From: Ruminiclostridium josui JCM 17888
GTDB taxonomy: Bacteria; Bacillota; Clostridia; Acetivibrionales; DSM-1351
Assembly: GCF_000526495.1 (NCBI RefSeq)
Contig: NZ_JAGE01000001.1
Span: 2,600,001 to 2,664,000 of the forward strand
DNA length: 64,000 nucleotides
Direction: 5' to 3'
Made by a program: the position numbers and the translations under genes. This document shows, one piece after another, positions 1 through 64,000 of this stretch. The notes below the pieces were generated by a model. It did no database searches. It was not told the DNA's origin and worked only from the letters and a program-made list of their open reading frames with translations. Numbering within the stretch: the stretch's first letter is position 1; every line of letters begins with the position of its first letter.

Positions 1-543
1 TATTTGTCCATCAGTTCTTACCTTGTAATGGATAGCATCCATAAATACAAAAGGATAGATAGCCTCAAGGGGCCTACCTTGCCATTCTTTTATTTCAGGA
101 AGGATTCTTTCAGTTATTTTACTAACCATTTCAGCAGAAATATCTATTCCATAAAGCTCTTTAACCTGATCGTGAATATCTCTGGTAGACATGCCTCGGG
201 CATAAAGAGAAATCACCTTATCCTCAATTCCTGATACATCCCTTTTGTACTTGGGAACTATTTTAGGCTCAAACTCACCTTTTCTGTCCCTTGGAATATC
301 AATCTGTACAGGGCCGAATTCACTCTTTAGTTTTTTTGTTGAGTAACCGTTTCTACTGTTGTCGGTAATTTTATGTCTTGACTCATCTCGGGAATACCCA
401 AGAGAAACATCCATTTCGGCTTCAAGCATTTCCTGAAGAACATCTTTAAATGCCTCCTTTAAAAAGGAGATTATTTCTCCGGGATTTTTAAAATCATTCT
501 CCGCAATTATTTCCTGTACTAACTCTTTTGATAATACGCTCAT
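1..543 (-). mobile_element. IS256-family (mutator-type) transposase, 5' part, cut by window edge
   Basis: The minus strand from the ATG at 543 is open to the left edge, giving about 181 residues beginning MSVLSKELVQEIIAEN. The pattern EMDVSLGYSRDE, then NSRNGYSTKKLKSEFGPV, then IPRDRKGEFEPKIVPKY and a MSTRDIHDQVKELYG region is that of IS256/mutator DDE transposases. The first catalytic Asp lies in the FVFMDAIHYKVR segment near the edge. The remaining two thirds and the far inverted repeat are outside the window. Upstream, AT-rich sequence near 605-633 probably holds the proximal terminal inverted repeat, but I cannot place it without the other end. The Shine-Dalgarno AAAGGAG lies just before the start and is buried in a hairpin (separate entry). 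The family call is secure; whether the element is intact is unknown. Confidence 0.9.
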
Positions 544-546
544 AAA

Positions 547-597
547 AAATACTCCTTTCTGGTTAATACTTAAATTCTTAACCAGAAAAGAGTATTT
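547..597 (-). promoter_or_regulatory. Hairpin sequestering the transposase ribosome binding site
   Basis: In the transposase mRNA the arms 597-578 and 566-547 form a 20-pair stem with a single G-U pair and an 11-nt loop. The 3' arm contains the AAAGGAG Shine-Dalgarno directly before the ATG at 543. Any transcript entering from outside the element would fold this hairpin and hide the ribosome site. This is seen directly in the sequence; the regulatory role is inferred by analogy with IS10 and IS50, which block translation from read-through mRNA. Confidence 0.75.
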
Positions 598-711
598 CCT
601 ATGTTTCATACACAAAATTATTTACAGCGTCGGCTGTTCAGGGAATATTATATCTCTGTTGGACGGTTCAAACCCTGACTTTAAATATCTGATTTCACAA
701 ATGACTAAAGC

Positions 712-753
712 AAAAAGACTTCCCTTGAATTGTGACTAATAGGAAGCCTTTTT
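712..753. terminator. Probable bidirectional terminator between cupin gene and IS element
   Basis: Arms 712-723 and 742-753 pair over 12 positions with one mismatch, flanked by A-run and T-run, loop of 18 nt. It follows the stop codon of the minus-strand cupin gene at 763. Confidence 0.6.
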
Positions 754-762
754 ATTATGTTC

Positions 763-1362
763 TTAATAGAAGAAACGATTATGCATTTCTTCAGCAGCCT
801 CTGCATCTGCTTTAGTCTTTTGAACAGTACCAAAAGGATGCTGTGGCGGTGCATAAATTGAATATAATTTAAGAGGCTTGTTCCCAGTGTTAATCAGGTT
901 GTGCCATTTTCCGGCAGGAATAATGAAAGCATAGCCATCCTGTACATTAGCCTCAAAATCAGGATTGGTTTTGCTTCTTCCCATTTTTACAATGCCTTTA
1001 CCTTCTTCAATCCTAATAAATTGATCAAGGTCAGGGTGTATTTCCAAACCTATATCTTCTCCTACATTAATACACATAAGAGTAACCTGTAAATGCTCTC
1101 CTGTCCATAAAGCCAATCGAAAGTTATCATTTTCTTTAGCAGCCTTCTCAATATCAATAGTAAAGGGTTCAGGACCATAATCTTTTAATATTAAAGGGTT
1201 ACTGCTTTTTGTTTGCTCCATATAAGGAAAATATTGATTTGGAGACTGATTCAAAAAGTCCGGTACATTTTCAAAGTAGGGAATTGGGTTCATGTTACCA
1301 GGATTATTCATTTGATTATTATAATTATATGGCTCTGGATATGGTTTAGATGTATTACGCAC
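763..1362 (-). CDS. Cupin-domain protein
   Basis: A 199-residue protein with a proline/asparagine-rich N-terminal stretch of about 60 residues followed by a cupin beta-barrel. The first cupin motif is seen as GLEIHPDLDQFIRIEEGKG (metal ligands H, possibly D/Q, E) and the second as FIIPAGKWHNLINTG with a conserved His. It resembles the small mannose-6-phosphate-isomerase-like cupins common in Firmicutes that bind a divalent metal; no substrate can be assigned. The first metal motif reads HxDxDQ rather than the usual HxH, so metal binding may differ. No signal peptide. A Shine-Dalgarno AGGAAT lies ahead of the start. It stands alone, between an IS element and a divergent transporter operon. Similar proteins occur with spore-coat genes in clostridia, which is only a hint. 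Confidence 0.8.
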   Translation of the reverse strand: MRNTSKPYPEPYNYNNQMNNPGNMNPIPYFENVPDFLNQSPNQYFPYMEQTKSSNPLILKDYGPEPFTIDIEKAAKENDNFRLALWTGEHLQVTLMCINVGEDIGLEIHPDLDQFIRIEEGKGIVKMGRSKTNPDFEANVQDGYAFIIPAGKWHNLINTGNKPLKLYSIYAPPQHPFGTVQKTKADAEAAEEMHNRFFY

Positions 1363-1580
1363 TTGATATCATTCCTTTCATAGTATTTATATTACTATCT
1401 TATGCCTTATGTAAACAGTATGTGAGCTAATAAATCATGGTAGTGTATTAGAAATATTTGAGATATTTTATTACACATAAAGCTAAATATAACATAGGTT
1501 TACATGCAAAGTAATATATGGTATAAAAGTGTTAGGACAAACATCTGCGCTCCATTTTTTTATAAAACTCTTATCTTGGT

Positions 1581-1621
1581 ATGTAGCGAAAATGAGCTTA
1601 TGAAGGTTACTTTCGCTGTAT
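1581..1621 (+). promoter_or_regulatory. Stem-loop in the leader of the first nucleoside transporter operon
   Basis: Perfect 7-bp arms AGCGAAA (1585-1591) and TTTCGCT (1611-1617), extendable to 11 pairs with wobbles, lie 20 bases before the Shine-Dalgarno of the BMP lipoprotein gene. There is no T-run, so it is not a simple terminator. I looked for a purine riboswitch core and did not find one. Confidence 0.35.
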
Positions 1622-1652
1622 ATAAATACAACATTTCTTTTAGGAGGAAAAA

Positions 1653-2741
1653 ATGAAGAAAGTATTATCAATCATCTTAACCTTGGCATTGATGGTATCA
1701 CTTGTTGCTTGTGGAAGCAGTACAGAAGACAAAAGTAATTCGACTTCCAGCACTTCTACAGGTGATTCAACCACTGAAAGCAGTGCGGCTGCTTCATCCT
1801 TTGGAGTAGGTATGGTAACTGATGTTGGCGGGATTAACGACCAGTCCTTTAACCAGTCTGCATGGGAAGGTCTTCAGCAGTTCAGTAAAGAAACAAATGC
1901 AACTATTTCCTACTTGGAATCAAAGCAGGAAAGCGATTACGGCACAAACCTGGACAAGATGGCTGACCAAAATAACAGTCTAATCTGGGGTATAGGCTAT
2001 GCTATGGCGGATGCAATAAAGACCGCAGCGGCACAATACCCTGACAAGACCTATGCAATTGTTGACAACTCTTATGGGGATGAGACGCCTTCCAATGTTA
2101 TAGGTGTTGTGTTCAAGGCACAGGAGCCATCCTTTCTAGTAGGATATGTTGCTGCTAAAACCACAAAAACAAACAAGGTTGGCTTTGTAGGAGGTATCAA
2201 GGGTGATGTAATCGACCAGTTCGAATTTGGTTACAGAGCCGGTGTTGCATACGCTTCCAAAGAACTCGGCAAAGAGATTACAGTTAATGTCCAGTATGCA
2301 AACAGCTTCTCAGATCAAGCAGCTGGTAAGGCTATAGCTTCTTCTATGTATACCAAGGGCTGCGACATTGTGTTTCATGCAGCTGGTGGCGCAGGCATTG
2401 GAGTTATTGAAGCAGCCAAGGAAGCCAACAAATTTGCTATAGGTGTCGATAGGGATCAGAGTCACCTGGCGCCGAATAATATTCTTATATCAGCTATGAA
2501 GCTTGTGGGTAAGGCAATGAATCTTGTATCAACACAGGTAAAGGATGGAAAGGAACTTGGCGGAACCACACAGGTGTTTGGTATGAAGGAAGGCTGTGTT
2601 GGCATTCCAGAAAATAATCCTAATGTTGATCAGAAAGTTTTGTCAGAAGCCAAGGCAGTTGAAGCAAAAATAATAGATGAATCAATCAACGTTCCATACA
2701 ATCAGGCAACATTCGATGACTACATAAAAACACTCAAATAA
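1653..2741 (+). CDS. BMP-family nucleoside-binding lipoprotein (transporter 1)
   Basis: A 362-residue substrate-binding lipoprotein of the Bmp/Med/PnrA family, the extracellular receptor of an ABC importer for purine or pyrimidine nucleosides. Residues 1-21 are a lipoprotein signal with the lipobox LVAC, followed by a Ser/Thr-rich linker. The family signature GMVTDVGGINDQSFNQSAW begins the mature domain near residue 52; the Asp and Asn in it line the nucleoside pocket in PnrA. Start ATG at 1653 is preceded by AGGAGG. It heads an operon with the ATPase (2806) and two permeases (4334, 5451), the usual order for this importer class. The ligand within the nucleoside group cannot be read from sequence. 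A leader stem-loop lies upstream. Confidence 0.93.
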   Translation: MKKVLSIILTLALMVSLVACGSSTEDKSNSTSSTSTGDSTTESSAAASSFGVGMVTDVGGINDQSFNQSAWEGLQQFSKETNATISYLESKQESDYGTNLDKMADQNNSLIWGIGYAMADAIKTAAAQYPDKTYAIVDNSYGDETPSNVIGVVFKAQEPSFLVGYVAAKTTKTNKVGFVGGIKGDVIDQFEFGYRAGVAYASKELGKEITVNVQYANSFSDQAAGKAIASSMYTKGCDIVFHAAGGAGIGVIEAAKEANKFAIGVDRDQSHLAPNNILISAMKLVGKAMNLVSTQVKDGKELGGTTQVFGMKEGCVGIPENNPNVDQKVLSEAKAVEAKIIDESINVPYNQATFDDYIKTLK

Positions 2742-2805
2742 ACTTAAATCAGGGGGATATTTCCCCCTACCTTTGTATTTACCAACTAAAAGCATGGGGG
2801 TAATT

Positions 2806-4350
2806 ATGAATATTAGTGGACAGTTTGCAGTTCAAATGCGTAACATCACAAAATACTTTGGTAATTTTTGTGCTCTGGATAAGGTTAATCTTGACATTAA
2901 AAAAGGCACTATTCACGCAATTCTGGGGGAAAACGGTGCAGGTAAATCAACCCTGATGAACATTCTTTATGGATTATACCAAGCCAGTAGTGGAGAGATT
3001 TACCTTAATGGCAATAAGGTTAACATAAAAAATCCAAATATGGCTATTGCAAACGGAATAGGAATGGTACACCAGCACTTCATGCTTGTTGAGAACTTTA
3101 CTGTGTCACAGAATATAATTCTTGGCAAGGAAGTCACAAACAAAGCCGGAGTCATTGACAACAAAAAAGTACGGCAGGAGATTCTTGCACTTAGCAAAAA
3201 ATACGGGTTGTATGTGGACCCGGACTCAAAAATTGAGGATATTACAGTGGGAATGCAGCAAAGAGTTGAGATTCTCAAAGCACTATACAGAGGAGCCGAA
3301 ATACTGATACTTGATGAACCAACTGCTGTATTAACTCCTCAAGAAATTCAAGATTTAATTGCCATCATGAATAACCTTATAGCAGATGGAAAAACAATAA
3401 TAATTATTACACATAAACTGAAGGAGATAAAGGAATCCTCGGAAGTATGCACCATAATCAGACGAGGAGTGTACATAGACACAGTTAATGTATGCGACGT
3501 TGATGAAATGCAGCTTGCATCCATGATGGTGGGACACGATGTGGAACTTCATATAAAGAAGAAACCTGCAAAACCGGAAGAAGTCATATTTGAAATTGAT
3601 AATATTACGGTTGCTGACAATAGAGGTATCGACAGGGTGAAAAACCTTTCACTTTCAGTAAGAAAGGGCGAAATTGTGGGAATTGCAGGTATTGACGGCA
3701 ATGGACAGAAAGAATTGGTGGAAGCTATCACATGTTTGTCAAAAGTTAAAAGTGGAAAGATAAAGATACACGGTAAAGAAATTCAAAACACAACTCCAAG
3801 GAATGTATTGAATAACAAGCTTTGCACAATTCATGAAGACCGTCATAAAAGAGGTTTAGTGTTGGATTTTTCAGTAGCAGAGAACCTTGTTCTAGAAAAC
3901 TATGGTAAAAAACCTTTTTCCCGTTCTGGAATACTGGATTACAAATCTATATATTCATTTGCAAAAGGTTGTATAGAACGTTTCGATGTACGACCTTCCA
4001 ACTGTGAATACACAAAAGCGAGAGCTCTCTCAGGAGGAAATCAGCAAAAGGTCATTATTGCCAGAGAAGTAACCAATGATCCTGAACTCCTTGTTGCAGT
4101 ACAGCCTACCAGAGGTCTGGACGTAGGAGCAATCGAGTATGTGCATAAATTGCTGGTAAATCAGCGGGATGAGGGAAAAGCTGTTTTGTTGATATCTTTT
4201 GAGCTTGATGAAATTATGGATGTTGCGGATACAATCGCTGTCCTTTACGATGGTAGAATCGTAGCTACTTTTAGTCAGGGAGAGGCCGACGAGAATACCA
4301 TCGGAATGATTATGGCAGGAGGGGGTAAAAAAAATGAAGTATATAAGTAG
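2806..4350 (+). CDS. Nucleoside ABC transporter, duplicated ATP-binding protein (transporter 1)
   Basis: A 514-residue double ATPase of the sugar/nucleoside (RbsA-like, NupO/YufO) class that powers the importer. The first domain has Walker A GENGAGKST near residues 40-48, signature VGMQQRVEILKAL and Walker B ILILDEPTAVL. The second domain has the degenerate Walker A GIDGNGQKEL and signature SGGNQQKVI typical of these proteins. The ATG at 2806 is chosen over an in-frame TTG at 2773 because GGGGG sits just ahead of it and the family starts there. The 3' end overlaps the first permease gene by 17 bases, so the two are translationally coupled. Confidence 0.93.
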   Translation: MNISGQFAVQMRNITKYFGNFCALDKVNLDIKKGTIHAILGENGAGKSTLMNILYGLYQASSGEIYLNGNKVNIKNPNMAIANGIGMVHQHFMLVENFTVSQNIILGKEVTNKAGVIDNKKVRQEILALSKKYGLYVDPDSKIEDITVGMQQRVEILKALYRGAEILILDEPTAVLTPQEIQDLIAIMNNLIADGKTIIIITHKLKEIKESSEVCTIIRRGVYIDTVNVCDVDEMQLASMMVGHDVELHIKKKPAKPEEVIFEIDNITVADNRGIDRVKNLSLSVRKGEIVGIAGIDGNGQKELVEAITCLSKVKSGKIKIHGKEIQNTTPRNVLNNKLCTIHEDRHKRGLVLDFSVAENLVLENYGKKPFSRSGILDYKSIYSFAKGCIERFDVRPSNCEYTKARALSGGNQQKVIIAREVTNDPELLVAVQPTRGLDVGAIEYVHKLLVNQRDEGKAVLLISFELDEIMDVADTIAVLYDGRIVATFSQGEADENTIGMIMAGGGKKNEVYK

Positions 4351-5461
4351 GATTATTAAAAAGCCCTTGACTGGAATTTTTCTTTCTATTATATTGGGAT
4401 TCGTTGTGGGGGCTATAGTTCTTGCAATTGCAGGATACAATCCGATAGATGCATTTGCCTCCCTATTCAAAGGCATTTTTTCAAAACCCAAATATATTTC
4501 AAATACCATAATTAAAGCTACACCTATAATCCTCACTGCAGTAAGTGTTTCTTTTGCATTCAAAACAGGTTTGTTCAACATTGGAACTGAAGGACAGTAC
4601 ATTATGGGTGCTATAACTGCGGCAGTACTGGGGTATAAGCTGAATCTTCCAGGCCCTCTCCAAATCTTAGTCGTTATTATAGCAGCCATTATGATAGGAG
4701 CTATCTATGGTGGACTGGTTGGATTTCTTAAGGGGTGTTTCGGTATTCACGAGGTAATAACAGGCATTATGCTTAACTGGATTGCACTCTACATGAATAA
4801 TTTCATAATTACCCTACCAGGGCTAAAAAAGCCAAATGCTGAAGCCACATATGAAATACAGAGTCAGACGTATACAACAGTGCTGCAGAATTGGAAAACC
4901 TCCAAACAGGGAATTAAATGGTTAAAGGAACACCCAATTCTACAGGAGATATTACTTAGGACCAACCTAAATTACGGTATCTTGGTAGCCATAATAGTCG
5001 TAATATTAGTTACATTTTTTCTATACAAAACCACAAAAGGCTTTGAACTCCGTGCAGTAGGTTTCAATAAAGATGCTGCAGAATTCTCTGGAATGAATGT
5101 GACTTCAAAAATAATCCTGTCCATGGTGATTGCAGGAGCAATATCCGGTCTTGCAGGTGCCATGCAGATTACAGGCTGCGACCCTCACAGAATTTCTACA
5201 CTTTCAGCATTTGAAGGAAATGGTATGAATGGTCTCTCTGTAGCACTCATTGCAGGAAGTTCGCCTGTGGGATGTATTTTTGCCGGATTGTTTTTCAGCG
5301 GTTTACTTTATGGAGGCGGCTCAATACAATCGGATATTGGAGCTCCGTCAGAAATAATCAATATAATGATAGGCACGATTGTATTCTTTGTAGCATTGGC
5401 TACAATATTCCCGCTGATAGCGGACAGGCTCAGGAAGAGAGGTGTTGATAATGTTGAATAG
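4334..5461 (+). CDS. Nucleoside ABC transporter permease, first subunit (transporter 1)
   Basis: A 375-residue inner-membrane permease of the BPD_transp_2 (LivH/RbsC-like) family, similar to YufP/NupP of Bacillus. Many hydrophobic helices are visible, with the family motif ATPIILTAVSVSFAFKTGLFNIGTEGQ near residues 56-82 (FNIGTEGQ is the diagnostic core). A soluble stretch of about 50 residues after helix 5 is typical of this subunit. It overlaps the ATPase gene upstream and the second permease downstream and forms the transmembrane heterodimer with it. Confidence 0.92.
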   Translation: MKYISRIIKKPLTGIFLSIILGFVVGAIVLAIAGYNPIDAFASLFKGIFSKPKYISNTIIKATPIILTAVSVSFAFKTGLFNIGTEGQYIMGAITAAVLGYKLNLPGPLQILVVIIAAIMIGAIYGGLVGFLKGCFGIHEVITGIMLNWIALYMNNFIITLPGLKKPNAEATYEIQSQTYTTVLQNWKTSKQGIKWLKEHPILQEILLRTNLNYGILVAIIVVILVTFFLYKTTKGFELRAVGFNKDAAEFSGMNVTSKIILSMVIAGAISGLAGAMQITGCDPHRISTLSAFEGNGMNGLSVALIAGSSPVGCIFAGLFFSGLLYGGGSIQSDIGAPSEIINIMIGTIVFFVALATIFPLIADRLRKRGVDNVE

Positions 5462-6377
5462 TATATTACTGGCATTGAGTATAACTTTGATGTATTCAAC
5501 ACCGCTGGTCTTTGGGGCTATGGGCGGAGTTATCTCAGAACGTGCAGGTGTTATTAATCTTGGCATCGAGGGAATGATGACCATAGGTGCATTTACAGGT
5601 GCTACTGTGGGTTATTATACATCTAATCCTTGGCTAGGATTTATAACAGCCGGTTTGGCGGGAGGCCTGCTTGCTCTTCTGCATGCTATTGCGGCGGTGT
5701 CCTTTAAAGCAAATCAGACGGTATCTGGTATTGCTATGAATTTTCTGGGACTGGGTCTTTCCTTATTTCTTTCAAGGCTTTTCTTTCAAGGAGCAACTAT
5801 GACTAAGCCCGTAACTGAAAAGATACCCAAAATATTTGGTAAAATAAATTCAAAGGAACATCCGATACTTTCGTTGCTCAACATGGATATCACTGTAATA
5901 ATAGCATTTATACTAATGCTGACGATGTGGTTTGTATTGTACAGAACAAAGTGGGGACTCAGAATCCGGTCTGTAGGTGAGCATCCGGCAGCTGCTGATT
6001 CCCTGGGCATAAGTGTTTCAACTATAAGGTATTCATGCGTTATCCTTTCAGGTGTGTTTTCCGGATTCGGAGGTGCGGCTATGACACTTGCCGTAGTGTC
6101 CCTTTACTCCGCTACAGCCATATCCGGTCAGGGATTTATTGCACTTGCAGCAGTAATATTTGGAAAATGGACGCCCCAAGGAGCGTACGGGGCATGTCTG
6201 GTCTTTGGACTTTCCCAGGCGCTGGTGGTCCTAATGGGTGGAGGCAAGGTCCAGATACCGTCTCAGATATTATCCATGCTGCCCTATATTACAACCATTG
6301 TTGTACTTGTTCTGTTTGTAGGGCGTTCAGTAATGCCTAAAGCGGACGGAATACCTTATGAAAAAGGCACCAGATGA
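5451..6377 (+). CDS. Nucleoside ABC transporter permease, second subunit (transporter 1)
   Basis: About 308 residues from the ATG at 5451; an in-frame GTG at 5442 is closer to the Shine-Dalgarno than is usual, so the ATG is preferred. BPD_transp_2 permease like YufQ/NupQ, with the signature AGVINLGIEGMM near residues 33-44 and about eight to nine hydrophobic helices. The gene start lies inside the end of the first permease gene. It closes the first transporter operon: a terminator hairpin follows at 6397-6451. Confidence 0.92.
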   Translation: MLNSILLALSITLMYSTPLVFGAMGGVISERAGVINLGIEGMMTIGAFTGATVGYYTSNPWLGFITAGLAGGLLALLHAIAAVSFKANQTVSGIAMNFLGLGLSLFLSRLFFQGATMTKPVTEKIPKIFGKINSKEHPILSLLNMDITVIIAFILMLTMWFVLYRTKWGLRIRSVGEHPAAADSLGISVSTIRYSCVILSGVFSGFGGAAMTLAVVSLYSATAISGQGFIALAAVIFGKWTPQGAYGACLVFGLSQALVVLMGGGKVQIPSQILSMLPYITTIVVLVLFVGRSVMPKADGIPYEKGTR

Positions 6378-6396
6378 TAAATTATGAAATAGTTTG

Positions 6397-6451
6397 AAAA
6401 GGGACTTAATTAAGCGTTGTTCGACTGAAACATCCTTACTTAAGTCCTTTT
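6397..6451 (+). terminator. Terminator of transporter 1 operon
   Basis: Arms 6397-6409 and 6440-6451 pair AAAAGGGACTTAA with TTAAGTCCTTTT (one unpaired G), ending in a short T-run. The loop is about 30 nt, so strength is moderate. Confidence 0.6.
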
Positions 6452-6483
6452 AGCCTGTGTTTATTGAACTTTACGTGAGAACT

Positions 6484-6526
6484 ATATAAGTATTTATATT
6501 AATTATTAAATATACAAATACTTATA
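6484..6526. repeat. AT-rich inverted repeat upstream of gntR
   Basis: Arms TATAAGTATTT (6485-6495) and AAATACTTATA (6516-6526) are perfect 11-bp inverted repeats 20 bp apart, about 50 bp upstream of the promoter of the GntR-type regulator. It could be an operator or a folded-DNA site. Function is not known. Confidence 0.4.
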
Positions 6527-6578
6527 CTATATTTAATTGGAATTAGAAAAAAGTGTACAATTTTAATGTCAAATCGTG

Positions 6579-6607
6579 TTGACTTTTGGCTATATATAAT
6601 ATATTAT
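6579..6607 (+). promoter_or_regulatory. Sigma-A-type promoter of the GntR/UTRA regulator
   Basis: TTGACT at 6579-6584, 17-bp spacer, TATTAT at 6602-6607, followed 66 bases later by the GTG start with a strong AGGGGG ribosome site. An AT-rich imperfect palindrome follows at about 6630-6655 and may be the autoregulatory operator. Confidence 0.55.
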
Positions 6608-6672
6608 GTAAGTGGACATATCAACATAACAATATATTATTATAATAACAAGGACATTCAAGGGGGATAATC

Positions 6673-7401
6673 GTGAGCGGAATGGTACCTAAATACTATT
6701 TGGTAAAACAAAAAATAGTAGAAATGATTAATAATGAGGAAATCGGCCCCGATGGCCTTATTCCAAGTGAAAGAGAACTAATGGGTATCTTTGGATTAAG
6801 TAGGATAACTGTTAAAAAGGCTATAGATGATCTTGTTAATGAAGGATATCTGTATCGTATTCAGGGTAAGGGAACTTTTGTTAAAAAAGATACTCTGGAT
6901 CAGGATTTAATTTCGATAACCAGTTGTACTCAAGATATATTAAAATTGGGAATGACCCCTTCTAAGAGACTTCTCAAGTCGGAGGTTATTGAGGCTGACA
7001 AAGTTATGCTCAAGAAATTGCAGCTGAGTCAGGGGGACAAGGTATATAAAATTAAGCGTGTATATTATGCAAACAACGAACCTGTTAACCTGACAACTGC
7101 GTATTTACCATGCAAGTTATTTCCCTTAATAGACACCTATGATTTCGGAGTTGATTCCATTTACAAAGTACTTGAAACTAAATACGGTACAAAAATTACT
7201 AAAGCAACTAGAACCATTGAGGCAGTACTGGCGATTGACGAGGTTGCCAGAGAGCTTCAAATAAAAGAGGGAGAGCCTATACTTTTATTTAAGGCTATAA
7301 CATATGGAATGGTAAATGGAAGAGAGATACCTATTGAATCTTTTAAAAGCTTCTACAGGTCAGACAAGTTTAAATTTTACATTAACCAGATACACGAATA
7401 A
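6673..7401 (+). CDS. GntR-family regulator with UTRA ligand domain
   Basis: A 242-residue HutC-subfamily regulator. The winged helix-turn-helix covers about residues 1-75, with LIPSERELMGIFGLSRITVKKAIDDL and the wing YRIQGKGTFVKK, both typical. The UTRA effector-binding domain follows (about 90-235). Start is GTG at 6673 with AGGGGGATAATC ahead of it; an in-frame ATG four codons in is the alternative. It sits between two complete nucleoside transporter operons, so it probably controls one or both in response to a nucleoside, base or sugar phosphate from their breakdown. The effector is not known. Confidence 0.9.
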   Translation: MSGMVPKYYLVKQKIVEMINNEEIGPDGLIPSERELMGIFGLSRITVKKAIDDLVNEGYLYRIQGKGTFVKKDTLDQDLISITSCTQDILKLGMTPSKRLLKSEVIEADKVMLKKLQLSQGDKVYKIKRVYYANNEPVNLTTAYLPCKLFPLIDTYDFGVDSIYKVLETKYGTKITKATRTIEAVLAIDEVARELQIKEGEPILLFKAITYGMVNGREIPIESFKSFYRSDKFKFYINQIHE

Positions 7402-7519
7402 TTCCTAAATTGAGAATTAATTGAAAAAAAGAAGTAAAAATGCCAAGTGAGATAATATGCTGTGGCTTAGTTTTCTGCACTCAAAAATCAATTACGCCAT
7501 GGCTTTTATAAAAAGAGGA

Positions 7520-7538
7520 CCTAAGATCGCGACTTAGG
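7520..7538. promoter_or_regulatory. Palindrome upstream of transporter 2 operon, candidate operator
   Basis: CCTAAG (7520-7525) and CTTAGG (7533-7538) flank a TCGCGA palindrome, 19 bp in all, 58 bases before the second BMP lipoprotein gene. No T-run follows. GntR-type operators are short palindromes, so this is a plausible site for the adjacent regulator; the link is inference. Confidence 0.4.
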
Positions 7539-7596
7539 CTTCTGAAAATCTAATATATCAAATCTATTACACAATATTTTCGGAGGAGAGGTCAAC

Positions 7597-8826
7597 ATGA
7601 ATAAAATTACAAAGAAACTGTCTTTTCTGCTCGCACTGATTATGCTGGTATCAATGGTTTTTACAGGCTGTTCTGATTCCAAAGCTGGTGATTCCTCTGC
7701 CAGTAGTACTAATGCTTCAAATTCAAGTTCCGGTACTGCAGATTTAGGCCCTGGAATAGCGCTTATTACATCTGCTGCAGGACCTAACGACAAGGGATAT
7801 AACCAGTCGGCAATTGCAGGTCTTGAAAAAGCAAAAAGTGATTTAGGAATAAATTATAAGGTTGTTGAAACTACTGATATACCAGGCAGCTTGACACAAT
7901 TGGCAGGTGCAGGCTACAAGCTTATTTTCAGCCTTGAATACAATTTTGACGCTTTAATTAAGGGAGTTGGAGGAAGCAAACCAATTGCCGAACAATATCC
8001 GGACACTACTTTTGTAATATTCAATGATAATCCAAATGTAAATGATGACGGAAGCGTAAAACATAAAAACGTTGTTTCAGTTCTCTTTGATGTTCACGAA
8101 GCTTCCTTTATGGCAGGTGCATTAGCTACATTAGTAAACGAAAATGCTGCAAAGCTGTTCAATAGTGGAGATTATTCATTTACTTCAGGTGATGCAGGAA
8201 GAAAAGTAGGCTTCCTTGGAGGATCAAAATCAAATGGTATCACAGTATTTGGATACGGTTTTGCTGAAGGTATTAACTATGTAGCTAAAGAACTTAACGT
8301 AAATTACACTTTCTACAGTGATTATAATGCAGGCTTCAGTGATTCAGCTGCCGGTGCAACAAAAGCTAACACATACTATTCTGATGGTGCAAACATAGTA
8401 TATGCAGTTGCAGGAGCTGTAGGTGATGGAGTAGACGCAAAAGCTAAAGAAGTTAAAAAGCTTTCAATAGAAGTTGACGCAAACAAGGACGCAAACCAAC
8501 CAGGAAACATACTGACAAGTGTTTTAAAGAACACAGAAGTACCTGTATATGAAATAGCAAAGAACTTTAAGGATAATGCTATGGATAAGGTTAATGGAAA
8601 AGTATTGAGCTACAATCTATCTTCAGGTGCGACAGGAATCACTGATTTAAGTGTTATCGAGTCAAAGGTTACAGCTGACGGAAAAGCTAAATGGGATGAA
8701 ATAAAGGGTCAGCTCAAGACTATCTCTGATAAGATAGCAAGCGGTGAAATCAAGGTTACAAATGCTCAGGCAGGAGAGAAATTTGATAAAGCTAAGCTCG
8801 CAAATCTAAAAATGCCTAACGACTAA
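7597..8826 (+). CDS. BMP-family nucleoside-binding lipoprotein (transporter 2)
   Basis: A 409-residue lipoprotein with a signal peptide and lipobox FTGC near residues 22-25, a Ser-rich linker and a Bmp/PnrA fold beginning ALITSAAGPNDKGYNQSA near residue 55. It is longer than the first BMP protein (362 residues) and clearly divergent from it, with extra segments, so the two importers probably have different ligands. Start ATG at 7597 follows GGAGGAGAGG. It begins the second transporter operon, which continues without a visible terminator into the catabolic genes at 12422-16672. This ties the second importer to that pathway. Confidence 0.92.
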   Translation: MNKITKKLSFLLALIMLVSMVFTGCSDSKAGDSSASSTNASNSSSGTADLGPGIALITSAAGPNDKGYNQSAIAGLEKAKSDLGINYKVVETTDIPGSLTQLAGAGYKLIFSLEYNFDALIKGVGGSKPIAEQYPDTTFVIFNDNPNVNDDGSVKHKNVVSVLFDVHEASFMAGALATLVNENAAKLFNSGDYSFTSGDAGRKVGFLGGSKSNGITVFGYGFAEGINYVAKELNVNYTFYSDYNAGFSDSAAGATKANTYYSDGANIVYAVAGAVGDGVDAKAKEVKKLSIEVDANKDANQPGNILTSVLKNTEVPVYEIAKNFKDNAMDKVNGKVLSYNLSSGATGITDLSVIESKVTADGKAKWDEIKGQLKTISDKIASGEIKVTNAQAGEKFDKAKLANLKMPND

Positions 8827-8858
8827 AAATAAAAATAAACCAGAATGAGGGCGGCAAT

Positions 8859-10406
8859 ATGTATGCAATAGAAGCTGTTAATTTAACCAAAAAATATGGC
8901 GATTTTGTTGCTAACGATAATATAAACCTTTCCATCGGTAAAGGCGAAATAACCGCAATAGTTGGAGAAAACGGGGCTGGAAAAACAACTCTCATGAATA
9001 TGTTTTTCGGACTTCAGCGTCCTACAAGCGGGGAACTTTTAGTTAATGAAAAAAAGGTTTCATTCGGTTCTTCATTAGATGCCATTAATTGTGGCCTGGG
9101 TATGGTGCATCAGCATTTTAAGCTGGTGCCCAGCCTGACTGTTTTTGAAAACATATTACTTGGAGTGGAAAAAAACAAAACGATAAACTTATCTCAAAAA
9201 ATTAAGTTAAAGATTCCGATTATAAACAAAAACTTTGAGAAAAAAGAAGTTCAGAAGATAATTGAGGATTACAAGTTTGAGCTTAAAGCGGACGATATTG
9301 TTGAGAACATTTCCATAGGAGCAAAACAGCGTGTTGAGATTTTAAAAATGCTTTACCGTAATGTGGATATCCTTATATTTGATGAGCCTACTGCGGTTTT
9401 GACTCCTCAGGAAGTGGACGAGCTTTTATTGAGCTTCAAAGAACTTAAAAAGCAGGGAAAGACAATCATACTCATTACCCATAAGCTCCGTGAAGTAATG
9501 GAAGTCAGCGACAAGGTTATAGTTATAAAACGAGGCAAGGTTGTGGGAAGTAAAGCAACAAAAGATACAAGCTCGGCTGAAATAGCCAAAATGATGGTTG
9601 GACGTGAAGTAATACTGAATGTAAGTAAGGAAGATAAGGATATAAGCGGAAATAAGGTTGCCTACTCTGTAAGCAATTTATCCACCAGAGATAACTTCGG
9701 AAAGAAAGTTATTGAGGATATAAGTTTTGAAATAAAAGAAGGTGAAATCTTAGGAGTTGCAGGGGTAGAAGGAAACGGACAGAGCGAGCTGGTGCGAGTT
9801 CTATCGGGATTGATGGAATCAACGGAAGGTTCGGTTCGCTTATATGATAAGGATATTACAAATAAATGGCCAAGTAGCCTGCGTTCAGAGGGTATCGGAA
9901 TAGTTCCAGAAGACAGATATGCCCAAGGACTGTGCAAGGATATGACAATCTTTGAGAATATTATAGCCGGATATCACGGTAATAAGAAGGTATGCAGAAA
10001 TGGAATCCTGCTTAAAAACGAAATTGAAAATACCAGCAACAAGCTTATAGAAAAATATGATATCAGAGTAGCTGAAAAGAACGGAAATGTATCACAGTTG
10101 TCCGGGGGAAATGCCCAGAAGATAATTGTGGGAAGAGAGTTCGACTCGGACCCAAAGGTACTCATAGTAAGCCAGCCTACCCGAGGTGTTGATATAGGCT
10201 CAATAGAATTTATCCATAATAAGATTCTTGATTTGAGAAGTGAAAACAAGGCCATTTTGCTTGTCTCCAGCGAACTCAGCGAGATAATGAACCTGAGCGA
10301 CAGGATAATAGTTATGTACAAAGGGCGTATTGTAGGGGAAGTTGAAGGTAAAAAGGCCGACAGCACTGAAATTGGATTGCTAATGGCGGGACTATCCTTA
10401 GAATAA
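8859..10406 (+). CDS. Nucleoside ABC transporter, duplicated ATP-binding protein (transporter 2)
   Basis: A 515-residue double ATPase. Domain 1 has GENGAGKTT near residues 36-44, ISIGAKQRVEILKML and ILIFDEPTAVL; domain 2 has the degenerate GVEGNGQSEL and LSGGNAQKIIVG. An insertion of about 15 lysine-rich residues near 105-130 (KNKTINLSQKIKLKIP) distinguishes it from the transporter 1 ATPase. Ribosome site GAGGGCGG precedes the ATG. It follows the binding protein by 32 bases and the permease begins 10 bases after its stop. Confidence 0.93.
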   Translation: MYAIEAVNLTKKYGDFVANDNINLSIGKGEITAIVGENGAGKTTLMNMFFGLQRPTSGELLVNEKKVSFGSSLDAINCGLGMVHQHFKLVPSLTVFENILLGVEKNKTINLSQKIKLKIPIINKNFEKKEVQKIIEDYKFELKADDIVENISIGAKQRVEILKMLYRNVDILIFDEPTAVLTPQEVDELLLSFKELKKQGKTIILITHKLREVMEVSDKVIVIKRGKVVGSKATKDTSSAEIAKMMVGREVILNVSKEDKDISGNKVAYSVSNLSTRDNFGKKVIEDISFEIKEGEILGVAGVEGNGQSELVRVLSGLMESTEGSVRLYDKDITNKWPSSLRSEGIGIVPEDRYAQGLCKDMTIFENIIAGYHGNKKVCRNGILLKNEIENTSNKLIEKYDIRVAEKNGNVSQLSGGNAQKIIVGREFDSDPKVLIVSQPTRGVDIGSIEFIHNKILDLRSENKAILLVSSELSEIMNLSDRIIVMYKGRIVGEVEGKKADSTEIGLLMAGLSLE

Positions 10407-10416
10407 GAGGGAAATT

Positions 10417-11499
10417 ATGAAGAAAAATAATACACTTTTAAAAAATATATTTAATGTTTTATTTCCGGTAATCAGTGCCCTTATATTAGGGGGGATTATA
10501 ATTGCTACAATAGGCGAAAATCCTTTTTTGACCTATTCCGTAATGATTAAAAAATCTCTCTTTAGCCTGGACGGACTTTTAAAAACCTTGCACTTCGCAG
10601 CCCCTTTAATATTAACCGGGCTTGCAATTGCAATAACCTTCAAGGCGAATATCTTTAATATGGGTGTTGAAGGTCAAGCTGTGTTGGGTGCTTTTTTTGC
10701 AGGGGTTGTAGGCTTTACCGTAAAGGGATTACCTCCGGTACTCCATATTACATTATGTGTACTAACAGGTATTGTTGTGGGAATGCTTTTTGCACTTATC
10801 CCAGCACTGCTTAAGGCGTACTTTAATGTAAATGAGATGGTTGTAACACTTATGCTCAACTACGTGGTTGTTGAAATAGTAAAGTTTCTTTCTCAGGGAG
10901 TTTTCAAAGACCCGGCATCCGGATATGTTTCAACCTATCCAATAGCGGAAAGTGCAATGTTTAAAAAAATATTCGGCTCAAATCTTACGGTATTCTTCTT
11001 TATAGCACTTATAGTTTTTGGAATCATGTATATAGTTTTCAATAAATCAAAGCTTGGATATGAAGTAAAAGCCATTGGAAAAAACCCTGAGTTTTCAGAA
11101 GCTACGGGTATGAATGTAAGCAAGAAAATTATTATCATTATGCTTATAAGTGGTGCCATTAGCGGATTGGCAGGTGCCGGATTCCTCATGAGCGAGAAAT
11201 ATCGATTTACTCTTGATTTTTCCGGAAGTCCGGGATTGGGTTGGGACGGTATGCTGATTGCACTCCTTGGCAGCCATAATCCTGTAGGAATTCTGGTGGC
11301 AGCTGTATTCTATGCAGCTCTGAAAACCGGAAGTGACTATATCGGCGTATTTACCAATGTTCCAAAGGATATTGTAGGTGTTATTCAGGGTATTTTGATA
11401 CTGCTACTATCTGTAAAGTTCTTTAATGAACAGTTTCATTTGTTTGAGAAAGTTAAATTATTATGGAAGAAGTCTTCAAGTACAGACTTTAATAAATAG
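10417..11499 (+). CDS. Nucleoside ABC transporter permease, first subunit (transporter 2)
   Basis: A 360-residue BPD_transp_2 permease. The signature FKANIFNMGVEGQ lies near residues 74-86 and the protein is hydrophobic almost throughout, with eight to ten helices. It is the counterpart of the 4334 gene. The start ATG follows GAGGG at close range. It pairs with the permease encoded immediately downstream. Confidence 0.92.
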   Translation: MKKNNTLLKNIFNVLFPVISALILGGIIIATIGENPFLTYSVMIKKSLFSLDGLLKTLHFAAPLILTGLAIAITFKANIFNMGVEGQAVLGAFFAGVVGFTVKGLPPVLHITLCVLTGIVVGMLFALIPALLKAYFNVNEMVVTLMLNYVVVEIVKFLSQGVFKDPASGYVSTYPIAESAMFKKIFGSNLTVFFFIALIVFGIMYIVFNKSKLGYEVKAIGKNPEFSEATGMNVSKKIIIIMLISGAISGLAGAGFLMSEKYRFTLDFSGSPGLGWDGMLIALLGSHNPVGILVAAVFYAALKTGSDYIGVFTNVPKDIVGVIQGILILLLSVKFFNEQFHLFEKVKLLWKKSSSTDFNK

Positions 11500-11511
11500 A
11501 GGTAGATGATT

Positions 11512-12429
11512 ATGAGCTTATTGAATAACATTTTGTATGACATGGTCTATCATAGTGCTCCGTTAATTCTTGCTGTGCTGGGTGGATTATTTGCACACAA
11601 GGCAAACGTGCTTAACATCGGACTTGAAGGTATGATGCTTATGGGTGCTTTCAGCAGTACACTATTTGTTCTGATTACGGGGAACTTGTGGTTAGGAATT
11701 TTAATAAGTGTTTTATGTACACTTATTTTGGGACTAATCTTTTCGTTCTTCGGAATCACAATGAAAAGTAACTTTATCATTACAGGTTTCGGTATAAATA
11801 TTTTTGTTGCAGCCTTGAGTTCATTTGTTCTTAAATACATGGCAATGGCTAATATCAATGTCAGCTCTATTGTTAACACGGCAGGCTTAAAAATAAATAT
11901 ACCTATTATAAAGGATATACCCATACTAAATTCACTTTTAAGCGGACACACAGCGATTACCTATTTAAGTATTATACTTATTGCTGTTGTCACCGTAATT
12001 ATGTATAACACAAAATTCGGGGTTTACGTAAGGGTTGTAGGTGAGAATGAAGAAGCTGCCAAATCTGTTGGTATCAACAGTGCGGCAATAAAGTATATTG
12101 CCGTACTTATAGGAGCTGCCCTCTGCGGTTTGGCAGGTGCCAATCTGGCAGTTGAAAGAATGGCCCTGTTTACCAACAATATGACAGCGGGAAGAGGTTT
12201 TATCGCAATAGCTGCAATATATTGCGGACAAGCCAAGCCAATTAAGTCGGCCATGTACGCAATTCTCTTCGGACTTGCAAAGTCATTGGCCATAAACCTT
12301 GCTTTGTTTGCAGGTCCGGTATCAGGCCTGTTTGAAATAGTACCATACCTGATGATTGTTATAGTATTGTTTGCGGTTTCGGCTATTGAGAAGCGACGTA
12401 CTAATATAAGGGGGTTTAAGCTTGAATAA
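11512..12429 (+). CDS. Nucleoside ABC transporter permease, second subunit (transporter 2)
   Basis: About 305 residues from the ATG at 11512; an ATG two codons upstream at 11506 is only three bases from the AGAGG site and so less likely. BPD_transp_2 family with signature ANVLNIGLEGMMLMGAF. The last codons overlap the first catabolic gene, whose ribosome site lies inside this gene, so import and breakdown are translationally coupled. Confidence 0.92.
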   Translation: MSLLNNILYDMVYHSAPLILAVLGGLFAHKANVLNIGLEGMMLMGAFSSTLFVLITGNLWLGILISVLCTLILGLIFSFFGITMKSNFIITGFGINIFVAALSSFVLKYMAMANINVSSIVNTAGLKINIPIIKDIPILNSLLSGHTAITYLSIILIAVVTVIMYNTKFGVYVRVVGENEEAAKSVGINSAAIKYIAVLIGAALCGLAGANLAVERMALFTNNMTAGRGFIAIAAIYCGQAKPIKSAMYAILFGLAKSLAINLALFAGPVSGLFEIVPYLMIVIVLFAVSAIEKRRTNIRGFKLE

Positions 12430-12991
12430 TACAGCACTCATTATTGTAGACATGGTAAAGGATTTCACTGACCCCGAAGGGCTGGTGTTCTACCCTCAAA
12501 ACCTTGAAATATTACCAAGAATAAAAAAGGTTCTTGATGAATGCAGAAAACATAATATGCTTGTTATCTTTTTGAGACACAGCAACAGAAAGGATAAATT
12601 TGATAAAAATCTGATTAACATGCGTCCAAACTGTATCGAAGGCACCGGGGGAGATGAAATTGACCCAATGCTTACGGTTGACCCGGTGAAGGATTATGTT
12701 ATTAAAAAAAGACGCTACAGTGGTTTTTTTGGTACTGACCTTGACATGGTACTAAGAGAAAATAAAATACAAAATGTCATAATAGTTGGTACAAAAACGA
12801 ACTGTTGTATCCGGGCCACAGTCACAGATGCATATTATCTGGATTATACTCCTATAGTGGTATCAGATTGTGTGGCAACCAATGATGAGACGGTTAATCA
12901 GGTTCATTTGACAGATATAAAGAAATATTTAGGCAAAGTAGTGACTTCACAGGAGCTTTTCGATCTCCTGGACAAAGGGGAGATGGTCTGA
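12422..12991 (+). CDS. Isochorismatase-like cysteine hydrolase
   Basis: A 189-residue cysteine hydrolase of the isochorismatase/nicotinamidase superfamily, cytosolic. The catalytic triad is visible: Asp in LIIVDMVKDF (about residue 9), Lys in KKRRYSGFFGT (about 95) and Cys in TKTNCCIRATVTDA (about 125). A CIEGTGGDEI motif matches the cis-peptide region of the family. The nicotinamidase metal site DxHxxH is not evident, so simple nicotinamide hydrolysis is uncertain; amidase or ureido-hydrolase activity on a released base or its product is equally possible. Start is TTG at 12422 with AAGGGGG seven bases before it. It overlaps the permease upstream by eight bases and the kinase downstream by one base, so it belongs to the nucleoside operon. 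Confidence 0.85.
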   Translation: MNNTALIIVDMVKDFTDPEGLVFYPQNLEILPRIKKVLDECRKHNMLVIFLRHSNRKDKFDKNLINMRPNCIEGTGGDEIDPMLTVDPVKDYVIKKRRYSGFFGTDLDMVLRENKIQNVIIVGTKTNCCIRATVTDAYYLDYTPIVVSDCVATNDETVNQVHLTDIKKYLGKVVTSQELFDLLDKGEMV

Positions 12992-13944
12992 TGAAATATG
13001 ATGTTGTAATAAACGGATATGTCAGTTTGGACAGAATTATAAAAACAACAACTCCTTTAAGATACGGATATACTTCACTGGTAGAAAACAGTGATAATGC
13101 AAGGATTCAGTACGGAGGGTGTTCCACAAATATTGCCTATCTTATGGCAAAGCTTAATATGAAGTCGCTTCCTGTTATAAGAGTAGGAGAAGATGACTAC
13201 AGGGAAACGGGATTCTATGATTATCTCCAAAACGCAGGCGTATGCATGGATGCGGTTGAGATAGTTCCTAATGAAACTACTTCAAATTGTTACCTTATAG
13301 CGGATTCGGAAAATAACCATGTTACTATTTTCTATCCCGGAGCGATGGATAAAAAGTATGCAAAAGGAATGAATCCGGAGTTTTTCAAACAGTCACAGAT
13401 TGGTGTTATGACTGTTGGATCATATGAGGATAATCTTGAATTTTATAAACAGTGTATGGCTGAAAAAGTTCCTCTGGTTTTTGGAATGAAATGTGATTTT
13501 GACGCTTTCCCTGAAAAATTCTTCAAAGAGGTTCTCTCCTCCAGCAGTATTATATTCTGCAATGAAGGTGAACAGGGAGAGATACAGAGGGTCTTCGGAC
13601 TTAATGATATCAGAGAGTTGTTTAATAAGACAGCAGCACAAATTATAGTAACAACACTGGGTAAGAAGGGAAGCGTTTATTACCAGAAGACAGAAAATGG
13701 TATCTTATCCCATAGGATAACAGCAGCAGAGTTTGGAAGGGTAGTGGATACCACTGGTTCAGGAGATGCATTTATGGCGGGCTTCTTGTACGGATATCTG
13801 AAAGGTAGAAATATAAAGGATTGTTGCAGCCTTGGAAGTGTACTTTCATCCTTTATCATTGAAAAGGTTGGCTGTACCACTAATGCTCCTACTGAACAGA
13901 AATTTCTTGAGCGTTTCGACAAATTTATAAAAGAGGAAGTGTGA
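12991..13944 (+). CDS. PfkB-family (ribokinase-like) sugar or nucleoside kinase
   Basis: A 317-residue ribokinase-superfamily kinase. The N-terminal YGGCSTNIAYLMAKL is the substrate-binding signature and VVDTTGSGDAFMAGFLYG near residues 250-267 is PfkB signature 2 with the catalytic Asp and the anion hole. In nucleoside catabolism PfkB enzymes act on ribose, nucleosides, pseudouridine or, in archaea, ribose 1-phosphate. The neighbour encodes a phosphorylase that would release a pentose 1-phosphate, so a pentose-1-phosphate kinase is an attractive guess, but ribokinase or nucleoside kinase cannot be excluded. The ATG overlaps the previous stop by one base; the next gene starts at or just after its stop. 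Confidence 0.88.
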   Translation: MKYDVVINGYVSLDRIIKTTTPLRYGYTSLVENSDNARIQYGGCSTNIAYLMAKLNMKSLPVIRVGEDDYRETGFYDYLQNAGVCMDAVEIVPNETTSNCYLIADSENNHVTIFYPGAMDKKYAKGMNPEFFKQSQIGVMTVGSYEDNLEFYKQCMAEKVPLVFGMKCDFDAFPEKFFKEVLSSSSIIFCNEGEQGEIQRVFGLNDIRELFNKTAAQIIVTTLGKKGSVYYQKTENGILSHRITAAEFGRVVDTTGSGDAFMAGFLYGYLKGRNIKDCCSLGSVLSSFIIEKVGCTTNAPTEQKFLERFDKFIKEEV

Positions 13945-13952
13945 TATATACG

Positions 13953-14711
13953 ATGGAGACTTTATACTCAAAAACTCAGGAAAAAGATATAGCAAAATAC
14001 GTTCTTTTTTCAGGAGACCCATGGAGAGTTGAGACAGTTGCAAGCCAGTTGGAAAATGTGCAGCATATCGCATTTGCAAGAGAATTTAACACCTATACAG
14101 GCTATTACAAAGGCGTGCGTATTACAGTAACATCAACGGGAATAGGTGCACCATCAGCTGCAATTGCTATGGAGGAAATGTATCAGTGCGGTATGGAAGT
14201 AGCAGTACGTATGGGAACTACAATGGGCTTAAAGGATGATTTGCTGGGCAAGATGATTATACCTACAGGTTCAATGAGAGAGGAAGCTACCAGCAAAACT
14301 TATGTACCGGTATCTTATCCTGCGGTAGCAGATATTGATTTAATTAATTGTATGAATAAAAGTACTTTGCAAAATAACAGGCAATATGTAAACGGATTAT
14401 CCTGTACAATGGACGGTTTCTACAGTCAGATGAGAGATTCACGTCTTTCAGAAAAAATGCAGAGGGATATGAGCGAAACATTCACTGCTCTTAAAAAATA
14501 CAATATATCTGCTGTAGATATGGAATCAAGTTGTATGCTTGTTCTGGCAAATCTAATGGGAATAAAGGCATGTATTGTTACAATGACAACTGTTCTTGAA
14601 AACCTGAAGGATTTCTTAAAAGGAGACGCAAGAAAACAATCAGAAATTGATTTGTGTAAAATCGCAATGGATGGACTTGTTATATATGATAAGGAGGTGG
14701 CTTCTAAATGA
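13953..14711 (+). CDS. Uridine phosphorylase-like nucleoside phosphorylase
   Basis: About 252 residues of the NP-I (PNP_UDP_1) family. Phosphate-binding FSGDPWRVE near the N-terminus, TSTGIGAPSAAIAMEEM, VRMGTTMG and the nucleoside-binding VDMESSCMLVLANLMG all align with E. coli Udp. The reaction would be nucleoside plus phosphate giving base plus (deoxy)ribose 1-phosphate. The dihydrofolate-like substrate loop differs (CTMDGFYSQ in place of ASSDTFYPG), so base specificity may be altered. The start is unclear: an in-frame GTG at 13941 lies too close to the AGAGGAAG site, and the ATG at 13953 is preferred. It overlaps the BtpA-family gene by four bases. Confidence 0.88.
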   Translation: METLYSKTQEKDIAKYVLFSGDPWRVETVASQLENVQHIAFAREFNTYTGYYKGVRITVTSTGIGAPSAAIAMEEMYQCGMEVAVRMGTTMGLKDDLLGKMIIPTGSMREEATSKTYVPVSYPAVADIDLINCMNKSTLQNNRQYVNGLSCTMDGFYSQMRDSRLSEKMQRDMSETFTALKKYNISAVDMESSCMLVLANLMGIKACIVTMTTVLENLKDFLKGDARKQSEIDLCKIAMDGLVIYDKEVASK

Positions 14712-15496
14712 AGGGATTAGAATTTAAAGAAAAAGCTCTTGTAATAGGAATGGTACATTGTCTTGCACTGCCCGGAACACCTGACTTTTGCGGGGATATG
14801 AAAAAAGTTACCGAACAGGCTGTAAAGGATGCAATAACACTTGAAAAGGCGGGAATGGATGCCATTATCATTGAGAATATGGGTGACAATGTGTTTGGAG
14901 TAAATCTTGACATTGAACAGTCATGTGCTCTTGCGGCTATAAGCGCTGTCGTTGCTCAAAATGTCAATATTCCAATTGGTATTGATGCAGCAATGAATGA
15001 TTACAAAACTGCATTATCTATAGCAAAGGCAATAGGAGCTGATTTCGTCAGAATCCCTGTGTTTGTAGATACAGTAGAATTTTTCGGAGGAATTATACAG
15101 CCATGTGCCAGAGAAGCCGTGATATTCAGAAAGAATCTCAGTGCAGAAAATGTAAAAATTCTTGCAGATATTCAGGTAAAGCATACACATATGGTACTTA
15201 CACATGTAAGTATTGAGGATTCTGCAAGGGCTGCGGAAGCGTGTGGAGCGGATGCAATTATCGTAACAGGTACTCACATAGGGGTTGAGACTCCAATTGA
15301 TATCATTAAGAGAGTCAAGAAAGTAACCAATATTCCTGTAATTGCGGGAAGCGGCGTTAAAACCGGCAATATAAAAGAGCAACTTGGCATTGCAGACGGT
15401 GCAATAGTCGGTTCCAGCCTTAAAGAGGGCGGAAATATAAAAAACCCTGTGTCTCTGGAACTTTGCACAGAGTTAATTAATGCATTGAATGTATAG
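14708..15496 (+). CDS. BtpA/SgcQ-family TIM-barrel protein
   Basis: A 262-residue protein of the BtpA/SgcQ family. Family hallmarks are IGMVHCLALPGTPDF at the N-terminus, IIENMGDNVFG near residues 55-65, ADFVRIPVFVDT and, near the C-terminus, IPVIAGSGVKTGNI, a phosphate-binding-type TIM-barrel loop. BtpA was named for an effect on photosystem I in cyanobacteria; SgcQ lies in an E. coli carbohydrate operon. No reaction is firmly established for the family as far as I know. In this operon, between a nucleoside phosphorylase and an alcohol dehydrogenase, an aldolase, lyase or isomerase acting on a phosphosugar is the reasonable inference. The ATG overlaps the previous stop. Confidence 0.88.
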   Translation: MKGLEFKEKALVIGMVHCLALPGTPDFCGDMKKVTEQAVKDAITLEKAGMDAIIIENMGDNVFGVNLDIEQSCALAAISAVVAQNVNIPIGIDAAMNDYKTALSIAKAIGADFVRIPVFVDTVEFFGGIIQPCAREAVIFRKNLSAENVKILADIQVKHTHMVLTHVSIEDSARAAEACGADAIIVTGTHIGVETPIDIIKRVKKVTNIPVIAGSGVKTGNIKEQLGIADGAIVGSSLKEGGNIKNPVSLELCTELINALNV

Positions 15497-15520
15497 TGTA
15501 AATTAAAAATAAAGGACTGA

Positions 15521-16672
15521 ATGTATATGATGAGACCAATGAAACTTGCCGGAAGCCAATTGATGTTTGGTGCAGGCTCACTTGCACACCTCAAGACCCT
15601 GACGGGTAAGAGAGCAGTAATTGTAACCGGTGGCTCAAGCATGAAAAAAAGCGGAATTCTGCAAAAAACAATAGATTACTTAAAAGAAGCCGGAATAGAA
15701 AGTCAGATATTTGAAGGTGTTGAGCCTGACCCACTATTTAGTACGGTTTACAAAGGTGCAGAAGTGATGAAACAGTACCAGCCTGATATAGTTGTAGGAC
15801 TGGGCGGCGGTTCTGCAATGGATGCGGCAAAAGCCATGTGGGTATATTATGAACACCCGGAGTTGACAACCCTAAACGACATTGTACCCCCAAACACAGT
15901 ACCTAAGCTAAGGAACAAGGCTATTCTGGTATGCATCCCTTCAACCAGCGGGACAGCCAGCGAAGTCAGCCGTTCTGTGGTAATTACAGATGATGAAACC
16001 CATATAAAATATGGAGTAGGAAATATGGAAATGATGCCTGATATTGCAATATGCGACCCTGAGGTTACTGTAACAATGCCTGCAAAAATTACGGCTGAAA
16101 CAGGTATGGATGCATTGACTCATGCACTGGAAGCACTTGTGTCAAACAGAGCAAATTATATTAGCAATATATTTGCAAAAAATGCAGCTAAGGATATCAT
16201 ATTAAATCTCCCAAAGGCTTGCAGTCAAGGAAATGATATCGGATGCAGAGAAATTATGATTAATGCCTCCATGGCTGCGGGAATGGCATTTACCAATGTT
16301 TCATTGGGAATAGTTCATTCTATGGCACATACGTTGGGAAGCTTTTTCGGAATTTCACACGGACTTGCTGATGCTGTGATACTGCCTTATGTAATGGAAT
16401 TTAATTCACATAATGCTGATGCAAAGAATTCCTATGGTGAATTGGCAAAAGAACTGGGGGCAGAAGATTTAGTAAATGTTGTACGGAAGCTGAATAAATC
16501 TATAGGAATTCCAAGTCATTTTGCAGAACTAATACCTGACGAAAAGAGATACATGGATGAGTTGGACGCAATGGCTGATATGGCCCTAAAGGACGGATGT
16601 ACTAAAACAAATCCCGTTATTCCTTCAATAGAACAACTTAAGGAATTATTTATTAAAGTATATAGAGCTTAA
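15521..16672 (+). CDS. Iron-containing alcohol dehydrogenase
   Basis: A 383-residue group III (Fe-type) NAD(P)-dependent alcohol dehydrogenase. The NAD-binding GLGGGSAMDAAKAMW lies near residues 92-106 and ties the fold to the dehydroquinate synthase/glycerol dehydrogenase superfamily. Metal ligands are visible in TGMDALTHALEAL (Asp, His) and in SLGIVHSMAHTLGSFFGISHG (two further His). It would reduce an aldehyde, or oxidise the alcohol, produced in the nucleoside sugar pathway; lactaldehyde, glyceraldehyde and acetaldehyde are all possible. Weak ribosome site AAAGGA; 24 bases separate it from the BtpA-family gene, so it is probably in the same transcript. Confidence 0.92.
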   Translation: MYMMRPMKLAGSQLMFGAGSLAHLKTLTGKRAVIVTGGSSMKKSGILQKTIDYLKEAGIESQIFEGVEPDPLFSTVYKGAEVMKQYQPDIVVGLGGGSAMDAAKAMWVYYEHPELTTLNDIVPPNTVPKLRNKAILVCIPSTSGTASEVSRSVVITDDETHIKYGVGNMEMMPDIAICDPEVTVTMPAKITAETGMDALTHALEALVSNRANYISNIFAKNAAKDIILNLPKACSQGNDIGCREIMINASMAAGMAFTNVSLGIVHSMAHTLGSFFGISHGLADAVILPYVMEFNSHNADAKNSYGELAKELGAEDLVNVVRKLNKSIGIPSHFAELIPDEKRYMDELDAMADMALKDGCTKTNPVIPSIEQLKELFIKVYRA

Positions 16673-16679
16673 AAAAATA

Positions 16680-16800
16680 ACTCGAATTTCCCGGTTGGTA
16701 TGAAGTTATTCAGGTGAATTTGTAGCATATCAGAGTATATTATGTAAACTAATTATCGTACCTTAAACTTGAATAAGTAAGTACTGCCGGGAAAGAAGAG
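16680..16800 (+). promoter_or_regulatory. Structured leader before the TrpA-like gene
   Basis: TTTCCCGG (16687-16694) and CCGGGAAA (16787-16794) are perfect inverted repeats 92 bases apart. They could close a multi-helix domain ending shortly before the TrpA-like gene's GTG. Inside, GTTATTCAGG and CTTGAATAAG can also pair with wobbles. This is the outline of a riboswitch-like or attenuator RNA, but I recognise no known class. Confidence 0.4.
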
Positions 16801-16838
16801 TAAAAATGATTATGCCGAAAGGCTTATGGAGGCTTAAT

Positions 16839-17561
16839 GTGAAACTAATATGTTATTTATCCAACGGATACCCAACAATAGAGTCCAGTATAACAATGGC
16901 TAAGGACTATATTGATGCAGGCTGTGATATAATCGAGGTAGATTTTCCTTCCTCTGATCCCTACCTTGAAGGTGAATATATCGCAAATAGAATGAAAGAA
17001 GCTCTTACTGCCTGCAATGACTACGAAAAGTACATGGATGGAATTGTAGAGATAAAAAACAGTCATCCCAATACAAAATTCATTTTATTGTCATACGAAA
17101 ATACAATTCTTGAGATTGGTGTTGACCGTTTTATAAAATTCTGTGTTGATAACAATATGATGGACCTTATCTATGTGGGAAGAGACAATCAAGAAGTTAA
17201 GAGCAAGCTTATTGCCAACGGAATAAAAATTTCCTGCTATGTTCAATTCCACATGGACGAAAATGAAATTAAGGCGGCAGTTGAGTCCAACGGATTTGTT
17301 TACATGCAGGCAAAGCCGACTACCAACAACGTTAATCCAAAATTCCCAACCCTCAAGGATTGTATAGGTCATTTGAAGAGTCTGGGAATAAAAAGGGAGA
17401 TATACTGCGGTGTAGGTATATACGCACCCGAAGACATAAAAATGGCTAAAGAAGCCGGAGCTGACGGTGTTTTTGTAGGAAGTACTGTACTGAAGCTTCA
17501 CACAGATATACCAAAAATGAAAGAAACAATTGCTTTGTTTAAAAAGACCTGCAACGAATAA
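16839..17561 (+). CDS. TrpA-like TIM-barrel enzyme without a TrpB partner
   Basis: About 240 residues from the GTG at 16839, chosen because TGGAGG lies six bases before it; an upstream in-frame ATG at 16806 has no good site. The protein aligns with tryptophan synthase alpha chain over its length. The catalytic Glu of TrpA (E49) is kept in IIEVDFPSSDP (E33), but Asp60 is replaced by Glu in DPYLEG (E44). The phosphate-binding loops GVGIYAPEDI and VFVGSTVLKL are conserved. The segment carrying TrpA Tyr175 and loop 6 is changed to MQAKPTTNNVN. No trpB or other trp gene is near. I infer a retro-aldol-type lyase on a phosphorylated sugar linked to the nucleoside pathway upstream. A strong bidirectional terminator follows. 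Confidence 0.82.
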   Translation: MKLICYLSNGYPTIESSITMAKDYIDAGCDIIEVDFPSSDPYLEGEYIANRMKEALTACNDYEKYMDGIVEIKNSHPNTKFILLSYENTILEIGVDRFIKFCVDNNMMDLIYVGRDNQEVKSKLIANGIKISCYVQFHMDENEIKAAVESNGFVYMQAKPTTNNVNPKFPTLKDCIGHLKSLGIKREIYCGVGIYAPEDIKMAKEAGADGVFVGSTVLKLHTDIPKMKETIALFKKTCNE

Positions 17562-17566
17562 AAGAA

Positions 17567-17634
17567 TTACACATAAAAGACTGCTGGAAGTTAATTGTGA
17601 AATAGCATTAACCTCCAGCAGTCTTTATGTGTAA
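17567..17634. terminator. Strong bidirectional terminator closing the nucleoside cluster
   Basis: A long inverted repeat, TTACACATAAAAGACTGCTGG against CCAGCAGTCTTTATGTGTAA with one bulged A, continuing inward with GTTAAT/ATTAA. It separates the TrpA-like gene from the convergent regulator gene ending at 17683. Confidence 0.85.
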
Positions 17635-17682
17635 TATATACAAATTAGTGTCATTATCCAAGCATATTAAGTCAGATAAATA

Positions 17683-18390
17683 TCATTTTCTGTCATATGA
17701 AAATTTTGTACTGTTTAGAAGTTTTCTTCTCCCGCCAGTCCGCGAGGTAAGCCTTTGAAAGTAAGTACCGGCTCTGCATCTACGAAATAATCCTAAGCTT
17801 GATATACTTATCAAAGTCTTTTTTTGGATATAGATAACGTTGGGAATCTTTATAATGATGTTATGGGAATTTTGAGGTGAAATTTTCTGTTCTAGACAAA
17901 CTAATCCTATGGGCTCAATCTTGTTTAATAAAACTGATTTTGTAGTATCTTCAACTATCTTGTTATTGCTACTTGTATGCAATTCTTTAAGGCTATCATA
18001 ATTAGAATCAGAACAATTTTCCAAATGGTATGATAATTCAAGACTATCTTTTAAAATATTTTCTACTTCATCAATTTTAAGTAAGTGTTGTTTTGTTTCA
18101 TCTGTTAAGTATGATCCTTTGATATATTCCTTAATTTCATACATAAATTTATCCAGAAGTATTTTATATCCTTTACTGCTAGTTTCCTGTATTTTGGTAT
18201 ACAAAACATTGACAATATCGTTGTAATGTTTTTGAGTAGGTTTAGACACACCTCTTACCCATTTACTTACGATTGATTGATCCAAATAATACTGCACATT
18301 CATTGAATCCAGTAGATCCTTGTAACGGAGGTTTAGTGATTTAAGAGTTATTCGTAATAATTCATTAAAGCAAAAATTCTCTCTGTTCAT
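17683..18390 (-). CDS. Putative HTH regulator divergent from the RiPP cluster
   Basis: A 235-residue protein. Residues 5-65 look like a Cro/CI-type helix-turn-helix: LDQSIVSKWVRGVSKPTQKH resembles the recognition-helix region of XRE proteins. The middle is charged and helical, with no recognisable ligand domain. The last 35 residues (FRRCRAGTYFQRLTSRTGGRR and on) are arginine-rich and unlike the rest, suggesting a shifted frame or a recently acquired tail. Start ATG at 18390 is preceded by GGAGAGGTG. Its position, divergent from the peptide-modification operon, suggests it controls that operon, perhaps by the palindrome at 18451-18463. The role is inference and the family assignment tentative. 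Confidence 0.55.
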   Translation of the reverse strand: MNRENFCFNELLRITLKSLNLRYKDLLDSMNVQYYLDQSIVSKWVRGVSKPTQKHYNDIVNVLYTKIQETSSKGYKILLDKFMYEIKEYIKGSYLTDETKQHLLKIDEVENILKDSLELSYHLENCSDSNYDSLKELHTSSNNKIVEDTTKSVLLNKIEPIGLVCLEQKISPQNSHNIIIKIPNVIYIQKKTLISISSLGLFRRCRAGTYFQRLTSRTGGRRKLLNSTKFSYDRK

Positions 18391-18450
18391 AGCGGCACCT
18401 CTCCTGTTTTTTATATATTACAGCGTCACGTACTATAATAATTAATTATA

Positions 18451-18463
18451 TACAAAATTTGTA
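18451..18463. promoter_or_regulatory. Candidate operator in the divergent RiPP/regulator intergenic region
   Basis: TACAAA-A-TTTGTA is a perfect 13-bp palindrome. A partial copy (CTACAAATAAATTT) follows near 18478-18491. It lies about 60 bp upstream of the regulator and about 170 bp upstream of the first radical SAM gene, in an otherwise featureless AT-rich spacer. Confidence 0.4.
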
Positions 18464-18630
18464 AATAAATCAAATTTCTACAAATAAATTTCACATTTAA
18501 TTCAAGTTTAATTCCTCGACTAGTGCTAATTAGTGTATTAAACTACAATTGTGTTTTTACCTAGGATGGTTTTGCATTTTTAATTTTGTGTTGAGAACTT
18601 ATGCAAAGTATAGAGAAAAGGAGAAATCCA

Positions 18631-19911
18631 ATGGATAAAAGGTATAGATTTACGGAAGATTCAAGGATTATCACTAATAATGATAGAGTACTTATTGTAA
18701 ACAGAGACAACGGGTCCTGGCTAAAAATATCGAAGCAATGTTATGATGTTCTGACTCTTGGAATTCAACACAACCTTACAATAAATGAGTTATTAGAAAG
18801 TCTTGCAGATGATGAGGATAGGGACTACTTTAATAAATTGTTTGAAAAACTGATAAATATGGAACTGATGACTGATGAAATCAGTATTGAAGAAGGTAAA
18901 GTTCATGGCATAAAAAAAATTGACCAGATATATTTCGCATTAACCAACCGATGTAACCTCCGATGTATTCACTGCTGCATCAATGCCGGACAGGAAGCTG
19001 ATAGTGAAACCTTATCAACTGGACAGGTGTTATCCGCAATTGACAAAATTTTAACTGTGAATCCTGCAAATATAGTTTTTAGCGGCGGAGAGCCGATGTT
19101 AAGAGAAGACCTTTTTGAGATACTTGAGTATACTGCTCAAAGATATAATGGGAAAATAACACTTGCAACTAATGGAACTCTTATTAATGAAGAAAATGTA
19201 CATAAATTAACCGAATTATGTTATCAGATAGATATAAGCCTGGATGGCGTAGATGAAGAGTCCTGTTCAATAATTAGAGGCTCAGGTGTATTTGATAAAG
19301 TAATGAAAAGTGTAAGGCTTCTTCAGAATAATGAATTTAAGAATATCAGCCTTTCTATGGTAATAGGAGAAAAGACGCAGCATTTGGAAGAACAGTTTAA
19401 TTCACTCAATGCTTCTTTAGGAACTATACCTATGGTGAGAGTATTTTCTCCTATTGGGCGTGGTGAAATAAATGATTTAGCAATAATGGATAAAAAGAGT
19501 AAAACGACATTTATCCCGAAGAATTTCAAGCAGAAGTTATGTGAAAAGCCGATTAGGGGCTGCTCTTGCGGTGCTGGCTGTCACGAATTATATATAAATT
19601 CCGACGGGGGCATATACCCTTGCCCAAATCTGACTGATATCGATTACAAAATATGTAATATTAGTGAAATCAGTGACCTGACCTGCCTGAAAAATATTGA
19701 GAACGGCAAATTCCCGGCATTTAATAACTTATCCGATATAGAACCTGATAGTTTTTACAAGTGTAAGGAATGCAAAGTTAATGTGTTTTGCTGGACTTGC
19801 CTGAATGAGTTAAAAAGATTAAAAAACTGTGAAGACGATTTTGAAGAGAGATGCTCTGTTATAAAGCCTGTTCTAAACGAGTTAGTATGGGGAAAGGCAA
19901 TGGGCAGGTGA
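18631..19911 (+). CDS. Radical SAM/SPASM peptide-modifying enzyme with N-terminal RRE
   Basis: About 426 residues from the ATG at 18631, preceded by AAAAGGAG; an upstream in-frame ATG at 18601 lacks a site. Residues 1-85 resemble a PqqD-like RiPP recognition element that would bind the precursor leader. The radical SAM core has CNLRCIHC near residues 108-115, GGEPMLREDL and ATNGTLI. The C-terminal third holds a cysteine-rich SPASM domain (CSCGAGCHELYI, then DGGIYPCPNL, then CKECKVNVFCWTC) for auxiliary iron-sulfur clusters. It would install a thioether or carbon-carbon crosslink in a ribosomal peptide. It is followed four bases later by a second radical SAM gene, then the precursor, a protease and an exporter. 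Confidence 0.9.
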   Translation: MDKRYRFTEDSRIITNNDRVLIVNRDNGSWLKISKQCYDVLTLGIQHNLTINELLESLADDEDRDYFNKLFEKLINMELMTDEISIEEGKVHGIKKIDQIYFALTNRCNLRCIHCCINAGQEADSETLSTGQVLSAIDKILTVNPANIVFSGGEPMLREDLFEILEYTAQRYNGKITLATNGTLINEENVHKLTELCYQIDISLDGVDEESCSIIRGSGVFDKVMKSVRLLQNNEFKNISLSMVIGEKTQHLEEQFNSLNASLGTIPMVRVFSPIGRGEINDLAIMDKKSKTTFIPKNFKQKLCEKPIRGCSCGAGCHELYINSDGGIYPCPNLTDIDYKICNISEISDLTCLKNIENGKFPAFNNLSDIEPDSFYKCKECKVNVFCWTCLNELKRLKNCEDDFEERCSVIKPVLNELVWGKAMGR

Positions 19912-19915
19912 TTTT

Positions 19916-20944
19916 ATGAATTCGATGTTCTGGGTAACAACAAAATGTAATATGAGCTGCAAATACTGCTATGAGGGTGAAAAGAAGCCGGAGAAAGCAA
20001 TGACCGTTGATATTGCCGATAAAGCAATTGATTATACTATGAGGCACTATAGAGACTTACATACAAAGGAACCGCTAACTGTAGGATTTCATGGAGGGGA
20101 GCCATTGCTACAGTTTGAATTAATAAAATATATAATAAATAAATTCAGGGATTACTTTAAAAATGATGATGAAATGCTTAAATTCAGCATGACAACTAAT
20201 GGAACCCTCTTAACTGAAGAAATATCAAAGTATATATGTGACAATATACTTTATTTATCAATAAGCTTGGATGGTACAAAAAAAACACATGATACCAACA
20301 GGGTATTTCCAAACGGGGATGGTACTTATGAAATAGTAGCCGGAAAATTTATTGATTTACTGAAAAGAAGACCGGATATCCGTGTCCGTACGACATTTAA
20401 TATAAAAACAGTTGCAAGTCTTTTTGAGGACGTCAAGCATCTGATTGATATGGGATTCACGACAATTGTTCCGGCCCCAGATTTATTCAGCAATGATTGG
20501 GATACTGAGCATATGGAAATATTGTATTCTGAAATGAATAAAATAAAAGCTCTGCTTGATAAAAATGATAAAATTACGAACGTTAAGGTGGGAATTGTTG
20601 ATCCCACTTTTGAAGGTAGGTCTAAAGGAATATGTTTAGGCGGAATTAACGGAATACATATTGACCCTGAAGGCAATATGTACCCATGTATTCACACCAT
20701 AGGGCACGATGAGTTTATTGTGGGACATGTAAATACAGGCGTAATCAAAAAAAAGCTTGAAGAAATACATGCACTTTCAAAGATTGAGAATACTCAGTGT
20801 TCCGGCTGCAGCCGTTACAAATGTTGTGATGGTACAAGATGCAAAATCATAAATAAAATAATGACAGGTGATTATCATACGCCTTCTGCAGTTTTATGCG
20901 CTGTGGAGAATACTTATCACAGGTTCTTTAACAGTAAGTGTTAG
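19916..20944 (+). CDS. Second radical SAM/SPASM enzyme of the RiPP cluster
   Basis: A 342-residue radical SAM protein, short form without an RRE. The cluster motif CNMSCKYCYEG is at residues 12-22, close to anaerobic sulfatase-maturase-type enzymes; GFHGGEPLLQ and TTNGTLL follow. The SPASM region begins with GNMYPCIHTIGHDEF and continues with CSGCSRYKCCDGTRC. It lacks its own leader-binding domain and may rely on the partner encoded upstream, with which it is translationally close (spacing four bases). Two different radical SAM enzymes acting on one small precursor suggests two chemistries or two sites. Confidence 0.9.
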   Translation: MNSMFWVTTKCNMSCKYCYEGEKKPEKAMTVDIADKAIDYTMRHYRDLHTKEPLTVGFHGGEPLLQFELIKYIINKFRDYFKNDDEMLKFSMTTNGTLLTEEISKYICDNILYLSISLDGTKKTHDTNRVFPNGDGTYEIVAGKFIDLLKRRPDIRVRTTFNIKTVASLFEDVKHLIDMGFTTIVPAPDLFSNDWDTEHMEILYSEMNKIKALLDKNDKITNVKVGIVDPTFEGRSKGICLGGINGIHIDPEGNMYPCIHTIGHDEFIVGHVNTGVIKKKLEEIHALSKIENTQCSGCSRYKCCDGTRCKIINKIMTGDYHTPSAVLCAVENTYHRFFNSKC

Positions 20945-21042
20945 TTCTAATTAAGCAATCTTTTAGTCTTTACTGGCGCCATAAAATAAGTAACAGGCTA
21001 ATTTTATAGATTGATATTTCTTACATAAGAGGAGGTGAAAGT

Positions 21043-21198
21043 ATGTTAAAAATCGAAAAGATAACTGATAAGACTGAAGAACAGTTAGATGTAAAAGGAC
21101 AGGCTTGTGATATAGTAGGTTTACCACTTTCAAATTATGACTGTCTGCATGATTGTGCGTCTCAAGGCCATAATGCATACGTATCAACAAACCATTAA
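21043..21198 (+). CDS. Small RiPP precursor peptide, 51 residues
   Basis: ATG at 21043 follows an excellent AGAGGAGGTGAAAGT site. The peptide begins MLKIEKITDKTEEQLDVKGQ, a charged leader-like half, and continues with Cys22, then GLPLSNYDCLHDCASQGHN around Cys34 and Cys38, ending in VSTNH. The change from a Lys/Glu/Asp-rich first half to a Cys/Asn/Ser/His-rich second half is that of a RiPP leader and core. It lies directly after two radical SAM genes and before a protease and an exporter. A 17-pair stem-loop immediately downstream probably raises its transcript level. CxxxC and a third distant Cys do not match the sactipeptide, ranthipeptide or SCIFF patterns I know, so the class is open. It is shorter than usual gene-calling limits. 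Confidence 0.85.
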   Translation: MLKIEKITDKTEEQLDVKGQACDIVGLPLSNYDCLHDCASQGHNAYVSTNH

Positions 21199-21209
21199 GT
21201 AGTATCACA

Positions 21210-21248
21210 TATACTAGCTGTAGGTACTAAATACCTGCAGCTAGTATA
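21210..21248 (+). terminator. Stem-loop after the RiPP precursor gene
   Basis: Arms 21210-21226 and 21232-21248 form 17 pairs with one G-U and a five-base loop. Only a weak T-rich tail follows. It probably acts as a partial terminator or 3' stabiliser that lets the precursor be made in excess over the protease and exporter. Confidence 0.7.
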
Positions 21249-21307
21249 TTATCAAATTAGTAAATAAAACCAATTCTCTATAATTATCACTTGAGAGAGA
21301 TTAACGT

Positions 21308-21340
21308 ATGATAAAAGTCAAAAAAATGAATACAGACTAA
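21308..21340 (+). other. Ten-codon mini-ORF resembling the start of the RiPP leader
   Basis: ATG at 21308 with GAGAGAG upstream reads MIKVKKMNTD then stop. The pattern matches the first residues of the precursor (MLKIEKITD) in hydrophobic/charged order. It may be a relic of a second precursor gene or a translated leader for the protease gene that starts 20 bases later. Coding status is uncertain. Confidence 0.3.
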
Positions 21341-21360
21341 TTATTTCAAAGAGGTCTACA

Positions 21361-22404
21361 ATGGAAGATAGCTTAATAAAAAGGCAGTTAAAGGTTGCCG
21401 TAATAGACAGCGGAATTGACATTAATAATATCAATTTAGAAGAAAATATAATTGACGGTATTGCTTTTGAGTACGATACTCAAAAAGGCAAAGTAAATAA
21501 ATCTGACAATTATCAGGACGAAAATGGTCATGGAACATCCTGTGCTTCAATTATTAAAAGGGAAGTACCAGATGTAGGCATGTTTATTATAAAAATACTG
21601 GATAAAAACAATATGACTAATTCAAAAGCGTTGATAGCAGCGTTAAAATACCTTCTTGAAATGGATATCCGTCTTATTAATCTGAGTGTAGCTACTACTA
21701 GGGAATTATATCAGGAAGAACTCAAAAAAGTATGTGATGAATTATATGGGCAGGGAAAAATTCTGGTTTGTTCTTTGGAAAACAAAAGCGACAGTAGTTA
21801 TCCTGCAGTGTTTGATCATGTTATAGGTGTAAGGGGACGTGACTTTAATGGAAATGGAGATTACTGGTATAACAGAAACTATAGAATACAGTGTGTTGCA
21901 GATAGTATACCTGTTTTAGTGCCTAAAATAAACAATTTATTTGGTTTATTCGGAAAAAACAGTAAGGCAACGCCTTTAATGACAGGGAAGATTGCAAGAA
22001 TTCTATTTGATAAACCAAATATCGATTTTAAAGAACTTCAATTGCTCTTGGAGCAAACCGCGGTAAAAAACTTCTGGACTGAAGAAGATATCTATAAATA
22101 TTGTATTGAACCTGATGAAATGCAACAGGATAAGTACTACTGTTTTAAAGAAGAGATTAAAGAGCTTGCAGATATTATTGCCGAGACATTAAACTTAACG
22201 AGTGCTAATATGCCATTGCTCTATCAAAATATAAATTTAAGGCATCGGGAAATAGGGTTGAAACTTTCCGATTGCTTTGACCTGATAAAAAATATAGAAA
22301 AGGGGCTTAATATAAAATTAAACTATAACCAAATTAATCTTAACACATTCCGTACGTTATACACATTACTTGATTTTGTACTGGAGGCTAAAAGTATTGT
22401 TTAA
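21361..22404 (+). CDS. Subtilisin-like serine protease of the RiPP cluster
   Basis: A 347-residue S8-family protease without a signal peptide, so cytoplasmic. The triad is present: Asp in AVIDSGID (about residue 16), His in NGHGTSCAS (about 58) and Ser in GKNSKATPLM (about 200, the degenerate form of GTSMATP). The oxyanion Asn is probably that in SLENKSD. The last 110 residues form an extra helical domain not found in classical subtilases. By context it removes the leader of the 51-residue precursor before export; most lanthipeptide-type S8 processors are secreted, so an intracellular form coupled to an exporter is worth noting. Ribosome site AGAGG precedes the ATG. The exporter gene begins inside its last codons. 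Confidence 0.88.
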   Translation: MEDSLIKRQLKVAVIDSGIDINNINLEENIIDGIAFEYDTQKGKVNKSDNYQDENGHGTSCASIIKREVPDVGMFIIKILDKNNMTNSKALIAALKYLLEMDIRLINLSVATTRELYQEELKKVCDELYGQGKILVCSLENKSDSSYPAVFDHVIGVRGRDFNGNGDYWYNRNYRIQCVADSIPVLVPKINNLFGLFGKNSKATPLMTGKIARILFDKPNIDFKELQLLLEQTAVKNFWTEEDIYKYCIEPDEMQQDKYYCFKEEIKELADIIAETLNLTSANMPLLYQNINLRHREIGLKLSDCFDLIKNIEKGLNIKLNYNQINLNTFRTLYTLLDFVLEAKSIV

Positions 22405-24139
22405 ACAATTAAACGTGAATAATCTAAAAAGGTTTGGCAAAATGGTTTTTAAATATAAAAAAGATCAGTTTATTGCGATGCTTTTTATGATACTTAATGC
22501 ACTTCTTTCACTTGCACTGCCGTTTTTGATGATGAAAATAATTGATGAGGCTATTAGCAGCAAGGACATAATCTACCTTATAAAAATAATTCTGCTTTAT
22601 CTTGCAGTATTTGTCATCCAGAATATTTGTCAAGTATTTTCTGATTACATATATTCTCGTATAGGAAAAAAAATCATATTTGATTTAAAGTTGAAGATTT
22701 TAGACCATATAAGCAAGCTTTCAGGAAAATATTTTACAAATATGAAGACAGGGGAACTGTTAACAATTTTGGACGGGGATGTTTTCATTATTGAAGATGT
22801 AGCTACGAAGATGTTTTTCTCAATTCTTTCTGATATTCTTACATCGATTGTAATGTTTGTATTTCTTATAAGGCTGCAATTTGATTTGCTTGCTATAACA
22901 GTAGTATTGCAGGTGTTAATGCTGATTACTCAGCTTAAGTTCACAAAAATGATATCGTACAAAACTCAAAGTATAAGAAAAACGATGGGGAATCTATCAA
23001 ATGTTGTACAGGAGTTTATTGCAGGTATTATGCATATTGTAACATTAGATGCTAAAAAAAAGTTTTTTACTCAGTTCTTTTCTATAGGAAAAACCTATGT
23101 CAAGCAGGGGATAAATCTGGAAACTACTATGTCAGTAAGTATGGTATGTGCAAACCTGATCAGTACCATTGTAACGGTAGGTATATTGGGCTATGGGGGG
23201 TATAAGGTAATTATCGGAAGCATGACTATAGGAGGACTAATGGCATTTAACATGTATTCTCAAAGATTGTTGGTTCCGGTTATGCGGATTGCCCAGTCAA
23301 ATACCAGACTACAGAAGGCTCTGGTGTCAATTGACAGAATATTTGACGTATTGGATGAACCTTTGGATATAAAGCATAAAAAAAATTCAGTTAGGCCTAC
23401 AGAAAGCATAATTGGGAAAATTGATTTTCAAAAAGTATGTTTTTCATATGAAAGAGGAAAGGAAGTACTCCATGATATCAATTTGACTTTTGAGCCACAA
23501 AAAGTTACTGCTATTGTAGGTACTAGCGGTTCGGGAAAGTCCACTGTGTCCAAATTACTTCTTAGGCTCTGGGATACTGATAGTGGGCAGATATTATTGG
23601 ATGATCGGGATATAAAGGATTATAATCTTAAATTCTTGAGAAAGAATATATGCGTAATTACACAGGATACATTTTTATTTGATGATACGATATTGAATAA
23701 CCTTATACTTGGGAATAAAAATATTTCTACACAAACAATAACTGAAGCTGTAAAAAAGGCTGAGATTTACGATTTTATTATGTCACTTCCTGACCAGCTA
23801 AAAACAATTGTAGGTGAGCGTGGTGTAAAACTATCTGGAGGACAGAAACAGAGAATATCTATCGCAAGGGCTATTATAAAAAATTCTCCGATTATCATTT
23901 TTGACGAAGCAACAGCAGCTTTGGATAATATCTCCGAGAGAAATATTCTGAATAATTTAAAAGACTTTTTTGAAGGCAAAACAGTTATTTTTATTGCACA
24001 TAGATTATCAACCGTGAAGGAAGCAGATATTATTTATGTCATTGAAAATGGAGAAGTAGTGGAACTAGGCTCACATGAGACACTTTTAGATTTAAAGAAT
24101 GTCTATTATAAACTTTACAACAGGAAATTTACTGCATAA
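22397..24139 (+). CDS. ABC exporter of the RiPP cluster (fused membrane and ATPase domains)
   Basis: About 580 residues from the TTG at 22397 (TGGAGG nine bases before); it overlaps the protease gene by eight bases. Residues 10-310 carry six predicted transmembrane helices of the ABC_membrane type; the ATPase domain has GTSGSGKST near residue 375-383, LSGGQKQR and IIIFDEATAALD, and the H-loop IAHRLSTV. There is no N-terminal C39 peptidase domain, which fits the separate S8 protease encoded just upstream. It would act as a homodimer exporting the modified peptide. The cluster seems to end here: no self-immunity gene is recognisable downstream. Confidence 0.92.
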   Translation: MFKQLNVNNLKRFGKMVFKYKKDQFIAMLFMILNALLSLALPFLMMKIIDEAISSKDIIYLIKIILLYLAVFVIQNICQVFSDYIYSRIGKKIIFDLKLKILDHISKLSGKYFTNMKTGELLTILDGDVFIIEDVATKMFFSILSDILTSIVMFVFLIRLQFDLLAITVVLQVLMLITQLKFTKMISYKTQSIRKTMGNLSNVVQEFIAGIMHIVTLDAKKKFFTQFFSIGKTYVKQGINLETTMSVSMVCANLISTIVTVGILGYGGYKVIIGSMTIGGLMAFNMYSQRLLVPVMRIAQSNTRLQKALVSIDRIFDVLDEPLDIKHKKNSVRPTESIIGKIDFQKVCFSYERGKEVLHDINLTFEPQKVTAIVGTSGSGKSTVSKLLLRLWDTDSGQILLDDRDIKDYNLKFLRKNICVITQDTFLFDDTILNNLILGNKNISTQTITEAVKKAEIYDFIMSLPDQLKTIVGERGVKLSGGQKQRISIARAIIKNSPIIIFDEATAALDNISERNILNNLKDFFEGKTVIFIAHRLSTVKEADIIYVIENGEVVELGSHETLLDLKNVYYKLYNRKFTA

Positions 24140-24563
24140 TTATTAATTGACTTACAAAAATAAGTTGGATTGTTTTGAGGACAAGAGAAGGGAGTATTCC
24201 TTGGTAGTACTGTACATATAAAATAGTATCCGAGAACATACATCTGTTTTGGGAAAGGGGTAATTCTAATTAGTTAGTTATGACAATTGTGTTTCATGTG
24301 CATATTTACTAATTAAGTAAGTGAGAACTACTTAATTAATTGAGATGAGGCTAACATTCTGTCTATATTGAAGCCTGTTAACTTCGTTTTGGGTAACGTT
24401 TATAAATCGTAATTCAACTATTAATTTTAATTGCTATAGATTAATGTAGCGAGATATTTAATGTTATTAGTTATTAATAAAAGGCCATTTGTAGGAATAA
24501 TTAAATCTTCTTTCTATATAAAGAACTTTATGCTAAATTATAATTGTAAAAGGAGAATTTAGC
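24140..24563. other. AT-rich intergenic region before rfbB
   Basis: This 424-base stretch holds no convincing gene. The one clear structure is an inverted repeat, AATTAAGTA (24311-24319) and TACTTAATT (24329-24337), around a nine-base centre, possibly an operator. No terminator with a good T-run was found after the exporter gene. The rfbB ribosome site AAAGGAG lies near 24550. Confidence 0.4.
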
Positions 24564-25586
24564 ATGAAAACTTATTTAATAACCGGCGGGGCGGGATTCA
24601 TAGGTTCTAATTATATAAGATATATGTTAAAAAGTCATAAAGACATTTATATAATCAATGTTGACAAGCTCACTTATGCAGGAAACCTGGACAATTTAAC
24701 GGGAGCCTTAATTAACGACACAAACTATAAGTTTTATTGCTGTGATATTTGCGATAAAGAGAAGATAGAAAGGATATTTAGTAAACATAAAATTGACTAT
24801 GTAATCAATTTTGCTGCGGAGAGTCATGTGGACCGCTCAATGACCAATACAAAGGAATTTATTGAAACTAATATAACGGGAACTGTTAACTTGATGGATA
24901 TTGCCAAGAAGGCATGGGCAATCGGAGATAACGAATACATTACGGGTGTAAAGTTCCTGCAAATATCCACAGATGAAGTGTATGGCCCCTGTACTGAAAG
25001 TTGTTCTGAAGAATCTCCTTTGAACCCACATAATCCATATTCTTGCAGCAAGGCTGCTGCTGAATTTTATGTAAAATGCTATTGGGACGCATACAGGCTT
25101 CCTGTAAATATTACTCGAAGCTCAAATAATTACGGTCCGTATCAATACCCGGAGAAGCTGATTCCGGTGATAATACATAAAACCATGGAGAACCTTAAAC
25201 TTCCAGTGTATGGTGATGGAATGCAGTTGAGGGACTGGATATACGTTGAGGACAATTGCAGGGCAATAGACTTGGTTTTGCATAAGGGTGAACCCGGCGA
25301 AGTTTACAATATAGCTACAGAGAAAAGATATCATAACCGTTTTGTAGTAGATAAGATTATATCTTATATAAAAGGCGAAGTTCGAGAAGATATGATTCAA
25401 CACGTACAGGACAGGAAGGCATCAGACCTGTATTACAGCATCAGTACTAAAAAAATCCGGGAGAAATTGGGGTGGAATCCATCAGTTGATTTTGATAAAG
25501 GACTTTATAAAACCGTACAGTGGTATCTGGATAATAGAGAATGGTTGCATAAAGTCCTTAAAAGTAGAAGTTTGGGGAAAGAATAA
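24564..25586 (+). CDS. rfbB: dTDP-glucose 4,6-dehydratase
   Basis: A 340-residue extended short-chain dehydrogenase. The NAD-binding TGGAGFIGSNY is at residues 7-17; the family-specific FAAESHVDRSM, STDEVYG (catalytic Thr, Asp, Glu) and YSCSKAAAE (Tyr and Lys, near residues 159-163) are all present, as is SNNYGPYQYPEKLIP. It converts dTDP-glucose to dTDP-4-keto-6-deoxyglucose, the branch point to rhamnose and other deoxysugars of surface polysaccharides. The usual partners rfbA, rfbC and rfbD are not beside it, so it is an orphan copy here, either supplying another locus or relocated. Confidence 0.95.
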   Translation: MKTYLITGGAGFIGSNYIRYMLKSHKDIYIINVDKLTYAGNLDNLTGALINDTNYKFYCCDICDKEKIERIFSKHKIDYVINFAAESHVDRSMTNTKEFIETNITGTVNLMDIAKKAWAIGDNEYITGVKFLQISTDEVYGPCTESCSEESPLNPHNPYSCSKAAAEFYVKCYWDAYRLPVNITRSSNNYGPYQYPEKLIPVIIHKTMENLKLPVYGDGMQLRDWIYVEDNCRAIDLVLHKGEPGEVYNIATEKRYHNRFVVDKIISYIKGEVREDMIQHVQDRKASDLYYSISTKKIREKLGWNPSVDFDKGLYKTVQWYLDNREWLHKVLKSRSLGKE

Positions 25587-25695
25587 TCTATTACTTTTCC
25601 AAAAGTATTAAGGATTACTTTCCCAGTTTTATTTAAACTCTGGAGAATTTATAGTAAAATATGTATAATACTTAGCTTTAAATAGGAGGGTAAAT

Positions 25696-26331
25696 ATGAA
25701 GATTAAATGGTTTGGACATTCGTGTTTTCTTATAACTTCGGATAATGGAACAAGGATACTGACAGACCCTTTTGATGAAACGGTGGGTTATTCTCTTCCA
25801 CATACAGAGGCAGAGATTGTGACAGTAAGCCATAATCATTTTGACCATGCTAATGTTGGGGTTGTGAAGGGTGATTTTAAGCATATAAAGGATGCAGGCA
25901 ATTTTACCCACGGAGATATAGGTATAAAAGGAATATCAACTTTTCATGATGAATTGAGTGGTACAAAAAGGGGGACAAATATAGTATTCGTTTATTCCAT
26001 TGATGGCATGAGTATTTGTCATTTAGGGGATTTGGGACATGCTTTATCTCAAGAGCAGCTTAAGGAAATCGGAAAGGTAGATGTGCTTCTCATTCCCATA
26101 GGCGGTGTATACACAATCGATGGAGATACGGCAATAGAGGTTATTAAATCAATTAATCCTAGAATTTCAATTCCTATGCACTATAAGACAAAACATCTGT
26201 CCTTTGAATTGGCAGAATTGCAAAGTTTTATGGAAAAAATGGATGGTAAAAAGTACCCTAGTAACGAGATTACAATAAATGAAGATAATCTATCAGAATA
26301 TCCGAAGGTTGTGGCACTGGATTATATATAG
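25696..26331 (+). CDS. Metallo-beta-lactamase-fold hydrolase (UPF0173-like)
   Basis: A 211-residue protein of the UPF0173 metal-dependent hydrolase group. It starts MKIKWFGHSCFLI, typical of the family, and carries a zinc motif SHNHFDHAN near residues 46-54, a further His in STFHDE, Asp in HLGDLGH and His in PMHYKT near the C-terminus. The HxHxDH motif is present as HNHFDH. The substrate is unknown for the family. GGAGGG lies before the ATG. The following gene begins 36 bases downstream; they may be co-transcribed. Confidence 0.88.
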   Translation: MKIKWFGHSCFLITSDNGTRILTDPFDETVGYSLPHTEAEIVTVSHNHFDHANVGVVKGDFKHIKDAGNFTHGDIGIKGISTFHDELSGTKRGTNIVFVYSIDGMSICHLGDLGHALSQEQLKEIGKVDVLLIPIGGVYTIDGDTAIEVIKSINPRISIPMHYKTKHLSFELAELQSFMEKMDGKKYPSNEITINEDNLSEYPKVVALDYI

Positions 26332-26367
26332 ATAAAAATTGAACTTTTTAACAGAAAGGATTTTTCT

Positions 26368-26928
26368 ATGAGTGCTTGTTTATGGCCCGGCAATAATCCT
26401 ATTATGCAGCAATATCACGATAACGAATGGTGCAGACCTAGTTATGACGATTCATATATATTTGAAATGCTTACTTTAGAAGGGGCTCAAAGCGGATTAT
26501 CCTGGAGTATTATACTATCGAAAAGAGAAGAATATAGAAAGGCTTTTAGGAATTTTGATATTAGGTATTGTTCAACTCTAAGCGATGAAGAACTGGAAAA
26601 TATCAAAAATGAATATAACGTTATTAAAAATCCTTTGAAATTAAAGTCTGTCAGAAGCAATGCCTTGGCAGTTCTAAAAATACAAACAGAATTCGGAAGC
26701 TTTTCAGATTTCTTATGGCGTTACGCTGATTATCGCCCTCAAATAAATATTTGGAATTCTGAAGAACAAATTCCTGCAAAAAATCTCCTTTCAGAGAAAA
26801 TTAGCAAGGATTTGAAAAAGAGAAATTTCAAATTTGTTGGGCCTATTATAATTTATTCATTCATGCAGGCAATCGGCATGGTAGACGACCATATAAGATC
26901 ATGTCCGTATCATACAATAAACCGATAA
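26368..26928 (+). CDS. tag: DNA-3-methyladenine glycosylase I
   Basis: A 186-residue Tag-family glycosylase that removes 3-methyladenine from alkylated DNA as the first step of base excision repair. The N-terminal YHDNEWCRPSYDD, then FEMLTLEGAQSGLSWSIIL, is diagnostic, with the Trp and Glu of the base pocket. The zinc-binding residues seen in E. coli Tag (Cys near the N-terminus, His and Cys near the C-terminus) appear as ACLWPG and MVDDHIRSCPYH. Length is as usual. Ribosome site AGAAAGGA precedes the ATG. Confidence 0.95.
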   Translation: MSACLWPGNNPIMQQYHDNEWCRPSYDDSYIFEMLTLEGAQSGLSWSIILSKREEYRKAFRNFDIRYCSTLSDEELENIKNEYNVIKNPLKLKSVRSNALAVLKIQTEFGSFSDFLWRYADYRPQINIWNSEEQIPAKNLLSEKISKDLKKRNFKFVGPIIIYSFMQAIGMVDDHIRSCPYHTINR

Positions 26929-26961
26929 AATATGTCATTTAGACTGAGGTATAACCAATAA

Positions 26962-27468
26962 GAGTATGGTATAGACAATCCAGAAATACACAGAAAAATA
27001 AACGATTCAGGGGTTGCTGCTACAGATCTTTGGTCTGCTCAAAAAATAAAAACTGAAATATTTAATGCAATAAAGGGTCTAGACTGGCAGGATAGTGTCA
27101 AATCATTAAATGTAAAGACAGTACCTGTCAATCCACAAATCAATGACAGATATATTATTTCTGCTGAAGCAGAAGGGGTATTTAGCGGAAAAGAAGGACA
27201 GATTGCTGATTGGAACGGCTTTTCTTGGGATTTTTATGTACCTTCAACAGGTTGGGCTGTATATGTAGAAGATCAGAACAAGAATTATACATATAATTTG
27301 TCAAACCAATGGGTTGTAACCGGAGGTGCAAATCAGACAGTCGAGGCAGGAAAAGGTCTTGTTGGAGGAGGCGCACTAAATACTATTACCATTGATGTGG
27401 GTGCCGGAAACGGTGTGGAAATAAGTGAAAGTAATCAAAATTTTTACATTTGCTTACTTTTATATTAA
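26962..27468 (+). pseudogene. Remnant of a phage tail protein with a DUF2793-like domain
   Basis: An open frame of about 168 codons lacks any start near its 5' end; it follows a stop codon directly. The translation contains NDSGVAATDLWSAQKIKTEI, then VNPQINDRYIISAEAEGVFSG, IADWNGFSWDFYVPSTGWAVYV and WVVTGGANQTVEAG. The order DRYI, A.GVFSGKEGQIA.WNG.SWDF, P..GW.VYV fits the DUF2793 domain of phage tail or fibre proteins. The last 15 residues (SESNQNFYICLLLY) look out of frame, so both ends are damaged. No other phage gene is adjacent. It lies directly ahead of the metG T-box leader. Confidence 0.65.
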
Positions 27469-27544
27469 ATTAAAGAGAAAGGATTAAAATATGTGCAACA
27501 GATTCCTAATCCCTTGACAACTCTTCGTGTTAGCTTTAGACTAA

Positions 27545-27835
27545 TATTGATATTGTTTACAGGCTATGAAAAGAAGAGTAGGCAACGTAACGACTACAGA
27601 GAACCTTGGGAGTGCTGAGAACAGGGGAGTCGTGAAATTGTTGAAGATGGACTTGGAGCTTCTATGCTGAGGACTGACATTTTCAGTTTTAGGTATGGAC
27701 GGGAACACCCGTTATAGTGCATACTGTATTATTGCAGTTGTTAAGGCTTTTTGTCGTGAGGCAAAAAGTAAATTAAAGTGGTAACACGAGTTTTCTCGTC
27801 TTTAAATAATATATTATTTAAAGGCGTTTTTTATT
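27545..27835 (+). promoter_or_regulatory. Methionine-specific T-box leader of metG
   Basis: The T-box core AAAGTGGTAACACGAG is at 27775-27790, followed by a terminator stem CTTTAAATAATAT/ATATTATTTAAAG (about 27800-27823) and GCGTTTTTTATTTTT. Upstream, AGAAGAGTAGGC and the GAGAACC region fit the Stem I conserved elements, and the ATG at 27664-27666 in GCTTCTATGCTGAGG is in the right place for a methionine specifier codon. Uncharged tRNA-Met would pair with the specifier and the core and prevent termination. A TTGACA at 27514-27519 may be the -35 element. The metG gene begins 30 bases after the terminator. Confidence 0.9.
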
Positions 27836-27865
27836 TTTTAAGAAAAGTAATCAGGAGGAGTAGAA

Positions 27866-29830
27866 ATGTCAAAAAAACCTTATTATTTGACTACGGCTAT
27901 TGCGTACACATCCAGTAAACCTCACATAGGTAATACTTTTGAAATAGTATTAGCTGATAGCTTCGCAAGATTTAAAAGAATGCAGGGGTACGATGTACGT
28001 TTTCAGACAGGAACTGATGAGCATGGTCAAAAAATTGAGCTAAAAGCAAAAGAAGCAGGTATCAGCCCTAAGGAGTACGTTGATAACTTTGCTGAAGAAA
28101 TAAAGCGTATCTGTGATTTAATGAATACAACATATGATAAATTTATACGTACCACCGATGAATATCACGAAAAGCAGGTTCAGAAAATTTTCAAGAAGCT
28201 ATATGAGCAAGGAGATATATATAAAGGACACTATGAAGGAATGTATTGTACTCCCTGTGAAGCATTTTTTACACCTTCACAGTTAGTTGATGGCAAGTGT
28301 CCTGACTGTGGAAGGGAATGTCATCCTGCAAAAGAAGAGGCATACTTCCTAAAACTAAGTAAATATGCGGATCGTTTAATTCAGCATATAAATGAGCATC
28401 CTGAATTTATTCAGCCTGAGTCCAGAAAAAATGAAATGATGAACAACTTTTTACTGCCGGGACTTCAGGACTTATGTGTTTCAAGAACCTCATTCAAATG
28501 GGGAATTCCTGTGGACTTTGATGACAAGCATGTTGTATATGTGTGGCTTGATGCACTGAGCAACTATATTACAGGCTTGGGCTTTGACGTTGACGGAAAT
28601 AATGATGAATTATTTAATAAATACTGGCCTGCTGATTTGCACCTGATAGGTAAGGATATTCTAAGATTCCATACAATCTATTGGCCTATTATGCTTATGG
28701 CTATGGATATTCCCCTTCCAAAGCAGGTGTTTGGTCATCCATGGTTGCTCATGGGTAGTGGCAAGATGAGTAAGTCAAAGGGAAATGTAATTTACGCCGA
28801 TGAGCTTGTTGACATTTTCGGAGTAGATGCAGTCAGATACTATGTTCTCCATGAAATGCCCTTTGATAATGATGGCATAATTTCTTGGGATTTGGTTACT
28901 GAACGTATAAATTCAGACTTGGCCAATGTGCTGGGAAATCTTGTAAACCGCGTAATCGCTATGAGTAACAAGTATTTTTCAGGTGTTGTAAATAACTCAA
29001 ATGTGAGGGAAGAAATAGACAATGAACTTATTGAATTAACCCTGAAAACACCTGAAATAGTAGTTGAAAAAATGGACAAGCTGAGAGTGGCAGATGCCCT
29101 TTCAGAGATATTTTCATTATTTAAACGCTGTAATAAATACATTGATGAAACAATGCCTTGGATACTTGCAAAGGATGAGGACAAAAAGCCAAGGCTGGAA
29201 ACAGTTTTGTATAATCTGGTAGAAAGCATTGCAACTGGAGCAAGCTTATTGGAAGCATTTATGCCTGAGACCGCACAAAAAATAGTTGCCCAATTAAATA
29301 CAAGTATCAGGCCTTTAGAGGATATGAAGGTTTTCGGACAATATAAATCAGGAACAAAGGTTACTGAAAACCCCGAAATCCTATTTTTAAGATTGGATAT
29401 AAAAGATATACTGGAAAAAGTAGGACAGAAGGAAGAACCTGAAACTACTCCTGCACCTGTTGCAGATGATAAAAATGAAAATATCATAGAAATTGAGCCC
29501 AAAGAAGAAATCACATATGATGATTTTACAAAAATGCAATTCCAGATAGGAGAAATAGTGGAATGTGCAGAAGTTCCAAAATCAAAAAAATTATTGTGCT
29601 CACAAGTAAAAATAGGTGGACAGATAAGGCAGATAGTTTCGGGTATAAAGAAACATTATACGCCGGAACAGATGGTTGGTAAAAAGGTAATGGTACTAGT
29701 AAATCTCAAGCCTGTTAAACTGGCGGGAGTTCTGTCGGAGGGTATGTTACTATGTGCCGAGGACGAAAATGGAGAACTTGCACTTATGGTACCTGAAAAG
29801 CCAATGCCGTCAGGTGCGGAAATAAGATAA
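27866..29830 (+). CDS. metG: Methionyl-tRNA synthetase
   Basis: A 654-residue class I aminoacyl-tRNA synthetase charging tRNA-Met. HIGH-type motif PHIGNTFE at residues 18-25, one knuckle CTPC...CPDCGREC in the connective region, and GKMSKSKGN near residue 302 (KMSKS loop). After the anticodon-binding helical domain there is a Glu/Pro-rich linker (about 510-545) and a C-terminal tRNA-binding OB-fold domain (FQIGEIVECAEVPKSKKLL and on), the dimerising form common in Firmicutes. AGGAGGAG precedes the ATG. Regulated by the T-box upstream, with a terminator after the gene. Confidence 0.97.
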   Translation: MSKKPYYLTTAIAYTSSKPHIGNTFEIVLADSFARFKRMQGYDVRFQTGTDEHGQKIELKAKEAGISPKEYVDNFAEEIKRICDLMNTTYDKFIRTTDEYHEKQVQKIFKKLYEQGDIYKGHYEGMYCTPCEAFFTPSQLVDGKCPDCGRECHPAKEEAYFLKLSKYADRLIQHINEHPEFIQPESRKNEMMNNFLLPGLQDLCVSRTSFKWGIPVDFDDKHVVYVWLDALSNYITGLGFDVDGNNDELFNKYWPADLHLIGKDILRFHTIYWPIMLMAMDIPLPKQVFGHPWLLMGSGKMSKSKGNVIYADELVDIFGVDAVRYYVLHEMPFDNDGIISWDLVTERINSDLANVLGNLVNRVIAMSNKYFSGVVNNSNVREEIDNELIELTLKTPEIVVEKMDKLRVADALSEIFSLFKRCNKYIDETMPWILAKDEDKKPRLETVLYNLVESIATGASLLEAFMPETAQKIVAQLNTSIRPLEDMKVFGQYKSGTKVTENPEILFLRLDIKDILEKVGQKEEPETTPAPVADDKNENIIEIEPKEEITYDDFTKMQFQIGEIVECAEVPKSKKLLCSQVKIGGQIRQIVSGIKKHYTPEQMVGKKVMVLVNLKPVKLAGVLSEGMLLCAEDENGELALMVPEKPMPSGAEIR

Positions 29831-29846
29831 TAGATTGATTCAGATG

Positions 29847-29877
29847 AAAGTGGGAAAAGTCTAATTTTCCCACTTTT
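29847..29877 (+). terminator. Terminator of metG
   Basis: AAAGTGGGAAAA (29847-29858) pairs with TTTTCCCACTTT (29865-29876) around a six-base loop, with a T-run at the end. It should act in both directions. Confidence 0.85.
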
Positions 29878-31706
<1,829 letters not shown>

Positions 31707-31716
31707 ATTATTGTTT

Positions 31717-31767
31717 AAAAAGGTACCATTCAGGAGGAGATTATAACCCTCTAAATGGTACTTTTTT
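31717..31767 (+). terminator. Terminator after the GH5 cellulase gene
   Basis: AAAAAGGTACCATT (31717-31730) pairs with AAATGGTACTTTTTT (31753-31767); the inner GGAGG and CCCTC can extend the stem. A T-run follows. Confidence 0.85.
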
Positions 31768-31880
31768 ATGTAAAAGCTTTGCCGGAAATAACTAATTAAG
31801 GTACGAGTTATATTTACTCGGTACCTTTAAAATGGTATTATTGGTATATAATGTATAATGATTTAAAGGAGGACAAAGAA

Positions 31881-32591
31881 ATGTATTGTTTAAGAAAAAC
31901 TAAAGTGTTTTTTTCTATGATTCTGGTACTTACTTTGTTGATTGCCTGCTGTACATTTCCTGCAGCAGCTCAGGAAGATGGTTTGGTTATTGGTGACGCA
32001 AATGGAGATGGAAAAGTCAATTTGGTTGACTTGACTTTGCTGAATCGATACATATCAGGTACCATAAATACGTTTCCATATTATATGGCCGACTATACTA
32101 TGGATGTTAATAATGACGGATATATTAACAAACAAGATGCTGACCTGCTGTATAGTTTTTTATCAGGCTCACTTGCATCACTACCTGCAGCAGATATAAT
32201 AAAAAATATGCCCCAAACAGTATTTCAATGGGGATATGTAAATGGTGCATGGATTTATACAAATTTAAAAGTAACTATAGATAAACAAGGAAATGTTTAC
32301 GCTAATGGAACAATAGCACCAAAGGTAAATCCTTCCACCATAAAAGTACCCAAAATTGAACTTGAGGCAATGTATATGGACTTATACCTAGCGTCAGAAG
32401 GCGTAATAACAAAACCTATGCCTGGCGGTTGTGATATGGGGTTAAGTACTTATAGCGGAAATATCATAAAGAATGGGAATATTCAAAATGTATTTTTGAT
32501 GCAGCACGGCGACATTGAACAGGAAAATCTATCACCGTTCACTCAGACTTTGGTGGATTGGCTTGATGGATATGTAAATATGCTCTACTAA
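31881..32591 (+). CDS. Secreted protein with an N-terminal dockerin and an unknown C-terminal domain
   Basis: About 236 residues from the ATG at 31881 (AAAGGAGG nine bases before); an ATG at 31851 has no site. The first 30 residues are a signal peptide (FFSMILVLTLLIACC, cleavage near PAAAQ). Residues 33-100 form a dockerin: DANGDGKVNLVDLTLLNRYI and DVNNDGYINKQDADLLYSFL. The remaining 130 residues, beginning FQWGYVNGAWIYTNLKVTID, match nothing I recognise; they contain aromatic-rich strands and three Met/Gly-rich turns. Most dockerins in this genus are C-terminal, so an N-terminal dockerin is less common. It should attach to a scaffoldin; its activity is unknown. The Val/Asn/Lys pairs at recognition positions differ from the Cel5A dockerin, so it may bind a different cohesin. 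Confidence 0.82.
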   Translation: MYCLRKTKVFFSMILVLTLLIACCTFPAAAQEDGLVIGDANGDGKVNLVDLTLLNRYISGTINTFPYYMADYTMDVNNDGYINKQDADLLYSFLSGSLASLPAADIIKNMPQTVFQWGYVNGAWIYTNLKVTIDKQGNVYANGTIAPKVNPSTIKVPKIELEAMYMDLYLASEGVITKPMPGGCDMGLSTYSGNIIKNGNIQNVFLMQHGDIEQENLSPFTQTLVDWLDGYVNMLY

Positions 32592-32682
32592 AAAAGCTAT
32601 AGTAACCTATCTGATAATGATATATAATATAGATTGCAGATACTTGCAAATATTATACATAGATAGGGGAATATGTAAACAC

Positions 32683-33153
32683 ATGGTGGAATCAGGTAAA
32701 GAATTTATAATGGAAAATGTGTTGTCTCTTAGAAAAAAGATGACTCAGAGACAATTAGACCAGGAAATGGAGAAAATAGGAGAATTTCTTCAAAGTAATG
32801 GTGCAACTCAAGCCGGACCCATAGTTACGGTAACTTTTTCAATTGAAACAAAAAATGAAGAACCTTTATTGGACATGGAGATACTTGTACCTATGGATAA
32901 GGAGTTAGAATTGTCGGGTGACTATGTATTTAAGCCTTTGTTTAAGGTAACAAATGCAGTTTATGCAAGGCACAAAGGCAATCCGGCAAAGTTACAGAAC
33001 ACATATAATGAAATGCTTTCATTCATTCAGGAAAATAATTTGCAGCAGATAACAGTTGGGTATAACGTTCTTATCAATGAGCCTATGCCCGGACTGACTC
33101 TCGATGATATGATTATCGACGTATACATAGGAATAAATCCAAATATTCTTTAA
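32683..33153 (+). CDS. Small GyrI-like/DUF5085-like protein
   Basis: About 156 residues from the ATG at 32683, or 147 from the ATG at 32710; a more upstream start at 32617 has no site. Sequence MTQRQLDQEMEKIGEFLQ, then IVTVTFSIETKN, then LDMEILVPMDKE, and a final LDDMIIDVYIGIN. The pattern of a V.F..E......EI.VP strand and a C-terminal D.YI.I strand recalls GyrI-like effector-binding folds, such as DUF5085 proteins in Firmicutes. No catalytic motif is visible and no signal peptide. It lies between cellulosomal genes but does not look secreted. The function is unknown. Confidence 0.6.
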   Translation: MVESGKEFIMENVLSLRKKMTQRQLDQEMEKIGEFLQSNGATQAGPIVTVTFSIETKNEEPLLDMEILVPMDKELELSGDYVFKPLFKVTNAVYARHKGNPAKLQNTYNEMLSFIQENNLQQITVGYNVLINEPMPGLTLDDMIIDVYIGINPNIL

Positions 33154-33215
33154 TATATATATGTGTAATATTTGAAATTGTTAATTGCAGGTAATTCAGA
33201 GAAAATTACGAGGAT

Positions 33216-33259
33216 AAAAAAGGCATCAATCAGAAATAATGCTGATTGATGCCTTTTTT
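33216..33259. terminator. Bidirectional terminator
   Basis: AAAAAGGCATCAATCAG (33216-33232) pairs with CTGATTGATGCCTTTTTT (33242-33259), perfect over 17 pairs around an eight-base loop. It ends transcription from the 32683 gene and probably also from the convergent CotH gene ending at 33377. Confidence 0.9.
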
Positions 33260-33376
33260 ATATGCCAAATTGCTACTCAAAGCAGTACTACAGTTTTCTT
33301 TGGTAGTATCCTCCTTCGATTTAGATTGCATGAATTATCATGTAGTGGAGGATATTAAATTGCTCAAGGGTCTCTG

Positions 33377-35233
33377 TTACCATGGCCATCCAGGATTAGT
33401 GTTTGTAGTTGGTTTCCATCCGGATTTATCCAACCAGGCAGACCTTTGGAGCAAGAAGTTTTGTAAAATTGTTATTTGCTCTTCCCAGGTTTGTGTTGTT
33501 TGTGTACTGAAACCGCCTACATAGGAAGTTCCTAGGTTATTCCATTTCTGGAAATTACGTTTAGCGCCGTTTGTTAATGGTGCTGTCAGTTTTTGAACCA
33601 GTGCTTTTATCTGTGTATCAGAAAGAGGTCCTTTACGCAATTCCTGCCAGCGTGCACTGATTTTGCTTTGGAAAGCAGGATCTTTCATAAGTGTATAATA
33701 CCAATCACATGTGGAACTCATACCAAACATTGGTTGGAACTGCCAGCCTTCTACATAGTTTGTCCCCATACCCATCATACCGGTAACGCAATTGTAGGCC
33801 AAATCATAATCCCAAAGTGGGCCTGCTGTCAGTTTGGCACCACGATCCTTATATATGTAAGTACTACGCATATATGAGTCGCCTTCACGGGCAATCTCAT
33901 TTCCAATAATGTAATTTACGAAGGAATCAACGTCGATATAAGCAGGGTATCCAGTGTTTGGATCAGAAGGATTAGAGCTGTGTATAGCATTATGTACCTT
34001 TTGTATATAATTGCTTATCCATGTCAGTTGTTCAGGCAACAAATCGTCTGGATCTTTTACCTCAAGATCATTCCAACCGGAGCCTTTTACCAATGGGCCG
34101 TTAGTTGCCATCATGTTGAACTGCATTAGGTAACCTCCGGTAATATTTGGCTCTGATAGGTCATCGTCCTTGAGTTTTTTGATATTAACACGATCCTTAT
34201 CTATTTCCAGTGTTTCTGTTAACAGATATACACCCTGGTAATCTGCGGAGGTTACTGGTTGATTATCAAGATTCAGGTATACCTCTACAAATCTGTACCT
34301 TGGTGCTTTTAATCCCAGAATGGCTCCTATTTCATATGCAAGAGCATTCCTTATAAGGGATTTATCTGGGAAAGGTGAAAGTAAGGCCCAGTCGCCGTCT
34401 CCCGGCATACCTAGAAGGGAATACTTAGCATCATCATTTTTGTTATCCCACAATTCAAGACGATAAGGAGTCTTTTCGTAATTAGCTGAAGACTGACCAC
34501 GTACGTGGAATCCTGCACGAGTGGCAACTGTAGGAGTTTGTAATAATGAAGCTTCATTGTTCTGGGGCTCCATAAGCATAAAAGCAACGTCTTTGTATTC
34601 ACGATCTGGTTTTCCACCACCATAGGCGTCCAGAATCAATACAGGCAGGTCATGCTTAGGATTTATAGCACTTGCTACATAGATTGCAGTACCCATTTTA
34701 CCGCTTGCAGCTCCGTTTACAAAGGATTGAGCTCTCAATTGAGTTGTCTTGGTAAAAGACAAAGGAGAGCTATACAACGGAGAATTTGCAGTAGGAACAC
34801 TTCCGTCAGTAGTATAACGGATTTGAGCGTTAGCAACTTTTGAACTCAATGATACTGAAATCTGGTTGCTGAAGGTACAGCTTGGTACAGAGAAAACGAT
34901 GTCTCCAGTTAATTTGGCTGCAGGTGAGTCATCTTCGGGAGTTGTCCCATTATCTGCCGGAAACTTAGTAATAATGTGCAGAATATATTGTTTCATTAAT
35001 GATAAATCAATAGCATCTATATTGCCATCTCCATTTACATCGGCTACTTTAGGATCACTTATTGTTATACTGCCGAAAAGATAACCCTTCAGAATGGAAT
35101 AGTCGATAGAATCTACTGAACCATCTGAATTTAGGTCCCCATACACTGTAGCTGCGCTAACATTTGTCATAGGTATTAATACAGTGAAGAGTACTAATAA
35201 TGATGACAAGATTAGCAAACGACTTTTTTTCAT
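33377..35233 (-). CDS. Cellulosomal CotH-kinase-like protein with dockerin
   Basis: A 618-residue secreted protein. Signal peptide at residues 1-28 (LLILSSLLVLFTVLIP, cleavage near VSAA). Residues 30-95 are a dockerin with DLNSDGSVDSIDYSILKGYL and DVNGDGNIDAIDLSLMKQYI. Residues about 110-190 resemble the chitobiase/beta-hexosaminidase C-terminal domain (VPSCTFSNQISVSLSS, IRYTTDGSVPT). The rest is a CotH domain: FHVRGQSSANYEKTPYRLEL, then GDWALLSPFPDKSLIRNALAYEI, YQGVYLLTETLEIDKDRVNI and GPLWDYDLAYNC. CotH proteins are atypical protein kinases in spore coats; cellulosomal CotH proteins are known in R. cellulolyticum and C. thermocellum without a settled role. Start ATG at 35233 follows AGGAGGT. 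Confidence 0.92.
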   Translation of the reverse strand: MKKSRLLILSSLLVLFTVLIPMTNVSAATVYGDLNSDGSVDSIDYSILKGYLFGSITISDPKVADVNGDGNIDAIDLSLMKQYILHIITKFPADNGTTPEDDSPAAKLTGDIVFSVPSCTFSNQISVSLSSKVANAQIRYTTDGSVPTANSPLYSSPLSFTKTTQLRAQSFVNGAASGKMGTAIYVASAINPKHDLPVLILDAYGGGKPDREYKDVAFMLMEPQNNEASLLQTPTVATRAGFHVRGQSSANYEKTPYRLELWDNKNDDAKYSLLGMPGDGDWALLSPFPDKSLIRNALAYEIGAILGLKAPRYRFVEVYLNLDNQPVTSADYQGVYLLTETLEIDKDRVNIKKLKDDDLSEPNITGGYLMQFNMMATNGPLVKGSGWNDLEVKDPDDLLPEQLTWISNYIQKVHNAIHSSNPSDPNTGYPAYIDVDSFVNYIIGNEIAREGDSYMRSTYIYKDRGAKLTAGPLWDYDLAYNCVTGMMGMGTNYVEGWQFQPMFGMSSTCDWYYTLMKDPAFQSKISARWQELRKGPLSDTQIKALVQKLTAPLTNGAKRNFQKWNNLGTSYVGGFSTQTTQTWEEQITILQNFLLQRSAWLDKSGWKPTTNTNPGWPW

Positions 35234-35253
35234 ATAAAATACCTCCTATAAAT

Positions 35254-35760
35254 AATTTCGCTAAACAGTGAAATTAACGGTTTTTAAAGAACCGCTAAAA
35301 TACTCTGTAGTGTCCACTTTAAGTAGGTGCATATAACGTAAGTAGGTGGAACAATAAAAGCCTTGGGTAAGTCTAAAAAATTTTTTTCAGCAGGATTATT
35401 TAACTTTTTACCAAAAGGATTAAATTACAGAAGTATTAATGGAGGTATAAACAGAATGATTAGATTTTTGATGAATAGCTTATGAAGGTATTTGTGAATA
35501 TATTTATGAAATTTGCTGAAAACACAATCTTTAAACGTCAACCCAGGCTGCGTAACAGTATATATGTATTACATTATTGATTTTTCAAGGTTCAGTACAG
35601 CTTATAAAAATACTTTTAAAAAAATACTTTATTACTATAACAATTATACTCCACATTACATCCACTTTCAAACATATATTACATAAATATACCAATATAG
35701 TATAAAATGTTTATGATGTGACATAAAATGCACGCAATTTTTATATACAAGAAGTAAAAT
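35254..35760. other. Upstream region of the cotH gene with a direct repeat
   Basis: No gene is seen. TAAGTAGGTG occurs twice, at 35320-35329 and 35339-35348, with starts 19 bases apart, about 90-115 bases upstream of the CotH start. Near 35278-35294 ACGGTTTTTAAAGAACCGCT folds into a short stem. The rest is AT-rich spacer. Confidence 0.4.
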
Positions 35761-35800
35761 AAAAGAGTAAATTCCGTTTTTTTTTAGAATTTACTCTTTT
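35761..35800. terminator. Terminator of the nucleotide-sugar dehydrogenase gene
   Basis: AAAAGAGTAAATTC (35761-35774) pairs perfectly with GAATTTACTCTTTT (35787-35800). It lies just after the minus-strand stop at 35819. Confidence 0.88.
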
Positions 35801-35818
35801 GCATTGGCAGTAATACAT

Positions 35819-37138
35819 TTACAGACTCCAATAAATGTACTCAGGTTTAGCAAATTCATCTTTGTTTAAAACACTTTTTACATCAATGATAACTTTGTTT
35901 TCCTTTCTATCAGTTTTAAACATCTTATCAAAGTCTGCTTTAGACAGCTTTAAAAAGGAATTATGGCTAACGGCTAATACTACCGCATCCATATCTTTGA
36001 TATCTTCAATAGGTATCAAATCAATACCATATTCCCGCTTTGCTTCTAAAGCATCTGCTTCCGAATCAGAAACAACGGGTACAATACCATATTCACGGAG
36101 GCTTTTCACAATGTCTATAACCCTTGTATTGCGGGTGTCAGGACAATTTTCTTTAAAAGTAAAGCCAAGTATTGCAACTTTGGAATTTTTAACTGATAAA
36201 TCAGCTGCAATCATGTTTTTTAAAAGATTTTCAACAATGTATTTTCCCATAATATCGTTAATTCTTCTGCCTGAAAGAATAATTTGAGAATGATAACCCA
36301 ATTGCTCCGCCCTATAGGTAAAATAATAGGGATCAACACCGATACAGTGTCCTCCAACCAATCCAGGGGTAAACATTAGAAAATTCCACTTTGTCCCAGC
36401 TGCTTCAAGTACCGACTTTGTATTAATATTCATTTTATTAAAAACCATTGATATTTCGTTCATAAATGCAATATTAATATCACGCTGGGAGTTTTCTATA
36501 ACTTTTGCTGCCTCTGCGACTTTAATTGAGTCAGCAGGATATACTCCTGCTTTTATGACCATTGCATAGACTTTTGCTATTGTATCAAGTGCATCGTCAT
36601 CAATACCTGATACAACTTTTATAATATTTTCAAGTCTGTGCTGCTTATCACCGGGATTTATTCTTTCTGGAGAATAGCCTACCTTAAAGTCTTCTCCGCA
36701 TTTCATGCCCGATTCCTTTTCCAGTATAGGTACGCAGATTTCTTCAGTAACGCCGGGATAGACAGTAGACTCATATACAACAATTGCCCCTTTGTGAAGG
36801 TTTCTGCCCACAATTCGGCTTGCCAATTCTACAGGATTCAGATTTGGGGTATGGTCTGATTTTACAGGTGTAGGTACTGAGATAATCAAAAATCCTGCTT
36901 CTTTAAGCCGTGCTTCATCTGACGTAAATTCCACGGTAGAATTTTTTAATACATTGTCTCCTACTTCCTTAGTTACATCTATGCCATTTTTATACAAATC
37001 AATTTTTTCACTATTTATGTCGTAACCTAACACAGAGGCTCTTTTTGAAAAGGCGATAGCAAGAGGTAATCCAACATAACCGAGGCCTATCACCGCTATT
37101 TTTTCTTTTCGACTTAATATATTTTCGTATAAACTCAT
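35819..37138 (-). CDS. UDP-sugar 6-dehydrogenase (WbpO/TviB-like)
   Basis: A 439-residue nucleotide-sugar dehydrogenase. N-terminal NAD fold IAVIGLGYVGLPLAIAFSK, central ESTVYPGVTEEI, AEAAKVIENSQRDINIAFMNE and the catalytic Cys in VGGHCIGVDPYYF (about residue 270). The three UDPG_MGDP_dh domains are complete. The sequence resembles UDP-N-acetylhexosamine dehydrogenases (TviB, WbpO, WecC group) rather than UDP-glucose dehydrogenase; the exact sugar cannot be fixed. It would make a UDP-uronic acid for a surface polymer. No polysaccharide cluster surrounds it. No close ribosome site stronger than AAGGATG is seen upstream of the ATG at 37138. Confidence 0.9.
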   Translation of the reverse strand: MSLYENILSRKEKIAVIGLGYVGLPLAIAFSKRASVLGYDINSEKIDLYKNGIDVTKEVGDNVLKNSTVEFTSDEARLKEAGFLIISVPTPVKSDHTPNLNPVELASRIVGRNLHKGAIVVYESTVYPGVTEEICVPILEKESGMKCGEDFKVGYSPERINPGDKQHRLENIIKVVSGIDDDALDTIAKVYAMVIKAGVYPADSIKVAEAAKVIENSQRDINIAFMNEISMVFNKMNINTKSVLEAAGTKWNFLMFTPGLVGGHCIGVDPYYFTYRAEQLGYHSQIILSGRRINDIMGKYIVENLLKNMIAADLSVKNSKVAILGFTFKENCPDTRNTRVIDIVKSLREYGIVPVVSDSEADALEAKREYGIDLIPIEDIKDMDAVVLAVSHNSFLKLSKADFDKMFKTDRKENKVIIDVKSVLNKDEFAKPEYIYWSL

Positions 37139-37239
37139 GATAAATCATCCTTAATCTAACAAGTATATATTAATGGAATAAATATGGTACGATATAGAAT
37201 ATCAGTTAACAATATAGTATGTTGGGGATTTAAGGTATG

Positions 37240-37268
37240 TTACATATTCTCTGAAATATAGATATAAT
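37240..37268 (+). promoter_or_regulatory. Promoter of the EFR1 gene
   Basis: TTACAT (37240-37245), 17-bp spacer, TATAAT (37263-37268), 33 bases before the ATG. Confidence 0.6.
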
Positions 37269-37300
37269 AAACATAGTAAATTCCTTGAAAGGGTGATGAA

Positions 37301-38089
37301 ATGATATTTTGGTTTTCGGGTACGGGAAACTCTCTTTATATTGCAAAAAGTATTGCAGAGCAAAATGACTTAAAATTAGTATCCATAGCTTCTGCTGAAA
37401 ATAGCGGGGCAGAATTCTTTGAATATGACCTTGAGGATGGTGAAATAATCGGATTTGCATTTCCTGTATATGCATGGGCACCTCCCAAAATGGTTCTTGA
37501 CTTTATACACAGACTTAAATTAAAAAACTATAACAACAACTATACCTTTTGTGTTGCTACCTGTGCAGGTAATGTGGGGAACACCGTAAAGGTTATGGAA
37601 AAGGCTCTCAATACAGCAAATATAAACCTTTCAGCCGGATTTTCTGTTATAATGCCAAACAACTATATAGTTATGGGCGATGTAGATTCAAAAGATAGGG
37701 AAGAAAAAAAGCTTGCTGAAGCAGAAAACATTACTAAAAAAATATCCGAACTTGTTTTTGCAAAAAAGCCAGGTATGTACAATGTAATAAAGGGTCCACT
37801 GCCCGGGCTGTTTACAGGCCTAGTAACTCCTATGTTTAACAAATATGCCCTTAAAACCGATAGCTTTTATGCAAATGATAAGTGCAATGGATGCGGTATC
37901 TGTGAAAAGGTATGTACCTGTAAAAGTATTAAGGTAGACAAAAGGCCAAAGTGGGGGAAGGATTGTACCCAGTGCCTGGCATGTATACATTTTTGCCCTA
38001 CAAAGGCAATACAATTTGGTAAAGGTACTGAGAAAAAAGGAAGGTATACCAATCCCAACATAGATGTCAGTGAAATGTCAAAGATGTAA
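37301..38089 (+). CDS. EFR1-type flavodoxin-ferredoxin fusion protein
   Basis: A 262-residue protein with an N-terminal flavodoxin-like domain (MIFWFSGTGNSLYIAKSI, the phosphate loop SGTGNS binding FMN) and a C-terminal bacterial ferredoxin domain carrying CNGCGICEKVC and CTQCLACIHFC for two [4Fe-4S] clusters. The middle FAFPVYAWAPPKMVLDFI is typical of the EFR1 family. It probably moves electrons between ferredoxin-type donors and a flavin partner in the cytosol. GAAAGGGTG lies before the ATG. It is monocistronic, with a terminator after it. Confidence 0.9.
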   Translation: MIFWFSGTGNSLYIAKSIAEQNDLKLVSIASAENSGAEFFEYDLEDGEIIGFAFPVYAWAPPKMVLDFIHRLKLKNYNNNYTFCVATCAGNVGNTVKVMEKALNTANINLSAGFSVIMPNNYIVMGDVDSKDREEKKLAEAENITKKISELVFAKKPGMYNVIKGPLPGLFTGLVTPMFNKYALKTDSFYANDKCNGCGICEKVCTCKSIKVDKRPKWGKDCTQCLACIHFCPTKAIQFGKGTEKKGRYTNPNIDVSEMSKM

Positions 38090-38102
38090 ATGAAGTTCAT
38101 AG

Positions 38103-38141
38103 CTCCCAGGGGTTAACCAATTAACCTTTGGGAGTTTTTTT
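38103..38141 (+). terminator. Terminator after the EFR1 gene
   Basis: CTCCCAGGGGTTAA (38103-38116) pairs with TTAACCTTTGGGAG (38121-38134), four-base loop, followed by seven T. Confidence 0.88.
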
Positions 38142-38184
38142 GTGTATTAAATCATTTTAATTTAAATTACTTAATAATGATAAA

Positions 38185-38214
38185 TTGACAATAATGTATG
38201 ACGTACAGTATAAT
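38185..38214 (+). promoter_or_regulatory. Promoter and candidate PadR operator
   Basis: TTGACA (38185-38190), 18-bp spacer, TATAAT (38209-38214). Between them TGTATGACGTACA (38195-38207) is an imperfect palindrome with TGTA/TACA arms, of the kind PadR proteins bind, so autoregulation is likely. Confidence 0.55.
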
Positions 38215-38232
38215 CTTAATTGAGGTGATAAA

Positions 38233-38589
38233 ATGGAATCTACAGATGACATACTAAGTTCACTGATTGTAGAGCTAAAGAGAGGAACTTTGATATTGTC
38301 GGTACTTAGCCAACTATTTAGTCCTGAATATGGGTATTCACTTGTACAAAAGCTGGAGGAAAAGAATAATCCTATTGATGCAGGAACCCTTTACCCGCTA
38401 TTGCGCAGGCTGGAGAAACAGCACCTTTTGGTGAGCAATTGGGATACAAGCGAAGCAAGACCAAGAAAATTCTATGTAATTAGTGAAGAGGGAAAAAGAG
38501 TATTTCAGTGTCTAAAAGAGGAGTGGAGAACACTGTCAGATAAACTGGAGAATTTATTGGAGGAGGAAAGGAATCATGGAGATAATTGA
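38233..38589 (+). CDS. PadR-family transcriptional regulator
   Basis: A 118-residue PadR winged-helix protein. ILSVLSQLFSPEYGYSLVQKL and the characteristic IDAGTLYPLLRRLEKQHLL cover the recognition helix, and ARPRKFYVISEEGKRVF the wing. GAGGTG precedes the ATG. It overlaps the next gene by 14 bases. PadR genes are commonly paired with HAAS-domain membrane proteins; the pair probably forms a small autoregulated stress or envelope-sensing unit. Confidence 0.92.
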   Translation: MESTDDILSSLIVELKRGTLILSVLSQLFSPEYGYSLVQKLEEKNNPIDAGTLYPLLRRLEKQHLLVSNWDTSEARPRKFYVISEEGKRVFQCLKEEWRTLSDKLENLLEEERNHGDN

Positions 38590-39547
38590 CCGCTATATAT
38601 ACGCAGTTACACAGAGTCTTCCTGAAAATATCCGTGAGGATGTAAGTGAGGAGCTTCGCTCTAATATTCAGGATATGCTGCCAGAGGATGCATCAGAAGA
38701 GCATATAAAGAAAGTCCTTGAGGAATTGGGTAATCCCGCAAAACTTGCAGTTGAATACAACCCCGAAAAAAGATACCTGATAGGTCCCGGACTTTATAAC
38801 AGGTATATAACTCTGCTAAAGCTTATAACCGGAATTGCTGCACTGGCTATGGGAGGTGTAGCACTATTGACTTGGTTATTGGAGCCTGGTAATGGAGAAA
38901 GCCTGACTAACCTTATAAAAGACGTTATATCCGCTGTTTTGGATGGGGCAATGCAGGGAGCCTTCTGGGTTACTCTGATATTTATAATTCTGGAAAGAAG
39001 CGGGGTACAAGAGGGACATAGCCCATTTGCAAAGAAAAAATGGACTGTGGAAGAATTGCCGGATATAAAAGATTATGGCAAAAAGAAAATATCAAGAGCA
39101 TCTACAATTGTAGAAATACTTTTTACAATTATAGTTACAGTAGTATTAGTCTTTAGACCGAGCATTATCGGTGTTTCGCTGAATGGAAGTCCCTTTGTCC
39201 CCATGCTCAATGCTGACCGATTGAATACATATATAATAGGGATAGTATTGTTGGGACTTATATGTCTTGGTATTCTTGTATGGAAGACTATATATCCATA
39301 TTGGAGCATACCTTTGGCTGCCGCAAATGCAGGTTGCAACATTGCCATATGTATTCTCATGTTGTTTATGGTAAGGGATAGGCAAATGGTTAATAGTGAA
39401 TTTCTAACGATATTAGAAGGACTTACAAACATGACTCTGTCACAAGTAACATTACTTTGGCAAAAATTTTTGTGGTTATTTGCCGCTGGTTTTATTGTAA
39501 TAGCAATTTGTGACAGTATGGCTGGAGTCTTCAAGTGTAAAAGATAA
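38576..39547 (+). CDS. HAAS-domain membrane protein paired with PadR
   Basis: A 323-residue protein. Residues 1-70 form the HAAS (DUF1700-like) helical domain: IDRYIYAVTQSLPENIREDV and HIKKVLEELGNPAKLAVEYN. About six transmembrane helices follow (near 82-103, 118-140, 180-198, 220-240, 250-275 and 300-317). Its start lies within padR, implying coupled translation. The last 72 bases overlap the end of the convergent thiE-like gene, so the two mRNAs share antisense complementarity. Confidence 0.85.
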   Translation: MEIIDRYIYAVTQSLPENIREDVSEELRSNIQDMLPEDASEEHIKKVLEELGNPAKLAVEYNPEKRYLIGPGLYNRYITLLKLITGIAALAMGGVALLTWLLEPGNGESLTNLIKDVISAVLDGAMQGAFWVTLIFIILERSGVQEGHSPFAKKKWTVEELPDIKDYGKKKISRASTIVEILFTIIVTVVLVFRPSIIGVSLNGSPFVPMLNADRLNTYIIGIVLLGLICLGILVWKTIYPYWSIPLAAANAGCNIAICILMLFMVRDRQMVNSEFLTILEGLTNMTLSQVTLLWQKFLWLFAAGFIVIAICDSMAGVFKCKR

Positions 39548-40123
39548 TATTCGTGACGTAAGAAGGGAGGGGGATGGGCAGGTCATTGCTTGACTCATTA
39601 TACAAACACCTTTTGCGCCTGCCATAATTACCTCTTTTACTCTGTCCTGTGTAATACCACCAATACCAAAAACGGGAATGGAGACAGAATTGCAAACCTC
39701 ACTTAGAAAATCCAATCCCCTTGGAGAAACTCCTTTTTTGCAGTCTGTCTCATAAATATGCCCTCCTATCAAAGCGGAAGCACCTGAATTGCATGCCTCC
39801 TGTGCCTCTTTAACTGAATGTACCGAAACCCACACTTGTGAAAAGGACTTAAGCACACTTCTGTATTTTATAAAATCCCCCATGGACACCTGTACCGAGG
39901 AGATTCTCAAGTTTTTTGCCACTGTAATATATTTGCTTATAATAAGCTGAACTCCGGCGGAGTCACATATATCTTTAACTTTTTCCGCCAGAGCTTGATA
40001 AGCTTCGGTACTTAAATCCTTTTCCCTCAATATTATGGCATGGGGCTTGCCGGAGGCCAAACATGCTACTCTCTTGAGAAAATCATCTTTGCACAAATTA
40101 CGATTTGTTACATAAATAAGCAT
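39476..40123 (-). CDS. thiE: Thiamine phosphate synthase/TenI-type protein
   Basis: A 215-residue TIM-barrel protein of the ThiE/TenI family. IILREKDLSTEAYQAL is the start of the family pattern, with SVHSVKEAQEACNSGASALIGGHIYET and VFGIGGITQDRVKEVI (phosphate loop). Thiamine phosphate synthase joins the thiazole and pyrimidine halves; TenI is a thiazole tautomerase of the same fold. The usual DxxD-type pyrophosphate and HxGQ/D regions are weak here (the expected HLGQ is replaced by VQVSMGD), so a TenI role is possible. It is the last gene of the thiSFGHE operon. Its 3' end overlaps the convergent HAAS gene by 72 bases; the final 20 residues are probably extra. Confidence 0.75.
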   Translation of the reverse strand: MLIYVTNRNLCKDDFLKRVACLASGKPHAIILREKDLSTEAYQALAEKVKDICDSAGVQLIISKYITVAKNLRISSVQVSMGDFIKYRSVLKSFSQVWVSVHSVKEAQEACNSGASALIGGHIYETDCKKGVSPRGLDFLSEVCNSVSIPVFGIGGITQDRVKEVIMAGAKGVCIMSQAMTCPSPSLLTSRILSFTLEDSSHTVTNCYYNKTSGK

Positions 40124-40138
40124 TTAGTTTTTCTCCTT

Positions 40139-41287
40139 TTATATTCTGATGTAATCTGAATAAACAGGTTGCAATCCTCTTGATATAATCATTTCATGAA
40201 TTTCATCTACACTTCTACTATCGTTTATTTCAAATTGTTCATCGCCTTTTTCGTCATTTTTGTGGCCTCCCACGCCTACACTTACCCCTGCCGAAATCTT
40301 GGTGGCTACCAGGCCCACTACATTGTCACGAAAACCTGCCCTTTCTCTGGTAGAAATAGTAATTCCTGCAAAAGGCATGAAAAGCCTATAGGCAAGCATA
40401 ACCTGCAAAAGCTGTGTTTCATGTACGTCATTAGGATAGTTCTTTTCATTATTTATAAATGGTCTTAGCCGTGGAACAGAAAATGAAATCTCTGCATGAG
40501 GGTATTTTTGCTGAATAAAGTACGCATGAAGACCTGTTGCAAATGCATCTTTACGGAAATCATCCAGTCCGAGTAAAGCACCAAAAGCAACGCCTCTCAT
40601 ACCTCCAAGTAATGCACGTTCCTGAGCGTTGAACCTGTATGGAAAAATTCTCTTTGAGCCGCTTGGATGAACCTCTTGGTACTTGTCGGTATTGTATGTT
40701 TCCTGATAGACACATACAAAATCCGCTCCGCATTCATGTAAATATGCATATTCATCTGAATTGAGAGGATATATTTCAAGTCCTACAGTAGAAAAATATT
40801 GAGAAGCAAGCTTTACGGCATCCCCAATATATTGGACTCCTGAAGCATTACGAGCTTCTCCTGTTAAAATCAATATTTCTCTAAGCCCTGTTGACGCAAT
40901 TTCTTTTAGTTCTTCCTCCAACTCCTGATGATTAAGCTTTCCTCGGCGAATTTTATTATGACAGTTAAAGCCACAGTAAACACAATGATTTTCACAGTAG
41001 TTGGCTATGTACAGAGGTGTGAACAAGCTAACGGAATTACCAAAATGCTTTCTTGTCTCCATTACTGCTTTACGTGCCATATCTTCGAGAAATGGTGCAG
41101 CAGCAGGAGAAAGCACAGCTCCATAATCATCTATGGATAGCCGGGATTTCATCAAAGCATTTTCAACGTCTCTGGCGGAGTAACGTCGATAATTGTATTC
41201 ACTTGTAAGCTTGAGAACCTGATTCATTATATTGGAATCAATGACTTCCATGCCTTTTTGATATTCCATGTGATTTGTATTTTCCAT
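40139..41287 (-). CDS. thiH: 2-Iminoacetate synthase
   Basis: A 382-residue radical SAM enzyme that cleaves tyrosine to dehydroglycine and p-cresol for thiazole formation. The cluster motif is in NYCENHCVYCGFNC (CxxxCxxC, near residues 92-105), followed by ILILTGEARNASG and ISFSVPRLRPF, all typical of ThiH. The C-terminal SVGVGGH, then GDEQFEINDSRSVDEI, is characteristic. It is an anaerobic alternative to the glycine oxidase ThiO and fits an obligate anaerobe. It follows thiG by three bases. Confidence 0.95.
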   Translation of the reverse strand: MENTNHMEYQKGMEVIDSNIMNQVLKLTSEYNYRRYSARDVENALMKSRLSIDDYGAVLSPAAAPFLEDMARKAVMETRKHFGNSVSLFTPLYIANYCENHCVYCGFNCHNKIRRGKLNHQELEEELKEIASTGLREILILTGEARNASGVQYIGDAVKLASQYFSTVGLEIYPLNSDEYAYLHECGADFVCVYQETYNTDKYQEVHPSGSKRIFPYRFNAQERALLGGMRGVAFGALLGLDDFRKDAFATGLHAYFIQQKYPHAEISFSVPRLRPFINNEKNYPNDVHETQLLQVMLAYRLFMPFAGITISTRERAGFRDNVVGLVATKISAGVSVGVGGHKNDEKGDEQFEINDSRSVDEIHEMIISRGLQPVYSDYIRI

Positions 41288-41289
41288 AA

Positions 41290-42057
41290 CTAATCCTCCA
41301 AAAAACCCGTTAAAGGACTGGATGCTTCCGCTTTGTAGTTTAATACTCTTCCAAGACCTGAAAGGTAAGCTGCACGTCCTGCTTCTATTGCAAGGCGAAA
41401 GGCTTTTGCCATTAAGGCCACATCACCTGCTGTTGCAACCGCAGTATTGCACATAATTGCAGCCACGCCCATTTCCATTGCTTCACATGCCTGAGATGGA
41501 CGGCCTATTCCCGCATCAACAATAATGGGCAAATTAATCTCGTCTACTAGTATTTGAATAAAATCCTTTGTGCTCAGGCCCTTGTTGCTTCCTATAGGAG
41601 CGGCAAGAGGCATAATGGCTGCGGCCCCGGCTTCTGCCATAGCTCTGGCGGCAATAAGGTCAGGGTACATGTATGGCATTACAATAAAGCCTTCATTTGC
41701 CAGAATCTCAGTTGCCTTAATGGTTTCATAATTGTCCGGCATAAGGTACTTTGAGTCGTTGACTACTTCAACTTTTACAAAATCACCACACCCGAGTTCT
41801 CTTGCAAGACGCGCTATTCTTACAGCTTCATTTGCATTTCTGGCTCCTGAGGTGTTGGGAAGCAAAGTTATGCCTTCTGGCATATAGTCTAGAATATTTT
41901 CTTCGCCACCAACGTTTGCACGACGTAGAGCGAGAGTTGCCATTTCTACACCACCATTTTCAATAACTGACTTGGTCATATCTAAAGAGAATTTTCCTGA
42001 ACCAAGTATAAATCTTGATTCAAATTCATGTCCCCCTATAACTAACTTATCATTCAT
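41290..42057 (-). CDS. thiG: Thiazole synthase
   Basis: A 255-residue TIM-barrel enzyme condensing deoxyxylulose 5-phosphate, dehydroglycine and ThiS-thiocarboxylate into the thiazole phosphate. [12 protein letters not shown] at the N-terminus, [16 protein letters not shown] with the Schiff-base Lys, and [18 protein letters not shown] with the phosphate loop are diagnostic. Length is normal. It lies between thiF and thiH in the operon. Confidence 0.96.
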
Positions 42058-42087
42058 AAAAAATACTTACCTCCATATGTGAATTGT

Positions 42088-42891
42088 TTATACATCTTCA
42101 ATTCCAAGGAGCAGCCTCAGAATCATGTTGGCCTGATGTCCGGCACAAATCTGTACACGTGGTGCCATCAGACCTTGACCAATACCTGCTCCGTTTTCAA
42201 AGTCCCCGCATAGGTAAAAATTCTTCATTCGCCGAACGGTTTTAATAATATTTGAGCTTTCATATCCTGCCATTCCTGAGGCAGCCACAATCTTAATGCC
42301 CGGAAGCCTTTCCAGAACAGTATTGACCAGCATGGACTTAGCTTCCGGTTTGTCAAAAGCTTCACAAACAATATCATAGCCTTTGAATAGCTCACATACA
42401 TTATCTTCTGTTACGCGTACCGTCCTTGTTTCAATGGTTATGAATGGGTTGATTTGTTGGAGCTGCATTTTAAGAGCAGCAGTCTTTTCCATACCCAAAT
42501 GGTTTATGTAATAGCTTTGTCTGTTGAGATTGCTTGGCTCCACCACATCGAAATCCACCAGAAGCAGGTTACCAACGCCGATTCTTGCAAGCATGATAGC
42601 TATGTTTGAGCCCAGTCCCCCAAGTCCTGCAATGGCAACCCGACCTTCCTTCAACTTATTATGAACATTTGGAGTATGCCTTGACATCATCATGCTTTCC
42701 AGCTCATCTTTTTCAGGCATACAGCCCTTGGGAATGACAGAGAGGGTGTCGTTCTCAGAAAGCTCACAATCCTTGTCTATCTGGAACCCGTTTAAAATAA
42801 CTATGTCAGTTTCCTTGCCAAACTCACGGCGTACCTCAAAAGCTGTTCTGAATTTAATATCCTTTTTTTTCCCATTCAGAGTAATAATCAT
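42088..42891 (-). CDS. thiF: ThiS adenylyltransferase with an N-terminal ThiS-like domain
   Basis: A 267-residue ThiF, family 2 (clostridial type). Residues 1-60 (ITLNGKKKDIKFRTAFEV, then VILNGFQIDKDCELSE) resemble a ThiS-like beta-grasp domain without a terminal GG. The adenylating domain follows: VAIAGLGGLGSNIAIMLAR near residues 85-103 binds ATP, and VDFDVVEPSNLNRQSYY is the substrate region. It adenylates the C-terminus of ThiS. The zinc CxxC pairs of E. coli ThiF are absent, as expected in this subfamily. It is two bases from thiS upstream. Confidence 0.93.
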   Translation of the reverse strand: MIITLNGKKKDIKFRTAFEVRREFGKETDIVILNGFQIDKDCELSENDTLSVIPKGCMPEKDELESMMMSRHTPNVHNKLKEGRVAIAGLGGLGSNIAIMLARIGVGNLLLVDFDVVEPSNLNRQSYYINHLGMEKTAALKMQLQQINPFITIETRTVRVTEDNVCELFKGYDIVCEAFDKPEAKSMLVNTVLERLPGIKIVAASGMAGYESSNIIKTVRRMKNFYLCGDFENGAGIGQGLMAPRVQICAGHQANMILRLLLGIEDV

Positions 42892-42893
42892 TA

Positions 42894-43088
42894 TTAGCCT
42901 CCCCCTACAAACCTGACAATTTCAAGCGTATCTCCATTATCAAGCATTACTTGGGAGTAGGTTGCTTTAGGAACAATTTCGCCGTTTAGTTCTACTGCAA
43001 TCCTTGAAATATCATGGTTTTGAGAAAGCAAAAAGTCCTGCAGGCTTTGTTTAACTGTTAATTCTGTATACTTGCCGTTTACCTTCAT
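42894..43088 (-). CDS. thiS: Sulfur carrier protein ThiS
   Basis: A 64-residue beta-grasp protein, starting MKVNGKYTELTVKQSLQDFL and ending RFVGGG, the C-terminal glycines being adenylated and thiocarboxylated to carry sulfur. The internal VELNGEIVPKATYSQVML is typical. Ribosome site AAAGGAAG precedes the ATG. It is the first gene of the operon, behind a short leader with a terminator-like hairpin. Confidence 0.95.
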   Translation of the reverse strand: MKVNGKYTELTVKQSLQDFLLSQNHDISRIAVELNGEIVPKATYSQVMLDNGDTLEIVRFVGGG

Positions 43089-43115
43089 TTTATTACTTCC
43101 TTTCTAAAAAATTCC

Positions 43116-43170
43116 GAAAAAAAAGCACAAAATGAAATTTACACCCGCGGTGGTGTACCCCATTTTGTGC
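43116..43170 (-). terminator. Terminator-like leader hairpin of the thi operon
   Basis: In the minus-strand RNA, GCACAAAATG (43170-43161) pairs with CATTTTGTGC (43134-43125), enclosing an inner TACACC/GGTGTA stem (43157-43152 and 43145-43140) and followed by eight T. It lies about 15 nt after the predicted transcription start and 28 bases before thiS. It looks like an attenuator, yet there is no room for a TPP aptamer before it. Confidence 0.75.
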
Positions 43171-43190
43171 TTCTTTATTCAGTTATATAT

Positions 43191-43219
43191 ATTATATTAT
43201 ATACATATTAATTAGTCAA
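43191..43219 (-). promoter_or_regulatory. Promoter of the thiSFGHE operon
   Basis: On the minus strand TTGACT (43219-43214), 17-bp spacer, TATAAT (43196-43191). Transcription would start near 43183, only a dozen bases before the leader hairpin. Confidence 0.7.
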
Positions 43220-43356
43220 TTAAGTTTGTAGGATTACAATACATGTGTGACAATTAGCAAAAAATAATGGAGAAAATGTATCCATAGCGTATGTTTAAGT
43301 TACCACTTGTAAGACATCTCTTAGGCGTACAGGAAAACGTTTATAGCAAAAGTATA

Positions 43357-44181
43357 TCATTCTGCATTAATCGCTTTTCCTACCTCAAGATCTATTATTG
43401 AATCATTAATATTAAGCAAACCAAAATTAACTCCATATGGAAAATATGAATATATAACACCTTCCTTAGAATACTCTATTCTTGGACGGATAAAAAAGAA
43501 TAAATTATCATTGCATATATTACTTTTTACATATAAATCTATTTCTTTATAAAAAGATTTATATGCATTCACTGTTGTTGGAATAAAATCATACTTTATG
43601 CCATCAAGGTTAATTATCAGTTTTTCTAGCCTTATAGCTTTATCAGAAATATTATTAAGCGATAAAAAGTATTTATCCAATTTACCTGTCATTACTCTGT
43701 ACCCATTACCAATATTTATATCAGTATCTTTAAATAACCCATTTGAGACATCAAATATCCAGTTTCCGACAGGGTATCTTTTCACTTCTCCATTCTTAAA
43801 AATAATGTTTAATTTCTTTAATGTATCTTTTTCTGCTTTAGTGAACTTAGTTGTAATTGATAATGTAATAATTTTATATTTTTTAGCAACGCTACCATTT
43901 TTAAACTCATATTTTTCTATTTGTGCATTATTTATGTCGCTAAACTCAACACGCTCTATATTATTAGATGTAATAATGTTTTCTTTATTTTTATCAATAA
44001 AAAATACAAAATCTAAAGTATAGTAAGTATTTATTTGACTAGCGACATAAGAATTAAACTGTATAAAATATGGTTTTCCTAGTTCTTTCTTAGAAGAATA
44101 ATTTAACGATAAAACTATAATTACTAAGACTGTAATTACCATAATAATAGACATTATGTGTGATTTTTTTTCCGAAAACAT
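43357..44181 (-). CDS. Membrane-anchored protein of unknown function
   Basis: A 274-residue protein with one N-terminal transmembrane helix (MSIIMVITVLVIIVLSL, residues 9-26) and a long extracytoplasmic part rich in Ile, Asn, Lys and aromatic residues, probably beta-structured. I recognise no family. Ribosome site AAGGAGAAGG precedes the ATG. It follows a secreted-protein gene in the same direction (44231-44805, frameshifted) with about 50 bases between them, so they probably form an operon. The unusually high AT content and Ile/Asn/Lys use relative to neighbours hint at horizontal gain. Confidence 0.6.
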   Translation of the reverse strand: MFSEKKSHIMSIIMVITVLVIIVLSLNYSSKKELGKPYFIQFNSYVASQINTYYTLDFVFFIDKNKENIITSNNIERVEFSDINNAQIEKYEFKNGSVAKKYKIITLSITTKFTKAEKDTLKKLNIIFKNGEVKRYPVGNWIFDVSNGLFKDTDINIGNGYRVMTGKLDKYFLSLNNISDKAIRLEKLIINLDGIKYDFIPTTVNAYKSFYKEIDLYVKSNICNDNLFFFIRPRIEYSKEGVIYSYFPYGVNFGLLNINDSIIDLEVGKAINAE

Positions 44182-44230
44182 CTTGTTTCCTTCTCCTTTG
44201 TTTTATATAAAATGTTTCTTACATCACAAC

Positions 44231-44805
44231 TTACTGATAAACGACCTCTAAATATTGATCAATAGGATCAGAGAACGATCCAGTCTCATCCCATTCATAA
44301 TCGATAATTTTAAGAACAGGTAATGGTCCTAATAGGTAATGGTATTTTGTTATATGTACGCTGACGTTACCGTTTTTATATTTACCATATAGAGCTAATT
44401 TACTATATCTTGATGGATCAGCAGGTATGGATGTTGCTACACTATATGACTGTGAATAACTACAATTTATCCAAGTTCCGTTGTCACCTTACTTTTAGCA
44501 GTATATGAGAGACTACCAGACCATCCTAAGGTTGTGGTTTCAGTTTCACCATATGTATAATTATTTGATTTTGCCCAATAAGTTAGATACTTTACAAGTC
44601 TTTTAGTGCTTCCAGTAATTTTTGAGGAATTTATTGAAGCTTCATAATAGTAGACAGGATTCACTGCTTGTGGAGTCACTATTTGGGGACCAATAGGATT
44701 CGCTTGTTGATTTTCAATAGAATCGTCACTCGAACTGGCAGATACACCTATGCATAATGATAAAACTAATGCAATAGTAATTATGGTTATACATATTTTT
44801 TTCAT
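44231..44805 (-). pseudogene. Secreted protein gene with a frameshift
   Basis: The frame from the ATG at 44805 encodes a signal peptide (MKKICITIITIALVLSLCIG, cleavage near VSAS) and about 90 further residues up to a stop at 44467. Just before that stop the coding sequence moves to another frame: DNGTWINCSYSQSYSVATS and on through ALYGKYKNGNVSVHITKYH to KIIDYEWDETGSFSDPIDQY, ending at 44231. The junction is near 44475-44492. Together the parts would make a protein of about 190 residues. Either a one-base change has broken the gene or the read has an error. No family is recognised. It pairs with the membrane protein downstream. Confidence 0.7.
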
Positions 44806-45224
44806 GATTTTTAACCTCCATTATTTTATACTAATAAAAACTGATTACCCAATCCATACGCAAAAATGGGGAAATCATCTTTTCATTAATCCACCTCAGA
44901 TTTTATCATTAAATACCATATTTGCAAATATTTACATACAATATTTTAGCTACCCTAAAATAAGGCTCGTGTAACAACGTTCAAAATCTCAAGGTTCAAC
45001 CATGAATTAACATTCTCTGGAAGGACATATTTTTGCAATTTACGTACGCTTATCCTGTTAAAAGGTTTTAACTTCACTACCTTTTATATATCCAATTTTA
45101 TAGTCGAAATGGTATAGAAAGTGTCATGAAAATAAGTCATATACAAACAAGTAAAACATAACAATAAAATTTGTAAACTAGATAATTACAGTATTGTTTC
45201 TAATTAAAAATTTAATTCTATATA
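44806..45224. other. Intergenic region before the tail-collar genes
   Basis: Divergent promoter region. A palindrome GTTAAAAGGTTTTAAC is at 45057-45072. Nothing else coding or structured was recognised. Confidence 0.4.
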
Positions 45225-45253
45225 TTGACATGTCATTAATTATGACTTATCAT
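45225..45253 (+). promoter_or_regulatory. Promoter of the tail-collar genes with an internal palindrome
   Basis: TTGACA (45225-45230), 17-bp spacer, TATCAT (45248-45253). The spacer contains GTCAT-TAATT-ATGAC (45232-45246), a possible repressor site placed to block the promoter. Confidence 0.55.
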
Positions 45254-45318
45254 TGTGTATAGAATAAACCAAAATTTAAATTTGATTTCAAAAAAAGGAA
45301 AAGGAGGAATTTTTGCTT

Positions 45319-45921
45319 ATGCCAGCTACGGAAAGAATGCCTGTAGGAAGTGTTATATCATTTGCAGGAGAAATTAAATCTGAAATGGTTAACAGATTGT
45401 ATAGAATGGGGTGGCTTATCTGTGACGGAAGTAAATTAAAAATTGCTGAATATCCGGATCTTTTTGAGGCTATCGGAAAAGCACACGGAGGCGATAATAC
45501 TTACTTTTATCTGCCTGATATGCAAAGCAAATTTATACGAGGAGTTAACGGAGATGCTGTTAATGAGTCAGGAAAGTTGATGGATCCTGATGCAGCTCAA
45601 AGGACATTTGCTAAAGCCGGAGGGAATATAGGCAATAATGTAGGTTCATATCAGGATTTTGCAACAGGACTTCCTAAAGTTAGTTTTACTACTAATGAAG
45701 AAGGTGAACACACACACTATTTGCCTCACTTGCCTGATGGTTCTCACAAAGCATATGCTGGAAGTATAGGCAGAGACGGTGGAAAAAAGGCTGGTAGCGA
45801 TACCATAACAGGCGAATCCGGTGCTCACTCACATACTATTGTTGCTGGAGGAGACCCTGAAACACGTCCAAGAAATATGAATCTGTATTTCTTAATTAAA
45901 TACAGTAAAGATAGCAAATAA
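45319..45921 (+). CDS. Tail-collar-domain protein (phage or MdpB-like)
   Basis: About 200 residues. The N-terminal PVGSVISFAGEI, then LICDGSKLKIAEYPDLFEAIGKAHGG, is the phage tail-collar fold (Pfam Tail_collar), also found in bacterial microcystin-dependent-like proteins. Later GEHTHYLPHLPD and the terminal GAHSHTIVAGGDPETRPRN carry paired histidines (HxH) that bind metal in collar proteins. Start is the ATG at 45319, though a TTG at 45313 nearer the AAGGAGG site is possible. It precedes a second gene with two copies of the same domain. No other phage structural genes are nearby, so these are either domesticated or for surface use. Confidence 0.85.
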   Translation: MPATERMPVGSVISFAGEIKSEMVNRLYRMGWLICDGSKLKIAEYPDLFEAIGKAHGGDNTYFYLPDMQSKFIRGVNGDAVNESGKLMDPDAAQRTFAKAGGNIGNNVGSYQDFATGLPKVSFTTNEEGEHTHYLPHLPDGSHKAYAGSIGRDGGKKAGSDTITGESGAHSHTIVAGGDPETRPRNMNLYFLIKYSKDSK

Positions 45922-45945
45922 TTCTAAAAAATAGGAGGAAGAAAT

Positions 45946-47052
45946 ATGCCATTAAAATTTCCCGTAGGTATTGTTATACCTTTTGCTGGACCATTAAAAG
46001 AAGATCAGTTAAAATCTTCTGGTTGGCTTCCTTGTGATGGAAGAATGTTAGATAAAAAAAACTATTTAGAACTGTTTAATGTAATAGGAACAAAATATGG
46101 AGGAGATGGTATTCCTAACTTCTATATACCTGACCTTCGTGGAAGATTTGTACGTGCAACCGACCATGGAAGGGGATTTGACCCTGATGCAAAGCAGCGT
46201 AAAGCGGCAAGGTCAGGAGGAGTGACAGGAGATAATACAGGCTCTGTTCAGGATTATGCAACAGCCAAGCCAAAGAATGATTTTATAACAAGCGATAGCG
46301 GTGAGCATAGTCACTCAGTGGATCATCTGCCTACAGACTACTGGAATGCTGCAGCTGCCATAACCGATAATGAAGGAGCCAACTTCCCGAGCAAGACATC
46401 TGAATCAGGTAAAGCTGGACTACATACACATACTATCATAAGCGGCGGTGACAGTGAAACCAGACCTGCAAACCTGTATATGCATTGGATTATAAAATTT
46501 ACTTCTAGTGATTACGATGAAGCGATGCTATTGCCGGCAGGTTCCATAGTATCCTTTGCAGGAGATGCCATAAATCAGAAAGATAACCTTATTGCCAATG
46601 GCTGGCTGCCATGTATAGGCGGTTCTTATGATGTTAGTAAATATCCTGAACTTTATGAAAATATATGTAATATATACGGAGGAGATGAAAAGAAGTTTAG
46701 TGTACCGGATCTTAGAGGTTTATTTGTAAGAGGTGTAAATTCAAATACATCAGACACACCCGGTGTGCATGGAGCAACAAGAATAGGACAAATAGAGGAT
46801 TGCTTAACTGCTCTTCCAAAAACTGAAAAATTTACGTTATCAACAGACGGAAAACATACTCATAGTGCTCCTAATCTGCCGAAGGATAAATATATAGAAA
46901 ATTATTGTGCAGGCCACCAAGTTGCTAATTTCCCATCAGGTCAAGTAACCGGTAAACAAGGAAATCATAAACATAGTATCATTGGCGGTGATTCTGAGAC
47001 ACGTCCAGTAAATATTTGCTTGGATTATATTATAAAAACCAGCAATGTATAA
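45946..47052 (+). CDS. Protein with two tandem tail-collar domains
   Basis: A 368-residue protein made of two homologous copies, about 1-185 and 190-368. Each begins PVGIVIPFAGPL or PAGSIVSFAGDA, has a WLPC(D/I)G motif and RGRFVRATDH or RGLFVRGVNS, an HxH (GEHSHSVDHLP; GKHTHSAPNLP), and ends GGDSETRPAN or GGDSETRPVN. Neither has a signal peptide. Each copy is closely related to the single-domain neighbour at 45319, so duplication within the locus is likely. AGGAGG precedes the ATG. A terminator follows at 47107-47147. Confidence 0.85.
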   Translation: MPLKFPVGIVIPFAGPLKEDQLKSSGWLPCDGRMLDKKNYLELFNVIGTKYGGDGIPNFYIPDLRGRFVRATDHGRGFDPDAKQRKAARSGGVTGDNTGSVQDYATAKPKNDFITSDSGEHSHSVDHLPTDYWNAAAAITDNEGANFPSKTSESGKAGLHTHTIISGGDSETRPANLYMHWIIKFTSSDYDEAMLLPAGSIVSFAGDAINQKDNLIANGWLPCIGGSYDVSKYPELYENICNIYGGDEKKFSVPDLRGLFVRGVNSNTSDTPGVHGATRIGQIEDCLTALPKTEKFTLSTDGKHTHSAPNLPKDKYIENYCAGHQVANFPSGQVTGKQGNHKHSIIGGDSETRPVNICLDYIIKTSNV

Positions 47053-47106
47053 ACTTGATAAATTCAAGTTAAGAATAGTCCTCGTGTGATATATTAATAT
47101 ACATAG

Positions 47107-47147
47107 AAAAAGCATGGATTGGTAAAATTACCGATTCATGCTTTTTT
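47107..47147. terminator. Bidirectional terminator after the tail-collar genes
   Basis: AAAAAGCATGGATTGGTAA and TTACCGATTCATGCTTTTTT pair with one G-U, short loop, T-run at the end. The convergent arsR-type gene ends at 47155. Confidence 0.85.
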
Positions 47148-47154
47148 ATAGAAA

Positions 47155-47454
47155 TTAAATACTTCTTATTACAGACTCCAATAACCCCGGAAATCTTGCG
47201 TTTAATTCATCATACCTTAAGGACATAAACCTTTGTTTACCCTCAATTCGCACATTTATTATGCCGGATTCCCTTAAAACCTTAAAGTGATGGGAAAGGG
47301 CAGATTTGGTAAGTTCTATATTGCAGCATGCACATGTGGTTTCCTTCTGGTTGGCAAGATTTTTAATAATCTGAAGCCGGATAGGGTCACCAAGGGCATT
47401 TAAAACAGTAGATAAACACATTTGTTCTGCCGTAGGATGAAATAGTTCCCGCAA
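47155..47454 (-). CDS. ArsR-family transcriptional regulator
   Basis: A 99-residue winged-helix repressor: ALGDPIRLQIIKNLANQ, then LTKSALSHHFKVLRESGII as the recognition helix and GKQRFMSLRYDELN as the wing. A Cys-rich ETTCACCNI segment lies just before the recognition helix; several ArsR relatives sense thiol-reactive or metal ligands there, so redox or electrophile sensing is possible. It is divergent from an OYE-type reductase gene, with a perfect palindrome between them that is the likely operator. AGGAGGT precedes the start. Confidence 0.92.
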   Translation of the reverse strand: MRELFHPTAEQMCLSTVLNALGDPIRLQIIKNLANQKETTCACCNIELTKSALSHHFKVLRESGIINVRIEGKQRFMSLRYDELNARFPGLLESVIRSI

Positions 47455-47515
47455 GTTTCTGACCTCCTGTATTATTCTAATATACTATTGAATTATACCA
47501 CAGGCTGTGATATAT

Positions 47516-47547
47516 TTAAATAGTTCAATTATATTTGAACTATTTAA
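47516..47547. promoter_or_regulatory. ArsR-type operator between arsR and the OYE gene
   Basis: TTAAATAGTTCAA (47516-47528) and TTGAACTATTTAA (47535-47547) are perfect 13-bp arms with a six-base centre. This is the typical form of an ArsR-family site and sits midway in the 172-bp divergent intergenic region, where it would control both genes. Confidence 0.85.
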
Positions 47548-47626
47548 CATTAGTAAACTTTAAATTTTAGAATATAATAATAAGTATCTTTTACAGTTTG
47601 CTAATTTATGTAGGGAGGTAAGTATT

Positions 47627-48616
47627 GTGAAATTGCTGAGTGAACCCTTAAGTGCTGGAAATCTGAAATTAAGCAACAGATTGGTTATGCCGCCCATGGC
47701 TACTGCAAAGTCTGAAGATGACGGAAAAGCTAGCCGTAAAATTATTGAATATTACGATGAAAAGTCAAAGGGAGGCCATATAGGTCTTGTTATTATTGAA
47801 CACAGTTATATAAGCAAGGAAGGCAAGGCTAGTAGTAATCAGTTGTCCATAGCTGATGACAGTGTAATAGAAAATCTAAAAAAATTATCGGATGTAATCC
47901 ACAAAAATGGCTCAAAGGCTATAATGCAGATTAATCATGCAGGAAGTGCAACTTCTGACAAAATAACAGGATTAAGTCCTGTAGGTCCTTCTGCAGTATC
48001 ACATCCGAGAAATCCCAATGTTGTTCCCAAAGAGCTTGCCATAGAAGGAATAAATGGTATAATCAGTTCATTTGCAAGTGCTGCTAAAAGGGTTAAAGAA
48101 GCAGGATTTGACGGTGTTGAGATACATTCAGCTCACGGATACCTTCTGAATCAGTTTTTCTCACCAATAAGTAATAAGCGTTCCGATGAATATGGCGGAA
48201 ATGTTTTAAACAGAATAAAAATACACCTGCAGGTAATAGATGCTGTAAAAAAAGCAGTAGGAGAGGACTTTACAGTTTTACTGAGACTTGGGGCATCCGA
48301 TTATATGGAGGGTGGCACCACAATAGAGGACAGCATTATAGCAGCTCGTGAATTTCAAAAGGTAGGGGTGGCGGCTTTAGATATTTCAGGGGGCTTCTGC
48401 GGATATGTTAAGCCAGATGCAAATGAGGAAGGTTACTTCTGGCCTTTGACAAAAGCAATCAAGGAACAGGTTTCCATTCCTGTCATACTTACAGGAGGAA
48501 TCACTGAGGCAGAGTCGGCAGAAAAGCTTTTGGCCGACGGAAAAGCTGATTTGATAGGAGTAGGTAGAGCAATTTTGAGTGATTCTGATTGGGCTGCCCG
48601 TGCGATGGGTATATAA
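47627..48616 (+). CDS. NADH:flavin oxidoreductase of the Old Yellow Enzyme family
   Basis: A 329-residue FMN-dependent TIM barrel. NRLVMPPMATAKS at the N-terminus, MQINHAGSA, FDGVEIHSAHGYLLNQFFSP with the substrate-binding His pair and catalytic region, and IPVILTGGITEAESAE are all diagnostic. It is the short form without the C-terminal 4Fe-4S/FAD domains, so it uses NAD(P)H directly to reduce activated alkenes such as enones. Start GTG at 47627 follows AGGGAGG. The divergent ArsR regulator with its Cys motif suggests induction by electrophiles. A DUF1858 gene follows 39 bases later. Confidence 0.93.
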   Translation: MKLLSEPLSAGNLKLSNRLVMPPMATAKSEDDGKASRKIIEYYDEKSKGGHIGLVIIEHSYISKEGKASSNQLSIADDSVIENLKKLSDVIHKNGSKAIMQINHAGSATSDKITGLSPVGPSAVSHPRNPNVVPKELAIEGINGIISSFASAAKRVKEAGFDGVEIHSAHGYLLNQFFSPISNKRSDEYGGNVLNRIKIHLQVIDAVKKAVGEDFTVLLRLGASDYMEGGTTIEDSIIAAREFQKVGVAALDISGGFCGYVKPDANEEGYFWPLTKAIKEQVSIPVILTGGITEAESAEKLLADGKADLIGVGRAILSDSDWAARAMGI

Positions 48617-48655
48617 ATTGAGACTAATAAATTAATTCTGTAAGGAGGTGATAAT

Positions 48656-48850
48656 ATGATAACTAAGGACTGGTCAATAACTGATATAGTTGAGAAATAT
48701 CCTAAAACTGCAGAAATATTGATGAACCACGGAATGCACTGTTTTGGATGTATGGCAGCAAGATTTGAAAACATAGAACAGGGTGCCATGGCTCACGGTA
48801 TAAATGTAGATGAATTAATAAAAGAGCTTAACGAGGCAATAAAAGAATAA
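48656..48850 (+). CDS. DUF1858 redox-disulfide protein
   Basis: A 64-residue helical protein of the DUF1858/hybrid-cluster-associated redox-disulfide family. ITDIVEKYPKTAEILMNHGMHCFGCMAA carries the CxxC at residues 27-30. Such proteins accompany redox or stress enzymes and are thought to exchange a disulfide or bind a cluster. AAGGAGGTG precedes the ATG. It probably shares the OYE transcript and the ArsR control. Confidence 0.9.
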   Translation: MITKDWSITDIVEKYPKTAEILMNHGMHCFGCMAARFENIEQGAMAHGINVDELIKELNEAIKE

Positions 48851-48871
48851 GCTTAAATAAGAGTAGCAGAA

Positions 48872-48936
48872 GATAAAAATAAGCATAATTACCTAAGTAT
48901 AAAAATTACTTTCGGTTATTACGCTTATTTTTTTAT
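48872..48936. terminator. Bidirectional terminator
   Basis: AAAAATAAGC (48875-48884) with GCTTATTTTT (48923-48932), stem extended inward by TAATxACC/GGTxATTA with mismatches. It lies between the DUF1858 gene and the convergent DUF1646 gene. Confidence 0.75.
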
Positions 48937-48940
48937 CTTA

Positions 48941-49996
48941 CTATATAAAGAATATTATTACGAAATAAATAATAAGCAGAACCAACCCCAATGGAAGCCC
49001 GATTTTTGCCCATTCTCGACTCTTAATACTAAGTTTCCCTGCGGATATAATATTGGGAATATTTCCAGGAATAAGCATTCCGCCGCTTAGCAGCAGTCCC
49101 ATGAGAATCGCCTGAATCTGTTTAGTACTCATGGCTGGGCTTACTTCGGCAGCTGCAAGTGTTGCATTGTCCAGTACAGCAGAAGATATATTTATCCAGT
49201 ATAATAACATACTGGGCAAGTGAATGACATATGTGTTTATAAGAGGCTTAAATCCGGAACCCAACAGTTCTAATGCGATTATAAATAAGAATATTTTTAT
49301 GGCACGAACAAACACTGCTTTTTTACTTTCCAATTCCAATATTCCTTCATTTTCATCCTTCCAGCTGTTTTCTCCTTCAATTTCCCTTAGATTTGCTTTA
49401 TGCATCATTTTTGCAGCCACAGCTCCAAGTGTCGCCATAACAAGGACCCCAGGAATAACATATATGCCTATGTTCCTGAAAAGATAAGTAAAATCAGCTT
49501 TTAAAGAGGAAACTACTATAGTCGCAAGAGGCTCTCCGATAGGAGTAAGGGCTGAACCCAAACCAATTGCAAAACAGGATATTACGGTTAGCTTTACCTT
49601 CTGGCTGTGCTTGAATGGTAGTACGTGCACTATCTCGACAAGTATCAAAGCGGCAATTATAGCTGTAATTAGACTGGAAATTAGGCCTAAAACTATTATT
49701 AGCAAAAAAACAAAAATACCTATAGGTAAACGCTCTGTGGCATATCCTACAAATTTCTTGATTTTGCCTACTGAAATCCTGAAAATAAATCCGGCTACCA
49801 GTACAGCACCAGTTATAAAATAAAGTAGATAGTTTTCAAATATGTGAAGCAGTAGACCACTAGAGAGTGTACCTGAAATTAATGTTGCTGCAATTCCCAT
49901 AACAAGCAAAAAGTACTCCAGATTATGTTCTATGGGCTTAAATACAAAGGGTAGTATTAATATTAATGCTAGTACAATCAAAAGTCCGATAATCAT
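48941..49996 (-). CDS. DUF1646 membrane transporter (ion-transporter superfamily)
   Basis: A 351-residue integral membrane protein of about ten helices in the DUF1646 family, related to NhaD-type Na+/H+ antiporters and arsenite permeases. The two inverted halves are marked by GLGSALTPIGEPLATIVV and PGNIPNIISAGKLSIK, each a broken-helix ion-binding signature. SSAVLDNATLAAAEVSP lies between them. Cation, most likely sodium, export is inferred from the superfamily and from Na+-responsive riboswitches known ahead of this gene family. It is preceded by a 30-residue membrane protein gene and a structured leader. Confidence 0.88.
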   Translation of the reverse strand: MIIGLLIVLALILILPFVFKPIEHNLEYFLLVMGIAATLISGTLSSGLLLHIFENYLLYFITGAVLVAGFIFRISVGKIKKFVGYATERLPIGIFVFLLIIVLGLISSLITAIIAALILVEIVHVLPFKHSQKVKLTVISCFAIGLGSALTPIGEPLATIVVSSLKADFTYLFRNIGIYVIPGVLVMATLGAVAAKMMHKANLREIEGENSWKDENEGILELESKKAVFVRAIKIFLFIIALELLGSGFKPLINTYVIHLPSMLLYWINISSAVLDNATLAAAEVSPAMSTKQIQAILMGLLLSGGMLIPGNIPNIISAGKLSIKSREWAKIGLPLGLVLLIIYFVIIFFI

Positions 49997-50018
49997 TCAA
50001 ATCCTCCCAAAATTCTTT

Positions 50019-50111
50019 TTATTTCATAAAATTAGCTAAAACTAGTACGACTCCAATTGCTACCACGACATAGCAAATTACCATTATAAGATGCTTTTTT
50101 ATATTATTCAT
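50019..50111 (-). CDS. Thirty-residue membrane micro-protein upstream of DUF1646
   Basis: ATG at 50111 follows a very strong GTAAAGGAGGTGTCTCTA site. The 30 residues, starting MNNIKKHLIMVICYVVVAIG, form one transmembrane helix with a positively charged N-terminus. It ends 22 bases before the transporter start. A longer frame reading through from 50345 has no ribosome site and passes through the leader, so the short form is preferred. It may be a subunit or regulator of the transporter. Confidence 0.75.
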   Translation of the reverse strand: MNNIKKHLIMVICYVVVAIGVVLVLANFMK

Positions 50112-50199
50112 TAGAGACACCTCCTTTACACAAAACATAACTGGGAAACTTTCAAATATCCGGAAGTAATTTATGCTACGAGAATTGTATTTTTCAAAA

Positions 50200-50324
50200 T
50201 GAGAACGCAAAAAAGGCGAAAAACTCGTAAGCATACGAGCTTCCCACCCCAGAAGCCTAAAACTCTTGAAAACGGAAGTTATCCGTTCAACCGAAAAGAA
50301 CTTTATAAACTTATGGTTATTATA
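50200..50324 (-). promoter_or_regulatory. Riboswitch-like leader of the DUF1646 operon, candidate Na+-I (DUF1646 motif)
   Basis: A promoter TTGTGC (50347-50342), 17-bp spacer, TATAAT (50324-50319) on the minus strand starts an RNA with several stems: AACGG/CCGTT, GCTTC with GAAGC around TGGGGTGG, and CTCGTA (50239-50234) with TACGAG (50229-50224) followed by TTTTT. The last is a terminator, and the GCTTC/GAAGC stem overlaps a competing AAGC/GCTT pairing, as in an expression platform. A conserved RNA called the DUF1646 motif, reported to be a sodium riboswitch, lies ahead of this gene family. I cannot verify the consensus by eye. Confidence 0.55.
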
Positions 50325-50493
50325 ACATGGTGAAAAAGATTGCACAATATTTTTATGGAGCTGAGGAATAGAAACAAGAGGATTTATAGAAAATAAACTA
50401 ATAAATGTCAGGTTTTTACTTAAAAAACCAGAAAGCCATTGATATATTTAACGGTGTAAAGTAAGCATTTTGAGGATATGAACTGATATAGGT

Positions 50494-50564
50494 GCATTTT
50501 AGCAGGTCGACTAATTAGTCGAACATGAGCTGCATGATTTGCTGAAGTACGTTGACTAAAATGC
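50494..50564. repeat. Nested inverted repeat of 71 bp
   Basis: Outer arms GCATTTTAG (50494-50502) and CTAAAATGC (50556-50564) enclose a perfect 16-bp palindrome TCGACTAATTAGTCGA at 50507-50522. No coding function is visible. It could be a small mobile element, a recombination site or an operator. Confidence 0.5.
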
Positions 50565-50586
50565 TAAGAAAATTTATAAAGAAATA

Positions 50587-50630
50587 AACAAGAGGTGCTG
50601 GAATAATATAAAATCCGTGCACCTCTTGTT
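50587..50630. terminator. Terminator of the Mn-catalase gene
   Basis: AACAAGAGGTGC (50587-50598) pairs perfectly with GCACCTCTTGTT (50619-50630), just after the minus-strand stop at 50632. Confidence 0.75.
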
Positions 50631-50631
50631 A

Positions 50632-51324
50632 TTAATGTTGCTGCGGCTGCTGTGAATTAGGATTTTGAAAACTTGCAGGCTGTGGGTTATCGGCATTAAA
50701 GAACTGATTGCCCGGAGTTGAAAGGTTAAAGTAAAGTTTTGAATCCTTTGTGATTCCCCAATCTTTAAGCGAGCCTGTATCCTGAATTTTGTTAAAGGCT
50801 TCTCTGAACATAGTGTTATGAGCTTCCTCACGGTTTAAAAGAAAATCTATGGTACGTCTTACACCTTTATCTGTTATCTGTCTGTAGAGATATTCATAAA
50901 CTACCTTGGCACGTTGCTCTGCTGCAATGTTTGATAGAATATCAGCAGGAAGGTCTCCTGTTTCGTTGACATAAGCAGCTGTCCACAACTGTCCTGAAGC
51001 ATTGCTTAGCATTGGTGTAAGTCCAGTTAAAACATGGGCTTCTATGTTACCAACAGTAGCATTTTTAGCATCAAGAACATGGCCGTTTAGTAAATTTATT
51101 GTTTGTGCAACCATTTCCATATGGCCCAATTCTTCTGCGGCGATATCCAGAAACAAGTCCTTTATCTCTGGATCCTTTATTCTGAAACTCTGTGAAAGAT
51201 ATTGCAAAGCGGCTTTGAGTTCACCCTGAGGGCCCCCCAACTGTTCCTGGAGCATTGCAGCATAGTTAGGATTTGGGCCATCTACCTGAACATCTTGTAA
51301 AAGTGCTTTATCATGTTTAAACAT
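50632..51324 (-). CDS. Manganese catalase-family protein (CotJC-like)
   Basis: A 230-residue four-helix dimanganese protein. The metal ligands are visible in GGPQGELKAALQYLSQ (Glu), IAAEELGHMEMV (Glu and His) and the later TAAYVNETGDLPADILSNIAAEQRAK and NREEAHNTMF (Glu, His). The sequence resembles CotJC spore-coat catalases of clostridia. It ends in a Gln/Pro/Asn-rich tail. It would break down hydrogen peroxide, possibly in the spore. Start ATG follows AAAAGGAGATA. No CotJA/CotJB genes are adjacent. Confidence 0.92.
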   Translation of the reverse strand: MFKHDKALLQDVQVDGPNPNYAAMLQEQLGGPQGELKAALQYLSQSFRIKDPEIKDLFLDIAAEELGHMEMVAQTINLLNGHVLDAKNATVGNIEAHVLTGLTPMLSNASGQLWTAAYVNETGDLPADILSNIAAEQRAKVVYEYLYRQITDKGVRRTIDFLLNREEAHNTMFREAFNKIQDTGSLKDWGITKDSKLYFNLSTPGNQFFNADNPQPASFQNPNSQQPQQH

Positions 51325-51569
51325 AATGTTATCTCCTTTTTTTTAATTATTTGGTATTAGAATTTGTAGTATTATATAAAATATTCTTCAATTATTTTAT
51401 ATAATATTAATTGTTTTCGTGGGTAAAGATAGTTTAATTAATAAACGATGATGATATGATTGAAAAAAGGTGGAGTTAAAAAGGACGATATGGTGAGAAG
51501 TTACAGTAACCAATCAAATTAAACTCACATATATTGGATTTATAAATATATATAAGTGAGTGATTTGCT

Positions 51570-52850
51570 TTGAGAATTCATGTTGTTAAACCAGGTGAAA
51601 GTATATATTCAATTGCGCAGCAATACAGGGTTTCACCGCAAAAAATAATATCTGATAATGAACTGACCAACCCGGGACAGCTGGTTATAGGACAAACTTT
51701 GGTTATATTGGAGGGAACCAGACGACATGTTGTAGCACCTGGTGAATCAGTTTATTCAATAGCAAGGTCCTATAAAATAAGTATTAATGAATTGCTGGCA
51801 GCCAATCCTCAGATTTCTGTCTCATCACAAATACAGCCTGGAATGGTTATTACAATACCTCCGGTAACCTATGATTACGGGCCTATGGAAGTTAACGGCT
51901 ATGCTTTTCCTAATATTGATATGAATGTATTAAGAAAAACTTTGCCCAATCTGACTTACCTTAGTATTTTTAGTTATCAGGTAAGTCTTGACGGAAATCT
52001 TAAGTCCATACCCGATGAACCGCTTATTGAGGCTGCAAGAGCTGCTAGAGTAGCCCCGCTTATGGTTATAACAAACATAAAAGAAGGTGGAGGTTTTGAC
52101 AGCGATATTGCACATTCAATACTTACAAACGAGACAGCACAGACAAATCTTATTAATAACGTTACCAGAATTTTAAGACAGAAGAATTATTTTGGTTTGG
52201 ATATTGATTTTGAGTATATATATCCATATGACAGAGAGAGTTACAATAACTTCCTGAGACGGGTGGTAAGAACTCTTAGACCTCTTGGTTATACCATTAC
52301 TACGGCACTAGCTCCTAAGATATCAGCTACTCAGCAGGGAAAATTGTATGAGGCTCATGATTATCCTGTTCACGGAGCATTGGTTGACCATGTTATACTT
52401 ATGACTTACGAGTGGGGATTCACATATAGTGCACCAATGGCAGTATCTCCTATAACCGGGGTAAAACGTGTTCTTGATTATGCTGTAACAGTTATACCAA
52501 GAAGAAAGATATTCATGGGAATGTCGAATTACGGTTATGACTGGACATTACCATATACTCCGGGAACTGCTGCAAGAACTGTTACTAACGTAGGCGCAGT
52601 GGACCTTGCCAGAAGAGAAGGGGCTGAAATCCAGTTTGATGAAGTATCTCAGGCACCTTTCTTCTATTACTATGCAGATGACGGAAAGCAGCATGTAGTA
52701 TGGTTTGAAGATGCCAGAAGTATATTTGCCAGACTGACTCTTGCTCATGAATACAGACTAGGTGGAGTAAGTTACTGGACAATAAACCGCTACTTCCCAC
52801 AGAATTGGTTGGTTTTAAGCTCTATTTTTAATATAAGAAAGTTACTCTAA
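51570..52850 (+). CDS. LysM-GH18 spore cortex or germination hydrolase (YaaH/SleL-like)
   Basis: A 426-residue protein. Two LysM domains occupy residues 1-45 (HVVKPGESIYSIAQQYRVSP) and 50-95 (HVVAPGESVYSIARSYKISI). A GH18 domain fills the rest; the active-site motif reads YFGLDIDFEYIYP (DxDxE form, catalytic Glu about residue 218). This architecture is that of SleL/YaaH, N-acetylglucosaminidases acting on cortex fragments during germination. There is no signal peptide, as in SleL. The start is TTG at 51570 with a weak site; a sporulation sigma factor may drive it. It is followed by a strong terminator. Confidence 0.93.
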   Translation: MRIHVVKPGESIYSIAQQYRVSPQKIISDNELTNPGQLVIGQTLVILEGTRRHVVAPGESVYSIARSYKISINELLAANPQISVSSQIQPGMVITIPPVTYDYGPMEVNGYAFPNIDMNVLRKTLPNLTYLSIFSYQVSLDGNLKSIPDEPLIEAARAARVAPLMVITNIKEGGGFDSDIAHSILTNETAQTNLINNVTRILRQKNYFGLDIDFEYIYPYDRESYNNFLRRVVRTLRPLGYTITTALAPKISATQQGKLYEAHDYPVHGALVDHVILMTYEWGFTYSAPMAVSPITGVKRVLDYAVTVIPRRKIFMGMSNYGYDWTLPYTPGTAARTVTNVGAVDLARREGAEIQFDEVSQAPFFYYYADDGKQHVVWFEDARSIFARLTLAHEYRLGGVSYWTINRYFPQNWLVLSSIFNIRKLL

Positions 52851-52886
52851 TATATTTATAGTCTTTCTGCTGCTACTTATGAACAT

Positions 52887-52942
52887 AGCGACTGCAGCCA
52901 CACAATACGCATATTTATGCGGATTGTGTGGCTGCAGTCGCT
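52887..52942 (+). terminator. Very strong terminator after the GH18 gene
   Basis: AGCGACTGCAGCCACACAAT pairs with ATTGTGTGGCTGCAGTCGCT over 20 pairs, with a further ACGCATA/TGCG helix at the tip, then a T-rich tail. Confidence 0.9.
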
Positions 52943-53032
52943 TTATTTGTAGATTAATTTACGTCATATGTCAACGGGCTGTTGGGATATATCTTATGTA
53001 AACATTTGGTGTGTTTACTATTTAACAATTTG

Positions 53033-53093
53033 ATTGATTATTCTTAATCAATTTGATAAAATAATGTAGAAATATGTAGAAATATGTAGAACA
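53033..53093 (+). promoter_or_regulatory. Operator-like palindrome and three 10-bp tandem repeats before ndh2
   Basis: ATTGATTA-TTCT-TAATCAAT (53033-53052) is a perfect 8-bp-arm palindrome. It is followed by three copies of ATGTAGAAAT (53064-53073, 53074-53083 and a variant ATGTAGAACA at 53084-53093), each about one helical turn apart. The electron-transfer operon starts 38 bases downstream. Confidence 0.5.
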
Positions 53094-53130
53094 AATAAGG
53101 AAAATTTAGTAAGCAAAGAGGGGGAGCCAA

Positions 53131-55140
53131 TTGAAAAGCAAAATACTTATTATTGGAGCAGGCTATGCGGGAATACTTACTGCTAAGAAACTGGCTAAGA
53201 AATTTAAGAAAAATGATGATGTTACCATTACTATAATTGATAAAAATCCATTTCATACAATGCTCACCGAGCTGCACGAGGTAGCTGCAAATCGTGTTGA
53301 TGAAGATAGTATCAAAATCAGTTTGAGTAAGGTATTTGCAGGAAGAAAGGTTAATGTCGTACTGGATACCGTAGAATCCATTGATTTTGAAAATAATAAA
53401 GTTACCGGAAACTGCGGCACATATGAATATGAATATCTTGTACTGGCAGCAGGTTCAAAACCGACATATTTTGGTGTACCCGGTGCTGAAGAATTTTCCC
53501 ATAAACTTTGGTCATTCGATGATGCTGTTAACTTAAGAGAACATATTCATAGCTGCTTCAGAAAGGCTGCTACAGAAACGAATCCTGAAAAGAAAAAGAG
53601 ACTTCTGACTTTTCATGTGGTAGGAGCAGGCTTTACAGGAGTTGAAATGGTAGGAGAACTTGCAGAATATGTTCCTATCCTATGTGAAAAATATGAAATA
53701 GACAGAAAAGACGTAAGTATATACAACGTTGACGTATTAACACGTACAGTTCCAAACTTGCCTGAAAAGCTTTCAAATAAGGTAGAAAACCGCTTGAAGA
53801 AAATGGGCGTTACCATGATGCTTAATAATGGCGTTGTAGGAGTCGGAGAGGACTTTATTGAAACAAAAAATGGGGACAAGGTTACAAGACATGCTGCTGG
53901 AACAGTTATATGGGCGGCGGGTATAGAAAGCTCAGATATTACAAACGAGGCTGCAAAAACTCTTCAATCTGCTGCAAGAGGTCGTATAAAGCTTGACTCA
54001 TACCTGCGTTCACTTGATAACGACCATGTATACGTAGTTGGAGACAATATGCTCTATACAGCTGAAGGAGAGGAAAGACCTGTTCCCCAGATGGTAGAGA
54101 ACTGTGAGCAAAGTGCAGCAGTTGCAGCAAAGAACATTTACAGTGCAATAACAGGTAAAGGCGAAATGACAGTTTACAAGCCTTCCTTCCATGGAATGAT
54201 GGTATGTATAGGTGGAAGGTATGGTGTAGCAAGAGTTGGATTTCCGAATTTTATGTTCAATTTACCGTCCTTTCTTGCAATGTTTGCAAAACATTTTATA
54301 AATATTATTTATTTTATACAGGTACTTGGCTGGAACAAAATATTCAGCTATGTAAAACATGAATTCTTTACTATAAGAAATTGCAGAAGCTTTGTTGGGG
54401 GACATTTCTCTAACAGAACTCCAAGCTTTTTGCTTGTGGCTCTCAGAATATGGCTTGGAGCAGTTTGGCTCTTTGAAGGTGTTATGAAGATTGTTGAGGG
54501 GTGGTTTGATAAGCCTCATTTGAAAGCATTCTTTGGAGGAGCTAATGGATGGTATGACAGTATTTTAAAGGGTGCGGTAGAAGGGACAAGTGGTGCAACT
54601 GGTGAATCAGCAAAGGCAGTTGCAGAAGCAGTTTCCTCGGCGACAGTCGCAGGAGGCGGAGAAGCAGTAACAGAAGGAATTAGTAAGATAGGAACTACAA
54701 TAATTAACTTCGATTTCTTAAGCCTGTTTCGTATTATATTTGTTAGCGGTAAGGAACTTGCAGAGTCTGCATTGAGTGATTTTGCATTTAGACTTGATAT
54801 ACCTTTAATGAATACTTTTGTTAATAAAGTTATACTTGCAAATGATTCTATTCAAATGTTTATGCAGATTTCAATAGTAATAGCTGAAATCTTAATAGGT
54901 CTTGCGTTGATAGGTGGCTTGTTCACCACACCGGCTTCAGCAGTATCACTTATATTGCAGTTTATGTTTGTGTGTACAACAGGCTTGTATTTAGGAACCT
55001 TCTGGATGATTTTTGCTGGAATTGCCGTATTAATTGGTGCTGGAAGAACCTTCGGACTTGATTATTATGTAATGCCGTTTTTGAAAAGACAGTGGAAAAA
55101 GCTGCCTATCGTAAAAAAATGGTATATATATAACGATTAA
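53131..55140 (+). CDS. ndh2: Membrane-bound type II NADH dehydrogenase of the EET locus
   Basis: A 669-residue fusion. Residues 1-400 are an NDH-2/pyridine nucleotide-disulfide oxidoreductase: KILIIGAGYAGILTAKKL binds FAD, HVVGAGFTGVEMVGELAEY binds NADH, and VYVVGDNMLYT is the second FAD motif. After an amphipathic region the C-terminal 230 residues hold at least four transmembrane helices resembling DoxX-like quinone-binding proteins, including IWLGAVWLFEGVMKI. A soluble Ala/Gly/Thr-rich insert (about 485-520) lies within it. It passes electrons from NADH to a membrane quinone. Start TTG at 53131 with GAGGGGGAG ahead of it. It heads the operon that also makes the prenyltransferase, EetA/EetB, lipoprotein and ApbE. 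Confidence 0.88.
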   Translation: MKSKILIIGAGYAGILTAKKLAKKFKKNDDVTITIIDKNPFHTMLTELHEVAANRVDEDSIKISLSKVFAGRKVNVVLDTVESIDFENNKVTGNCGTYEYEYLVLAAGSKPTYFGVPGAEEFSHKLWSFDDAVNLREHIHSCFRKAATETNPEKKKRLLTFHVVGAGFTGVEMVGELAEYVPILCEKYEIDRKDVSIYNVDVLTRTVPNLPEKLSNKVENRLKKMGVTMMLNNGVVGVGEDFIETKNGDKVTRHAAGTVIWAAGIESSDITNEAAKTLQSAARGRIKLDSYLRSLDNDHVYVVGDNMLYTAEGEERPVPQMVENCEQSAAVAAKNIYSAITGKGEMTVYKPSFHGMMVCIGGRYGVARVGFPNFMFNLPSFLAMFAKHFINIIYFIQVLGWNKIFSYVKHEFFTIRNCRSFVGGHFSNRTPSFLLVALRIWLGAVWLFEGVMKIVEGWFDKPHLKAFFGGANGWYDSILKGAVEGTSGATGESAKAVAEAVSSATVAGGGEAVTEGISKIGTTIINFDFLSLFRIIFVSGKELAESALSDFAFRLDIPLMNTFVNKVILANDSIQMFMQISIVIAEILIGLALIGGLFTTPASAVSLILQFMFVCTTGLYLGTFWMIFAGIAVLIGAGRTFGLDYYVMPFLKRQWKKLPIVKKWYIYND

Positions 55141-55184
55141 TGTTAAGTATGTTTAAAAACATTATCTGCTAATAAGGGGGTGAC

Positions 55185-56093
55185 ATGGTGATTGGCAGAT
55201 TCTTGAACTATGTTGAAATAAAGACTAAGATAACCAGTACATTTGCATTTCTTATTACAATGGCTTATTTATTCTATATAGGAAGTCCTGTTGACTGGCG
55301 GCTTACGTTGATATTTTTTGCATCAATGTTCATATTTGATATGACTACTACTGCAATAAATAACTATATAGATTCAAAGACCAATCATCAGTCACTTGGA
55401 TTTAAAAGAAAAATTGCTCTGGCTATAATATTTGTCATGCTGGGTATAAGTACTGCACTGGGGTTATATCTTGCGTATCTCAGCGATGTGGTAGTACTGC
55501 TTATAGGCGCTGTTTGCTTCATGTGTGGTATTCTGTATACTTTCGGGCCTATACCAATATCAAGGCAGCCTTTGGGAGAGATTTTTTCAGGCTTATTTTA
55601 TGGTTTGCTTATACCTTTTATACTTCTGTATATTAACCTTCCTGAGGATACTCTTTTGAAACTAAGCTTGAACTTTACAGCTATAAATCTGCAATTAAAC
55701 ATTATGCCTTTATTTACAGTAGTGCTGCTTTCAGTACCACCAGTATGTACTACAGCAAATATAATGCTGGCAAATAATATATGTGACCTTGAAAGGGATA
55801 TTACGGTAAAGAGATTTACACTGCCCTACTATTTGGGTAAAAGAAAATCAGTTTATCTGTTTGCTGGGTTATATTATTTGGGGTATCTGGATATCATACT
55901 CATGGTTGTGCTAGGCAAGTTACCCTGGGTATGCCTACTTTCACTAGCAACTGTATATCCGGTACAGAAAAACATCAACCAGTTTTTCAAGGTACAGGAT
56001 AAAGCAAAAACCTTTATTGTTTCCATAAAAAATTATGTACTTATAATGGGTGCTCTATCATTGATGATTTTTATAGGAGGATTGTCATTCTAA
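55185..56093 (+). CDS. dmkA: UbiA-family prenyltransferase (DmkA/MenA-like)
   Basis: A 302-residue integral membrane prenyltransferase with about eight to nine helices. The first prenyl-diphosphate motif reads TAINNYIDSKTNHQ and the second ANNICDLERDITVKRFTLPYYLG (DLERD). In the Listeria locus DmkA makes the demethylmenaquinone used only for extracellular electron transfer. The adjacent NDH-2 and EetAB genes support that role; the exact quinone is not known. A GTG at 55188 is an alternative start, since AAGGGGG lies only four bases before the ATG. No polyprenyl diphosphate synthase (dmkB) is next to it. Confidence 0.88.
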   Translation: MVIGRFLNYVEIKTKITSTFAFLITMAYLFYIGSPVDWRLTLIFFASMFIFDMTTTAINNYIDSKTNHQSLGFKRKIALAIIFVMLGISTALGLYLAYLSDVVVLLIGAVCFMCGILYTFGPIPISRQPLGEIFSGLFYGLLIPFILLYINLPEDTLLKLSLNFTAINLQLNIMPLFTVVLLSVPPVCTTANIMLANNICDLERDITVKRFTLPYYLGKRKSVYLFAGLYYLGYLDIILMVVLGKLPWVCLLSLATVYPVQKNINQFFKVQDKAKTFIVSIKNYVLIMGALSLMIFIGGLSF

Positions 56094-56112
56094 GGGTAAT
56101 AAAGGAGTTAAT

Positions 56113-56508
56113 ATGAAATTTGCTAAAAAGTCCGACATCTTAGTAATATTAATAATTCTAATATCCGGAGGAGTCTTGTGGGCTGTGTATAACAACTCCT
56201 TTTCAAAAAAAACAGCAAAAGCAGAAATATATTATAAATCTCAACTAATTGAAACCATTGATTTGGATAAGGGCAAGGATAAAACCTTCAGTATACCCCA
56301 GAGTGACCATGTAGTATTTCATCTTACAGCCGATGGCAGGATACGCTTTGAAGATTCGGACTGCCCAGATAAGATTTGCATAAAGACAGGGTGGCTTGAC
56401 AAAGTGGGGCAGACTGCTGCATGCCTTCCCAATGAGGTTTTTCTTAAAATAGTACCCAAAAATAACAACCGCAGTGATGATGATATAGATATGATAATAG
56501 GAAAATAG
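56113..56508 (+). CDS. eetA: EetA-like NusG domain II protein
   Basis: A 131-residue protein with one N-terminal membrane helix (ILVILIILISGGVLWAVY) and an extracytoplasmic NusG-II domain. The conserved pair of cysteines is in EDSDCPDKICIKTGWLD, followed by GQTAACLPNEVFLKIV. In Listeria EetA is the membrane partner that helps pass electrons from quinone to surface flavins. It lies between dmkA and eetB as expected. Confidence 0.88.
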   Translation: MKFAKKSDILVILIILISGGVLWAVYNNSFSKKTAKAEIYYKSQLIETIDLDKGKDKTFSIPQSDHVVFHLTADGRIRFEDSDCPDKICIKTGWLDKVGQTAACLPNEVFLKIVPKNNNRSDDDIDMIIGK

Positions 56509-56523
56509 AAAGGTCAATTGCTA

Positions 56524-57045
56524 ATGAACAATTCAAGGAACAGTATGACAAAAACTAAACAACTGGTTCTTACTGCACTACTTTTTGCTGTTGCCTTGGT
56601 ACTTTCTGTAGTTGAGAATTCATTTCCGCCCATATCCGCGGGAATTCCCGGTATAAAGCTGGGACTATCAAACATTGCTGTTATGTTTGCATTATTCTTT
56701 CTATACAAAAGACAAGCTTTTACAATTGCTATTTTAAAGGCACTGTTTGTATTGTCTACAAGAGGCCCCATAGCTGGCTTACTTAGTTTTGGCGGAGGAG
56801 TTTTGTCCATATTTATAATGGCACTGCTGGTATTTGTTTTTAAGGATAGAGTTTCTTATCTGATTCTAAGTATATTTGGCTCAGTATCTCATAATGTGGG
56901 TCAGTTTATTATAATATCAATTCTATATACAAACATGTATCTTTGGGTTTATCTGCCTGTGCTTTTAGTTGCAGGAGTAATCGCAGGGATAGCAACGTCT
57001 ACCTTACTTAGGTTTATTTTGCCGGCTCTTAAAAAGCTGGTTTAA
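56524..57045 (+). CDS. eetB: EetB-like Gx transporter family membrane protein
   Basis: About 173 residues from the ATG at 56524, after GAAAGGTC; an in-frame TTG at 56518 is possible. Gx-transporter (HepS/EetB) family: TALLFAVALVLSVVENSFPP, then GIPGIKLGLSNIAVMFALFF and a later SVSHNVGQFIIISILYTN. Five to six membrane helices. It forms the EetAB module with the gene upstream and connects quinol oxidation to lipoprotein flavins. Confidence 0.88.
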   Translation: MNNSRNSMTKTKQLVLTALLFAVALVLSVVENSFPPISAGIPGIKLGLSNIAVMFALFFLYKRQAFTIAILKALFVLSTRGPIAGLLSFGGGVLSIFIMALLVFVFKDRVSYLILSIFGSVSHNVGQFIIISILYTNMYLWVYLPVLLVAGVIAGIATSTLLRFILPALKKLV

Positions 57046-57080
57046 ATAAAAACATATACAATTATATAGGAGGACTACTT

Positions 57081-58160
57081 ATGAAAAAAATTATTTCGCT
57101 AGTAATGAGTTCTGTTCTGGCAATATCACTGCTTGCTGGCTGTGGCTCATCATCCGAAACAAGTAATTCAACAAATTCCGCTACATCTACTTCCGCAAGC
57201 AGTTCAACTGCAGCTGTAAGCAGTGAAGCAAATGGAGATGCAGTTAAAACAGGACTTGCTGTTATTTCTTCAATAGCAAAATCCACAGATGCAGGAAAAG
57301 AAGACGGTGTTGCACAGGTTGATTCAACTGTTGTTGCAGTTACAGTGGATAAAGATGGAAAAATAGTTAAGTGTGCAATTGATGCAGCACAAACAAAGAT
57401 TAATTTTTCAGCAGCAGGTAAAATTACTACTGATTTGAAAAAAGAATTCAAGTCAAAGCAGGAATTGAAAACTGATTATGGTATGAATAAAGCATCCAAA
57501 ATAGGAAAAGAATGGAATGAACAGGCAGACGCTTTTGCAAACTATGTTGTAGGCAAAACAGTTGCTGAAATAAAGGGAATAGCTGTAAATGAAGAAGGTG
57601 TTCCATCAGATAAAGAACTTTCCGCTTCAGTTTCAATACACATTGCAGACTTCACTGCCGCAATTGAAAAGGCTGTTAACAATGCCAAAGATCTTGGTGC
57701 AAAAGCTGGAGACAAGCTTGGCCTTGGTGTTACTACAAGCATAAGCAAGTCAACTGATGCAGGCGAAAAAGACGGAGTAGCACAGGCTTACTCAAACTAC
57801 ACAGCTACAACTTTTGATGTAAACGGTAAAGTAACAAGTTGTGTTATTGATGCTTCACAGTCAAACGTAAACTTCTCAAAGGATGGAAAAATTACTTCAG
57901 ATTTGAAAGCTCCTTTAAAGACTAAAATAGAACTTGGTGCTGATTATGGTCTTGCTAAGGCTTCAAAAATCAAAAAAGAATGGTTTGAGCAAACTGAAGC
58001 TCTTGCAAAATATGTTACAGGAAAAACAGTTGATGAAATTAAAGGTATTGCTGTAAATGAAGAAGGAGTACCATCACAGGCTGAATTAACAAGCTCTGTA
58101 ACAATCCACATTGGCGATTATCAGGCTGTTATAGCTAAGGCAGCTGCTAATGCTAAATAA
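57081..58160 (+). CDS. pplA: PplA-like lipoprotein with two repeats, putative flavin carrier
   Basis: A 359-residue lipoprotein: signal peptide with lipobox LLAGC, a Ser/Thr/Ala-rich linker to residue 52, then two homologous repeats of about 145 residues (about 53-200 and 210-358). Each repeat reads ISSIAKSTDAGKEDGVAQ or SISKSTDAGEKDGVAQAY, then CAIDAAQTKINFS or CVIDASQSNVNFS, and ends KELSASVSIHIADF or AELTSSVTIHIGDY. The last motifs resemble the Ser/Thr-Ala-Ser sites to which ApbE attaches FMN. In Listeria PplA carries two covalent FMN groups and is the surface electron exit. The downstream apbE gene supports this; covalent flavin here is inference. Confidence 0.88.
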   Translation: MKKIISLVMSSVLAISLLAGCGSSSETSNSTNSATSTSASSSTAAVSSEANGDAVKTGLAVISSIAKSTDAGKEDGVAQVDSTVVAVTVDKDGKIVKCAIDAAQTKINFSAAGKITTDLKKEFKSKQELKTDYGMNKASKIGKEWNEQADAFANYVVGKTVAEIKGIAVNEEGVPSDKELSASVSIHIADFTAAIEKAVNNAKDLGAKAGDKLGLGVTTSISKSTDAGEKDGVAQAYSNYTATTFDVNGKVTSCVIDASQSNVNFSKDGKITSDLKAPLKTKIELGADYGLAKASKIKKEWFEQTEALAKYVTGKTVDEIKGIAVNEEGVPSQAELTSSVTIHIGDYQAVIAKAAANAK

Positions 58161-58214
58161 TTGATTGAATTAAAACGAACTATCCACAAATAATATAAAA
58201 GTAAAGTAAATTAC

Positions 58215-58530
58215 TGCTTAAATCGGGGTTGTCACAAAAAGAGTTTTTTCTTAACTTGTACGAGAGTATAAATTGTATCAATGGAAGCTTGGTTAAAGAT
58301 ATTTGCAATTGTTTGTAGGCGAACGCAGATATTTTACCGTAAAACTTACACGATGTAGGTTTTAGCGAACAATGAATCAAGGATGATGAATGTGAGCGAC
58401 GGCAAAATATCCTAAGATGAGCCTCTAGAAACTCTTGCAAATATCTTGTAAGCAATCATTGATATAATGTTATACGGGAGTATGGTGGTAAACAGAAAAA
58501 CTTTGTGTTTGTAACAGCCCCGTTTAAGCA
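58215..58530. mobile_element. MITE-like element of about 316 bp between pplA and apbE
   Basis: The ends TGCTTAAATCGGGGTTGTCA (58215 on) and, reading back from 58530, TGCTTAAACGGGGCTGTTAC are imperfect terminal inverted repeats extending to about 24 bases (CGGGGyTGTyACAAA core). The outer TTAAA/TTTAA could be a target duplication. Inside are nested inverted repeats GATATTTGCAA with TTGCAAATATC and GATATTTTaCCG with CGGcAAAATATC, so it would fold into a long hairpin. There is no coding frame. CGGGGCTGT-type ends resemble those of clostridial IS elements, making a non-autonomous copy likely. Confidence 0.65.
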
Positions 58531-58581
58531 TAATTTTTGTAATAAAAAAAGCGCCGGATGGCTTACGGAGGCTAATATAAA

Positions 58582-59634
58582 ATGAAAAAGTTAAAAAAAC
58601 TAATAGCCATAATAATTATACTGACATTTTCCATAAATCTTGCAGCATGCGGAGATAAAAAGAAAACCAGATATGAGGCAGAATTTCTTGTGTTGTTTGA
58701 TACCGTAACAAAAATTGTTGCCTATACTGAAACCAAAGAAGAATTCACAGAGTATTCTCAGCTCATATATGATAACCTAAAAGAATATCATGAATTATAT
58801 GATATATACCATGATTATCCCGGAAAAAACAATATTAAGACTATTAACGACAATGCAGGAAAAAAGCCTGTAAAGGTAGACAAAAGGATAATAGACCTGC
58901 TGCTTTTTTCAAAGGAATGGTATAAAAAAACTGACAGTAAAGTGAACATTGCATTCGGTGCTGTTTTAAAAGTATGGCATAATTACCGTACGGAAGGTTT
59001 GGAAGACGAAGAGAATGCTAAAATACCTCCAATAGATATATTAAAGAAAGCATCACAACACACGGATATAAATAAAGTTAAAATAGATGAAAAAAACTCT
59101 ACAGTTTTTCTGGAAGACCCTGAAATGAGTCTGGATGTGGGAGCTGTTGGGAAAGGATACGCAACAGAGCAGGTTAGCCGCATTGCAGAGGAAAAAGGCT
59201 TTAAATCAGGGCTTATAAGCGTAGGCGGAAATATACGTTCAATTGGAACCAAGGGCGTTGACAACCAGCTGTGGAATCTGGGAATTCAAAATCCTGACTC
59301 CAAAAGCGAGAACTCAACTTTAAAACTAATTTACGTAGAAGATAAATCAGTTGTTTCAAGCGGAGATTATGAGAGATACTATACCGTAAACGGTAAAAGA
59401 TATCATCATATTATAGACCCCATTACACTATTTCCATCTGAGCATTTTTCAGCAGTTACTATAGTTACCCATAATTCAGGCATGGCTGATGTATTATCTA
59501 CTGCCATTTTCAATATGCCTTTTGAACAGGGGAAGAAATTGATTGATTCTTTGCCTGATACGGAGGCTCTGTGGGTTGCGAAAGACGGTAAAATAAAGTA
59601 CAGCAATGATTTTAGTAAATATTTAAATAAATAG
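58582..59634 (+). CDS. apbE: FAD:protein FMN transferase (ApbE/FmnB-like), lipoprotein
   Basis: A 350-residue ApbE-family lipoprotein. Signal peptide with lipobox NLAAC near residues 18-22; FDTVTKIVAYTET at the start of the domain, MSLDVGAVGKGYATEQVSRIAE (the Asp-Gly-Lys motif), LISVGGNIRSIGTKG and the metal-binding HHIIDPITLFPS with a terminal SGMADVLSTAIFNM. It moves FMN from FAD to Ser/Thr of target proteins outside the membrane. The target is probably the PplA-like lipoprotein encoded upstream. ACGGAGG precedes the ATG. The MITE between them may separate this gene from the main transcript. Confidence 0.93.
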   Translation: MKKLKKLIAIIIILTFSINLAACGDKKKTRYEAEFLVLFDTVTKIVAYTETKEEFTEYSQLIYDNLKEYHELYDIYHDYPGKNNIKTINDNAGKKPVKVDKRIIDLLLFSKEWYKKTDSKVNIAFGAVLKVWHNYRTEGLEDEENAKIPPIDILKKASQHTDINKVKIDEKNSTVFLEDPEMSLDVGAVGKGYATEQVSRIAEEKGFKSGLISVGGNIRSIGTKGVDNQLWNLGIQNPDSKSENSTLKLIYVEDKSVVSSGDYERYYTVNGKRYHHIIDPITLFPSEHFSAVTIVTHNSGMADVLSTAIFNMPFEQGKKLIDSLPDTEALWVAKDGKIKYSNDFSKYLNK

Positions 59635-59723
59635 GATATCGCATAAGTTCCACCTTTTAGTTATAATAAGTTAGTGTGCAATAATGCATAATAACTTAAT
59701 ATAAAAAGGAGGCCTGACCCCCT

Positions 59724-60953
59724 ATGAGCAATCAAAGCAATAATTGGAAGAAGAATATAATATTGTTTCTGACAAGTCAGACCATATCTTTATTGGGCTC
59801 ATCTTTGGTTCAATATGCCATTATATGGTATATAACCATGAGTACACAGTCTGGTGTAATGATGACCATTTCCATTATATGTGGTTTTGTACCTACGTTT
59901 TTCCTTTCACCCTTTGCTGGTGTATGGGCAGACAGATATAACCGCAAAGTACTTATAATGGTATCTGATAGTATAATAGCACTGGCCACGCTTATTATGG
60001 CAATTTTATTTATGACCGGATACGACAGTATGTGGATGCTTTTTGCAGTACTTGCAATAAGGGCACTGGGAACTGCAGTTCAGACACCTACGGTAGGTGC
60101 TTATATACCTCAAATTGTGCCTCAGGAAAACCTCACAAAAGTAAATGGAATAAACGGCAGCATACAAGCATTGGTTATGCTTGCATCACCAATGATAAGT
60201 GGTGCATTAATGAGTGTTACAACAATAACTTTAATTTTCTTCATAGATGTAATTACAGCAGTTATTGGGATTATGGTTCTTCTGCTGTTTGTGCATGTTC
60301 CTGTACATTCTAAAGCTGTTAATAATCAATCCAAAGGTTACTTTAAAGATTTTCATGAAGGGCTAATATACACAAAAAACCACAGATATTTGAGAACGTT
60401 TTTTGTATTTGTAGCATTGTTTTTATTTTTAGCAGCACCGGCATCATTCTTGACACCCCTTCAGGTAACAAGGACTTTTGGAAACGATGTGTGGAGGCTT
60501 ACAGCAATAGAAATTGTATTTTCTGCAGGTATGACCCTAGGAGGGATTGTAATGACATCATGGGGCGGCTTTAAAAATAGAGCCTACACCATGGCGATAT
60601 CTACACTGGTAACGGGTATCTGTACCTTTGTCCTTGGAATAGTACCAGTCTTCTGGATATATCTTGTATTTATGGGTATTATAGGCGTTTCGTTGCCGAT
60701 TTTTAATATTCCATCGACTGTATTGCTACAGGAAAAGGTTGAAGAGGAATATATGGGAAGGGTATTTGGAGTACTGTCCATGATAACCAGCTCAACGATG
60801 CCTATAGGTATGCTTGTGTTTGGCCCTATGGCAGATTATATAAGAATAGAATGGCTGCTGAGAGTTACGGGGCTGCTTATTGTGATTATTGGGATTGCAC
60901 TATATTTAAACAAGATTCTTGTAGAAGCGGGAAAGCCAAGTACACAGATTTAA
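59724..60953 (+). CDS. MFS transporter (macrolide-efflux-like)
   Basis: A 409-residue major facilitator with 12 helices; LTSQTISLLGSSLVQYAIIWYI and the loop DRYNRKVLIM after helix 2 match the Mef-type efflux group. The substrate is unknown. AAAAGGAGG precedes the ATG. It lies after the electron-transfer genes with 89 bases between, and ends at a strong terminator (60968-61005), so it may be read with apbE or alone. Confidence 0.88.
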   Translation: MSNQSNNWKKNIILFLTSQTISLLGSSLVQYAIIWYITMSTQSGVMMTISIICGFVPTFFLSPFAGVWADRYNRKVLIMVSDSIIALATLIMAILFMTGYDSMWMLFAVLAIRALGTAVQTPTVGAYIPQIVPQENLTKVNGINGSIQALVMLASPMISGALMSVTTITLIFFIDVITAVIGIMVLLLFVHVPVHSKAVNNQSKGYFKDFHEGLIYTKNHRYLRTFFVFVALFLFLAAPASFLTPLQVTRTFGNDVWRLTAIEIVFSAGMTLGGIVMTSWGGFKNRAYTMAISTLVTGICTFVLGIVPVFWIYLVFMGIIGVSLPIFNIPSTVLLQEKVEEEYMGRVFGVLSMITSSTMPIGMLVFGPMADYIRIEWLLRVTGLLIVIIGIALYLNKILVEAGKPSTQI

Positions 60954-60967
60954 ATAAAGCAATTTGG

Positions 60968-61005
60968 TAGGGGCTTGTAAGTTAATGTTTACTTACAAGC
61001 CCCTA
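60968..61005 (+). terminator. Terminator after the MFS gene
   Basis: TAGGGGCTTGTAAGT (60968-60982) pairs perfectly with ACTTACAAGCCCCTA (60991-61005) around an eight-base loop. Confidence 0.85.
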
Positions 61006-61154
61006 AAATATAAGGTTATTTAAATATAAATTTTTCATATTACCCTTTCCTAATTCATGTTACATTGAGTGATAAAGAGAACATATAAATAGTTGAAGAT
61101 TGTAGCTGTTTGATTGTATAATATTTAACAGTGAACTGGAAAGAAGGCGGTTAA

Positions 61155-62384
61155 TTGGTAAATTTAAACAACCCGTTTATATCATTGAGGCATATAAATT
61201 TTAGGTATTATTGGTTCGGAATGTGTGTTTCACAAATTGGAACATGGATGCAGAATATAGCTCAGCCTCTACTTGCATATAAACTGACGGATTCTCCTTT
61301 TTTGCTGGGGTTGGTAGGGGCACTTCAATTTTTACCTGTTCTGCTGTTTTCCTTGTTTGCTGGTGTTATAATTGATAGATTTTCTAAGAAGATAATTCTT
61401 ATAATTACTCAATCAGCATCAATGTTAATAACACTCGTTCTTGCAATTTTAGCCTCTACAGGGGAAATAAGGTATTGGCATTTGATAGTAATGGCTACAG
61501 CCCTTGGAATGGCAAATACGTTGGATATGCCTGCAAGGCAATCTTTTGTAATTGAATTGGTTGGAAAAGAAGACCTGATGAACGCAATTGCCCTGAATTC
61601 CACTGTTTTTAACATTTCAAGAATTATTGGGCCTGCTATAGCAGGTATTTTAATGGAATACTCAGGCGTAGCTTTTTGCTTCTTTGCAAATGCAGTTAGC
61701 TTTGGAGCTGTGCTAATAAGCCTGTTTTTTATAAAGCCATTAAAGATAGAAAATGAGGCAGTTGAAAAGGGTAAAACTATATTACAAAATATTGGAGAAG
61801 GACTTAAATATATATTAAAAAGTGAAATTCTTTTCTCTACAATAATAATCATGACTATAGTCGGTACATTTGCCCCCAACTTTAGCGTTCTGGTACCTGT
61901 ATTTACGTCAAAGATTCTTCATATGGGAGAAGCAGGATTCGGGTATCTTATGTCTTTTATGGGGGCTGGTTCACTGTTTGGTGCTGTTTACGTTGCATCT
62001 TTGAGCAGGTCAGGCCCCAAAAGGTTTATACTTCGTGTAGTTCCGTTTGTGGTTGGTTTACTGCTGATTTTAATTGCATTTACGGATAAATTCATACTTA
62101 CAGGTCTGGCTCTTGCTGTGACAGGTTTTTTCTTTGTTATGTTTAGCTCAAGTTCCAACTCTGCATTACAGCTTAATACTGATAATGAATACAGGGGAAG
62201 AGTAATGAGTGTTTACACCTTGGTTTTTGCAGGGTCAACACCAATCGGAAATTTATTTGCAGGAGCAATGACAGAAGCATTTAGCGCCAGAATGGGGTTT
62301 GTTTCTTGCGGTGCAGCTATAGTCATATTAATGATTCCTATAATTATGTTATTGAAAGGAGCAAAGCTCTTTGTAAAACAATAA
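61155..62384 (+). CDS. MFS transporter (DUF894/EntS-like)
   Basis: A 409-residue major facilitator unrelated in detail to its neighbour. The N-terminal NFRYYWFGMCVSQIGTWMQN, then PLLAYKLTDSPFLLGLVGAL and ALGMANTLDMPARQSFVIELV, are typical of the MFS_3 (EntS/DUF894) group. Twelve helices; substrate unknown. The start is TTG at 61155 after AAGAAGGCGG. It is in its own transcription unit, with about 200 bases upstream. Confidence 0.88.
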   Translation: MVNLNNPFISLRHINFRYYWFGMCVSQIGTWMQNIAQPLLAYKLTDSPFLLGLVGALQFLPVLLFSLFAGVIIDRFSKKIILIITQSASMLITLVLAILASTGEIRYWHLIVMATALGMANTLDMPARQSFVIELVGKEDLMNAIALNSTVFNISRIIGPAIAGILMEYSGVAFCFFANAVSFGAVLISLFFIKPLKIENEAVEKGKTILQNIGEGLKYILKSEILFSTIIIMTIVGTFAPNFSVLVPVFTSKILHMGEAGFGYLMSFMGAGSLFGAVYVASLSRSGPKRFILRVVPFVVGLLLILIAFTDKFILTGLALAVTGFFFVMFSSSSNSALQLNTDNEYRGRVMSVYTLVFAGSTPIGNLFAGAMTEAFSARMGFVSCGAAIVILMIPIIMLLKGAKLFVKQ

Positions 62385-62533
62385 CGCTAATTATAACAAT
62401 TTTAATTTTTCTTAAGTCTTGTACAATTGTATCTGCAGATTTCCAATATGTTTGGGAATGTTGAGTGTTTTTTGCTTCAGCGTGTATAGTTTAAGATTGG
62501 TTAGGAATATTTACAAGTATAACGTATTATATT

Positions 62534-62562
62534 GACAATACTCCTTTAAATATGGTATTGTC
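62534..62562. promoter_or_regulatory. Inverted repeat overlapping a -35-like site upstream of speA
   Basis: GACAATAC (62534-62541) and GTATTGTC (62555-62562) are perfect arms; the left arm is part of TTGACA (62532-62537). A repressor bound here would block the promoter. It is 113 bases before the speA start. Confidence 0.45.
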
Positions 62563-62674
62563 TGCTTTTAGAAAAAAATTTTTGACTCTTACCTTTGTGA
62601 AGTACCTTGAAATTTTCAAGAATAATCCGTTAGTTAGGTAGAGAACAAATTGTTATATGGAAAGGAAGAGGGCC

Positions 62675-64000
62675 ATGAATAAAGCAGAGCTTTTAGGCAG
62701 ATGGACAAAAGAAAAGTCCGAAGAACTTTATGGAATTAAAAACTGGGGAGCCGGCTATTTTTCTATATCTGACAATGGAGAGGTGTTGGTGAATCCTTAT
62801 AAAGATAACGGCCCTGCGGCTGTAAGCTTGATGGATATAATATCGGGGGTTCGGGAACGTGGATTGGACATGCCTGTACTTTTGCGTTTTGAAAATTTGC
62901 TGGACTCACAGATTTCATTTTTAAATAATTCATTTAGTGAAGCAATGCACAAGCTTAACTATAAAGGTGAGTACCGCGGTGTTTACCCTATAAAGGTAAA
63001 TCAGCAGCAGCAGGTAGTAGAGGAAGTAACAAGGTTCGGACAGAGATATCACCACGGACTTGAAGTGGGTAGTAAGGCTGAACTTGTTGCAGCACTTTCA
63101 GTAATGAAAGATAAAGAAGCCTGTCTTATATGTAATGGTTACAAAGATGAAGAATTTATAGATTTGGGCCTTTATGCAGTAAAAATGGGCTTTAAGTGCT
63201 TTTTTGTAATAGAAATACCCGGGGAACTGGATATTGTTCTTGAACGTTCAAGAGCATTGGGAGTAAAACCTAATATTGGTATACGCATAAAGCTCTCGGC
63301 AAAAGCTGGGGGACACTGGACTGAATCCGGTGGGGACAGAAGTATATTCGGCTTGAATATGTCCCAAGTAATTTCTATGGTTGATACTTTGAAAGCAGAG
63401 GGAATGCTTGAATCTCTTAAATTATTGCACTATCATTTGGGCTCACAGATACCGAATATCAGGGATATTCGTTCGGCAGTTCTGGAAGCAGCTCGTGTTT
63501 ATGCTGAGCTCGTAAAAGAAGGTGCGCCAATGGGATACCTTGATTTGGGTGGTGGATTGGCAGTAGACTATGACGGTTCAAATACAAATTACACTAACAG
63601 CCGAAACTACTCCGTTGAGGAATACTGCATGGATATTGTAGAGGCTGTTATGACTACTCTTGATTCAAGTGACGTACCTCACCCTGTAATTGTTACAGAA
63701 TCAGGGCGTACAACAGTTGCATATCATTCAGTGCTTATATTCAATGTACTGGATACTGAAAAATTTGAAGAACATGATATACCGGACAAGCTTGACGAAA
63801 ATACGTCAGAGCAGATAAAAAACCTATTTGATGTAAATAAGAATATAACCCTTAAAAATATTCAGGAGTGCTATAACGATGCCCTATACTACAGAGATGA
63901 AATTCGTGACATGTTCAAGCATGGACGTATTAGCCTCCGTGAGCGTGCATTTTCCGAAAGAATATTTTGGAATACCATAAACCAGATAGCAAAGGAAAAG
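62675..64000 (+). CDS. speA: Biosynthetic arginine decarboxylase, N-terminal two thirds
   Basis: The frame from the ATG at 62675 (AAAGGAAGAGG before it) is open to the right edge, 442 codons of an expected 630 to 660. The fold type III PLP domain is clear: YPIKVNQQQQ with the PLP Lys near residue 106, LEVGSKAELVAAL, LHYHLGSQIPNIRDI and YLDLGGGLAVDYDG. It removes CO2 from arginine to give agmatine, the first step of the agmatine route to putrescine. The C-terminal domain and any downstream speE/speB are outside the window. Confidence 0.95.
   Translation, partial: MNKAELLGRWTKEKSEELYGIKNWGAGYFSISDNGEVLVNPYKDNGPAAVSLMDIISGVRERGLDMPVLLRFENLLDSQISFLNNSFSEAMHKLNYKGEYRGVYPIKVNQQQQVVEEVTRFGQRYHHGLEVGSKAELVAALSVMKDKEACLICNGYKDEEFIDLGLYAVKMGFKCFFVIEIPGELDIVLERSRALGVKPNIGIRIKLSAKAGGHWTESGGDRSIFGLNMSQVISMVDTLKAEGMLESLKLLHYHLGSQIPNIRDIRSAVLEAARVYAELVKEGAPMGYLDLGGGLAVDYDGSNTNYTNSRNYSVEEYCMDIVEAVMTTLDSSDVPHPVIVTESGRTTVAYHSVLIFNVLDTEKFEEHDIPDKLDENTSEQIKNLFDVNKNITLKNIQECYNDALYYRDEIRDMFKHGRISLRERAFSERIFWNTINQIAKEK

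Follow-up and report, generated by a model that had tools for sequence, protein, structure and literature searches.

Gene content of the locus

The locus lies in a 64,000-nt window of the Ruminiclostridium josui JCM 17888 genome, the window being the whole stretch of DNA that was analysed. All genes claimed in an initial annotation of this DNA are present and in the claimed order, as judged from the ORF list and Pfam matches. The locus comprises the following features:

17683..18390, minus strand: divergent 235-aa ORF, possible regulator
18631..19911, plus strand: rSAM_A, radical SAM/SPASM peptide maturase with a putative N-terminal RRE-like domain (PF04055 and family cysteines; listed ORF start 18601)
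19916..20944, plus strand: rSAM_B, short radical SAM/SPASM enzyme without an RRE, CxxxCxxC at residue 11 (PF04055)
21043..21198, plus strand: precursor peptide of 51 aa, leader 1-20 and predicted core 21-51 (sequence and motif C34-L-H-D-C38)
21209..21249, plus strand: perfect 18-bp hairpin downstream of the precursor, without a T-run (RNA fold)
21361..22404, plus strand: S8 (subtilisin-type) protease, Asp16/His57/Ser201 (PF00082)
22397..24139, plus strand: ABC exporter, membrane and ATPase parts on one chain (PF00664 and PF00005; listed ORF start 22370)

rSAM_A is probably 426 rather than 436 aa long, because a second in-frame ATG at 18631 sits behind an AGGAG sequence. The ABC exporter is listed from a TTG at 22370, and the in-frame TTG at 22397, which stands behind GGAGG, is the likelier start. 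Peptidase_C39 was absent from the Pfam results for the exporter in the window (19 families listed). The hairpin folds at -27 kcal/mol (z -6.05), with none of 200 shuffles as good. It was not called by terminator prediction and is possibly a partial terminator or a 3' stabiliser of the precursor message.

The divergent ORF annotated as a regulator exists, but that role is a candidate one: the ORF gave no match in Pfam, NCBIfam or PADLOC, and among 58 genomes searched it showed weak similarity, 27% identity over its first ~130 residues, to frames of 428-446 aa in two others. It may be truncated. None of the other cassette stretches matched it, and it is not conserved with the cassette.

Conservation of the cassette in genomes and on plasmids

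The initial annotation had proposed a search for the family, and this search returned a conserved cassette in 21 genomes, picked by an rSAM_B profile and taken here as the cassette family, and on three plasmids. rSAM_A adjoins rSAM_B in all 21 genomes; in the stretches examined, the S8 protease is present in 20 of them and the one-chain ABC exporter in 19. The cassette is conserved as a unit. One genome (G692) has no S8 gene within the 15 kb examined, and another (G838) is a distant match only, with an S8 protease lacking the C-terminal domain and no exporter in the stretch examined. A third (G764) has all the enzymes, yet no recognisable precursor. Three rSAM_B matches at 34-35% (G208, G269 and G338) were rejected; the stretches examined around them matched neither rSAM_A nor S8.

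When the rSAM_B profile was run on named genomes, one of the 80 loci listed (L035, Clostridium saudiense) was recognised as a cassette, with the same precursor as G328. A precursor-only search of 40 genomes gave three weak matches in two other genomes, one of which (L004) had no cassette genes among its ORFs, and phage records gave two weak rSAM_B matches. The plasmids, found after the family had been defined, are three records from Paraclostridium sordellii and Clostridioides difficile. All three carry the S8 and ABC genes and a CxxDC peptide with DLEVQ, EVEVQ or EVNGQ. The same three led the 12 plasmid records matching rSAM_A and made up three of the four matching S8. These members suggest mobile bacteriocins of Clostridia.

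The surroundings of the cassette vary. Of the 21 loci, 14 have FtsX-type permeases, a further 5 have an additional ABC ATPase, and 8 have LytTR and/or sensor-kinase genes, with AgrB confirmed in one. AgrB and AgrD are annotated on both P. sordellii plasmids, and on the C. difficile plasmid p_TW11 an extra MurJ copy adjoins the cassette divergently. In the window, neither an FtsX nor a second ABC system of the types above was found up to roughly 8 kb from the cassette, which leaves self-protection there unaccounted for and counts against the reading proposed below.

Precursor peptides and the CxxDC motif

The precursor gene starts behind AGGAGG and encodes 51 residues with Cys22, Cys34 and Cys38, as annotated initially. 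Its leader ends in D-V-K-G-Q, and the predicted 31-residue core (residues 21-51) is ACDIVGLPLSNYDCLHDCASQGHNAYVSTNH. No model in NCBIfam 20 or Pfam-A recognised this peptide or any of the 24 distinct precursors scanned, in agreement with the earlier statement that it fits no known class. These 24 precursors come from 20 of the 21 loci and have a common leader start, with the family consensus KIxKIxxKxE. This leader, the shared core motif and the neighbouring rSAM_A and rSAM_B in 21/21 genomes uphold the description of the locus as a two-radical-SAM RiPP cluster.

The motif C..[DN]C, by which the set was picked, has Asp in 22 of the 24 precursors and Asn in 2. In 20/21 rSAM_B genomes a gene encodes a small peptide that has C-x-x-[D/N]-C and one or more other Cys. 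Among 972 small ORFs (35-95 aa) from the 21 stretches, 27 have three or more Cys and contain C..[DN]C, compared with a mean of 2.4 and a maximum of 6 in 200 residue shuffles; the motif is thus more frequent than chance. Twenty-five of the 27 are cassette precursors and 2 are stray ORFs. Several loci hold multiple precursors with the same motif (three in G824; two each in G797, G515 and G829). The third Cys stands on either side of CxxDC; a third Cys four residues beyond the CX3C pair is not conserved in the 24 precursors and occurs only in the CKY[DN]CCxDC tandem forms. Many of the cores have aromatic or His residues at their C-terminal end. An orphan cluster thereby becomes a family findable by one motif, with a predicted core, cleavage site and masses. 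The family itself, its CxxDC marker motif and the Gln cleavage motif described below had been missed in the initial annotation.

Two radical SAM enzymes

In Pfam, both enzymes of the window match PF04055, above the cut-off for rSAM_A, and both score just under the cut-off for SPASM. In rSAM_A, CxxxCxxC and six SPASM cysteines are present in all 28 family copies, and a seventh SPASM cysteine in 27. In rSAM_B, three radical-SAM and seven SPASM cysteines are present in 21/21 copies. The best NCBIfam match of rSAM_A is StsB (NF045574), at 140 bits against a curated cut-off of 625, and its PDB matches include SkfB. rSAM_B is nearest to PapB (NF047865; 228.9 bits, cut-off 340) and scores 162.8 bits with the SCIFF maturase model (TIGR03974; cut-off 425). 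Assignment to StsB, PapB, SCIFF or thuricin CD was rejected on the models or motifs that define these families. The best PDB sequence match of both enzymes is 5wgg, which we take to be CteB. The source paper of this structure concerns thioether formation, going by its title.

The earlier label of rSAM_A as RRE-bearing is best taken as putative. The N-terminus of its AF2 model has a beta3-alpha3 order, with pLDDT of 73-88 in ten-residue blocks across residues 1-80, and its profile aligns from position 20 to 5wgg, but no Pfam model matched this N-terminal region. Taken as a whole, both AF2 models are of low quality (mean pLDDT 50.2 and, for rSAM_A, 52.5). The top Foldseek matches of the rSAM_A model are RiPP maturases, but with TM scores of only 0.3-0.35.

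CxxxCxxC begins at residue 11-37 in rSAM_B (21/21) and at residue 93-133 in rSAM_A (28/28), which would leave room for an N-terminal docking domain in rSAM_A and none in rSAM_B. This asymmetry and the co-occurrence of the enzymes in 21/21 loci fit a complex of the two at least as well as separate action. The earlier argument that two enzymes imply two modifications loses its force here, since the two rSAM enzymes of thuricin CD are described as one tight complex with only one rSAM activity strictly essential, as far as the account in PMC12093266 goes. The constant pairing of a docking-domain and a docking-less enzyme provides a test of the generality of this enzyme-complex logic.

S8 protease and predicted cleavage site

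The S8 protease matches PF00082 at 73.7 bits (cut-off 21.8). Its nearest NCBIfam model is QhpE (NF049966), at 105.5 bits, below the cut-off of 165. An alignment, read by eye, showed the Asp-His-Ser triad in 20/20 copies and the oxyanion Asn in 15/20; the five proteases lacking an aligned Asn may be weakened. The enzyme appears to have no signal peptide or prodomain, because the catalytic Asp is already at residue 16. What computation shows is that the genes are present and co-occur, that the motif is conserved and that the active-site residues are intact.

Eighteen of 19 C-terminal domains of the protease were aligned, leaving out the copy of G829, which is nearly identical to that of G788. 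In hhalign against carrier domains, which took in 13 of 30 carrier loci (the remaining 17 had stops in the fixed reading frame used), one comparison gave a probability of 86.4 (E 4.7e-6), while the best of 60 column shuffles gave 2.5 and the reversed control 0.2. In Pfam, PP-binding matched 1 of the 18 domains (E 0.062) and DnaD_N matched 2 (best E 0.0092). No conserved Ser was seen by eye at the phosphopantetheine place among the 18. The domain may be distantly like acyl-carrier proteins, without the carrier Ser; a working phosphopantetheine carrier was rejected, since a single test points to such a fold and the Ser is absent.

Ahead of the first Cys, [DE][LVIM]xxQ is found in 16 of the 24 precursors, against a mean of 1.97 and a maximum of 7 in 2000 shuffles of the leaders; the relaxed [LVIM]xxQ is found in 20 (shuffled mean 4.6, maximum 12). 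ElxP, a cytoplasmic S8 leader protease, is reported to recognise (D/E)-(L/V)-X2-Q (PMC10885120, in the part available). By analogy, D-V-K-G-Q would be an ElxP-type site with cleavage after Gln20. The absence of the strict motif from 8/24 precursors and of the relaxed form from 4/24 counts against this Gln-site reading.

Proposed pathway and alternative readings

The locus is best read as a stapled-peptide cassette of a scattered, unnamed RiPP family. We think it probable that it makes and exports one ribosomal peptide, through rSAM thioethers, S8 cleavage at Gln20 and ABC export, and that this peptide is a bacteriocin. We infer the bond chemistry, the order of steps, the cleavage site and the activity of the product as follows. 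The leader would dock on the RRE-like domain of rSAM_A, and rSAM_A and rSAM_B, probably as one complex, would form thioethers from Cys sulfurs. Asp37 of CxxDC is a candidate acceptor for a Cys-to-Asp bond of the PapB/QhpD type; the third Cys, which is Cys22 in the window's precursor and lies outside the motif, may form a further bond. The protease would then cut in the cytoplasm after Gln20 to give the 31-residue core, which the ABC exporter, predicted to have no peptidase domain of its own, would export. Thioether chemistry is favoured because rSAM_B is nearest to PapB in NCBIfam and to 5wgg in the PDB. The conserved CX2D spacing, as against the native CX3D of PapB, counts against PapB-type chemistry, and the two precursors with Asn count against an Asp acceptor. 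A narrow-spectrum bacteriocin is the likeliest product, and the family has the appearance of a type of bacterial peptide antibiotic that has yet to be characterised.

It is conceivable, if rather unlikely, that the cassette is a sactipeptide system of known type, in which Cys-to-C-alpha bonds are the work of rSAM_A alone, with rSAM_B as its helper (compare TrnC/TrnD). StsB, the best named relative of rSAM_A, is a sactipeptide maturase, SkfB is among the PDB matches, and thuricin CD likewise needs two rSAM enzymes as one complex, by the account in PMC12093266. The StsB score is far under its curated cut-off, however, and the Trn pattern of CX3CX3C and GG, as given in the accessible part of PMC3132745, contrasts with the precursors here, in which CxxDC goes with a Gln site and the third Cys may precede or follow the motif. 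Among four members, rSAM_B is as conserved as rSAM_A (37-45% versus 32-43% identity to the window's enzymes), which is odd for a helper. We consider it very doubtful that the peptide binds metal or has a redox role, with the rSAM enzymes performing non-thioether chemistry such as epimerisation or C-C bond formation. CX3C with Asp could bind metal, and C-C or ether chemistry could act on the aromatic or His core ends; against this, PapB and 5wgg, the characterised proteins closest to rSAM_B, are thioether formers.

Agr-type or LytTR/sensor-kinase genes beside the cassette in some members would suit an exported signalling or regulatory peptide that reports cell density, rather than a bacteriocin. 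We think this unlikely: the Agr genes supply a signal themselves (AgrD, annotated for the two P. sordellii plasmids) and more likely control the cassette, and several same-motif precursors per locus suit antimicrobial variants. By analogy, the FtsX-type or extra ABC genes in 19/21 loci look like immunity. That the genes are merely chance neighbours has next to no probability and is refuted by co-occurrence, rSAM_A, rSAM_B and S8 standing together in 20/21 rSAM_B genomes and on 3/3 plasmids. To return to the bacteriocin reading, the single extra murJ hints at what the target may be. It is a speculative and quite improbable proposal that the family is a new RiPP antibiotic class of Clostridia and plasmids, with a CxxDC bicyclic staple made jointly by two rSAM enzymes, one with an RRE and one without, a third Cys whose side depends on the clade, the lipid II flippase MurJ as target and the extra p_TW11 copy as self-resistance.

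Comparison with known systems

Among the best-ranked literature matches, in which subscription journals are little covered, no publication title or abstract opening dealt with the CxxDC precursor motif or this gene set. If the proposed chemistry is true, the cassette is a compact system for thioether formation by two enzymes, joined by a cytoplasmic protease that is sequence-specific. CteB/SCIFF, with one rSAM enzyme bearing its own RRE and a six-Cys precursor, is close in that 5wgg is the best PDB match of both cassette enzymes, but differs in that rSAM_B scores 162.8 against 425 with the SCIFF model.

PapB is described as joining Cys sulfur to the C-beta of Asp and as tolerating spacings other than CX3D (PMC9413430, as far as available). 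The PapB/PapA ranthipeptides of Paenibacillus resemble the cassette in the nearness of rSAM_B to PapB (228.9 bits) and in closely spaced Cys and Asp. Unlike PapA with its repeated CX3D, the cassette has CX2D within CxxDC; its rSAM_B falls below the PapB cut-off of 340, and an S8 protease and a further rSAM enzyme with a putative RRE-like domain are regular companions.

Thuricin CD (TrnC/TrnD) and ruminococcin C also have two rSAM enzymes per cluster, according to partial accounts. In a comparison by motifs, not by TrnC/TrnD sequences, the Trn peptides likewise have three Cys, but show CX3CX3C and a GG leader end, neither of which is found in the window's precursor; no S8 protease is named for thuricin-like clostridial clusters in the accessible part of the same report (PMC3132745), whereas the cassette has one. 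ElxP of epilancin 15X, likened here by site and not by sequence, is also a cytoplasmic S8 enzyme with a (D/E)-(L/V)-X2-Q site (PMC10885120, in part), but acts in a lanthipeptide pathway.

In the Qhp system (QhpD rSAM, QhpE S8 and QhpF ABC exporter), QhpD is reported to make Cys-to-Asp/Glu thioethers, after which QhpE removes the leader before ABC export (PMC7876137, as far as accessible). QhpC is an enzyme subunit, one rSAM enzyme is named, and the cassette protease falls short of the QhpE cut-off (105.5 against 165). The cassette protease is nonetheless nearest to QhpE in NCBIfam, and the cassette would share with Qhp the sequence of rSAM thioethers, cytoplasmic S8 leader removal and ABC export.

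Gene organization of the cassette

The initial annotation described this region as a two-radical-SAM RiPP cluster of unassigned class. This description was confirmed, as rSAM_A (a radical SAM/SPASM enzyme with a modelled RRE-like N-terminus), rSAM_B (a short radical SAM/SPASM enzyme without an RRE), a 51-residue precursor, an S8 protease, and an ABC exporter are arranged in a row. In the window, which belongs to a Clostridia genome of 4.47 Mb, these five plus-strand genes are flanked by a TrpA-like gene on one side and an rmlB-like gene on the other. The family has no name in Pfam, NCBIfam, and the literature searched.

Genes of the cassette and the upstream ORF
17683-18390, divergent: ORF of 235 aa upstream of the cassette
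18631-19911, +: rSAM_A
19916-20944, +: rSAM_B
21043-21198, +: precursor, 51 aa
21361-22404, +: S8 protease
about 22397-24139, +: ABC exporter

A strong ribosome-binding site precedes the precursor gene, and on the 3' side of the gene lies a hairpin of 18 bp (-27 kcal/mol, z -6.05). The hairpin is not among the calls of a terminator scan of the window and may keep up the abundance of the precursor message. If the ABC exporter starts at the TTG at 22397, its gene overlaps the S8 gene by 8 bases (22397-22404), suggesting that translation of the two is coupled. The divergent ORF matches no family, ends in an odd basic C-terminus, and has longer weak relatives (428-446 aa); it may therefore be a truncated regulator. 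The TrpA-like protein (16806-17561) scored 99.5 bits, just below the TIGR00262 cut-off of 102.35, and no trp genes were present among the scanned direct neighbours of its gene.

Distribution of the cassette

A single-sequence search with rSAM_B matched 16 of 391 genomes of the class at E <= 1e-40, and the cassette was found in three (G329, G328, and G033) of the six fetched non-window genomes with a match. A profile was then built from the rSAM_B sequences of the window and these three genomes and run at a threshold of E <= 1e-70. By order, it matched 4 of 225 genomes for that of G328, 11 of 198 for that of G329, and 2 of 58 for the window's own. The family of G329 gave 14 matches among 71 genomes (10 of them already counted in its order), and a phylum-wide sample of 398 genomes gave one, namely the window itself. 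All samples pooled, 21 distinct genomes were matched. At this threshold, the profile had no match in the 10 further genomes of the window's genus; thus, the distribution of the cassette is patchy.

Gene content was determined by one script applied to all 21 loci. rSAM_A is present at all 21, with a second copy in seven of the 21 genomes. The S8 gene was found at 20 loci (the exception being G692) and the one-chain ABC exporter at 19 (exceptions G767, where the stretch ends early, and G838). The most distant member, G838, has an S8 protease of different make and may represent the edge of the family. Its locus (L143 6343-12083) carries a 48-aa CENDC peptide, an S8 protein lacking the C-terminal domain, and a long rSAM_A.

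A conserved motif in the precursors

A small ORF that has C-x-x-[D/N]-C plus one or more additional Cys residues was found at 20 of the 21 loci, and G764 is the sole exception where no such precursor ORF was recognised. The counted motif contains Asp in 22 and Asn in 2 of the 24 distinct precursors. Four or five Cys residues are present in 6 of the 24, and three of these six carry an overlapping double motif, CKY[DN]CCxDC. The motif with at least three Cys occurs in 27 of 972 small ORFs, 25 of which are precursors, compared with a shuffled average of 2.4. All 24 precursors went unrecognised by Pfam and NCBIfam models, with stray matches limited to one in NCBIfam (E 0.042) and three in Pfam (E 0.027-0.048). 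A second precursor of the CxxDC kind was absent from the window's genome at E <= 1.

In the window's group, the outside Cys nearest to the motif precedes it by 7-16 residues; in the other group, this Cys follows the motif at a distance of 12-20 residues. On the rSAM_B tree, in which 7 of 18 inner branches are open and the rows of G838, G579, and G703 are long, this label changes 3 times among 20 labelled genomes, a value equalled in 2 of 500 label shuffles. Core layout thus tracks enzyme lineage. The window clusters with G329, G797, and G824 (support 97/96).

Predicted leader cleavage and the S8 protease

The window precursor contains D16-V-K-G-Q20, which resembles the (D/E)-(L/V)-X2-Gln site of the cytoplasmic S8 leader protease ElxP, as given in a review (PMC10885120). 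Ahead of the first Cys, [DE][LVIM]xxQ is present in 16 of 24 precursors (shuffles: mean 1.97, maximum 7) and a relaxed form in 20 (mean 4.6, maximum 12). The strict site is missing in 8 of 24 and the relaxed one in 4, which counts against a universal cleavage rule. The catalytic domain of the S8 protease begins directly at the N-terminus. The triad is retained in 20 of 20 copies, and the aligned oxyanion Asn is missing in 5 of these. No peptidase domain was found in the window's ABC exporter. Given the Gln site, this S8 architecture, and such an exporter, the natural reading is that the S8 protease would cut the precursor after Gln20 in the cytoplasm, by analogy with the Qhp system, whose leader is cleaved there by an S8 protease (PMC7876137). 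The core predicted in this way (residues 21-51) would have a mass of 3316.43 Da without modification, and of 3314.42, 3312.40, or 3310.39 Da with one, two, or three thioethers, respectively.

A C-terminal domain is present on 19 of 20 S8 copies. Profile comparison showed a resemblance to carrier proteins, with a probability of 86.4 against 2.5 for the best among 60 column shuffles. Pfam searches of 18 of these domains returned PP-binding for one (E 0.062) and DnaD_N for two (best E 0.0092), yielding no clear name. A working carrier domain was rejected because the carrier Ser is missing. As a guess, the domain may bind the substrate or the radical SAM enzymes.

Plasmid-borne loci

A plasmid search with rSAM_B returned three records, two P. 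sordellii plasmids and the C. difficile plasmid p_TW11, none of which played a part in motif definition. S8 and ABC genes adjoin the radical SAM genes (three, three, and two in number) on all three plasmids, and the gene order on p_TW11 is that of the window (rSAM, rSAM, peptide, S8, ABC). The small peptides, annotated as 'hypothetical protein', carry CKYDCCHDC, CLVDC, or CWNDC motifs, with DLEVQ, EVEVQ, or EVNGQ upstream of the first Cys.

Possible immunity genes, regulation, and a possible target

FtsX-type permeases occur at 14 of the 21 loci and another ABC ATPase at 5 more; these look like immunity genes. Both were absent around the window's cassette (about 8 kb on each side) and in G033 (17 kb). 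In G824 (L140 4652-7361), the FtsX-type gene lies in three ORFs, and three precursors are still present. BLAST detected LytTR and/or sensor-kinase genes in 8 of 21 stretches, AgrB was confirmed in G797, and AgrB and AgrD are annotated on both P. sordellii plasmids. On p_TW11, a murJ gene (L179 2907-4430; 340.7 bits against a cut-off of 235.55) is divergent from rSAM_A and is a candidate self-resistance gene, hinting at the target. murJ was absent at E <= 1e-3 from every other cassette stretch searched, so the MurJ idea comes from one record. Two further loci, not known as cassettes, matched murJ.

Radical SAM enzymes and predicted chemistry

The nearest NCBIfam models are StsB for rSAM_A and PapB for rSAM_B, both matched well below the curated cut-offs. 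The best PDB sequence match of either enzyme is 5wgg (CteB). The CxxxCxxC motif lies at residue 93-133 in 28 of 28 rSAM_A proteins, and the structure model of the window's rSAM_A displays an RRE-like N-terminus. In rSAM_B, the motif is located at residue 11-37 (21 of 21), leaving no space for a docking domain. Two distinct enzymes had been taken to imply two modifications. This conclusion is not secure, as the constant pairing of rSAM_A and rSAM_B suggests that they act jointly, like TrnC and TrnD, which act together in thuricin CD (PMC12093266). The bond chemistry of the product is a prediction by analogy. A Cys-Asp bond within CxxDC is our leading guess, based on the conserved Asp and on the precedent of PapB (PMC9413430) and QhpD (PMC7876137), both of which join Cys to Asp. 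The candidate bond spacing in the precursors is CX2D, in contrast to the CX3D of PapB.
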